The notes under the pieces were generated by a model, which saw nothing but the letters and a program-made list of their open reading frames with translations, ran no database searches and was not told the DNA's origin. From a virus: a stretch of 30,216 nt of DNA. The translations under genes were made by a program, and so were the position numbers. Numbering within the stretch: position 1 is the first letter of the stretch; every line of letters begins with the position of its first letter. Location: positions 1-30,216 of the IMG/VR virus record IMGVR_UViG_3300020129_000319. The stretch is one strand, 5' to 3'. This document shows positions 1 through 30,216 of this stretch, in pieces.

Positions 1-431
1 CCATCAACGCCGCCGCGGCGCTGCAGGCCAACCCCTTCCGCCAGCAGCAGGTCGTCGGCCAGCTCGGCAACGTGCTGGGCGGCGGACCGGTGGCCGGCTT
101 CAGCGCGCCCAACACGGTGGCCGGCGTCGGCACCGCGGGCGGCACGGGTCAGGACACGGGCATGGCGTATATGCAGCAGATGATCGACGACATCCGCGGC
201 GGCACCAACAGCGCCAACTCGCAGAATGTCTCGAGCGTGCTCGACGCCATCCCGACGCCGAACAAGATCAACAGCCAGGATTTCCTGCGCTCGGCGCCCT
301 CGACGCAGAACATGATCCTGCAGGGCATGCAGGAAAAGTACGGCCTGGACCCCAACGACTCGCTGGCGCAGATCAAGAACACGCTGCCGTCGTTTACCGC
401 GCCGACCACCTTTGGGACGATCAAGGGGTAG
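1..431 (+). CDS. Virion-associated protein, 5' end outside window (continues gene at 30051)
   Basis: The reading frame is open from base 3 to the TAG at 429-431, with no convincing start inside; the GTG at 72 is a possible but weak one. The visible part is rich in Gly, Ala, Asn and Gln and ends with a mixed helix region (GMQEKYGLDPNDSLAQIKN). If the window is circular, it is continued upstream by the partial gene at 30051-30216 in the same frame, making a 198-aa protein directly after the portal gene. Position between portal and scaffold/capsid genes suggests a minor virion protein. The family was not recognised. Confidence 0.75.
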   Translation, partial: INAAAALQANPFRQQQVVGQLGNVLGGGPVAGFSAPNTVAGVGTAGGTGQDTGMAYMQQMIDDIRGGTNSANSQNVSSVLDAIPTPNKINSQDFLRSAPSTQNMILQGMQEKYGLDPNDSLAQIKNTLPSFTAPTTFGTIKG

Positions 432-433
432 TG

Positions 434-571
434 ATGCCACTGCTCAGCGGGAAGAAGGCCAGGACCAAGGCCGGGATCTCGTCCAACATCAAGGCCGAGA
501 TGAAGGCGGGCAAGCCGCAGAGACAGGCGGTGGCGATCGCCATGAACAAAGCAGGTAAGAGCAAGAAGTGA
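434..571 (+). CDS. Small basic phage protein (45 aa)
   Basis: A 45-aa, Lys/Arg-rich protein starting MPLLSGKKARTK and ending KAGKSKK. The segment SSNIKAEMKAGKPQRQAVAI matches a pattern seen in many short phage proteins near head genes (small basic body with AGKPxxQAVAIA), whose function is not established. It lies two bases after the preceding gene, and its TGA is overlapped by the GTG start of the next (GTGA), so it is translationally coupled to the scaffold-like gene. Family resemblance is from memory of the motif; role unknown. Confidence 0.75.
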   Translation: MPLLSGKKARTKAGISSNIKAEMKAGKPQRQAVAIAMNKAGKSKK

Positions 572-1473
572 GCATCGACGTCACGCGATCGATCCACCCG
601 GATCTGCTCGACGAATACCTCGAGCAAACACAGCTCGCCGCTTGCGCTACTGCCGAGCCAACCTCGCCTCGGCGGCGACGGGGGCGTGGTGCATCGGCTC
701 AGGCTGACGTCTCCCCTCCCGGAGACGCCCAGTCCGCTGAGCCCCCCGACGCACCACCCGACGGCTCGGCGGGTGCGGATTCCACCGAGGCGCCGTCTCC
801 CCCAGCCTGGCTGTCCGAGCTCGAAGGCAAGACCACGCCGACCGAGGTGCTGGGTGTCATACGCAATCACCTCAGCCGCGAGGAGCTCGCCGCCGATCCC
901 TTCTTCCAGGGGTGGCTGGGTGATCTAAGCAACCAGCGTGCCCGCAAGCTGATCGAGGACCAGCAGCGCCAGACTGAGGACCAGCAGCGCCTGAAGGCCT
1001 ATGAGCAGGGCGACCTGTACCAGCTGGGGCAGTTGGACGCGGCCAGGATTCAGCAGGCGCGCCAGGCTCAGGACGAGCAGGCGCGCCAGGCCAACGATCC
1101 ATATATGGCCCAGGTGCGCAACTTCCAGGCGAGTCTGCCGGAAGACGTGCAGCGCGAGGTGCAGACAAAGCAATACGATTCGTTCGGCGCGTATCTGACC
1201 GCCGTCCAGGACGCCGCGATTCGCCACGGCGTGAGCGAGGAGGTCAGGAAGCGCTCGGGAGCCCTGTCCAAAGCGGAGCTCTCTCAGACCGTCGGGAGCG
1301 AGCAGTCTCCAGAGCTGGACGGAGGGCCTGCGCAGGCGTACCGCGAGATCACGGACGCCCAGGTCTCCGCCATGACGCTCGAGGAGTACGACCGCCACTT
1401 CGACGAAAAGGGCCGGCCCAGACCCGGCGTTCGCGTGCGCCTGGAGCGCGGCATCGACGTGCGCAGGCGGTGA
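568..1473 (+). CDS. Putative capsid scaffolding protein
   Basis: 301 aa from a GTG start overlapping the previous stop. The first 90 residues are low-complexity (Pro/Ser/Ala/Asp-rich), followed by an acidic helical region and a long Gln/Glu/Arg-rich coiled-coil stretch at about residues 130-175, then a charged C-terminus ending in Arg residues. This architecture (disordered N-terminus, coiled coil, basic tail) and its position immediately before the major capsid gene fit phage scaffolding proteins, which guide procapsid assembly and are then lost. The call rests on position and composition; no sequence family was recognised. Confidence 0.6.
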   Translation: MSIDVTRSIHPDLLDEYLEQTQLAACATAEPTSPRRRRGRGASAQADVSPPGDAQSAEPPDAPPDGSAGADSTEAPSPPAWLSELEGKTTPTEVLGVIRNHLSREELAADPFFQGWLGDLSNQRARKLIEDQQRQTEDQQRLKAYEQGDLYQLGQLDAARIQQARQAQDEQARQANDPYMAQVRNFQASLPEDVQREVQTKQYDSFGAYLTAVQDAAIRHGVSEEVRKRSGALSKAELSQTVGSEQSPELDGGPAQAYREITDAQVSAMTLEEYDRHFDEKGRPRPGVRVRLERGIDVRRR

Positions 1474-1516
1474 TCTCCTCACCCCACTGGGGTGAGCCGC
1501 TTGAAAGGACAACCCC

Positions 1517-2368
1517 ATGGCTGTTGGGGCGACAGAGTTCGTAGACAAGACGATTTCCGACGGCGTGTTCTCGCCCGACATCTGGTCGAAGCAGGTGCTG
1601 CGCGCCACCGAGGCGAACCTGGTGTTCGCCAAAGAGGTGAACCGCGAGTTCGAAGACGACGCCAGCGTCGGGAAGGCGGTCAAGGTTGCCAGCATCGGCA
1701 ACGTCGCCGCGCGGGCCAAGGCCGAGAACACCGCCATCACGTATGAGACGGTGGCCGAGACGGCGACGACGATCACCCTGAATATCTGGGACTACGCCGC
1801 GGTCGGCATCGAGGACATCGTCAAGGTCCAGTCGATCGTCGACGTGCAGAACGAATATCAGATGAAGATGGGCTACGCCATCGCCAAGGACATCGACTCC
1901 AAGCTGGCGGCGGACGTGGCGGGCTTTACCCAGACCGTGGGTACGCTCGGCACGGCACTGGCCGACGTCGACGTGGTGCGCGGCAACCAGTACCTGGACG
2001 ACGCCGACGCGCCCGAGAACGACCGGTTTCTGATCATGTCGCCGGCCGAGAAGGCCAACAAGATCACCCTCGACCGCTGGTCGAACGCCCTGTACATCGG
2101 CAACCCGAAGCCGGCCGTTTCTGGCTCTATCGGCGACATGTACGGCCTGAACATCAGCGTCACCACCAACCTGGTCAAGCCCGCTGGCGGCCAGGCGAAT
2201 AACTTCATCTTCCAGCGTGAGGCGATCGCGCTGATCGTGCAGCGCTCGCCCAAGATGCACCTCTTCTACGACATCGACTTCTTCACCTGGAAGCTGGCCA
2301 GCGAGGTGATCTTCGGCCACCAGATGATGCGTCCGACGTTCGGTGTGTGGGCCAAGGGCATTGGCTGA
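1517..2368 (+). CDS. Major capsid protein, HK97-like fold expected
   Basis: 283 aa; ATG preceded by a GAAAGGA ribosome site. The sequence begins MAVGATEFVDKTISDGVFSP, followed by WSKQVLRATEANLVFAKEVN and a domain of alternating beta and helix typical of compact HK97-type coat proteins (for example TLNIWDYAAVGIEDIVKVQS and the C-terminal IALIVQRSPKMHLFYDI). Lack of an N-terminal protease or delta domain fits the separate scaffold gene upstream. It would be the most abundant virion protein. The call rests on overall pattern plus the portal/scaffold/capsid order; a structure prediction would settle the fold. Confidence 0.85.
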   Translation: MAVGATEFVDKTISDGVFSPDIWSKQVLRATEANLVFAKEVNREFEDDASVGKAVKVASIGNVAARAKAENTAITYETVAETATTITLNIWDYAAVGIEDIVKVQSIVDVQNEYQMKMGYAIAKDIDSKLAADVAGFTQTVGTLGTALADVDVVRGNQYLDDADAPENDRFLIMSPAEKANKITLDRWSNALYIGNPKPAVSGSIGDMYGLNISVTTNLVKPAGGQANNFIFQREAIALIVQRSPKMHLFYDIDFFTWKLASEVIFGHQMMRPTFGVWAKGIG

Positions 2369-2927
2369 GTCACTGTCCCTGCTCGAGCGGCTCGAGGCGC
2401 GTGCCGCTCCGGCTGGGCCGGCGATTACCCACCACGCGCTGAACTACAACTACCCGCTGGCGTGGTATCGCCGTCCAGACGGCGACATCGTCCAGTTGCA
2501 GAGCGACCCCAACAACCGCGCGATGTACGAGGACCTGGGCTTCGTCATCCTGCGCCCGCCCGAGGCGGTCGAGTGGGAGCACGAGGTGCGGCCGGAGGTG
2601 ATCCGGGACCAGAAGCGCAAGGCGCAGCTGATCACCGGCATCCGCTCGCTGATCGCGCGCCACCCGCAGATGGCGCTGCTCGACGACGACAACTTCGGCC
2701 TGCGCGACCTGGACATCGACGAGCTCGAGACAGAGTTCAACCAGCTCTGCGAGCAGGCCGGCTACAAGCCGCGGCTGCCGCGCATCCCGGCCGAGAAGGC
2801 GCCCACGAAGGAGGCCGCGCTGGCGGGCGTCGAGACGTCGGCGGGCCACAGCCAGGAGGAGCTCTCGAGCAAGCTGCAGCGCGGTGAGGGCTACGATCCG
2901 ATCGATCAAGCCAGGAGGCGACGATGA
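2343..2927 (+). CDS. Head-connector region protein, function unknown
   Basis: 194 aa from GTG 2343, which overlaps the capsid gene by 26 bases. A TTG at 2361, behind AAGGG, would give 188 aa and a shorter overlap; the choice is open. The protein has an aromatic-rich early segment (YNYPLAWYRRPDGDIVQLQS), a charged helical middle and a Lys/Arg-rich end. It also contains an acidic stretch LRDLDIDELETEFNQLCEQA. Its place right after the capsid gene is where head-completion or decoration proteins usually lie, but no family was recognised. Confidence 0.7.
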   Translation: MCGPRALAESLSLLERLEARAAPAGPAITHHALNYNYPLAWYRRPDGDIVQLQSDPNNRAMYEDLGFVILRPPEAVEWEHEVRPEVIRDQKRKAQLITGIRSLIARHPQMALLDDDNFGLRDLDIDELETEFNQLCEQAGYKPRLPRIPAEKAPTKEAALAGVETSAGHSQEELSSKLQRGEGYDPIDQARRRR

Positions 2928-3214
2928 GCGAGTTTCTCGACGCGGCACAGGCGACCCCGTATGTCGCACCGCGGGCCACCCCACCCGGCGACCTGTACTT
3001 CACCTACGCCAAGCCCGACGGCGACACGTTCACCGGTCCCGCGGCCAACGTCGAAAACTACCTGGGGCTCGGGTACACCGTGACGGGTGAGATCACGTTG
3101 AGCGATTCGGACTCCTTTCGAGAGGCAGTTAGTCCGGGCACGGACCAGCCACCAGCAGACGGTGTCAGCGCCGAAGACCCCGCCCGACCGCCCGACACTC
3201 CGCCGGCGGCGTAA
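2924..3214 (+). CDS. Small virion-module protein, unknown
   Basis: 96 aa, ATG overlapping the previous stop (ATGA) behind the ribosome site CAGGAGG. It contains an aromatic beta-like segment (GDLYFTYAKPDGDTFTGPAA) resembling the YPLAWYRRPDGDIV segment of the gene before it, and an acidic, Pro-rich tail. The shared aromatic-PDGD pattern suggests that the two neighbouring proteins carry a related small motif that reads a ligand or partner; that is inference. Function unknown. Confidence 0.7.
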   Translation: MSEFLDAAQATPYVAPRATPPGDLYFTYAKPDGDTFTGPAANVENYLGLGYTVTGEITLSDSDSFREAVSPGTDQPPADGVSAEDPARPPDTPPAA

Positions 3215-3217
3215 GAA

Positions 3218-3649
3218 GTGCCCATCACGCCGACGCCCCAGGCACTCGGACGTGCCGGTGGCCTGTGGACGCATACGCCTGTGGACTGGCGCGGGAACGA
3301 GACGGGCTCGGCTCAGCCCAGCAACTGGCCGACAGATGCCAGCCTGGGGCAGCCTGGTCTGGGCACGCGCCCGCTCGAGTTCATGCCACCGCCAGGACTC
3401 ACGGTGCTGGTTTCGACGCCTGGTGTGGGTACGGCCACGATTACCTGGAACACCAGCGTGCTGAGCGACTCGTCGATCGACATCGGGCCCACCACCGCGT
3501 ACGGGACCCATGTCTACGACCCGACCATGACGCTGAACCACAGCGTGGTCGTCACCGGCCTGACCGCCGGGCTCAAGCACTACCGCGCGAGCTCGAGCGG
3601 GAGCGGCTACTCGGTCATCAGCGCCGACTCGACCGTCACACCCACATGA
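3218..3649 (+). CDS. Fibronectin type III-like virion decoration protein
   Basis: 143 aa from GTG 3218. Residues 1-60 are Pro/Gly-rich. Residues about 65-143 look like one FnIII-type beta sandwich: ATITWNTSVLSDSSIDIGPT (strand B/C), a TAYGTH loop, SVVVTGLTAGLKHYRASSSG (strands E/F with the Leu-Thr-x-Gly signature) and a final VISADSTVTPT strand. Such Ig-like or FnIII modules are common as surface decorations on capsids and tails, and bind carbohydrate or other proteins. It lies just downstream of the head genes and is coupled to the next gene (ATGA). Confidence 0.75.
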   Translation: MPITPTPQALGRAGGLWTHTPVDWRGNETGSAQPSNWPTDASLGQPGLGTRPLEFMPPPGLTVLVSTPGVGTATITWNTSVLSDSSIDIGPTTAYGTHVYDPTMTLNHSVVVTGLTAGLKHYRASSSGSGYSVISADSTVTPT

Positions 3650-4047
3650 CCAGCCACCGTCCTGGGTGCGTCTTCGGCCCAGGCTTCTACCGCGTCGTGC
3701 TCAGTGACGGTGGCCGTCGTTTCTGTCAGAGTGAGCAGCAGGTCGAGGCGGTGCGCCGCCTGCTGCCGTCAGGCGCCATGCTGAAGGTCCAGCGCGACGC
3801 CTGCCTCGACCCGCTTGAGCCAGACGACAGCGGCCGCGGCGTCGTCGACGGCGTGGTGTTCCTGGCCATGCCACGCGAAGAGGCGATGACTGTGCTCGGT
3901 ATCGATGACGAGGCCGACTACGCGCGGGCGTACCGCGCGGTCGAGGACGCTGTGATTGCCGCGGATCGAGCCGAGGCCGCCAGCGGGGGCACTATCCGCG
4001 CGCCCAGCGTCGTGGTCAAAAAGCGCGGCACGCGGGTGCTCGAGTAA
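3646..4047 (+). CDS. Virion-module protein, unknown (133 aa)
   Basis: Start taken at ATG 3646, overlapping the previous TGA, rather than at far-upstream starts that would run through the FnIII gene in another frame. The protein opens MTSHRPGCVFGPGFYRVVLS with a beta-rich part containing RRFCQSEQQVEAVRRLLP, then an acidic Asp/Ala-rich helical part (DDEADYARAYRAVEDAVIAA) and a basic C-terminus KKRGTRVLE. Location suggests a head-tail joining or minor structural role; no family recognised. Confidence 0.65.
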   Translation: MTSHRPGCVFGPGFYRVVLSDGGRRFCQSEQQVEAVRRLLPSGAMLKVQRDACLDPLEPDDSGRGVVDGVVFLAMPREEAMTVLGIDDEADYARAYRAVEDAVIAADRAEAASGGTIRAPSVVVKKRGTRVLE

Positions 4048-4235
4048 TGCAGACCGACACGCGCGTCACCTCGTTGGCACATGTCACCGCCGGCACCTGG
4101 ACCCATACCGGGCGCCTGGTGGTCCAGTTCATGGGCGAGGACGGCGTGCTGATGAAGGTGACGCTGCCCGACGACCTGGTCGCGCTCCAGGCGCGCATGG
4201 CGGCGCTCGAAGCAAGGCAACCGCCAGAGGCATGA
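4047..4235 (+). CDS. Short beta-plus-helix virion-module protein
   Basis: 62 aa; the ATG shares its A with the previous TAA. A beta segment (TAGTWTHTGRLVVQFMGEDG) is followed by a short amphipathic helix (LVALQARMAALEARQ) that could trimerise. The small size and helix next to a collagen-like gene suggest an accessory fibre or adaptor piece, but this is inference. Its TGA is overlapped by the next ATG. Confidence 0.6.
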   Translation: MQTDTRVTSLAHVTAGTWTHTGRLVVQFMGEDGVLMKVTLPDDLVALQARMAALEARQPPEA

Positions 4236-4483
4236 CAGAGACACCGACGCTCAACCCGCTACAGCCGACGCAGGCGCCACCCTTGCAACCTGTAGGAGGT
4301 ATCCCCGCGCCGCCCCTGGTCCCGCCTGGGGCGACGCCACCCCTCGTCCCACCGCTGGTGCCGGACTATCCCCCCGCGTGGACCGGGCCTCCGGGACCTC
4401 CAGGGCCACAGGGTCCCGAGGGTCCGACTGGACCAGAGGGCCCGCCAGGCGACACCGGACCGCAGGGCCCCCAGGGCAACTAA
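4232..4483 (+). CDS. Collagen-like tail fibre, N-terminal part ended by an in-frame TAA
   Basis: 83 aa. Residues 1-50 are Pro-rich (APPLVPPGATPPLVPPLVP), then Gly-X-Y triplets run from about residue 52 (GPPGPPGPQGPEGPTGPEG) to the stop at 4481-4483. The TAA occupies a Y position of a triplet (GN-stop), and the GXY register resumes in the same frame immediately after it ([11 protein letters not shown]). Collagen-like repeats in phage fibres form trimeric stalks. The stop therefore looks like a nonsense mutation, a readthrough site or an assembly error in a 248-aa fibre spanning 4232-4978. Confidence 0.75.
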   Translation: MTETPTLNPLQPTQAPPLQPVGGIPAPPLVPPGATPPLVPPLVPDYPPAWTGPPGPPGPQGPEGPTGPEGPPGDTGPQGPQGN

Positions 4484-4573
4484 GGTCCGACCGGGCCACA
4501 GGGGCCACCGGGTGGTGCGCCCAGTTGGCGCGGTGAGTGGTCGGCCAGCGTCGACTACGTCAACAACGACGCG

Positions 4574-4978
4574 GTGTCGATGAGCGGCTCGAGCTACTAC
4601 GCCGCGGGCGATCCCGCGCTGGGCGCCCAGCCACCAGCCACGCCGTGGCAGCAGATTGCCGCCAAAGGGGACACTGGACCGCAGGGGCCCACCGGTGCCA
4701 CAGGGGCCACGGGACCGCAGGGACCTGCTGGTGCGACGGGTGCCACCGGTCCACAGGGTCCAGCGGGGCCCACGGGCGCCACCGGGGCAGGCGTGGCCGT
4801 CGGCGGCACCACCGGCCAGATTCTGACCAAGATGAGCGCCACGGATTTCGCCACCAATTGGGCCGACCCGGCGGTCACCCTGGCGATGTTCAACGCCTTG
4901 CAGGCGCGGGTGGCCACGCTCGAGTCGCAGATCGCGGCGATGCCAAACTCGATCGAAGACCTGACGTACGCGGGGTAA
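4574..4978 (+). CDS. Collagen-like tail fibre, C-terminal part (same frame as 4232-4483)
   Basis: Open in the same frame from 4484; possible restarts are GTG 4574 or ATG 4580, neither with a good ribosome site. Before the restart the frame encodes [20 protein letters not shown], which leads into a WRGEW...YV.ND.VS.....YYA module like those found beside collagen stalks in phage fibres. A second GXY block follows (about residues 36-75), then [20 protein letters not shown], a common tail-fibre segment, and a terminal heptad-like helix ([20 protein letters not shown]). It is likely the distal part of one fibre broken by the TAA at 4481. Confidence 0.7.
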
Positions 4979-4980
4979 CC

Positions 4981-6021
4981 ATGCCGTCTCTCGCAGCGTA
5001 TCGATCCACCTTCAGCGTTGAGGCTGGGCCGTACATCGGACCCGAGAGCTATGAGGTGCGCGCCACAGGCGGCTCGGACCTGAGCCACCTGTACTGCGAC
5101 GCGTACCCGATCAAGTCGGGCATTCCGCAGCAGGACCAGTTGATCGACCGGCCGCTGTATCGCCCGAACGCGGTGCAGGCGACCGACCGCCACCGCTATG
5201 TGCAGGCGTACGATCCGTCGCAGGGCCTGATTACGCCCGACCTGGTGTGGGCCATCGCGCCGCTGGCCGACCCTGGTCTGGGCACGCTGTACCAGGATCT
5301 GGAGGCGTTCACCTACGCCGGACTCGAAGAGCTCATCTACGACGACATGGAGAACACCGGCCTCGCCGGCTTCGGCGAGCGGTTCGAGGTGCTGGGCCCG
5401 TTCGACGTGCCAACGACGCACCGCCTGATCAACGACGGGCTGAAGCAGTGCTGGCTGGTCGTCGAAGTGGCGTGCCTGCCGACGTACCTCAAGAGCCGCC
5501 ACAACCTGAGCGTGGTGTGTCCCTGGCTGCAGGATCCCAGCGACGTGCTGCAGGTCGGGCTGATCAAGGACTATCAGGACCGCGACCTGACCGACCCATT
5601 CGAGAACGTCGTACGCGGCATGGTCGAGCGCGACGGCGGCGATTTCTATCTGAACACCGGCACCACCAGCTTTGTGGACGGGGATGTGTTGTGGCTGCGC
5701 GTGCTGAAGCGGGCGTACGACCACTGCCGGCCCGCGGGCGGCGTCTTCGGCGAACAGCAGGGCCTGGTGCTTGAGACGGACGAGGCGCCGTGCGAGCGCG
5801 ACTGGGTCGCCTCCTCAGCCCTGGTGATCGCCTGGCGGCGCTTCGCCCACCTGCTCGAGCCCCAGGCCAACCAGCGCCTGATCCGTGACCAGGCGGCCGC
5901 CGCGGCGTGGTTCACCGACCGCTGCCGCGAGCACTTCACCGCGCCGCTGCCGCAGCGCACTCTGCGCCGGCGGCGCACCTTCGGGCCACCGCGCCAGCTC
6001 GCAGGACAATACCTGGGATGA
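4981..6021 (+). CDS. Tail or connector structural protein (346 aa), unknown family
   Basis: Start at ATG 4981, two bases after the fibre stop; upstream in-frame codons overlap the fibre gene in a different frame and are not used. The protein has an N-terminal beta-rich part (YEVRATGGSDLSHLYCDAYP), an acidic middle with many aromatic residues, and a basic C-terminus (RTLRRRRTFGPPRQ). Its size and position between fibre and large tail genes suggest a tail/baseplate-like component. No family was recognised. It is coupled to the next gene (ATGA). Confidence 0.7.
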   Translation: MPSLAAYRSTFSVEAGPYIGPESYEVRATGGSDLSHLYCDAYPIKSGIPQQDQLIDRPLYRPNAVQATDRHRYVQAYDPSQGLITPDLVWAIAPLADPGLGTLYQDLEAFTYAGLEELIYDDMENTGLAGFGERFEVLGPFDVPTTHRLINDGLKQCWLVVEVACLPTYLKSRHNLSVVCPWLQDPSDVLQVGLIKDYQDRDLTDPFENVVRGMVERDGGDFYLNTGTTSFVDGDVLWLRVLKRAYDHCRPAGGVFGEQQGLVLETDEAPCERDWVASSALVIAWRRFAHLLEPQANQRLIRDQAAAAAWFTDRCREHFTAPLPQRTLRRRRTFGPPRQLAGQYLG

Positions 6022-6209
6022 CGATGCAGGCACACGACGAGCGCCTCGGGCGCATCTGCTATGAGGCGTACTGTGAGCAGGCGGGCGGCCGCAGCCTGGT
6101 GACTGGCGACGACCTGGTGCCGTGGGAAGGCCTCGGCGACGCGCTCAAGACGGCGTGGATCGCCGCGGCGGGCACGGTGGCCATGGACGTGAAGGCGAGG
6201 CCTGAGTGA
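6018..6209 (+). CDS. Small conserved-type phage protein (63 aa)
   Basis: Starts at ATG 6018 overlapping the previous stop; ATG 6024 is an alternative. The pattern LGRICYEAYCEQAGGRSLVT, then VPWEGLGDALKTAWIAAAG, resembles short proteins frequent in phages, in which an aromatic helix is followed by a W.xL....xxAW helix; function is unestablished. It ends within the GTGA overlap with the next, very large gene, so the two are probably produced together. Confidence 0.7.
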   Translation: MTMQAHDERLGRICYEAYCEQAGGRSLVTGDDLVPWEGLGDALKTAWIAAAGTVAMDVKARPE

Positions 6210-8149
6210 GCCTGTACGCCAAGCGCGAGCCCTGGCCGTTCAACTTGAAGATCTCGGGTGACGGCTTCCTGCTCGGCTCGCCCGGTCCTGGCAAGCCGGC
6301 GCTGCTGAGCTCGAAAGCTGAGGACATCAGCAAGGTCGACCCGCCCGACTTCAGCTACGCCAACCTCAGCCCGATCGCCGATCGCGAGGAGCCGTACGAG
6401 AGCCTGAGCATGGGCCTCGGCCTGCGCCAGCAGCACAAGTGGCAGGACTACCGCTACGCCGAGGCGATGGGCCTGGACCTGAGCGTGTGGCCGTGGTGCA
6501 AGGGTCCGGAGAGCCTGGCTGCCTCCGGCGCGGGCAATGGCGAGGTGACCGACTTCTTCGAGCTCGGCGGCAGCCTGTTCGCGGCGGCGGGCACCCAGAT
6601 CCTCAAGTACACGCCCGGCACCAACACCTGGGCGGCGACACACACTTTCGCCAACCCGATCGTGTGCGCCACCGTCTTCGCGTCCAACTTCGACGGCATC
6701 CCGCGCGTGTGGGTCGGCTTCGGACCGGCGGGGGTGGCGCAGTACTCGAGCGACGGCACGACGTTTACCGCCATGGCGACGTTCCAGGCGCTGGCGTTTA
6801 TCCGCATCGCGCGCGAGTGGTGGTGGGCCGACCGGGTCAACAACCTGCGCAAGTGCGACACCAACGCCGACCCGACGAGCGAGGCCAACTACACCTCGCT
6901 GATCTTCCGGGTGGGCGACGCGAGCTCGCCGATCACCTCGCTGCTGGCTACCGCGGGCGGCGTGCTGATCATCTGCAAGACCGACGGCATGTACACCCTT
7001 GACCCCGTCGGCGACGATCACCCGCTGTTCCCCTTCCTGCAATACGCGCCCAACGCGCGCAACGGCAAATGCCGCGGCCAGTTCCTGAATGACCTGTACG
7101 TCGGTTACGGGACGAACCTGTCCCGCGTCGGCAGCGACCTGGGGCTCGAGGAGATCGGGCCCGAGACGCTGCCTGACTACGACGGGCCGGTGCGTGGCCA
7201 GATCACCAGCTTCGCCGGCGTCGGCGCGCTGTTCGGCTACGCCGGCATCTACAACCCAGATACCAGCACCAGCTACCTGTTGAAGTTCGGCACCTTCATC
7301 ATCCAGGGCACCTTCAGCACCTACCAGACGCTGGCGAACGTGCTGCCCGCCCCACAGCGTATTGACGCCTGGAATGGGAGTCTGAACCGCGGCTGGTCGG
7401 GCAAGTACCCGACGCGCATGTGGACCACGGCGATCGGTGCGCCCGGCGGCCACACCTTCACCATGATCGGCTTCTCCGATGGCAGCTTCGAGCGGTTAGT
7501 GAACCCGTGCACGTTCAACCCACTGGCGTGCTCGGTGTATCGCTTCCTCGTCGGCGACGACTGGGTGCGCATGCCCGACTGGACGGGCACGTACGCGGCC
7601 TCGCGGAAGACGCTGCGCAGCTTCGGCGTGACCGGGCCCAAGCTGGACGCCACCAACTACGCCACGCTCGAGTACAAGACCGCGCCGGACCAGGCCTCCT
7701 GGACCGACTTCGGCTACACGTTCCAGCACGGCGTGTTCGATCGCCAGTCGTTCCCGGTGGGCACGGTAGCCATCGTGGCCCAGTTCCGCGTGCACTTGCA
7801 CAACACGGTCAATACGAGCTCGCCCGAAGTGTCATCGGCATCGATCGGCCACGCGCTCCGCCCGTCGCGGATCATGACCTTCGAGGGCGACATTCTGTGT
7901 GCCGACGGGCTGGTGCGGCGCGACGGGGTGCCGATCCGGATGGGGCGCACCATGATCCGCCAGCTGGTCGAGGCGGCCGTGGACGATCCGGGCGCGGTCG
8001 AGGTGGTGATGCCCGACGAGATCAAGACCGAGCTCAGCTTCGTCGACTACCAGGTGTCGCAGGCGTTCGATGAGGTCGGGCGCCAGTGGCGCGGCAGCCT
8101 GCACATCAAGGCGGTGCAGTGGACCGCCGTCGAGCCACCCCCGAGTTAG
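6206..8149 (+). CDS. Large tail protein (647 aa), beta-propeller-like N-terminal half
   Basis: GTG start in a GTGA overlap. The N-terminal half has repeated beta-blade-like units (FFELGGSLFAAAGTQILKYT, ...VWVGFGPAGVAQYSSDGTTF, ...LLATAGGVLIICKTDGMYTL) like the seven-bladed propellers of podoviral tail-knob or nozzle proteins. The C-terminal half is beta-rich with a terminal EIKTELSFVDYQVSQAF segment. It is the largest gene in the tail module, and there is no tape-measure gene, which supports a short-tail role. Which tail part it forms is inference. Confidence 0.7.
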   Translation: MSLYAKREPWPFNLKISGDGFLLGSPGPGKPALLSSKAEDISKVDPPDFSYANLSPIADREEPYESLSMGLGLRQQHKWQDYRYAEAMGLDLSVWPWCKGPESLAASGAGNGEVTDFFELGGSLFAAAGTQILKYTPGTNTWAATHTFANPIVCATVFASNFDGIPRVWVGFGPAGVAQYSSDGTTFTAMATFQALAFIRIAREWWWADRVNNLRKCDTNADPTSEANYTSLIFRVGDASSPITSLLATAGGVLIICKTDGMYTLDPVGDDHPLFPFLQYAPNARNGKCRGQFLNDLYVGYGTNLSRVGSDLGLEEIGPETLPDYDGPVRGQITSFAGVGALFGYAGIYNPDTSTSYLLKFGTFIIQGTFSTYQTLANVLPAPQRIDAWNGSLNRGWSGKYPTRMWTTAIGAPGGHTFTMIGFSDGSFERLVNPCTFNPLACSVYRFLVGDDWVRMPDWTGTYAASRKTLRSFGVTGPKLDATNYATLEYKTAPDQASWTDFGYTFQHGVFDRQSFPVGTVAIVAQFRVHLHNTVNTSSPEVSSASIGHALRPSRIMTFEGDILCADGLVRRDGVPIRMGRTMIRQLVEAAVDDPGAVEVVMPDEIKTELSFVDYQVSQAFDEVGRQWRGSLHIKAVQWTAVEPPPS

Positions 8150-8157
8150 GAGCAGCC

Positions 8158-8901
8158 ATGGCCAGAACCATCGCCACCAACTTCAGCGGGACGCTGCAGT
8201 TCCCGTACGCCACCGCTGGCACCGATGCCTTCAAGAAGGAGGACGTCCAGACCCTGGCGCTGGCGGTCGACCAGCACAACCACGCGAGCGGCAAGGGCCT
8301 GGTGCTCGACGCCACGTCCATTCCCGACGGATCGATCACCTCGGCCAAGATCGCCAACGGCACCATCACTGGTGCCGACATCGGCAACAACACCATCAGT
8401 GGCGGCAATATCGCCGCGCAGACGATCGTCGGCGGCAACATCGCCCCGGACACGCTCACGGGCGGCCACATCCTCGACGGGACGCTGCAGACTGCGGACC
8501 TGGCGGCACACGCAGTCAGTCAGGGGCGCCTGGCACTGGGTGGCTCGACCAACCCGACCACCACGTCAACGACGCTGGTCGACATCCCCGAGATGATCCT
8601 GACCTTCAGCGCACCGGTGGCGGAAGACATTCTGGTGCTGTTTTCGGGCACGTTCTATTGCTCGGTGCAGGGTGCCCTCGGGTCGTACACCATCAACGTC
8701 GACGGCTCTGACGCTATCGCCATGAACGTCGGCGCGCCGCTGGCGGGGGTAGCGGGTATCTACACCGTCACGCTGATGTACCTGTTCGCCGCGATTGCCG
8801 CTGGCAGCCACACCTTCAAGGCGCGCTGGGCGACCAGCGGCGGAACCGCCACCGCGAACCAGGCCGCGCGGGCGCTGTCGACGCTGGAGTTGCGACGATG
8901 A
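8158..8901 (+). CDS. Tail fibre/spike with beta-helical repeats
   Basis: 247 aa; ATG 8158 has a ribosome site (AGGAG, six bases before). After an N-terminal anchor (TLALAVDQHNHASGKGLVLD), residues about 55-125 carry a short repeat of the type G(S/T)I...KI..(G/N)TI.G.DI (DGSITSAKIANGTITGADIG), typical of trimeric fibre shafts. The C-terminal domain (about 135-247) is a beta sandwich (DILVLFSGTFYCSVQGALGS) that could be the receptor-binding head. The next gene overlaps its stop (ATGA). Confidence 0.75.
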   Translation: MARTIATNFSGTLQFPYATAGTDAFKKEDVQTLALAVDQHNHASGKGLVLDATSIPDGSITSAKIANGTITGADIGNNTISGGNIAAQTIVGGNIAPDTLTGGHILDGTLQTADLAAHAVSQGRLALGGSTNPTTTSTTLVDIPEMILTFSAPVAEDILVLFSGTFYCSVQGALGSYTINVDGSDAIAMNVGAPLAGVAGIYTVTLMYLFAAIAAGSHTFKARWATSGGTATANQAARALSTLELRR

Positions 8902-9254
8902 CGACCACTGAGAGCATCGGCCGATCAACGAGCGGCAAGATCATCAACCTGGCGCAGCTCCAGGGTGAGCTCGTCACAGCCGGCGTCCCGACCACCGGAC
9001 TCGGCATGCACGACGACTCCGTCTACACCTACGACGCCGCGGGCGAGCCGACCGACTTTCCCAGCGAGCAGGACGCCACCGTCGACCAGGTCATCACCGA
9101 GCACGTGGCGATGCGCGACAAGACCGACGCCGAGTACGCCGCGGAGTTTCAGGCCAGCGGCACGACCGCGGCGCGCAAGCAGGAGATCCGCGATATCACC
9201 GCCGGCTTGTTGCCGCGCGAGCAGGTGCCGATGACTGAGGAAGACATGCCATGA
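8898..9254 (+). CDS. Fibre-associated protein, unknown
   Basis: 118 aa beginning MTTTESIGRSTSGKIINLAQ. It has an early beta-hairpin-like segment (LGMHDDSVYTYDAAGEPTDF) and a charged helical C-terminus (AEYAAEFQASGTTAARKQEI). Acidic overall. Position after a fibre and before the lysis module suggests a fibre chaperone or adaptor, but no family was recognised. Coupled by ATGA overlaps on both sides. Confidence 0.65.
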   Translation: MTTTESIGRSTSGKIINLAQLQGELVTAGVPTTGLGMHDDSVYTYDAAGEPTDFPSEQDATVDQVITEHVAMRDKTDAEYAAEFQASGTTAARKQEIRDITAGLLPREQVPMTEEDMP

Positions 9255-9490
9255 GCGGTTCCTATATCGACGAGCAACTGTGGGCCACGGTCATCGGCCC
9301 CGGCCAGTTCAACTACGACTCAGCGATTTACAAGTACTGGCGCTCGCTGCGCCTGGCCGACCCGCCGCAGTACCTGGGCGTGCCTGTCACGCCCGAGATC
9401 CCGACCGAGGTCGGCACGCAGCAGGCCTTCGCCTCGGGCGCGGTCATCAACTGGAGCCCGGAGAGCGGAGCCGAGCTGGCGAATGACTAG
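9251..9490 (+). CDS. Small tail-module protein, unknown
   Basis: 79 aa, ATGA-coupled to the previous gene. The N-terminal half is aromatic (SYIDEQLWATVIGPGQFNYD, then IYKYWRSLRL) and the C-terminal half Pro/Glu-rich. It is the last gene before the lysis cassette and overlaps the peptidase gene by eight bases. No family recognised. Confidence 0.6.
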   Translation: MSGSYIDEQLWATVIGPGQFNYDSAIYKYWRSLRLADPPQYLGVPVTPEIPTEVGTQQAFASGAVINWSPESGAELAND

Positions 9491-10052
9491 CGCCGCGCTC
9501 TGGGCGCCGCCGCGGGCGTGGGTGCCGACGCCCGAGCCACCCTACCCGGACCCTGGCCCCGAGGAGCCGCTCGAGGGCTACGATCCGGGCACGCCGCCCG
9601 TGTACCAGACCGCGGACTGGACGTGCAGTTGCGCCTCGAGCGCGTGGCTGCTCAACAGCGTGGGCGACAATCGGCTCGGGCGCCCCTGGAACGAATGGGA
9701 CGTCGTCAACTCACTGCGCGCCGCGACCTACCCCGGTGCTGTCGACCCCGCATACGGGCTCGCGCGCGCGGACATGTACGACCTGCAGACGATGTTCGAA
9801 GCGCTGGGCTACACCGTCGAACGCAAGCAGCACCTGACCGTCGACGACGTCGTCGCCGTGGCTGGGCGCTATCCGCTCCAGATCAATGGCGCGCGCTGGT
9901 ATCACCACTCTGGCGCACGCGCCGTCGGCGATGGGGTGCTGTTCCTGGCCAACCCGTCGCCGAACTGGAAGGGCGTCGGCCAGGAGCTGGACCACGACGA
10001 GGCCGCGGCCTGGGGCACCTGGAACGGACTTTGGATACTAGGAAGGCGCTAG
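9483..10052 (+). CDS. Putative endolysin: C39-like cysteine peptidase
   Basis: 189 aa. After a Pro-rich lead (residues 8-45) comes DWTCSCASSAWLLNSVG with Cys48/Cys50 as candidate nucleophiles at the head of a helix. INGARWYHHSGARAVGDGVL supplies His141/142, and LFLANPSP supplies Asn157. The Cys-His-Asn/Asp order and helix-then-sheet arrangement are those of papain-like C39/NlpC-type peptidases that cut peptidoglycan cross-bridges. It is followed at once by four small membrane proteins, as expected for endolysin plus holins. There is no signal peptide. Substrate is inferred; some such proteins only fold or process others. Confidence 0.6.
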   Translation: MTSAALWAPPRAWVPTPEPPYPDPGPEEPLEGYDPGTPPVYQTADWTCSCASSAWLLNSVGDNRLGRPWNEWDVVNSLRAATYPGAVDPAYGLARADMYDLQTMFEALGYTVERKQHLTVDDVVAVAGRYPLQINGARWYHHSGARAVGDGVLFLANPSPNWKGVGQELDHDEAAAWGTWNGLWILGRR

Positions 10053-10065
10053 CAAGGAGGTGCGT

Positions 10066-10218
10066 ATGCAACCCGTCGCCTTTCAACCCGTGACCATTGG
10101 CTGGCTTATCGCCATCCTCGTCCTGCTGCTGGCGATCATCTTCGCCATCATCGGCCTGCCCGATCCCAGGGTCGTGCTGCTGCTGATTGCCGGTCTAGCC
10201 GTCGCGCGCTTGCTCTGA
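10066..10218 (+). CDS. Holin-like small membrane protein (50 aa)
   Basis: Not in a large reading frame, but preceded by an unusually strong ribosome site (CAAGGAGGTG, five bases before ATG 10066). MQPVAFQPVT is followed by a 20-residue hydrophobic helix (IGWLIAILVLLLAIIFAIIG), a short LPDPR loop and a second hydrophobic helix (VVLLLIAGLAVARLL). Two close membrane helices and a position right after the candidate endolysin suit a pinholin or holin that releases or activates it. Function is inferred from topology and position. Confidence 0.7.
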   Translation: MQPVAFQPVTIGWLIAILVLLLAIIFAIIGLPDPRVVLLLIAGLAVARLL

Positions 10219-10221
10219 GGC

Positions 10222-10419
10222 ATGCCGGCCGACGAGGCGCCTGACTCATCTGAGCGGCTGCCGCTGGTCAAGCTGTTGATCGAGGGCGTGCTCGCGCTCG
10301 TGTTGCTGGTGGGCATGGTCTGGATCGTCCTCAGCCCGGTGACTGACGAGGCGACGAAGGGCGCCCTGGTAATCCTCGGTGGTGCGGCAGGATTCATCTT
10401 CGGACGACAGACAGCCTGA
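10222..10419 (+). CDS. Holin/antiholin-like membrane protein (65 aa)
   Basis: Starts three bases after the previous gene. An acidic N-terminal tail (MPADEAPDSSERLPL) precedes one strong membrane helix (LLIEGVLALVLLVGMVWIVL) and a Gly-rich second one (GALVILGGAAGFIFGRQ). The charged N-terminus could set membrane insertion, as in class II holins. It may be the holin with the 50-aa protein as its partner, or the reverse; the sequence does not decide. Confidence 0.65.
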   Translation: MPADEAPDSSERLPLVKLLIEGVLALVLLVGMVWIVLSPVTDEATKGALVILGGAAGFIFGRQTA

Positions 10420-10615
10420 ATGGCACGAGGCCCCGTCGGTCACGATTACGCGGCTGATCTGCCAGTTCATCCTGTCAGTCGGCACGCTGTTCGTGGCCCT
10501 GTGGCTACTGCTGACTCACCCTGAATACGCCGCCGGCATCGCGCTGGTGGCGGGGATCGTGCTGGGCGCATGGTTTGGGGTGGTCAGGGAGCCGATTTGG
10601 CGAGCACGCCGTTAG
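10379..10615 (+). CDS. Small membrane protein of lysis cassette (78 aa)
   Basis: Starts at GTG 10379, inside the previous gene (41-base overlap), because no later ATG/GTG/TTG precedes the first membrane helix. A polar lead (VRQDSSSDDRQPEWHE) is followed by two hydrophobic helices (ICQFILSVGTLFVALWLLLT and GIALVAGIVLGAWFGVV) and a basic tail (REPIWRARR), so the C-terminus should be cytoplasmic. Third of four membrane proteins in a row; role unknown. Confidence 0.55.
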   Translation: MVRQDSSSDDRQPEWHEAPSVTITRLICQFILSVGTLFVALWLLLTHPEYAAGIALVAGIVLGAWFGVVREPIWRARR

Positions 10616-10881
10616 ATGTGGAAGAGCCCAGTCCCAAAGGTCACGGCTCAGGTACGACGCGGACCGCGTCGGAGACGGCCAGTGAGCAGGCCGCCAAGCT
10701 CAACAACCGCTACGACATCATCCACCTGTGCTTTGAGTTCCTGCTCAGCGCGCTGATCCTGGCCGGCGGCTTCGTCATCCTGGTGCAGTATCGAGATCCG
10801 AACGTCGCGAGCGGCGTGGTGGCCGTCTCGACGCTGGTGATCAGCTACTGGTTCGGCCGAGCCCGACCCTCGAGTCGGTAG
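10597..10881 (+). CDS. Small membrane protein of lysis cassette (94 aa)
   Basis: The best start is TTG 10597, behind CAGGGAG at five bases; ATG 10570 and GTG 10618 are alternatives. A polar, Thr/Ser/Glu-rich cytoplasmic segment of about 40 residues precedes two membrane helices (FEFLLSALILAGGFVILVQY and VASGVVAVSTLVISYWFG) and a basic end. The last 41 bases overlap, tail to tail, the end of the opposite-strand methyltransferase-like gene. Fourth membrane protein in the cassette; possibly antiholin or superinfection exclusion. Confidence 0.6.
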   Translation: MASTPLDVEEPSPKGHGSGTTRTASETASEQAAKLNNRYDIIHLCFEFLLSALILAGGFVILVQYRDPNVASGVVAVSTLVISYWFGRARPSSR

Positions 10882-11584
10882 TCCTAACCATCTCTATCGC
10901 TACCAAGGCTCTTCGGACTGCCACGTGAAACCTACTTGCTGGTTTGCGGATGATCCACAACTTCTTGTCGCACAGCGCCATACGTTCGGTCAGAACCCGC
11001 GTATCGCCACCGGAAAAACCAGCCAGGCGCATGCGCTTAAGGGACGTCGCCGACACGTACAGGAGCAGGTCGTAATGTCTCCGGCTGGATTGAGTCGCCA
11101 GACGTGCGATCAGATCAAAGTCGATAACCCCTGTCGGATCCGCAGTGATCGCCCCGAGCCGGCTTCGTGGAGCAACCCGTAAGGCTTCCTCGGCGATGAC
11201 GCGATTGTCCCCACACAAGACGCGGTAGTTGCCCAGCTCAACAAACGGAGGGCCGTTATCGTCCTGGGGCGGGCCGTATTCGTCCCGCAGCAGTTGAGCG
11301 AGGGCAGTGACATTGCTTGGCTCAACGTCGATAAACGTTGCGTGCGTTTCGATGCCCTGCAACTTGGCTAGATGCCCCATGGCGAGCGGTGGTGTCCCCA
11401 GGAGACCACCTGGGTGAATACCTGGCCCAGCTGTGACGTCCAACCACGTATAGCGTTGCGGCCACCCGTAGCGCCGATTCTTGCGCAGTGCGCCACCAGC
11501 CATACGAATGACCATGCCGAACAAGCCGTCAGCATCACGGTATTTGTGTGGCGACTCATCACTGAGTCCAACGCCGTTTGACAT
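10841..11584 (-). CDS. SAM-dependent methyltransferase-like protein (TcmP-like)
   Basis: 247 aa from ATG 11584; an upstream GTG at 11593 is possible. YTWLDVTAGPGIHPGG near residues 45-60 resembles motif I of class I methyltransferases (D.xAGPG), followed by HATFIDVEPSN (acidic motif II, about 82-92) and LGAITADPTGVIDFDLIA, which sits where a DPPY/DPxG catalytic motif belongs. This order, with a C-terminal basic domain, resembles the TcmP (three-Cys-motif partner) group, though no partner gene is visible nearby. It points toward the lysis genes and overlaps the last by 41 bases. Target (DNA, RNA or protein) is unknown; likely expressed separately, perhaps in the lysogen. Confidence 0.5.
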   Translation of the reverse strand: MSNGVGLSDESPHKYRDADGLFGMVIRMAGGALRKNRRYGWPQRYTWLDVTAGPGIHPGGLLGTPPLAMGHLAKLQGIETHATFIDVEPSNVTALAQLLRDEYGPPQDDNGPPFVELGNYRVLCGDNRVIAEEALRVAPRSRLGAITADPTGVIDFDLIARLATQSSRRHYDLLLYVSATSLKRMRLAGFSGGDTRVLTERMALCDKKLWIIRKPASRFHVAVRRALVAIEMVRTTDSRVGLGRTSS

Positions 11585-11611
11585 ACGAACCACTAGGTGG
11601 CCCGCCTGTCA

Positions 11612-11641
11612 CTGGTACGGTAGAGATGCATCGGAGGTCAA
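11612..11641 (-). promoter_or_regulatory. Candidate promoter for the methyltransferase-like gene
   Basis: On the reverse strand TTGACC lies 18 bases upstream of TACCAG, a good -35 with a weak -10, about 30 bases before the ATG of the downstream gene. No other promoter was seen in the gap between the leftward operon and this gene. Confidence 0.35.
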
Positions 11642-11657
11642 CTCCCTTCGGTGTCAG

Positions 11658-11686
11658 GCCCCCGGCCGTTCCTGCGGCGCGGGGGT
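11658..11686 (-). terminator. Possible hairpin terminator of the leftward small-gene operon
   Basis: CCCCCG at 11659-11664 pairs with CGGGGG at 11680-11685 around a partly paired GCC/GGC inner stem. It lies just after the last gene of the leftward operon. No T-tract follows, so it may instead slow or protect the transcript. Confidence 0.3.
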
Positions 11687-11697
11687 CAATAGTACGG

Positions 11698-11868
11698 TCA
11701 CTCGCGCCTCCACAGCGCCGAGAAGGCCAGCCCCGCGGTGAGGCCGGCGCACACGCCGACGATGACGCTCGTGCCGAACTCGCCGTGCACGTAGCTGAAA
11801 ATCGTGGTGATACCCAGGATGACCGGCGGCGCCCAGTTCAAGACCACCACGCGCGCGTCGTGGCTCAT
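11698..11868 (-). CDS. Small membrane protein (56 aa), end of leftward operon
   Basis: Begins MSHDARVVVLNWAPP, then two hydrophobic segments (VILGITTIFSYV and TSVIVGVCAGLTAGLAFSAL) and a basic-acidic end WRRE. The ATG overlaps the stop of the gene before it (ATGA). It is the last gene of the operon. Together with the preceding 30-aa membrane peptide it could form a small membrane pair, for example in superinfection exclusion or lysis timing; the function is not known. Confidence 0.6.
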   Translation of the reverse strand: MSHDARVVVLNWAPPVILGITTIFSYVHGEFGTSVIVGVCAGLTAGLAFSALWRRE

Positions 11869-11957
11869 GTGTCGTCCTTCGCGACCAGTCTGAGCAGCGT
11901 GGTGATGACGATGGCGACGCCCAGTGTCATGAGCCTGAGCGTGGTCTGATCAGACAT
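11865..11957 (-). CDS. Tiny membrane peptide (30 aa)
   Basis: The peptide MSDQTTLRLMTLGVAIVITT continues LLRLVAKDDT: a single hydrophobic helix flanked by charged ends. Its start overlaps the end of the coiled-coil gene by eight bases, and its stop overlaps the next start (ATGA). The tight coupling on both sides is the main support for it being a real gene. Confidence 0.5.
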   Translation of the reverse strand: MSDQTTLRLMTLGVAIVITTLLRLVAKDDT

Positions 11958-12198
11958 TCCAGGGCCAGCGAAACGTGCGCCGCTCGAGCAGGCGGCGGAT
12001 CTCGGCGATGTCGTCGCCCTGGCTGGTCAGCTGCGCGCGAATCTCGCGCAGGTCCGTGCCGATGCCGCTCGCCAGGTTGGCGATGTCGCGACTGAGCTCG
12101 ACGCGCACGTTCTCCACGTCGGTCATGGTGCTCGGGATCAACCCGGCTTGGCGCTCTTCCAGGCGGGCGATGCGCGCCATCAGGTCGTCCAGGCTCAC
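11950..12198 (-). CDS. Coiled-coil protein (82 aa)
   Basis: GTG start in a GTGA overlap with the previous gene. Nearly the whole protein is amphipathic helix (DDLMARIARLEERQAGLIPS; RDIANLASGIGTDLREIRAQ; DDIAEIRRLLERR), ending with aromatic/basic FRWPWNV. It lacks a membrane helix but sits beside two tiny membrane proteins, so it could be the soluble partner of a membrane complex. No family recognised. Confidence 0.65.
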   Translation of the reverse strand: MSLDDLMARIARLEERQAGLIPSTMTDVENVRVELSRDIANLASGIGTDLREIRAQLTSQGDDIAEIRRLLERRTFRWPWNV

Positions 12199-12557
12199 GA
12201 CTGCTCGACCCACTTGAGCCACCGCTCGGCGATGACCAGCACGTGCTCGGACTTGACGTCCTCGCGCGACTGGCCCCACAGGCCGACGAACTCGGCCGCG
12301 GCCTTGAGCACTGCGAGTCGCGTGATGCGGTCGTCCTTGGCACTCAAAACTGCGGGACCTGGATCTGGCGACAGGTTCTGCATGTCGACGATGTATCCCT
12401 TCGGGTCGATCTTGAGCCGCACGTGCGCGCCGGCGTCGGGGAGCTGCACCGGGTGAAAGCGCGAGACGTTGACCCACGCGCCGCCGATCTTGAGCCCTGT
12501 CCCGTTGACGCTCTCGACGATGCCCTCGACGTCCTCGGTCGGCACCCGCCCGTTCAC
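12195..12557 (-). CDS. OB-fold-like, candidate single-strand DNA-binding protein (120 aa)
   Basis: Start GTG 12557, chosen because it shares GTGA with the previous stop and has GAGGTG five bases upstream. Residues 8-60 form a compact five-strand pattern (VEGIVESVNGTGLKIGGAWV, HVRLKIDPKGYIVDMQ) resembling short OB-fold domains in phage replication proteins. A C-terminal helical part follows (ITRLAVLKAAAEFVGLWGQS, then HVLVIAERWLKWVEQ), a pattern I recall from phage proteins with similar OB domains. It could bind ssDNA during replication or recombination. Placement in the leftward operon suggests early expression. Confidence 0.55.
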   Translation of the reverse strand: MNGRVPTEDVEGIVESVNGTGLKIGGAWVNVSRFHPVQLPDAGAHVRLKIDPKGYIVDMQNLSPDPGPAVLSAKDDRITRLAVLKAAAEFVGLWGQSREDVKSEHVLVIAERWLKWVEQS

Positions 12558-12808
12558 CACTGCACCTCGCACTCGTCGTCGTCGAAGGCCGGCGCTGGGC
12601 GCCGATCGCTGGCGCGCACGAGGTCCTCGACGGCGCCGTCCTCGAGCAGGTAGAGCAGCTCGCGCAGCTGCGGCACCAGATCGCACACCCGCGCGCTGTT
12701 GGCGATGGCGGCCCGCCCGCCGGCCTTGTACGCAGCGGCCCACACGGCCGAGGGGTCCTCGGCCTCATGCGGGTGGTAAAAGCGCCACGCGAAGTACTCG
12801 GCGCTCAC
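12554..12808 (-). CDS. Small helical protein, unknown (84 aa)
   Basis: GTG start overlapping the stop of the membrane peptide gene. It begins MSAEYFAWRFYHPHEAEDPS, then an Ala-rich stretch, a helical LVPQLRELLYLLEDGAVEDL and an acidic end FDDDECEVQW. Longer in-frame extensions upstream are excluded because they run through other genes in Pro/Arg-rich nonsense. No family recognised. Confidence 0.6.
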   Translation of the reverse strand: MSAEYFAWRFYHPHEAEDPSAVWAAAYKAGGRAAIANSARVCDLVPQLRELLYLLEDGAVEDLVRASDRRPAPAFDDDECEVQW

Positions 12809-12930
12809 GCCATGGCCCCGTGCATGAACTGGATGAGCGGGTCGTGGCCGGGGGCTGGCGCGAGGAGCAACCAGCCGATGCACAGGAGCAGGCCGACGAT
12901 GATGCACCAGTAGAGGATTGAGTCGATCAT
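12805..12930 (-). CDS. Small membrane protein (41 aa)
   Basis: The sequence MIDSILYWCIIVGLLLCIGW continues LLLAPAPGHDPLIQFMHGAM: one hydrophobic helix of about 20 residues followed by a short polar tail. The start overlaps the zinc-finger-like gene's stop (ATGA) and the stop overlaps the next start (GTGA). It is too short for standard gene calling but well supported by coupling and topology. Confidence 0.55.
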   Translation of the reverse strand: MIDSILYWCIIVGLLLCIGWLLLAPAPGHDPLIQFMHGAMA

Positions 12931-13124
12931 CGCTCACTCCTCTCGCTGAGGACGCGTGCGCGCTGGCACATCCAGCACTCGCGGTCACACTGAGGAACTG
13001 CACGAGTGGCCTTGAGCGGTGGGGCGATATGGTTCGCGCACCGACAGGCGCTGTTCGGGCGGGCCTTTGAAGGTTTGTACCCGTCGAGTTCGACGTCACC
13101 CTGCGCGTGGTAGTGGTCGCTCAC
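12927..13124 (-). CDS. Cys-rich, zinc-binding-like small protein (65 aa)
   Basis: Starts at GTG 13124. The pattern CRCANH followed by CDRECWMC gives five Cys and one His in spacing that could hold one zinc ion. Both ends are basic (YKPSKARPNS; RARVLSERSER). It sits directly after the SWIM-finger gene, so two consecutive Cys-rich proteins open the operon. Likely nucleic-acid or protein binding; not identified further. Confidence 0.6.
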   Translation of the reverse strand: MSDHYHAQGDVELDGYKPSKARPNSACRCANHIAPPLKATRAVPQCDRECWMCQRARVLSERSER

Positions 13125-13127
13125 CGC

Positions 13128-13517
13128 TCAGTCCTCTCGCTCGATGAGCGCCGCGGGGATGACGCCGCGCTGGGGCTTGCCGAGGATACGGCGCAGGTCG
13201 GCCGTGGGCAGTGGTCGGTCGTCCTGCTCGAAGCGCTTGAAGATGTCGTCGTACTTCTTGGCCGCTTCCTGCTCGTCGACCAGCTCGCAGTGCAGCTGCA
13301 CGGCCAGTTGGTGCTTGCAGGTGCGGCGCTGGCCGTCGTAGCAGGTGCACGAGGTGCGGGTGACGAAGTAGACCTCGTCCGAGTCGCGGCTCGAGCGGAT
13401 GCCGTACGCCTTGCGGCCGTCCTTGAGGTAGCACTTGAGCCACTGGCCGGCGTCGGTGGCGATGGCCACGGCCTTGGCGCCGCGCGGGTCGGTGGATGGG
13501 AGGGTTATCGTGGTCAT
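13128..13517 (-). CDS. SWIM zinc-finger protein (129 aa)
   Basis: ATG 13517 is preceded by GAGGTG at six bases. Alternative ATGs at 13592 and 13631 would lengthen it to 154 or 167 aa; 13592 lies almost at the inferred transcription start, so a leaderless longer form is possible. CTCYDGQRRTCKH (Cys57, Cys59, Cys67, His69) fits the SWIM pattern CxCx(n)CxH, found in DNA-binding or protein-interaction modules. Beta strands precede it (GQWLKCYLKDGRKAYGI) and a charged helical tail follows. It is the first gene of the leftward operon; a regulatory or DNA-metabolism role is inferred. Confidence 0.7.
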   Translation of the reverse strand: MTTITLPSTDPRGAKAVAIATDAGQWLKCYLKDGRKAYGIRSSRDSDEVYFVTRTSCTCYDGQRRTCKHQLAVQLHCELVDEQEAAKKYDDIFKRFEQDDRPLPTADLRRILGKPQRGVIPAALIERED

Positions 13518-13586
13518 GGCGAGCACCTCACACTGGGTGGTGTTTGCCTCGAGCAGGTCGGCGTTAGTGGCGCTGGCCTGCTCTCT

Positions 13587-13628
13587 TTGCATGGCAGAAG
13601 TATATTGCACCATAGGACATTCATGCAA
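13587..13628. promoter_or_regulatory. Three TGCA palindromes at 18-base spacing, candidate repressor operators
   Basis: TTGCAT (13587), TTGCAC (13605) and ATGCAA (13623) place the self-complementary TGCA at 13588, 13606 and 13624. They flank and overlap the -10 and -35 of the leftward promoter. The divergent XRE gene next door would be the natural binder; this is inference. Confidence 0.4.
13599..13628 (-). promoter_or_regulatory. Leftward promoter of the small-gene operon
   Basis: On the reverse strand TTGCAT (13623-13628) and TATACT (13599-13604) are separated by exactly 18 bases, a strong sigma-70-type match. Transcription would begin near 13592 and give a leader of about 75 bases before ATG 13517. 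Confidence 0.7.
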
Positions 13629-13925
13629 CATGTATGCTACACTCAGACAGTGACACCAAAGTACTCAGGGAGTACACTCAACGAACTCCTGACAAGCTTC
13701 GACCCAACTACAGTCGGACAGATGCCGCGCCTGACGCGCTTGCGCGTATTACGGCTGCGTGCTGCTCTGACTCAGGCGGAACTCGCCGAAATGACCGGGC
13801 TGGCACGCACGACGATCGTCCGCCTCGAGCAGGGTGACCCGAACGCCTTGCCACCCACTATCCGCAAGCTGCAACGCGCCTTGCGGCTCCGAAGGCCGCA
13901 CGAGCTGTGGGAAGAGCCGAACTAG
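13623..13925 (+). CDS. XRE-family HTH regulator, candidate lysogeny repressor
   Basis: 100 aa if started at ATG 13623 (AGGA five bases before); GTG 13650 or ATG 13722 are shorter alternatives. The DNA-binding domain runs from about residue 34: LTRLRVLRLRAALTQAELAE followed by MTGLARTTIVRLEQGDPNAL, a clear helix-turn-helix with the usual Q-x-E-L-A and T-I-x-R-L-E-x-G. It diverges from the leftward operon and its gene start overlaps the promoter, fitting a repressor that controls that promoter. There is no S24 peptidase domain, so it is not a LexA-type self-cleaving repressor. The short size also allows a Cro-like role. Confidence 0.75.
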   Translation: MQHVCYTQTVTPKYSGSTLNELLTSFDPTTVGQMPRLTRLRVLRLRAALTQAELAEMTGLARTTIVRLEQGDPNALPPTIRKLQRALRLRRPHELWEEPN

Positions 13926-13930
13926 GCACT

Positions 13931-13964
13931 CATCGCAAAGGACAGTTTAGCCAACAAATTGCTG
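13931..13964. repeat. 34-bp direct repeat, copy A
   Basis: Matches 14980-15013 at 32 of 34 positions in the same orientation, starting CATCGC and ending AATTGCTG. Read on the reverse strand in a second frame it still encodes SNLLAKLSFAM, like the integrase C-terminus, so it looks like a relic of an integrase gene end. Confidence 0.85.
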
Positions 13965-14120
13965 ATCGGCCTGATCGTCTTTGTCCAGCCGTGACCACAG
14001 GCCGATAAGGATCTCGCGGATCTCGTGGTTGCTGAGGCTTCGCAAGGTGAGTCGCAACGTCAGATGCTCCCGCTGATAGCGGAAGTAGCTGTTGTCGTTC
14101 CAACCGTCGGGCAGCGTCAT
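13947..14120 (-). CDS. Small protein, unknown (57 aa)
   Basis: Starts MTLPDGWNDNSYFRYQREHL and continues with a hydrophobic-charged helix (RSLSNHEIREILIGLWSRLD) and an acidic end. It uses the copy A repeat as its last codons in a frame different from the integrase-like one. It is the last of five small leftward genes lying between the two direct repeats. Not recognised. Confidence 0.5.
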   Translation of the reverse strand: MTLPDGWNDNSYFRYQREHLTLRLTLRSLSNHEIREILIGLWSRLDKDDQADQQFVG

Positions 14121-14132
14121 GGTTTGCTCAAT

Positions 14133-14240
14133 CTAGCGGCACTTATCTCTACCAACTTCAACCCGCCACGCTGACACTGCGCAACTCAACACGCCCAAAG
14201 CCCAGCCGGCGAGGAGAGCAGGCACCCAATCAGGTATCAC
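14133..14240 (-). CDS. Tiny membrane protein (35 aa)
   Basis: GTG 14240 lies inside the end of the previous gene. The sequence VIPDWVPALLAGWALGVLSC leads into AVSAWRVEVGRDKCR: one hydrophobic helix and a basic cytoplasmic tail. Support is coupling and topology only. Confidence 0.4.
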   Translation of the reverse strand: MIPDWVPALLAGWALGVLSCAVSAWRVEVGRDKCR

Positions 14241-14430
14241 GGCGATCCCCCATCAACGCCCTGCTTGCTTCGGCAAAGATGTCGGAGATGACCGGGTGGC
14301 CCACGTAGCTAGCGCCATTGCAGAGATGACGGATGCGATGCAGCGACTCTCTTAGTCGCTCGTTCTCGCGTGCGGGTCTGGTTTTTCTGTGCCCTCGGCT
14401 TTGGCGACTGCGGCCGACAAGTCGTCCCAC
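14230..14430 (-). CDS. Small helical phage protein, start uncertain
   Basis: The C-terminal 45 residues (ENERLRESLHRIRHLCNGAS, then VGHPVISDIFAEASRALMGD) resemble short phage proteins with a leading ENERLRE.L helix. The only in-frame start is ATG 14430, 79 bases inside the previous gene, and the resulting N-terminus is Arg-rich and unconvincing. The true start may be a non-standard codon, or the gene may have been fused here. Confidence 0.5.
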   Translation of the reverse strand: MGRLVGRSRQSRGHRKTRPARENERLRESLHRIRHLCNGASYVGHPVISDIFAEASRALMGDRRDT

Positions 14431-14681
14431 TCAGTCGGGAGATCCACGTCCTCAGGTGGCGCGAACCCGAACGCACGAATGACAGCTTTCGCAGCCTCAA
14501 GTAGATCCGGCGCCGCGGCGATCAGGCGGGCATTCGCTTCCCACTCGTCATAGTTCTTGTTGGCGTTGCCAATGTCAGGGACCAAGCCGAAGACGTGAGC
14601 GACGTGCTTGACTGTACTGTTACTCGGGTAGATCAGCCCGGTCCCTTTCTCATAGGACCACGGTCCCGGTGTATGGCTCAT
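14352..14681 (-). CDS. Phage HTPGPW / NARLIAAAPDLLEA-type protein (109 aa)
   Basis: Opens MSHTPGPWSYEKGTGLIYPS and contains EANARLIAAAPDLLEAAKAV, two signatures of a widespread short phage protein family of unknown function. The C-terminal part is acidic (FAPPEDVDLPTEWDDLSAAV). ATG 14681 follows the previous stop directly, with GGGAG about nine bases upstream. The family match is firm; its role is not known. Confidence 0.8.
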   Translation of the reverse strand: MSHTPGPWSYEKGTGLIYPSNSTVKHVAHVFGLVPDIGNANKNYDEWEANARLIAAAPDLLEAAKAVIRAFGFAPPEDVDLPTEWDDLSAAVAKAEGTEKPDPHARTSD

Positions 14682-14858
14682 TCAATAGTCTCCCTGATCT
14701 ATGGGATATGGCCCGTAGCCGACATTAGCGGACGGGTACGTGTGCTCGCCAGCTCGGCAAACGAAGTAAACCCGGACCCCGTGCTCGTCGGCATCGAACG
14801 CTTCGAGGAGCGGGCTCCCGTCGACCACGCACTCCTCGATGGCGACTTCGTCAGTCAT
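14682..14858 (-). CDS. Small protein, unknown (58 aa)
   Basis: Start taken at ATG 14858; an upstream ATG at 14951 would add 31 basic residues of low plausibility. Begins MTDEVAIEECVVDGSPLLEA and has a beta-like VRVYFVCRAGEHTYPSANVG. Its stop abuts the next ATG. No family recognised. Confidence 0.55.
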   Translation of the reverse strand: MTDEVAIEECVVDGSPLLEAFDADEHGVRVYFVCRAGEHTYPSANVGYGPYPIDQGDY

Positions 14859-14943
14859 GCTGGCGACCAGTGCGGCTCTTCTAGTTTGAATTCGTAATGG
14901 CTCTGACAAAGATGATTGCCGTCGATCAACCAGATAGCTGGGT

Positions 14944-14966
14944 CTTCGCAACCAACGCGTGCGAAG
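14944..14966 (-). terminator. Inverted repeat just after the integrase gene
   Basis: CTTCGCA (14944-14950) and TGCGAAG (14960-14966) are perfect 7-base arms around nine bases, 5 bases beyond the integrase stop. It may end integrase transcription, although no T-run follows, or be part of an attachment site. Confidence 0.35.
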
Positions 14967-14970
14967 CCCA

Positions 14971-16587
14971 TCAGCTAGCCATCGCTAAGGACAGTTTAGC
15001 CAGCAAATTGCTGGCAGTATGCTCGCTAACTGTGTCGGAGTCCAACAGCTTCCTGTAGGACTCTACGTGCCAGCGCCGTGCCTTCGAGATGCCCACGCCA
15101 CGAATGCGCACTTCGGTGACCAGGATGCGATACACGCGCGTCTGCTGGTACGGCGTCAGGTGATCCATGATCTCGGCCGAGTGCTCGATCAGCTCCTGCG
15201 CGCCGGCGAACGTCTCTTTGCTAGCGGTCAACTCCTCACGGGCCTCGATCAGCTGTGTGCGCACTGTCTCGATGGCCATCTCACGCTCCTGTAGCGCGCG
15301 CGTTATGGCCGCCGGCTTGACGCCGCGGATCGACATCCACTGGTCGGTGTCTTCCTGCTGCTGTTGTTCGAGGACCGCGAGCTTCGATTCCAGATCGCTC
15401 ACCAGATCATTGCTCGACGCCTGGGGCGCATTCTCCGCGGCGAGGGTCTCAACGTCGGGCAACAGGTCGGGCAGGATCGTGCGCAGGGCGACGAGCGCAC
15501 CCCGCTCGCCGAGAACCTGTGGCGTCTCGCACAGGCCATTGCGCTGCGTCGAACACTGGTAGCCGAGCTGTCCGGCGCTGACCATCGGCCGCCCGCACGT
15601 CACGCATGCCAGCACCCCAATTAAGCCGTGCTGGTACTTGCGCGCCCGTGACTGCGGCACCCAGGCGCCGGTCGGCTTGAACTTGCGCCGCCACGCCAGC
15701 GCCTGGCCGGCGGTCCAATACGCCAGGTGCGGCGCCTCGTGGTGAAAGCGACGATGCTCACGCCCTTCCCAGACAGCTGACTCGCGCTTGCTGTTCTGAC
15801 CGAAGTACCACTGCCCGTGATATTTCGGATTGTTCAGCATGCGGATCAGGTTGTTGGGCTTCCACGGCACCACCTGCTCGCCACGCTGTTCGCCGCGTGC
15901 GCGCAGCAGAAAACGGTCAACCTGGTTGAGCTGGCGGCAGACCTCGCCGAGGCTGTGGCATTCGTCCAGTAGACGGATGGCCGTAGCCATGACCTCAGCG
16001 ACGTCGGGATCCTTCTCCAGGATGGTGCGAATCGCCACGCGGCCATTCGACTTCAGCGTTTCCTCGTGTCGATTGCGGTAGCCCACCGGTGCCTTGCCCA
16101 TCTGAAACGGCTCACTTTCGGCGCGCTGGAACAGTCCACGCCAGAACGTATCGCGGATGCCGCGGACGTCGATGCCCGCCAGCATGCACTCGAACTGGAA
16201 CTCCTTGAGGTCAGCCTCTTTCCAGAGTTCGTAGATCTTGCGGTACGTGACCAGCAGTGCGCGTAGGCGAATCAACTGCTTGGCGATGACGGGGCCGTCA
16301 CCACCCAGCTCGTTACGAGTCAGGCGTTTGATGTCGTAGTAGGCGATGCCGTCCGCCTCACGCCGTTCGAGGCGAGCGAGCTGCTCGCGCAGCACCTTGC
16401 GCTTGGACAGATCACGGCCGGAGACCTGTTGTTCGTTGAACGGGAGGATGGTGGCCCCCCAATCAGCGAGGACTTTGTCGAAGTCCACTTCCTGGGCGAG
16501 CATCGACCAGTTCTCGACCTGGTGCGGCGTCGACACCCGCACGCCGCGGAGAATGCGCCGCCCGTCAAGCGGCTGGGTCGCGTACAC
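14971..16587 (-). CDS. int: Large serine recombinase (phage integrase)
   Basis: 538 aa from GTG 16587, the only start before an in-frame stop. The N-terminal catalytic domain holds LRGVRVSTPHQVENWSMLAQ with nucleophile Ser19 and Arg17, and later AYYDIKRLTRNELGG, the resolvase helix with its arginines. A recombinase domain follows (QMGKAPVGYRNR), then a Cys4-type zinc ribbon at about residues 332-356 (CVTCGRPM ... QCSTQRNGLC), a long coiled coil at about 395-480 (LESKLAVLEQQQQEDTDQWM) and a basic end. This is the standard layout of large serine integrases (attP x attB, integration without host factors). The 3' end lies in the 34-bp direct repeat; the start overlaps the small gene upstream by 23 bases. 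Confidence 0.95.
   Translation of the reverse strand: MYATQPLDGRRILRGVRVSTPHQVENWSMLAQEVDFDKVLADWGATILPFNEQQVSGRDLSKRKVLREQLARLERREADGIAYYDIKRLTRNELGGDGPVIAKQLIRLRALLVTYRKIYELWKEADLKEFQFECMLAGIDVRGIRDTFWRGLFQRAESEPFQMGKAPVGYRNRHEETLKSNGRVAIRTILEKDPDVAEVMATAIRLLDECHSLGEVCRQLNQVDRFLLRARGEQRGEQVVPWKPNNLIRMLNNPKYHGQWYFGQNSKRESAVWEGREHRRFHHEAPHLAYWTAGQALAWRRKFKPTGAWVPQSRARKYQHGLIGVLACVTCGRPMVSAGQLGYQCSTQRNGLCETPQVLGERGALVALRTILPDLLPDVETLAAENAPQASSNDLVSDLESKLAVLEQQQQEDTDQWMSIRGVKPAAITRALQEREMAIETVRTQLIEAREELTASKETFAGAQELIEHSAEIMDHLTPYQQTRVYRILVTEVRIRGVGISKARRWHVESYRKLLDSDTVSEHTASNLLAKLSLAMAS
14980..15013. repeat. 34-bp direct repeat, copy B (integrase 3' end)
   Basis: Copy B of the repeat at 13931-13964, with two substitutions. 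It forms codons SNLLAKLSLAM near the C-terminus of the integrase. One difference is synonymous in the integrase frame (TTG/CTG, Leu). Confidence 0.85.
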
Positions 16588-16717
16588 GCTCCGAGTCTAC
16601 ATCGTTAGGGTTGGCCTCAGGTTGAGGTTTGACCGTCTCTAAGTAGGCTTTGTAGCCAGTTCGTAGCAGGCGGACCAGTTCGCGGATGGCGTCCTGGCGC
16701 TCGGGTGTGTCGGCCAT
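16565..16717 (-). CDS. Small helical protein upstream of integrase (50 aa)
   Basis: Starts at ATG 16717: MADTPERQDAIRELVRLLRT, then GYKAYLETVKPQPE and an acidic/basic tail. An amphipathic helix with several Arg/Lys could bind DNA, and the 23-base overlap with the integrase start suggests co-expression, possibly as an excision or directionality factor. That role is only suggested by position. Confidence 0.5.
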   Translation of the reverse strand: MADTPERQDAIRELVRLLRTGYKAYLETVKPQPEANPNDVDSERVRDPAA

Positions 16718-16749
16718 GCCGGCAGTGTGAAGGTTGCCGGCATCACGGA

Positions 16750-16834
16750 TACGCCAATCGGTACGCCACTTTTGCATCTCGAAGTGCAACATTTGTCGTG
16801 CACGAACACTTGTTCTACAGTGAATCTGGCGTAC
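16750..16834. promoter_or_regulatory. Palindrome-rich control region upstream of integrase
   Basis: Contains TTGCA-8-TGCAA (16772-16789), the perfect palindrome TCGTGCACGA (16796-16805), and TACGCCA/GTACGCCA/TGGCGTAC motifs at 16750, 16761 and 16827. The TTGCA arms recur at the repressor-proximal region 13587-13628. Candidate operators or attP; the sequence alone does not decide. Confidence 0.4.
16793..16821 (+). promoter_or_regulatory. Candidate rightward promoter of early region
   Basis: TTGTCG (16793-16798) and TACAGT (16816-16821) are 17 bases apart, with the expected start at about the TGGCGTAC motif at 16827. A plausible origin for the transcript covering the early genes from 16927. 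Confidence 0.4.
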
Positions 16835-16926
16835 GGAGGCGTGCTCGGTGTCGTAAGGTTTCGCGCACAATAATATGTCGGTCCCTTGACGGACGGACAC
16901 CAACAGAACATCTATCTGTCTTCCTG

Positions 16927-17487
16927 ATGGGGGTCGGATGCTGGGTGGAACACGAGGCGGAGCACACACAACCATCGTTGCCAGGCGTTCCCGCGACTGG
17001 CGTACCACGGCAGGCGCTTGCCTATCTGCAGGCAGCGCGACGCTGCTACGAGGGAGTCACAGATCCCGACTGGCGACCAACGAACCCCGACATCGCTGCG
17101 GCGCATGCCCCGCGCCTCGAGGCGCGGACCTGGGATCGACGCAAGCATGACCTGCGCTGCGGCAAGTGGGGAGGCCGAGATTGGATCGAGGTCTGGCCGC
17201 CGCCGCAGAACTGGCATCCATCGTGGGAGCAGCTGCTCGCTGACGATCACGTGGACGTCAACGACGGCGAACTGCACCTGGTCGTCGACGAGACGTACGA
17301 CAGCAACGGCAAGATGGTCGCGCGACGTGTGATCCGTATCCTCGGCCATCTGGGTGCCGCGGCCGCGCTCTTCCCGTGGTTGTTGCTGGACGGAAGCGAT
17401 GGCCACATCGACGGTGTGTTCGCGGTCGGTTGTCTCAGCAACTACCTGCTGCACATCGTAGGGCACTGGGCACAAAAGCTGTCGTGA
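16927..17487 (+). CDS. Unknown early protein (186 aa)
   Basis: Start at ATG 16927 has no ribosome site; longer in-frame starts back to 16705 exist but give Cys/Arg-rich sequence over the control region. The protein has an aromatic/charged core (RCGKWGGRDWIEVWPPPQNW; DVNDGELHLVVDETYDSNGK) and a hydrophobic C-terminal third (LGHLGAAAALFPWLLLDGSD, CLSNYLLHIVGHW), perhaps a membrane-associated segment. No family recognised. The opposite strand contains long frames that I judge to be artefacts of GC-rich coding. Confidence 0.55.
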   Translation: MGVGCWVEHEAEHTQPSLPGVPATGVPRQALAYLQAARRCYEGVTDPDWRPTNPDIAAAHAPRLEARTWDRRKHDLRCGKWGGRDWIEVWPPPQNWHPSWEQLLADDHVDVNDGELHLVVDETYDSNGKMVARRVIRILGHLGAAAALFPWLLLDGSDGHIDGVFAVGCLSNYLLHIVGHWAQKLS

Positions 17488-17500
17488 TCTGACGTACTGT

Positions 17501-17534
17501 TGGCGTACGCCACCTGACGAGGAAAGTGGCGTAC
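17501..17534. promoter_or_regulatory. TGGCGTACGCCA palindrome plus repeated half-site
   Basis: A perfect 12-base palindrome at 17501-17512 and a further TGGCGTAC at 17527-17534, between two rightward genes. The same 8-mer occurs upstream of the integrase (16761, 16827). Candidate binding site of a phage regulator. Confidence 0.4.
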
Positions 17535-17565
17535 ACGAGTTTTCGGGTGCCGGCATGCTGGGTGC

Positions 17566-17814
17566 ATGCAGAGTGGATCCGCTGGTGCCCGACCAGTACG
17601 CGTGCCCGCACTGGTGCGGACGGACCTTGGCCCTGCGGGGTGGCGCACCCTGCATGAAGTCGCCGATTTGCGTGGTCGTCCGCCACGCTTGCAGGTGCTG
17701 GCGCTGCTGCGCTGGGCACTGTGGCGCTCGCTCCAGGGTGACGACACCGAACTGACGCGGGCGCAACTGAGCGAACTGCTCGGGGTCGTCGACTCGCTGG
17801 AACCGGTCGCCTGA
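17566..17814 (+). CDS. Small early protein, unknown (82 aa)
   Basis: Begins MQSGSAGARPVRVPALVRTD; the second half is helical and leucine-rich (RLQVLALLRWALWRSLQGDD, LTRAQLSELLGVVDSLEPVA). The start lies beyond the palindrome region and has no clear ribosome site. A reverse-strand frame covers it but has poorer third-position GC. Function unknown. Confidence 0.5.
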   Translation: MQSGSAGARPVRVPALVRTDLGPAGWRTLHEVADLRGRPPRLQVLALLRWALWRSLQGDDTELTRAQLSELLGVVDSLEPVA

Positions 17815-17817
17815 GCC

Positions 17818-18051
17818 ATGCGCGTCGACGATCCCAGACTGTCGGACCCGTCGTTCGCGGCCGGCTTCTCGCTCGGCGTGCGGCAGAGCGCCGACCTGGG
17901 CACCCAGGTGCTGGTGGCGCAGCTGCAAGAGACCATCGATCAGATGGCGCGCGTGCTGGCCGAGATGCACCAGGGCCTGGGCAAGCTCGAGGAGCTCGGC
18001 GCCGTGTTGCGCGAGGCGGAGCTCGGCTCGCCGTATTGGGGTAACCGCTGA
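17818..18051 (+). CDS. Small coiled-coil protein (77 aa)
   Basis: Starts three bases after the previous stop. From residue 25 on it is a continuous amphipathic helix (LGTQVLVAQLQETIDQMARV, AEMHQGLGKLEELGAVLREA), ending in GSPYWGNR. Overlaps the next gene by one base (TGATG). Probably an oligomerising accessory factor; not identified. Confidence 0.6.
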   Translation: MRVDDPRLSDPSFAAGFSLGVRQSADLGTQVLVAQLQETIDQMARVLAEMHQGLGKLEELGAVLREAELGSPYWGNR

Positions 18052-18146
18052 TGCCCACCTGGCTGGTGTTGCTGGGCGTGTGGCTGCTCGCGAGCGTGTG
18101 CCTCGCGGCGGGGCTGGCGCGGTGGTTTCGGTGGTTACGTGAGTAG
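18051..18146 (+). CDS. Tiny membrane protein (31 aa)
   Basis: The peptide MPTWLVLLGVWLLASVCLAA continues GLARWFRWLRE: a hydrophobic helix with a basic C-terminus. ATG shares bases with the previous stop and its own stop lies inside the next GTG-initiated gene. Coupling on both sides is the main evidence. Confidence 0.5.
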   Translation: MPTWLVLLGVWLLASVCLAAGLARWFRWLRE

Positions 18147-18288
18147 CAAGTGGCTGCTGCTGGCGATCGCGCTGGCCTTCGGCGCGGTTGGCGGCTACCT
18201 CTGGCTGGCCCTGTGGGCCGACGAGCGAAACCAGCGTTTTTACCTGGAGCGCGAGCGCGTCGCGCCGACGTGGGCGAGGATCGGATGA
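18139..18288 (+). CDS. Small membrane protein (49 aa)
   Basis: GTG start. The sequence MSSKWLLLAIALAFGAVGGY and LWLALW form one membrane helix, followed by a charged tail (ADERNQRFYLERERVAPTWA). It pairs with the 31-aa membrane peptide just before it. Its TGA overlaps the nuclease start (ATGA). Unknown role. Confidence 0.5.
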   Translation: MSSKWLLLAIALAFGAVGGYLWLALWADERNQRFYLERERVAPTWARIG

Positions 18289-18737
18289 GCGTCGTTCGCC
18301 TGGGCCTGAGCTATCCACGGATGCGGAGCATGGCCGTGCGCGTGGTGCCGCAGAAGGTGCTGACGCGCGCCCAGATCCTGCTCGTCGAGTCGATCATTTC
18401 CGAGGATGACTGGACCAGGTGGGTTATTTCCCGCGCGAAGCTCTGGGGCTGGGACGGATGGCACCTGCGCGACAGCGAGGGCGTCATCCAGAGCGTCCAT
18501 ATCACGCGTCTGGACGGGTATTGCGAGGGCCTGGGGTTACCCGATTGGGAGTTCTGGAGTGAGGAGTTTGGCGAGTCGTTCCGTGCCGAGCTCAAGGGCA
18601 AGTACGGGACGTTGAGCAAGCATCAGAAGCGGACCATTCCGTCCATGCGCCGCGGCGGCATCGTGTGTTTCACCTGGTGGCCGAAGGACTGGCGCGAGGT
18701 GGAGCGGGTCTTTCAGCACGGGTTGGAGGGACGATGA
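18285..18737 (+). CDS. VRR-NUC-type nuclease (150 aa)
   Basis: The nuclease core has LPDWEF (Asp87), FRAELKGKYGTLSKHQK (Glu102, Lys104, Gln114) and the closing GGIVCFTWWPKDWREVERV pattern; D...ExK...Q and the final W/PxDW.E are the VRR-NUC signature of the PD-(D/E)XK superfamily. VRR-NUC proteins cut branched or flap DNA in phage recombination and replication. ATG 18285 overlaps the previous stop. The first 60 residues are an extra helical domain, not a known partner domain. A role in resolving recombination intermediates with the RecT-like protein is inferred. Confidence 0.8.
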   Translation: MSVVRLGLSYPRMRSMAVRVVPQKVLTRAQILLVESIISEDDWTRWVISRAKLWGWDGWHLRDSEGVIQSVHITRLDGYCEGLGLPDWEFWSEEFGESFRAELKGKYGTLSKHQKRTIPSMRRGGIVCFTWWPKDWREVERVFQHGLEGR

Positions 18738-19006
18738 GCGAGGAGACGATCCGCGCCCGCGTAGTCTTTCGGAAGCAACTGTCGGATGGGAATTACGGCA
18801 GCGAAGTTGCTGAGGTCATGCTCGATGTGCCACTCGGCGAGGTGTACGACCTGTCCGAGGAGGCCGTCGCCTCGACGTTGGAGACCGCGCGGCGCCTGGT
18901 GCACGAGCAGTTGCTCAAGTCGCCCTCGTCCGCCGTGCGGCGGGCGCTCGAGCCAGCGCCATCCGTGCCATCGAACTATGACGACGACGAGGACATCCCG
19001 TTATGA
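18734..19006 (+). CDS. Small early protein, unknown (90 aa)
   Basis: ATG behind GGAGG with an ATGA overlap. An N-terminal beta part (IRARVVFRKQLSDGNYGSEV) is followed by a helix (EEAVASTLETARRLVHEQLL) and an acidic end YDDDEDIPL. The acidic C-terminal tail resembles that of ssDNA-binding proteins, but no OB fold was seen. Function unknown. Confidence 0.65.
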   Translation: MSEETIRARVVFRKQLSDGNYGSEVAEVMLDVPLGEVYDLSEEAVASTLETARRLVHEQLLKSPSSAVRRALEPAPSVPSNYDDDEDIPL

Positions 19007-19188
19007 AGACGGACCTGGACTGGGATGCGCTGGGCCTGTCGCCGGTGCCCGAGACGTGTCAGCGCGAAGGCTGCGCGCGCGCCGTGGAGACGTGGTGCCC
19101 GCTCTGCAACCTGTTCCTGTGCGCGGACCACGACCAGCTCACGCCGCAGCGCATGCACGACTGCCTCAGTGGGCCAGCGGATGACTGA
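19003..19188 (+). CDS. Cys-rich zinc-finger-like protein (61 aa)
   Basis: Contains CQREGC, CPLC and CADHDQLTPQRMHDC, giving a Cys/His cluster like a B-box or small treble-clef finger (C-x4-C ... C-x2-C ... C-x2-H). Starts by ATGA overlap and ends within the next start. Likely binds a protein or nucleic acid; not identified. Confidence 0.65.
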   Translation: MKTDLDWDALGLSPVPETCQREGCARAVETWCPLCNLFLCADHDQLTPQRMHDCLSGPADD

Positions 19189-19267
19189 CGACATGGTGCG
19201 CGTGGTGATCACCGTCGGCACGTTCACGGTGCTGCTGGTGTTGATCTTCACGAGGGCCGCCAGCTGA
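19181..19267 (+). CDS. Tiny membrane peptide (28 aa)
   Basis: The sequence MTDDMVRVVITVGTFTVLLV ends LIFTRAAS: one hydrophobic helix. It overlaps the zinc-finger gene by eight bases and its TGA shares the A with the next ATG. Translational coupling on both sides supports it. Confidence 0.45.
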   Translation: MTDDMVRVVITVGTFTVLLVLIFTRAAS

Positions 19268-19788
19268 TGGCGCGTGTGCCAGCGTTCGTCGCGGGCCTGG
19301 TGTGCGGGCTGGTGCTCGGCACCGCGGTGATCATCGGCCACGCCGACGACGTCAGCGCGGAAGTCTCGGCCGCCGCGGCCACGGCACACGTCGATCCTGT
19401 CAAGGTGCAGGAGGCGCTCGACACGATGGCGCAGGACGGCGTCAATACCGACGCCTGGAGCTACTTGCGCTCGACGGGCGAGCTGCCGCCGCTGCCACGT
19501 GAGACAGTCAGGCCGCCGGCGCTCTCGGACTCACCACCCGCTGCGCCGGCGGTGTCCGCCCGCGTGGCGTGCATTGAAGGGAAAGAGTCGCAGGGGCGCA
19601 ACATTGCCAATCAGCGCGGCTCCGGTGCTGGTGGCGTCATGCAATACATGCCGTCCACGTTCGCCGCACACGCTGCGGAGATGGGCCATCCGGAGTGGTC
19701 GTTGTGGAACCCGACTCAGGCGCGCGCGGTGGCCGCGCACGATCTGGCGCTCGGGCGGCGCGGGCAGTGGACGGTGGGTGGTTGCTGA
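19267..19788 (+). CDS. Rpf/lytic transglycosylase-like secreted protein (173 aa)
   Basis: An N-terminal hydrophobic segment (FVAGLVCGLVLGTAVIIGHA) indicates export or membrane anchoring. Residues 95-173 match the small lysozyme-fold seen in resuscitation-promoting factors and phage transglycosylases: ACIEGKESQGRNIANQRGSG with Glu104/Glu107 as catalytic candidates, AGGVMQYMPSTFAAHAAEMG and EWSLWNPTQARAV. Cys102 and Cys173 could form the typical disulphide. Such enzymes cleave the glycan strand. It lies in the early region, far from the lysis genes, so it may help DNA entry or change the lysogen's wall rather than lysis. Confidence 0.75.
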   Translation: MARVPAFVAGLVCGLVLGTAVIIGHADDVSAEVSAAAATAHVDPVKVQEALDTMAQDGVNTDAWSYLRSTGELPPLPRETVRPPALSDSPPAAPAVSARVACIEGKESQGRNIANQRGSGAGGVMQYMPSTFAAHAAEMGHPEWSLWNPTQARAVAAHDLALGRRGQWTVGGC

Positions 19789-19796
19789 TTCATGGC

Positions 19797-20984
19797 ATGG
19801 CTCTTTGTGCCGGGGCTGGCGGACTCGAGCTCGGACTCAGAATCGCCCTCGGCGATGACTACCGATGTGTGGTGTACGTCGAACGGGAAGCCTACGCAGC
19901 GGCCACTCTCGTGGCGCGGATGGCAGATGAGGCCCTGGATCAGGCGCCTGTCTGGGACGACCTGGCCACCTTCGACGGCAGCGTCTGGCGTGGCGTCGTG
20001 GATCTCATGTCTGCGGGGTTCTCGTGCCAGCCCTGGTCACCTGCCGGCAAGCGCCTCGGCATCGAGGACGAACGCTGGCTCTGGCCAGACCTATATCGCG
20101 TCATTTGCGAGGTGGGACCAGAGTGGGTCTTCCTGGAGAACGTACCCGGCCTTGTTCATGGAGGACTTGAGCACGTTCTGCGAGACCTGGCCACGTCGGG
20201 GTTCGATGAGGAATGGGACTGCGTATCGGCGGCCGAAGTTGGCGCAACGCAGCTCAGGCAGCGGCTCTACATACTGGCCCGCGCCTCGAGCGGAGGACGC
20301 GGAGTTCTGCGTCAATCATCCGGGCGCGGAGGACAGCCTGACGGGAACCGTCAGGCTGTGGTCGGGCCCGCGAGCGAACGATCCGGAGAAGCGGGGCGAC
20401 TTCCCGCCAGACCACCGCTCCGGTCTGGCGGGAGCGGCCCAGCTGTGGCCGACGGCGACGACGAAGGACGCCAACAGCAGCGGGACCCGCAAGAACGGGG
20501 TGACGCTGACGGACGTGAGCGTCCGTCAGCGGCTCTGGACGACGCCGACGGTCGACGACGCGCGGGGCCGGACGACGAAATACGCTCAGGGCGGTCCCGC
20601 CCTGAGCGTGCAGACCGCCTTGTGGGCGACGCCGACGAATGCGGACACGCTGGGCGGTCATCTGAGTCGGGGCGGGAACCGCTCACAGGAATTACTGCTC
20701 CGAGGACAAGCGAGCAATTGGGCGAGTCCAATTGCTCGGGATCATCGCTCGCCACACACGAGCGACCGCAGCGGCTCGCTCCCGCTGCAAGCTACTGGCC
20801 CCCAGATCGACGCTACCGCGGCACATGGCCGAGTGAGCTTGAACCCGCGGTTCGTCGAGTGGCTGATGGGATGGCCCCGTGGGTGGACCGACTGCGGCTC
20901 ACCGGTAACGGAGTGGTGCCGCTGGCTGCGGCAGTCGCGTTCCTACGCCTACGCGATCGCCTTTGCACAGGAGGATGTGAATGA
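19797..20984 (+). CDS. dcm: DNA cytosine-5 methyltransferase, catalytic half (frame breaks near 20277)
   Basis: From ATG 19797 (TTG 19782 possible). Motif I is MALCAGAGGLELGL; motif IV is MSAGFSCQPWSPAGKR with catalytic Cys77 (Ser replaces the usual Pro before it); motif VI is ENV at 114-116 (ENVPGLV); motif VIII QLRQR is at 152-156. Up to about residue 162 the codons have good third-position GC. After about 20280 this frame becomes Arg/Gly/Asp-rich with poor third-position GC, while the +1 frame becomes the coding one. Motif X (LRLTGNGVVPLAAAVAF) nonetheless survives near the end of this frame. Probably a protective or epigenetic methylase of the phage. Confidence 0.8.
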   Translation: MALCAGAGGLELGLRIALGDDYRCVVYVEREAYAAATLVARMADEALDQAPVWDDLATFDGSVWRGVVDLMSAGFSCQPWSPAGKRLGIEDERWLWPDLYRVICEVGPEWVFLENVPGLVHGGLEHVLRDLATSGFDEEWDCVSAAEVGATQLRQRLYILARASSGGRGVLRQSSGRGGQPDGNRQAVVGPASERSGEAGRLPARPPLRSGGSGPAVADGDDEGRQQQRDPQERGDADGRERPSAALDDADGRRRAGPDDEIRSGRSRPERADRLVGDADECGHAGRSSESGREPLTGITAPRTSEQLGESNCSGSSLATHERPQRLAPAASYWPPDRRYRGTWPSELEPAVRRVADGMAPWVDRLRLTGNGVVPLAAAVAFLRLRDRLCTGGCE

Positions 20985-20997
20985 CTCGAGCTCTTGA
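20270..20997 (+). pseudogene. C-terminal half of the cytosine methyltransferase in the +1 frame
   Basis: From about 20272 the frame displaced by +1 has near-complete G/C third positions and encodes WPTATTKDANSSG, LWTTPTVDDARG and LWATPTNADTLGG repeats plus LNPRFVEWLMGWPRGWTDCG, typical of the C-terminal part of many phage cytosine methyltransferases. There is no own start codon with a ribosome site here, so it would need a +1 frameshift at about 20274-20280 or has been disconnected by a one-base indel. A sequencing error is a third possibility. It ends in the start of the RecT-like gene. Confidence 0.65.
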
Positions 20998-21991
20998 ACA
21001 ACGCCGACCGCAGGCACCGGGCATCCGTCAATTTGGCGATCTGCCGCCAGCCACCTCGAGCATGGATCTCAACCGTGCGCTGGAGCTGGCGGGCATTGAC
21101 GAGCCGGAGCTGGTGCTGCTGGCATCCACGACCTTCAAAGAGTGCTCCTCCATGGAGGAGCTCATCACGCTGATCGCCACGGTGCGGCGGCGTGGGCTCG
21201 ACCCACTCCTCAAGCAGGTGTATTACGAGCGCTTCGGGGGCGACAGCAGCGGACCCTCGCTGCACATCGGCATCGACGGACTGCGCACCATCGCCGTTAA
21301 GACCGGACGCTACGTGGGCGCGGGTGAGCCACGCTTTTCTGACGTCTACGACATGCGTGTCGACGATCGCGGCGGGACCAAACCGGTGCCAGCGAAGTGC
21401 GTCGTCACGGTCTTTGCCAACAATGGCGGGCGCGTGGGCGCCTTCGAGGGCGTCGCGTTCATGGACGAGTGCTATCCAGGCGTCGGACCGCGCGGGCGGA
21501 TGTGGCGCGCGCGGCCGCGCAGCATGCTTTCCATAGCCGCCGAACGGCAGGCGTTGCGGCGTGCGTTCCCGTCCGAGACGGGCGGCCTCGCGGACGTCGA
21601 CGAGGGCGAGCAACCGAGCGGACCGGTGGTGGTCGAGCGCCCGTCAGCCCGCCAGAGTTCAGCCGATGCCGAGGAGTACACGCGCATGCTCGGTGAGAGC
21701 GTCTACGCCGTCGACACGCGCACCGGCGAGGTGCTGCAGGATGACAGCGCGCGGGCAAAAACGATCGTCGAGCAGGCGCATGCCGCGGCCCAGGCGCGCG
21801 ACGAGACGGTGGCCCAGCTCACCCGCAGCCAATTGCGGGAGCGCTGGGGCCTGCTGACGGGGAAGGCGCGCGACCTGGGCGTCGAGTACGAGCCCATCAG
21901 TCAGTCGGTGAGTGACGCTGACGCGCTCGCCGCGGTCGAGGACCTCGAGCGGCGGGTGCGCGACGCGGAGTCCGGCATCGTCGCCCCATGA
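20981..21991 (+). CDS. recT: RecT/Bet-family single-strand annealing protein
   Basis: 336 aa; ATG behind CAGGAGG. The core (residues about 60-215) shows RRGLDPLLKQVYYERFG, LHIGIDGLRTIAVKTGRYVG and WRARPRSMLSIAAERQALRR followed by AFP, the RecT/Redbeta pattern of phages in which the protein anneals complementary single strands. The C-terminal third is helical and acidic. No RecE-type exonuclease is next to it; the VRR-NUC or DUF559-like nucleases could supply one, but this is inference. It probably supports replication and recombination of the phage genome. Confidence 0.85.
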   Translation: MTRALEQRRPQAPGIRQFGDLPPATSSMDLNRALELAGIDEPELVLLASTTFKECSSMEELITLIATVRRRGLDPLLKQVYYERFGGDSSGPSLHIGIDGLRTIAVKTGRYVGAGEPRFSDVYDMRVDDRGGTKPVPAKCVVTVFANNGGRVGAFEGVAFMDECYPGVGPRGRMWRARPRSMLSIAAERQALRRAFPSETGGLADVDEGEQPSGPVVVERPSARQSSADAEEYTRMLGESVYAVDTRTGEVLQDDSARAKTIVEQAHAAAQARDETVAQLTRSQLRERWGLLTGKARDLGVEYEPISQSVSDADALAAVEDLERRVRDAESGIVAP

Positions 21992-22779
21992 GCCGTGTGA
22001 GCAGCGACGCGGAGGACCTGAACCAGCTGATTGGGCTGCACTACTACCACGAGCCGATCACGCTGGATGCGACGTGGGGTCGCGGCGCGATCTGGCGTGG
22101 TTGCCCATACCAGCCGACGACACGCTTCGACCAGCGTCCAATGCCTGGGGTCGATGTGGTCGGTGAGTGGCGCGATCTGCCGCGGCTGTTCGCACCTTCG
22201 AGTTTTCAGCTTGTGGTGTGGGATCCGCCACACCAGACGGATGGCGGTGAGCGAGCCTTCACCAAGGGCACTTGGTCCGCGGCGTACGGCACAGCGGATA
22301 GCGCCCTACGTGGCTTCAACAACATCAGCCACCTGTACGCGGGCTTTCTGGAGGCGGCGCGTCAGGTGCTGGTTGCTGAGGGCATGCTGCTGGCCAAAGT
22401 GGCCGACATGGTCCACCAGAGCGTGCAGCAGCTGCAGGCGGTGGACCTGGTGGTCGCGGCTCGCGCAGCGGGCTGGACGGTGTGCGAGATGGTGCCCAAG
22501 ATGCGCCGTCCGACGCCGAATGATCCACGCTGGCGGCGCCAGCTCCACATTCGCAAGGCATGGAGCTACTGGATCTGCGCGCACCCGGGCGCACGGTGTC
22601 CCGCCGTTGGCGTGCCGCTCGTGAGGACCTGCGAGGCCTGCGGACGCGGATTTCACGCGTCGCATGGTGACGCCAGGTACTGTCGGCAGGCCTGTCAGAA
22701 ACGAGGTTGGAGACGTGAACTTGTACGCGAAAGCAAGTCGCGCGTCCAAGTGACTTCGCGTACGGCGGAGGCCTCGTGA
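21988..22779 (+). CDS. DNA methyltransferase with C-terminal zinc finger
   Basis: 263 aa, ATG overlapping the RecT stop. LDATWGRGAIWRGCPY (residues 26-41) is a motif I-like loop, and LVVWDPPHQTDGG (75-87) is a DPPH variant of the DPPY motif of amino-methyltransferases. The order motif I then DPPY suggests an N4-cytosine or N6-adenine enzyme of the phage orphan type. Residues about 205-230 add CEACGRGFHASHGDARYCRQAC, a C4-like finger, then a basic tail. Target site unknown. Confidence 0.7.
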   Translation: MSRVSSDAEDLNQLIGLHYYHEPITLDATWGRGAIWRGCPYQPTTRFDQRPMPGVDVVGEWRDLPRLFAPSSFQLVVWDPPHQTDGGERAFTKGTWSAAYGTADSALRGFNNISHLYAGFLEAARQVLVAEGMLLAKVADMVHQSVQQLQAVDLVVAARAAGWTVCEMVPKMRRPTPNDPRWRRQLHIRKAWSYWICAHPGARCPAVGVPLVRTCEACGRGFHASHGDARYCRQACQKRGWRRELVRESKSRVQVTSRTAEAS

Positions 22780-22979
22780 AGCTGTCAATTGAGGACCTGA
22801 ATGACTTCGGTCGCGCGCGGCTCGAGGACGATTACGCCGCCGTGAGTCGCCGCGACGGAGGCAAGACCTCACGCATCGACTTTGCGCTGGGTTGGATGGC
22901 GGCCATGGCCCGCCACCGTCTGTGGTCCTACTTCACCACTGACGCGCGCCAGCGCTTGCAGTCGGAGCCGGTGGCCTGA
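22776..22979 (+). CDS. Small protein, unknown (67 aa)
   Basis: GTG start in a GTGA overlap. The first part is acidic/helical (KLSIEDLNDFGRARLEDDYA), then a Trp-containing helix (LGWMAAMARHRLWSYFTTDA). It shares its last base with the next ATG. No family recognised. Confidence 0.55.
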   Translation: MKLSIEDLNDFGRARLEDDYAAVSRRDGGKTSRIDFALGWMAAMARHRLWSYFTTDARQRLQSEPVA

Positions 22980-23245
22980 TGCCGCGGCCGCCGGCGCTCG
23001 AGGGCGAGACGGAACGCGAATACGCGTGGCGGATCTATCCGAACGATGCGCGTGAAATCCGATCCGCGTATGACACCCCGGCTACGCGCTGCGGGCAGGC
23101 CCTCTGCCAGGCGCCGGTCTGGTGGGGCTTCACACGTGCCAACAACCGGCGCTGCCCCTTCGATATCAAACCCGACGGCACCAGGACCGGCACGAGTCAC
23201 TGGCGGACGTGCCGACAAAGACCAACGAAAGAAAAGGAGCGCTAG
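22979..23245 (+). CDS. Small Cys-containing protein (88 aa)
   Basis: The ATG overlaps the previous TGA. Contains ATRCGQALCQAPVWW, then NNRRCPFDI and HWRTCRQRP: four Cys in C-x4-C ... C ... C spacing that may bind zinc. Basic C-terminus (RPTKEKER). Unknown role; probably nucleic-acid related given the replication context. Confidence 0.55.
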   Translation: MPRPPALEGETEREYAWRIYPNDAREIRSAYDTPATRCGQALCQAPVWWGFTRANNRRCPFDIKPDGTRTGTSHWRTCRQRPTKEKER

Positions 23246-23247
23246 CG

Positions 23248-23520
23248 ATGCAATTTCGAGCTCGACTCGCGCAGGTCAACGGGACTTCGCCGAAGTCGGA
23301 AGATGCACCGAACTCGATCAGTGTGAAGCTCGAGCCAATGGAACTGCTGGAGGCGGATTGGCTGTTCAGCAAGCTGGGCTGCTACCTGGTCGTGGAACTG
23401 TTCGAGGCGCCGCCGCCGCGTTTACCGATGGACGATGCACTCGACCAGGTCGACGAACCAGTGCTGGTGCCATCCAACGGCCGGCGCCGCAATGGCACAC
23501 GCTCCAGCGAGCAAGTCTAG
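23248..23520 (+). CDS. Small early protein, unknown (90 aa)
   Basis: Start at ATG 23248 with AAAAGGAG eight bases before it. Begins MQFRARLAQVNGTSPKSEDA; a hydrophobic beta/helix region (EADWLFSKLGCYLVVELFEA) precedes an acidic and then basic end. It lies directly before the initiator-like gene, five bases from its ATG, so the two are probably co-translated. No family recognised. Confidence 0.6.
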   Translation: MQFRARLAQVNGTSPKSEDAPNSISVKLEPMELLEADWLFSKLGCYLVVELFEAPPPRLPMDDALDQVDEPVLVPSNGRRRNGTRSSEQV

Positions 23521-23525
23521 GTCCA

Positions 23526-24311
23526 ATGGCGCGGTTGGACACCCACTGGCATGCGAATCCGAAGGTACTGGTGCTGGGGCTGGATGGTATGGGGCTGCAC
23601 TCGTGGAGCATCAGCTACTGCGACGCGGAATTGACCGATGGCTTCATTCCAGTGGGTGCATTGCCGCAGCTGCCGCGGTTGAAACAGGCGGTCAACCGGT
23701 TGGTGGAATGTGGTCGATGGGAGCGTGTTGAAGGTGGGTTCCAGTTGCACGACTACCTGCACTACAACCGCAGCCGGCACCAGGTCTTGACGGAGCGCGC
23801 GGCGGCCGCCGACCGTATGCAGCGTGCGCGCGAAGTTCGTGCGAACAACGGGCGAAGTTCGAGCGAAGTTCGGGCGAACGGTGCACAACCGGGCTTGGAC
23901 CCGGAAAATGCCGATTGTGACGCGGAAAATGCGATGGAAATCGCGTCACAGAACTCGAGTGAGCCCCTGTCAAAAGGCGTCACAACGGGGGTTCCTCGGA
24001 CGAGAACGATCGCATCTCACGACAACGACACCGTGTTCGCCCGAACTTCGGGCGAAGTTCAGCCGCTACCCGTTCCCGTTCCCGTTCCCGTTCCCGAACT
24101 TCCTACGGAAGTTCTGGGGGGATATCCCCCTACCCCCTTCGGGGAAAGTTCGGGCGAAGTTCGGACGAACGGCGTCGTGAAGCCGAGACCCCGTCGGACC
24201 AAACGCAAGGCTGAGCCGCCAGCCGGGGTCGCCTGTTGTCCCGATTTCGCCAGGACCGGTGCTGAGCACTGGGCGTACTGCCCCAACGCGCCAAAGGCGG
24301 AGTCAGCATGA
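23526..24311 (+). CDS. Replication initiator-like protein (winged-helix N-terminus)
   Basis: 261 aa from ATG 23526. Residues 1-95 (MARLDTHWHANPKVLVLGLD ... LHDYLHYNRSRHQVLTERAA) match the N-terminal domain seen in many phage replication-initiation/replisome-organiser proteins, with the YNRSR end motif. Residues about 100-240 are a flexible linker rich in Ser, Arg, Glu and Pro (VPVPVPVPVPE), whose DNA carries the iterons. The C-terminus has CCPDFARTGAEHWAYCPN, a possible zinc site. The protein probably binds the repeats and recruits host helicase; no helicase or polymerase is encoded in the window. Confidence 0.65.
   Translation: MARLDTHWHANPKVLVLGLDGMGLHSWSISYCDAELTDGFIPVGALPQLPRLKQAVNRLVECGRWERVEGGFQLHDYLHYNRSRHQVLTERAAAADRMQRAREVRANNGRSSSEVRANGAQPGLDPENADCDAENAMEIASQNSSEPLSKGVTTGVPRTRTIASHDNDTVFARTSGEVQPLPVPVPVPVPELPTEVLGGYPPTPFGESSGEVRTNGVVKPRPRRTKRKAEPPAGVACCPDFARTGAEHWAYCPNAPKAESA
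23830..23886. repeat. Iteron cluster 1, 11-bp unit GCGAAGTTCGN
   Basis: CGAAGTTCG occurs at 23831, 23853 and 23864, with degenerate units at 23842 (CGAACAACG) and 23875 (CGAACGGTG): a strict 11-base period, one helix turn. As 11 is not a multiple of three, the repetition is not forced by protein repeats. Candidate replication origin. Confidence 0.7.
24031..24176. repeat. Iteron and inverted-repeat cluster 2
   Basis: Contains CGAACTTCG/CGAAGTTC (24042, 24053; 8-base arms of a perfect inverted repeat), GAACTTCC-tac-GGAAGTTC (24096-24114), the palindrome GGGGGATATCCCCC (24117-24130), four tandem CCCGTT units (24069-24092), and GAAAGTTCG/CGAAGTTCG/CGAACGGCG at 24144, 24155, 24166 (again 11-base steps). 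Candidate second half of the origin. Confidence 0.7.
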
Positions 24312-24838
24312 GCGTCAACGATCTCGCAGGCACCATCTGGGGTTACGCGGCCGGCTGCACGCCCATTGAGGACGCTCACCCGTTCATCGACGACCTACGC
24401 TTCGACTCGCCTCTCGAGCAGCGCTTCGCGTGGTTAGCGCAGAAGTATTTCCGACACCACGAACTGCGGTCGCAAGTCCCCGCGGGCCGATTCCGCCTCG
24501 ACTTTGTGTTCGATGACGTCGCTTTTGAGTGCGATGGATTCTGGTTCCATTCGTCGCCCAGACAGCGACGTCACGATGACGAGCGCGATCAGGCCATTCT
24601 GACCAGTGGGGTCGTGACCACGATCTATCGCATCCCGGGGCGCATCTTGCACGGTTGGCCAGGTCCAACATTCGCGACGTTCGCTGAGTCGGACCCAGGC
24701 CTGTTCAGTGACCGCGGCTTGATCAATCTTGAGCATCATGCGCAGCACACAGGTGGCTTAGGCATTGTTCGCAAGTCACGCGTTCCGTCCGATCACGGCA
24801 TCGCTCGAACGTTGCGTTTGCAGGCCCTCCGCCCATGA
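24308..24838 (+). CDS. DUF559/Vsr-like PD-(D/E)XK nuclease (176 aa)
   Basis: ATG overlaps the initiator stop (ATGA). The core AGRFRLDFVFDDVAFECDGF places Asp65 and Glu74-Cys-Asp76 in the D...ExD arrangement of DUF559/very-short-patch-repair-like nucleases, followed by WFHSSPRQRRHDDERDQAIL (His81, basic/charged helix) and TTIYRIPGRIL. These are nicking or end-processing nucleases, often beside recombination or methylase genes. Here it follows the initiator; function in repair or recombination is inferred. Confidence 0.75.
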   Translation: MSVNDLAGTIWGYAAGCTPIEDAHPFIDDLRFDSPLEQRFAWLAQKYFRHHELRSQVPAGRFRLDFVFDDVAFECDGFWFHSSPRQRRHDDERDQAILTSGVVTTIYRIPGRILHGWPGPTFATFAESDPGLFSDRGLINLEHHAQHTGGLGIVRKSRVPSDHGIARTLRLQALRP

Positions 24839-24903
24839 CCTACTCGCTGCATCTGACCCAGGCATTGCGGCAAGGCCCGAACGCCACGGTTGAGGTGCCG
24901 TGA
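24835..24903 (+). CDS. Mini-gene, 22 aa
   Basis: MTYSLHLTQALRQGPNATVE continues VP. The ATG overlaps the previous stop (ATGA) and its TGA overlaps the next ATG (TGATG). It is too short to judge by composition; it may be a translation-coupling device rather than a protein. Confidence 0.35.
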   Translation: MTYSLHLTQALRQGPNATVEVP

Positions 24904-25115
24904 TGGACCAGTCCACCGAGTTCTGCGTGTTCTGCGGCAAGCCCATCCCCGTGCCTGATCTGCCCGGGTACTTGCCGTTCGTGCGGCACCTGTACTGCTC
25001 GACCAGCTGCGCCGCACGCCAGCAGAAGGCCATCCGACGCCTCCGCCAGTCCACCCCGGAGCCCATCCCGGACCTCGACTTCGGCGCGCGTTCCACCCGG
25101 GTGGTGCATGGCTGA
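24903..25115 (+). CDS. Small zinc-finger-like protein (70 aa)
   Basis: MDQSTEFCVFCGKPIPVPDL has CxxC, and HLYCSTSCAARQQKAIRRLR has a second C-x3-C with an adjacent basic helix: a four-Cys zinc ribbon next to a DNA-binding-like helix. Overlaps the next gene by eight bases. Possibly a transcriptional or recombination accessory factor. Confidence 0.65.
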   Translation: MDQSTEFCVFCGKPIPVPDLPGYLPFVRHLYCSTSCAARQQKAIRRLRQSTPEPIPDLDFGARSTRVVHG

Positions 25116-25437
25116 CAGCGTGACCGCTGATGCTGCGTACTACCGCGAGCTCGGCGAGTGGGACTGGTGGACGACGGTTGGCGGCACGCTGCTGCACGCG
25201 GCACGCGTCAGCGTCGACGCATCGTGGTGTCCGGTAGGTGGCATGGGCACCACGACGTGTGGGCGCAGGCTGCGGCTATTTATCCCAGGGATTCTGTCGC
25301 GGTCCAGCCTGGCGCGGTGCTCACGGTGCTGCAGGATGCTTGGCTACCCGACGGGTGACGGCAGTCCGAAGAACGATCCAGCATGTCGGCTGCTGGTCGA
25401 GGCTCAACTTGCTCGTGAAGGCGTCCCAGCGACGTGA
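25108..25437 (+). CDS. Cys-rich phage protein, unknown (109 aa)
   Basis: A C-terminal segment ARCSRCCRMLGYPTGDGSPK followed by NDPACR resembles a motif shared by several short phage proteins with a Cys4 site; N-terminal half is aromatic (YRELGEWDWWTTVGGTLLHA). Coupled to both neighbours. Function unknown. Confidence 0.6.
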   Translation: MADSVTADAAYYRELGEWDWWTTVGGTLLHAARVSVDASWCPVGGMGTTTCGRRLRLFIPGILSRSSLARCSRCCRMLGYPTGDGSPKNDPACRLLVEAQLAREGVPAT

Positions 25438-25550
25438 TGCTCACCAAGCTGCTCCAGGCGCACAAGCCTGAGAAGTACGTAGACAAGCTGACCGTGACCC
25501 AGGCCCTGATGGTCGTCGTCTATACCGCTCGCGAGCTGTGGGGAGCGTGA
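25437..25550 (+). CDS. Small helical protein (37 aa)
   Basis: The sequence MLTKLLQAHKPEKYVDKLTV continues TQALMVVVYTARELWGA, a basic then hydrophobic/amphipathic pattern. TGATG overlap with the preceding gene; the next ATG follows its TGA immediately. Support comes from coupling and the tight packing. Unknown role, possibly a packaging accessory. Confidence 0.45.
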   Translation: MLTKLLQAHKPEKYVDKLTVTQALMVVVYTARELWGA

Positions 25551-25982
25551 ATGCCGCGTGGCGTTGCGCACCCGCCCGAGCTCCGCGCCCAGGTCGTCGC
25601 CGCCGTCCTGGCCGGGACGTCCGTCGCCCAGGCCGCGGCGCAATTCGGACTCGACAAGGGACTCGTGTCTCGATGGGTCGCCGCGAACCCGTTGCAACCG
25701 GTTGCAACCGACCAACGCACGCGCGCAGAGGAGCTCGGTGACCACATACTCGCGCTCATCGACCAGCACGTCGTCACGATTAGTGCCCAGCTATCGTTCG
25801 CAACTCGCACGGAGTGGCTTGAAAAACAATCCGCTGCCGAGCTTGCCCAGCTGGTTGCCGTTGAGCGGGATACCGCGCTTCGACTTCTCGCCGGACTCGA
25901 GCACATCGACGGGACAGGGCAACCCGAACTCCCCGCTGCCCCTGCCGACGCCGCACCCGGCGCAGCAGACGATGATCGCTGA
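25551..25982 (+). CDS. Terminase small subunit-like HTH protein (143 aa)
   Basis: The N-terminal domain (PPELRAQVVAAVLAGTSVAQ, then AAAQFGLDKGLVSRWVA) is a homeodomain-like helix-turn-helix as in small terminases, which select the packaging site. A helical middle (EELGDHILALIDQHVVTISA) would allow ring oligomers. Position immediately before the large terminase supports this. It shares its last 11 bases with the ATG-started large subunit. Confidence 0.7.
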   Translation: MPRGVAHPPELRAQVVAAVLAGTSVAQAAAQFGLDKGLVSRWVAANPLQPVATDQRTRAEELGDHILALIDQHVVTISAQLSFATRTEWLEKQSAAELAQLVAVERDTALRLLAGLEHIDGTGQPELPAAPADAAPGAADDDR

Positions 25983-27171
25983 GGCGGCCCGCTTCAACGT
26001 CGCCGCCTGCGGTCGCCAGATCGGCAAGACCACCCTCGGCATCGACCGCCTCGCCCGCGCCGCCGCCGACGGCCAACCCACGGCGTGGTTCGCGCCGACG
26101 TACAAGTACCTCGAGCAGGTGTGGCGCGCGCTGCGTACCGCCCTCGAGCCGGTGACCACCGGCAAATCGGAGCAGCAGCACCACCTCGACCTGCGCGGCG
26201 GCGGCAGCGTCGACTGCTGGTCGCTCGACGACGAGGACGCCGGCCGCGGGCGGCGCTACGGGCTGATCGTCGTCGACGAGGCGGCCATGGTGCGCAACCT
26301 GGAGGACGTCTGGCAGGCCAGCCTGCGGCCCACGCTGAGCGTGCTCGAGGGCGGCGCGTGGTTCCTGTCCACGCCCAAGGGCCTCAACTTCTTCCACCGC
26401 CTGTACCAGCTCGGCCAGGACGAATTGGAGCCGGAGTGGCGCTCGTGGCAGATGCCGTCCTCGGCGTCGCCGTACATCAAGCCCGAGGAGCTCGAGGCGG
26501 CGCGCCGGGCCATGCCGGAGCGCGTCTACGCCCAGGAGTTCCTGGCCCAGTTCCTGGAGGTCGAGGGCTCGGGCGTTTTTCGGGGCGTGCAGGCCGCGGC
26601 GCGGCTCGAGCCCATCGGACCGCAGCGCGGACACACGTACACCGTGGGCTGCGACTGGGCCCGCTCGAATGACTTCACGGTGTTCAGCGTGCTCGACGCC
26701 AGCACGTACGAGCAGGTGGCCATGGACCGCTTCACGCAGATCGACTTCGAGTTCCAGACCGAGCGCTTGCACCGCTGGGCCGACCTGTACAAGCCGCGCG
26801 TCATCCTGGCCGAGGCCAACGCGCTGGGCCAGCCGCTGGTTGAGCGCCTGCAGCAGGGCTACGGCCGCCTGTACGGCGACTCGCGGCGTGCGCTGCCGAT
26901 CCAGGCGTGGTGGTCGACCAACGCGACGAAGGCCGCGGTGGTCCAGAGTTTGAGCGTGGCCATCGAGGACGGCAGCCTGAGCCTGCTGGACGACGCGGTG
27001 CAGACCAGCGAGCTGCAGGCGTACGAGGTGGAGCGGTTACCCAGCGGCATGCTGCGCTACGGCGCGCCGTCTGGGCAGCACGACGACACGGTGATGGCGC
27101 TGGCGCTCGCGTGGGCCGCGGCGAGCGTCGAGACCCAGACCACGCGCTCAAGCTATGCGTTCAGCCGCTAG
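25972..27171 (+). CDS. terL: Terminase large subunit (ATPase and nuclease)
   Basis: 399 aa from ATG 25972. Walker A is ACGRQIGKTT at 12-21; Walker B is LIVVDEAAMV with Asp102 and Glu103; a coupling segment FLSTPKGLNFF follows. The nuclease domain has GCDWARSNDFTVF (Asp), VILAEANALGQPLVERL (Glu) and HDDTVMALALAW (Asp), the RNase H-like triad. It packages the genome into the procapsid and cuts it. The upstream frame still encodes PLPTPHPAQQ, a motif usually inside terminases, so the true start may lie upstream, e.g. a TTG within the small-subunit gene. Confidence 0.9.
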   Translation: MIAEAARFNVAACGRQIGKTTLGIDRLARAAADGQPTAWFAPTYKYLEQVWRALRTALEPVTTGKSEQQHHLDLRGGGSVDCWSLDDEDAGRGRRYGLIVVDEAAMVRNLEDVWQASLRPTLSVLEGGAWFLSTPKGLNFFHRLYQLGQDELEPEWRSWQMPSSASPYIKPEELEAARRAMPERVYAQEFLAQFLEVEGSGVFRGVQAAARLEPIGPQRGHTYTVGCDWARSNDFTVFSVLDASTYEQVAMDRFTQIDFEFQTERLHRWADLYKPRVILAEANALGQPLVERLQQGYGRLYGDSRRALPIQAWWSTNATKAAVVQSLSVAIEDGSLSLLDDAVQTSELQAYEVERLPSGMLRYGAPSGQHDDTVMALALAWAAASVETQTTRSSYAFSR

Positions 27172-27380
27172 TTCTGGAGCCGGCGGTAGAAGCGTCGCAG
27201 CCAGAAGCCGAGGATCACCGCGGCGGACACGCCCAGCACGATGATGGCGTACAGCAGCACGGGATTGATCTGACGGTCGCTGGCGGTGGCCATGAGCCAC
27301 AAGAAGCCCGCCACGAACGCGGCGAAGCCGATCAGCCAGATCAAAACGTTCTTGAAGAGCCAGTACGCTAGCGGCAGCAT
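27168..27380 (-). CDS. Small membrane protein (70 aa)
   Basis: Two hydrophobic helices (WLFKNVLIWLIGFAAFVAGF, and LLYAIIVLGVSAAVILGFWL) separated by a short polar loop, with a basic end (RRFYRRLQN). It converges on the terminase end with a 4-base overlap. It is part of a three-gene reverse-strand islet between terminase and portal, perhaps lysogenic-conversion genes. Function unknown. Confidence 0.6.
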   Translation of the reverse strand: MLPLAYWLFKNVLIWLIGFAAFVAGFLWLMATASDRQINPVLLYAIIVLGVSAAVILGFWLRRFYRRLQN

Positions 27381-27389
27381 GCCGACTGC

Positions 27390-27677
27390 TCAGTTGTCGA
27401 GGTAGATCACCGACGGCGTATTTACCGACGTACCGATGCGGTTGCCGCTCGTGTCGTAGTGGGTCGTGGTCGTTGGCACGTCGTTGTGCGTGCTCCCGTC
27501 GAGATAGATCACCGATGGGGTCGTGACGCTCGTGCCGATCTGGCGGCCGTACTGGTCGTAGTCGATGGAGGTGGTGCTCGGCTGGACGAGCGTGTCGGCG
27601 CTGGCCGCAGCTGGTCCTGCGAGCGTGGCGATGAGCGCGAGTCCGGCGAAGACTACGCGGTAGGATCGAATGTGCAT
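27390..27677 (-). CDS. Secreted protein with two tandem repeats (95 aa)
   Basis: A signal peptide is clear: MHIRSYRVVFAGLALIATLA then GPAAASADT (AxA cleavage site near residue 25). The mature part consists of two near-identical units, each with YD..G..IGTSV.TPSVIYLD (about residues 38-62 and 71-94). The ribosome site is GAAGGAG, nine bases before the ATG. Such short exported repeat proteins may bind the cell surface. It is on the opposite strand to the packaging genes, which suggests separate, perhaps lysogenic, expression. No family recognised. Confidence 0.65.
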   Translation of the reverse strand: MHIRSYRVVFAGLALIATLAGPAAASADTLVQPSTTSIDYDQYGRQIGTSVTTPSVIYLDGSTHNDVPTTTTHYDTSGNRIGTSVNTPSVIYLDN

Positions 27678-27710
27678 GGCGAAGTGACTCCTTCGTTGTG
27701 CGCGGTGACT

Positions 27711-27729
27711 CGGCCCCTAGGGTGGGCCG
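27711..27729 (-). terminator. Hairpin between reverse-strand genes
   Basis: CGGCCC (27711-27716) pairs with GGGCCG (27724-27729). It lies between the 84-aa gene and the secreted-protein gene. A TATAGT -10-like hexamer sits just upstream on the reverse strand (27738-27743), so it may act in the leader of the latter. Confidence 0.3.
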
Positions 27730-27748
27730 GGTCGCCAACTATACCGGC

Positions 27749-28003
27749 TCAGGTGGTTGAGCTGGTGTCTTTGCTCGACGTGGAACCGGTTGAGCTCGAC
27801 CTGGTCGACGTGGCCGGCTTGGGTTCGGCGGGTGCCGGCGCGGTGCCGCCGACGCGCTGCGCCTGGGCGATGCGCTCCTGGTCGACCGCCTCGCGATCGG
27901 CCTGCGCCTCTTCGGCGGTGCGCGGCACGCCTGCCATCCGCGCCATGGCGTCCTCGGGAGACTGCACCCGCTTCTCGGGCGCTGGCTGCTGGGGGGTGGT
28001 CAT
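27749..28003 (-). CDS. Low-complexity acidic/helical protein (84 aa)
   Basis: Start at ATG 28003; a longer form from ATG 28042 would begin in the inverted repeat. The sequence begins MTTPQQPAPEKRVQSPEDAM, continues with a charged helix (AEEAQADREAVDQERIAQAQ) and ends in Thr/Ser-rich disordered sequence. It diverges from the portal gene. No family recognised. Confidence 0.5.
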   Translation of the reverse strand: MTTPQQPAPEKRVQSPEDAMARMAGVPRTAEEAQADREAVDQERIAQAQRVGGTAPAPAEPKPATSTRSSSTGSTSSKDTSSTT

Positions 28004-28031
28004 GCCGGGTAGTGTGCACCTTGCGGGCCAA

Positions 28032-28055
28032 CCGTGAAACATCCATGTTTCACGG
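28032..28055. repeat. 24-bp perfect inverted repeat with parS-like half-sites
   Basis: CCGTGAAACAT and ATGTTTCACGG are perfect 11-base arms around CC, in the gap between divergent genes. GTGAAACA and TGTTTCAC are exactly the two half-sites of chromosomal parS, but in reverse order (outward rather than inward). Confidence 0.85.
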
Positions 28056-28064
28056 CGTTACACT
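28035..28064 (+). promoter_or_regulatory. Candidate promoter of the portal/head operon
   Basis: TGAAAC (28035-28040) and TACACT (28059-28064) are 18 bases apart, just upstream of the portal start. The -35 region lies in the inverted repeat, which could be an operator. The -35 match is weak. Confidence 0.35.
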
Positions 28065-28078
28065 CACGCGCGTAGGCT

Positions 28079-30046
28079 GTGGCTGACCGACCACCGAGCT
28101 CGCAGTACCTGAGCGAGCTCCAGGCGGAGATGTACGACCGCTACCGGCGCGACGACGTGCAGATCGACACGTACCGCGCGCAGCGGGAGATGCGCGTGCC
28201 GGCCATGCTCGGCGCCGACGACAAGTACACCCTGGTCAACGTCGACCCGCGCGATCCCGACGTCTCCGAGGAGGCGTTCCAGCAGACGGCGATGTTGACC
28301 CTCAACCGGCCGAAGCTGCACCTGGACGGCGGCGAAAGTGACACGGCGCAGACCGCGGCGTCTCAACGCGAGCACTGGACGGAGCAAACCCTGTGGGGTT
28401 GCGGCTCGAGGACGCCGGGCATGGAAACCATGACCTTTCTCACCGACGCCGCGCTCAATGATGGCGGCGCGTGGACCAAGATCCTGTTCCTGCCCGACGC
28501 GTGGGACAAGCGTTACGCCTACCCGCTCCCCAACCCTGGCGAGTCGGCCGACGCGTGGGACCACTATGACAAGGCCACCGAGGACGCCAAGAAGCAGTGC
28601 GGGCCACCCTTTGCCTGGGAGTTCGTCGACGCGCGCACGGTGTATCCCGACACGATGGGCGGCAGGATCGCCGAGGTGATCGAGATCACCGACCGTCCGG
28701 TGCGCACCACGTTCAGGCGCTACCGCCTGGGTGTGGACGAGGACGGCAACATCGTGCCCGAGGAGTGGGGCCAGGCGCAGCCATCCAACGCGTGGGGCGC
28801 CAACGGCAGACCGATCCTGCCCACGTCGATCACCATGCTCGAGCACTGGGATGAGCGCTGGGCCACCTGGTGCGTCACCGGAGAAAACTACAAGCGCCAG
28901 CCGACGGGCCACATCGTGAAGCAGTTCGAGCACGGCTACGGCTTCATCCCCTACGACTTCGCGCCCGGCCTGTGGATGAACCACTGGCGCAACCGCAAGG
29001 TGGGCTGGGGCGTGTCGCAGACGAAGCTCTGGCTGGTGCAGTACCGCCAGTATTTGCGCGCCATGCACGCCCAGTACGTTGCTCGAGACCTCCTCAGCCC
29101 GATGGTGACCTACGGCGATTCCACGGCAGCGCCGGTGATCGGTGACGACGGCAAGCCGCGCGACCGCGATCCGGGCCCATTGCCGGGCGAGGTGATCAAC
29201 CTCGGGCCAGGCCGCCAGATGCAGACGATCAAGTACCCCGACGCGGTCACGCTGGAAAAGCACATGCAGCTGATCGACAACGCCATCAAGGAGCTCGAGT
29301 CGCCGCGCGTCACCACCCTCAGCGGCATGGAGGGCGCCGGCTTCGCCATCAGCCAGGTGCTCAGCTACTCGAGGACGCGCGTCGGGCCAATCGTCAACAG
29401 CATCCAGGAGCTGCTCAAGCGCCAGACCGAAAAACTCTGGGACCTGGCGCAGAACAAGGTCCAGGAGAAGATCTGGGTCGGCTATAGCGGCAGTGACGCG
29501 AAGGGTGGCTCGGGCTACATCGGCCTGGGCCCCGACGACTTCGCGCGCCCGGTCAGGATCGCCTGGGACGTCCAGCAGGAGCTGCCCACCGACGACATGA
29601 TCAAGGCGCGCTACGCCCACGAGCGGCTGCAGGCCGGCACCTGGGGCAGCGACGAGGCGATCGAGTACCTCGGCGATAACCCCGACGAGATCCGGCGCAG
29701 CAAAGCGCGCGACCGGATTCGTCAAAGCCCCGAGTACCAGAAGTGGCTGGACAACCAGGTGTTTCAATTCGCGGGGCGAGGCGACATTCTCGGGGCGGCT
29801 GCCCAGGCGCAGGCACTGGCGGCCAAAGGTCAGCTACCAGGCTTGCCGGCGCCCGCGGGTCCGGGCGGCATGGCCACGCCGGCGCCAGGCGTGTTCGAGG
29901 GTGGCGGGCCGGGCGCGGGAGGCGTTCCCGATCTGGCAGCGCTGGCCACCGCGCCCGGCGGGGCCGGCGCGCTACCACCACCCGGCCCGCAGGTGATGGC
30001 CGGCGCGGCGCAGAATGTGGGCGCACCAGGTGCAGGAGGTATTTAG
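28079..30046 (+). CDS. Portal protein (655 aa)
   Basis: GTG start at 28079. An N-terminal helical/acidic region (SELQAEMYDRYRRDDVQIDT), a large alpha/beta stem-and-wing region with many Trp and Tyr (FEHGYGFIPYDFAPGLWMNH) and the late helices VTLSGMEGAGFAISQVLS-like in RVTTLSGMEGAGFAISQVLS then YSRTRVGPIVNSIQELLKRQ are typical of portal clip/crown segments. The C-terminus is Gly/Pro/Ala-rich and disordered. Size (655 aa), and place between terminase and scaffold/capsid, agree. Portals form the dodecameric DNA channel and docking site for the terminase. Confidence 0.85.
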   Translation: MADRPPSSQYLSELQAEMYDRYRRDDVQIDTYRAQREMRVPAMLGADDKYTLVNVDPRDPDVSEEAFQQTAMLTLNRPKLHLDGGESDTAQTAASQREHWTEQTLWGCGSRTPGMETMTFLTDAALNDGGAWTKILFLPDAWDKRYAYPLPNPGESADAWDHYDKATEDAKKQCGPPFAWEFVDARTVYPDTMGGRIAEVIEITDRPVRTTFRRYRLGVDEDGNIVPEEWGQAQPSNAWGANGRPILPTSITMLEHWDERWATWCVTGENYKRQPTGHIVKQFEHGYGFIPYDFAPGLWMNHWRNRKVGWGVSQTKLWLVQYRQYLRAMHAQYVARDLLSPMVTYGDSTAAPVIGDDGKPRDRDPGPLPGEVINLGPGRQMQTIKYPDAVTLEKHMQLIDNAIKELESPRVTTLSGMEGAGFAISQVLSYSRTRVGPIVNSIQELLKRQTEKLWDLAQNKVQEKIWVGYSGSDAKGGSGYIGLGPDDFARPVRIAWDVQQELPTDDMIKARYAHERLQAGTWGSDEAIEYLGDNPDEIRRSKARDRIRQSPEYQKWLDNQVFQFAGRGDILGAAAQAQALAAKGQLPGLPAPAGPGGMATPAPGVFEGGGPGAGGVPDLAALATAPGGAGALPPPGPQVMAGAAQNVGAPGAGGI

Positions 30047-30050
30047 AGCG

Positions 30051-30216
30051 ATGGCATCGAAGTCAGGTGGATGGAGCCCGCCGTCGGGCCGCGAGCACCC
30101 GCCGTTCAAGGGTGGCCAGAAGACCAGTGCGATCGGCAGCAACCACAACCCAGGCCCGTCGACCAATACCGACACCAGCGCCGCCGGCAAGGCGCAGGCC
30201 AACGCCGTGACGCGCC
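30051..30216 (+). CDS. Virion-associated protein, 3' end outside window (joins 1-431)
   Basis: ATG 30051 follows the portal stop by four bases with GCAGGAGG upstream. The 55 visible residues (MASKSGGWSPPSGREHPPFK ... ) are Gly/Ser/Asn/Thr-rich and basic. If the window is circular, the last base plus bases 1-2 make codon CCC and the frame continues into the partial gene at 3-431, giving 198 aa. A short linker or head-tail protein is likely; no family was recognised. Confidence 0.8.
   Translation, partial: MASKSGGWSPPSGREHPPFKGGQKTSAIGSNHNPGPSTNTDTSAAGKAQANAVTR

Follow-up and report, generated by a model that had tools for sequence, protein, structure and literature searches.

Introduction

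Origins of replication that lie inside the gene of their own initiator are already a known kind, and in Firmicutes phages such as TP901-1 they are found inside the replisome-organiser genes. In iteron systems the initiator binds the repeats and an adjoining segment opens, which phage lambda accomplishes inside its O gene with an origin that comprises an AT-rich tract and four iterons, Stx phages having six (PMC7466680). For extrachromosomal mycobacterial prophages, the published account reports that a RepA-like initiator gene is necessary and sufficient for autonomous replication, presumes the cis-acting ori to lie within or beside repA, and describes RepA proteins of 320–350 amino acids with a predicted helix-turn-helix at residues 95–132, in phages carrying parABS (PMC7157519); that account is not known to describe an array of the type reported below. 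Our search of the open-access literature returned no description of a composite iteron, tandem and hairpin layout, and no paper with origin maps for phages of the initiator family treated here.

A first-pass annotation of a viral contig had pointed to 11-bp repeats and palindromes inside an initiator-like gene as a candidate replication origin, and had likened their layout to that of lambda O. We followed up this proposal by profile and structure searches, synonymous-codon shuffling and comparison with related phage loci, and conclude that the repeats most likely mark where this soil phage starts copying its DNA.

Results and Discussion

The window, by which we mean the whole stretch of DNA analysed, is an IMG/VR contig of 30,216 bp with a GC content of 66%. 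As read from the translations, terminase-like and portal-like genes occupy its right end (25558–30046) and scaffold-like and capsid-like genes its left end (1–2368), an arrangement that suggests a near-complete, circularly permuted genome; a repeat at the ends of the 30,216-bp record was looked for and not found. Collagen-like (GPQGP) repeats with a 36-bp period are seen at 4661–4788, in a probable structural gene. The phage is presumably of the integrating type because the record encodes a serine integrase (phrog_95). Host assignment by genome contigs gave candidate stretches, none of which was a relative.

The replication initiator gene (23526–24311, plus strand) lies downstream of RecT and a methylase/HNH-like gene, and encodes a protein of 261 amino acids with an N-terminal winged helix (residues ~11–81), a long helix and a disordered linker. 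Its product matches phrog_2447, 'replication initiation protein', at E = 1.8e-28 over residues 4–213 and phrog_3926 at E = 1.1e-14, so that the family match bears out the earlier wording 'initiator-like', and the phrog_2447 profile matches all 33 of 33 aligned relatives. A Pfam search with the protein gave no match, and a PDB fold search returned nothing at E < 0.001, the similarities being confined to a common winged-helix arrangement at Z below 8. AlphaFold2 models residues 11–110 confidently (block pLDDT 88–97) as the winged helix and the long helix that follows, and assigns low confidence to most of residues 121–240, which the repeat-bearing DNA encodes, although the block 181–190 scores better; the repeats fall in the DNA of a protein linker that is predicted to be disordered.

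Relatives of the initiator were found by tblastn in 258 phage records, all of them actinobacterial, with hosts in Mycobacterium, Gordonia, Arthrobacter, Streptomyces, Microbacterium and Propionibacterium, and several carry the annotation 'RepA-like replication initiator' or 'replication initiation protein'. Following the initiator gene, Phonegingi encodes a helicase loader and DnaB and Schmidt a helicase; TeardropMSU has DnaB downstream with one gene between. The gene immediately 3′ of the initiator in the window (24308–24838) has a weak match, short of the Pfam cut-off, to the restriction-type endonuclease domain MTES_1575 (E = 4.6e-5) and sits at the position where relatives carry helicase or loader genes.

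Repeat Elements within the Initiator Gene

The motif CGAASTTCG occurs five times in the record of 30,216 bases, each time within the initiator gene, in an 11-bp register. Exact copies of CGAAGTTCG start at 23831, 23853, 23864 and 24155 and the complement, CGAACTTCG, at 24042, with no further copies of either in the record, and a record-wide search with the 10-mer GCGAAGTTCG gave no extra sites. The left iteron array (23831–23885, plus strand) consists of five 11-bp units with the consensus CGAAGTTCGGG, two of which are degenerate (CGAACAACGGG at 23842 and CGAACGGTGCA at 23875), and the right array (24139–24172, plus strand) reads GAAAGTTCGGG / CGAAGTTCGGA / CGAACGG, with a degenerate unit, GAAAGTTCG, at 24144. 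TRF independently reports 11-bp arrays at 23830–23878 and 24138–24169, and lag-11 self-similarity over the whole record reaches its maximum at 23830–23837. The 'strict 11-base steps' of the first-pass annotation are borne out as a register, within which some units are degenerate.

An insert of ~145–150 bp (23890–24034), absent from the closest relative (L015), parts the two iteron clusters of the window. Repeats of GTGACGCG/CGCGTCAC are seen within it at 23915–23923, 23942–23950 and 23977–23985; this is the iteron word of other phages in the initiator family, and two iteron classes may have left traces in the window. Locus L029 likewise mixes words, GTAACGG with GTTCGCC.

Downstream of the insert lies the middle dyad, GTTCGCCCGAACTTCGGGCGAAGTTCAG (24035–24062, no strand), in which iteron half-sites face both ways (inverted repeats I12 and I15) and perfect 10-bp arms lie at 24036–24045 and 24047–24056. 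Between this dyad and the right array follow, in this order, the C-rich tandem, a hairpin and a palindrome. The tandem, (CCCGTT)4.7 by TRF (24069–24096, plus strand), contains at least four C3 runs, making it G-quadruplex-capable on the minus strand, and corresponds to the 5-nt tandem seen in relatives. Immediately 3′ of it stands the hairpin CCCGAACTTCC-TAC-GGAAGTTCTGGG (24093–24118, no strand), whose core GAACTTCC-TAC-GGAAGTTC at 24095–24113 forms a perfect 8-bp stem with a TAC loop and which also contains an iteron-like GAAGTTC; folded as single-strand DNA it reaches −9.4 kcal/mol (z −4.2), and shuffles were never as good. No T run was seen after it, and in the 20 bp 3′ of the tandem A or T occurs at only 11 of 20 positions. 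The palindrome GGGGGATATCCCCC spans 24117–24130 (no strand), at which position L015 has a related arrangement of G/C runs. The inverted repeats, the palindrome and the CCCGTT tandem described in the first-pass annotation are all recovered here.

Constraint at the DNA Level

As a model of chance we used 2,000 synonymous-codon shuffles of the 23526–24311 coding sequence. Five exact iteron copies are observed against a shuffle mean of 0.23 (maximum 2), and 12 copies with one mismatch against 2.0 (maximum 7); the lag-11 score is 25, compared with 17.6 in the shuffles (maximum 24), and the five 8-bp palindromes (0.33 expected) were equalled once in the 2,000 shuffles. The exact copies stand in two codon frames (0 and 2) and hence do not derive from a protein repeat. 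The claim that the 11-base period cannot come from protein repeats is upheld by these results, and a protein-repeat origin is rejected on the failure of the synonymous shuffles and on the occurrence of arrays outside open reading frames in relatives (see below).

The Array across Relatives

For comparison we assembled 80 loci with relatives from viral contigs and, in addition, a set of phage records; the statistics refer to 72 nonredundant loci. The DNA between the winged-helix domain and the C tract in these 72 loci shows self-similarity at lag 12 (z = 20.5), lag 24 (z = 11.2) and lag 11 (z = 8.7), with further excess at 22, 23, 33 and 36 bp and no excess at 3, 6 and 9 bp. The repeated words vary by phage (GTTCG/CGAAC, GTAAC/GTTAC, GTCAC/GTGAC, GTCCC/GGGAC, CAAGCA, GGCAAA and GGAACG) with similar geometry, and the order of elements is kept across the family: domain-coding DNA comes first, then the iterons, the short C-rich tandem and finally the AT-rich/hairpin element. 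When iteron class is compared with the recognition helix, covariation peaks at residues 48–55 and 80–99; this result was set aside because it is confounded by lineage, which the classes follow, and because the class calls are rough.

The tandem of CC(C) blocks 3′ of the iterons advances in steps of 5 nt in 171 of 259 cases and of 6 nt in 62 of 259, and the 5-nt step cannot be a repeat at the codon level since it is not a multiple of 3. At least five C blocks are present in 49 of the 72 loci, compared with 2.0 in shuffles, and four C3 runs in 54/72 (4.6 expected), against 0/72 on the other strand and 3.5% in other windows of the same loci. A G-quadruplex as a universal requirement is nevertheless rejected on the tandems of L035 (CCACT), L055, Sarge (CCAAGA) and Sonali (ACAG), which have no C3 runs, and the property common to all the tandems is therefore a short-period, C-bearing, G-poor strand. 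Excess of A and T 3′ of the tract amounts to +0.35 over the first 5 bp and falls to zero by ~30 bp, the first value being somewhat inflated, and later values less so, since whatever base ends a C run is by definition not C. Hairpins with a stem of at least 8 bp follow the tract in 15.5% (shuffles 0.6%, control windows 0%).

About a dozen relatives have a short open reading frame with the array past its stop codon. Post-stop repeats are present in L012, L016, L018, L039, L057, L075, L078, L092, L100, L104 and L107, and among named phages in Sarge, Liefie, Propionibacterium phage B3 and Sonali. No array was visible after the domain in L056, L059, L096, L103 and L108, and the C tract is missing from L088. 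One locus, L095, is a circular phage-plasmid of 86 kb from Saccharopolyspora pogona (NZ_CP031143.1); its initiator comes with GTCAC iterons, a tandem of CCCCT and a hairpin with a TAAC loop, and ParA and an integrase are encoded at other places in the record. Phage-plasmids proved uninformative as a test of replication, the S. pogona record being composite (ParA, integrase, plasmid-type genes) and a Streptomyces one having no array.

Searching viral contigs for the tandem CCCGACCCGACCCGACCCG alone gave at least 120 places. Among the matches listed with enough upstream DNA, 67 of 114 have this initiator domain 5′ of the tandem in the same orientation, mostly no more than ~110 nt away, and the opposite-strand and downstream controls gave 0/114 among the matches listed. 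The CCCGTT tandem, by comparison, is preceded by the initiator in only 9 of 72 places; being a general microsatellite of viral contigs, it was rejected as a diagnostic by itself. Its reverse complement, coding TGTGTG, lies inside other genes in L240, L258 and L308, and the genes of L240 and L308 resemble, by eye, initiator-type helix-turn-helix proteins; short tandems in the linker may occur in other initiator families too.

Origin Reading and Alternatives

The initiator family match, the helicase neighbours in relatives and the family-wide repeats that are independent of the protein all support the candidate origin put forward in the first-pass annotation, and we consider the segment at approximately 23830–24172 to be, very probably, the initiator-dependent replication origin of this phage, embedded in its own initiator gene. 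Here, the N-terminal winged-helix domain would bind the 11-bp iterons, at about one unit per helical turn and along one face of the DNA, and the bound initiator would assemble into a nucleoprotein complex. Such a complex could then open the adjoining segment, composed of the short-period C-rich tandem and the AT-rich/hairpin element, at which the replicative helicase would be loaded. Helicase or loader is encoded just downstream in several relatives; no helicase gene was recognised in the window, and that of the host is therefore presumed to serve this phage.

GC skew, suggested earlier as a marker of the site, gave no signal there, the lowest cumulative value over the record lying near 16 kb. 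This result counts against the origin reading, as do the few relatives that have no array or, in L088, no C tract, and the insert that parts the two iteron clusters of the window. A DnaA-dependent origin is rejected for the window: the record contains no exact DnaA box (TTRTNCACA) and one near match, at 23880. SOS/LexA boxes (CGAAC-N4-GTTCG) are likewise absent from the record. Exact DnaA boxes were seen in the array windows of L038, L075, L011 and L100, four in all, where the remainder of these loci would lead one to expect 0.33, and host DnaA may for that reason help in some members.

The repeats might instead be operators, bound by the winged-helix protein or by a phage repressor and controlling the gene or its operon, with replication starting elsewhere. 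Palindromic half-sites recognised by winged-helix proteins are typical of operators also, and autoregulation is compatible with origin function; we nonetheless hold an operator to be unlikely, as the array is located within the gene or 3′ of it, not at the promoter, the phased C-rich tandem and hairpin beside it have no obvious operator role, and the family is assigned to replication initiation, with some members preceding helicase genes. It is similarly improbable that only the iterons belong to an origin or operator and that the C-rich tandem and hairpin control transcription or translation in an early operon, as a G-quadruplex roadblock or attenuator. The quadruplex-capable strand in 54/72 loci and the hairpins that follow the tandem would suit such a role, but the hairpin of the window is not followed by a T run, tandems of some members have no C3 runs, and the position of the tandem is fixed relative to the iterons, which suggests a single composite element.

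Two other explanations carry very little weight with us. According to one, the array is a mere low-complexity linker (PVPVPVP, SSGEVR) with biased codons and the DNA itself is functionless, for which speak the mostly predicted disorder of the linker and the frequency elsewhere of CCCGTT tandems coding PVPVPV; against this, synonymous shuffles fail to produce the repeats, periods of 11 bp and 5 nt are not multiples of 3, and the array lies outside the reading frame in the dozen or so relatives described above. The other takes the array for a partition site (centromere) serving prophage maintenance. Centromeres are often iteron arrays, but a ParA/ParB-like gene was not noticed among the translated open reading frames, the serine integrase makes this presumably an integrating phage, and in the family the array goes together with the initiator gene, so that a partition site is highly improbable.

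Returning to the origin in the initiator gene, we put forward as a tentative generalisation, for which we would claim somewhat less than even chances, that actinophages share an undescribed origin architecture in which fast-changing 11–12 bp iterons stand beside a hairpin and a C-rich tandem of short period, mostly 5 nt. Often able to form a G-quadruplex on the opposite strand, this phased tandem might act as a single-strand platform for initiator or helicase and partly replace the AT-rich opening element in GC-rich genomes, and iteron divergence might make each replicon specific for its initiator. The layout, which BigPhil gene 68 also shows, recurs in most relatives among actinobacterial phages, including laboratory mycobacterium phages, and would predict the position of the origin from sequence alone for most of the phages in the 258 records. 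It also suggests an opening element that is GC-rich where such elements are usually AT-rich, and offers naturally diversified initiator/iteron pairs for specificity studies and compatible plasmids. Direct testing is feasible in M. smegmatis or Gordonia phages.

Comparison with Known Systems

Like the TP901-1 type, the initiator gene of the window holds its own putative origin repeats; the hosts differ, and the two are likened by layout only. With lambda O/ori it shares iterons placed midway in the initiator gene, beside which lies a candidate opening element, and differs in its 11-bp units, its short C-rich tandem and its hairpin, with only a short AT excess in the family. The likeness to lambda O drawn in the first-pass annotation thus fits as a working principle, that is, repeats inside the coding sequence of the initiator under constraint at the DNA level; neither Pfam nor PHROGs returned the lambda O family for the initiator protein at E up to 0.1, and we do not claim homology. 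The RepA prophages resemble the window in having an actinophage initiator gene with an origin presumed in or next to it, and, going by the published description, the RepA of Miko and Jeeves is set apart from the protein of the window, which has 261 amino acids, an N-terminal winged helix and an integrase phage as its source.

Closest are the phrog_2447 actinophage initiators (Phonegingi gene 42, Schmidt gene 46 and Liefie gene 45), which belong to the same family by PHROG profile. Iterons together with a short C-bearing tandem, placed where the winged-helix coding part ends or beyond it, serve as our criterion for the family, a description that comes from this analysis and not from published work, and both are present in the window. 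As in the window, the array of these actinophages lies in or after the initiator gene, and iteron sequence and tandem unit change from phage to phage.
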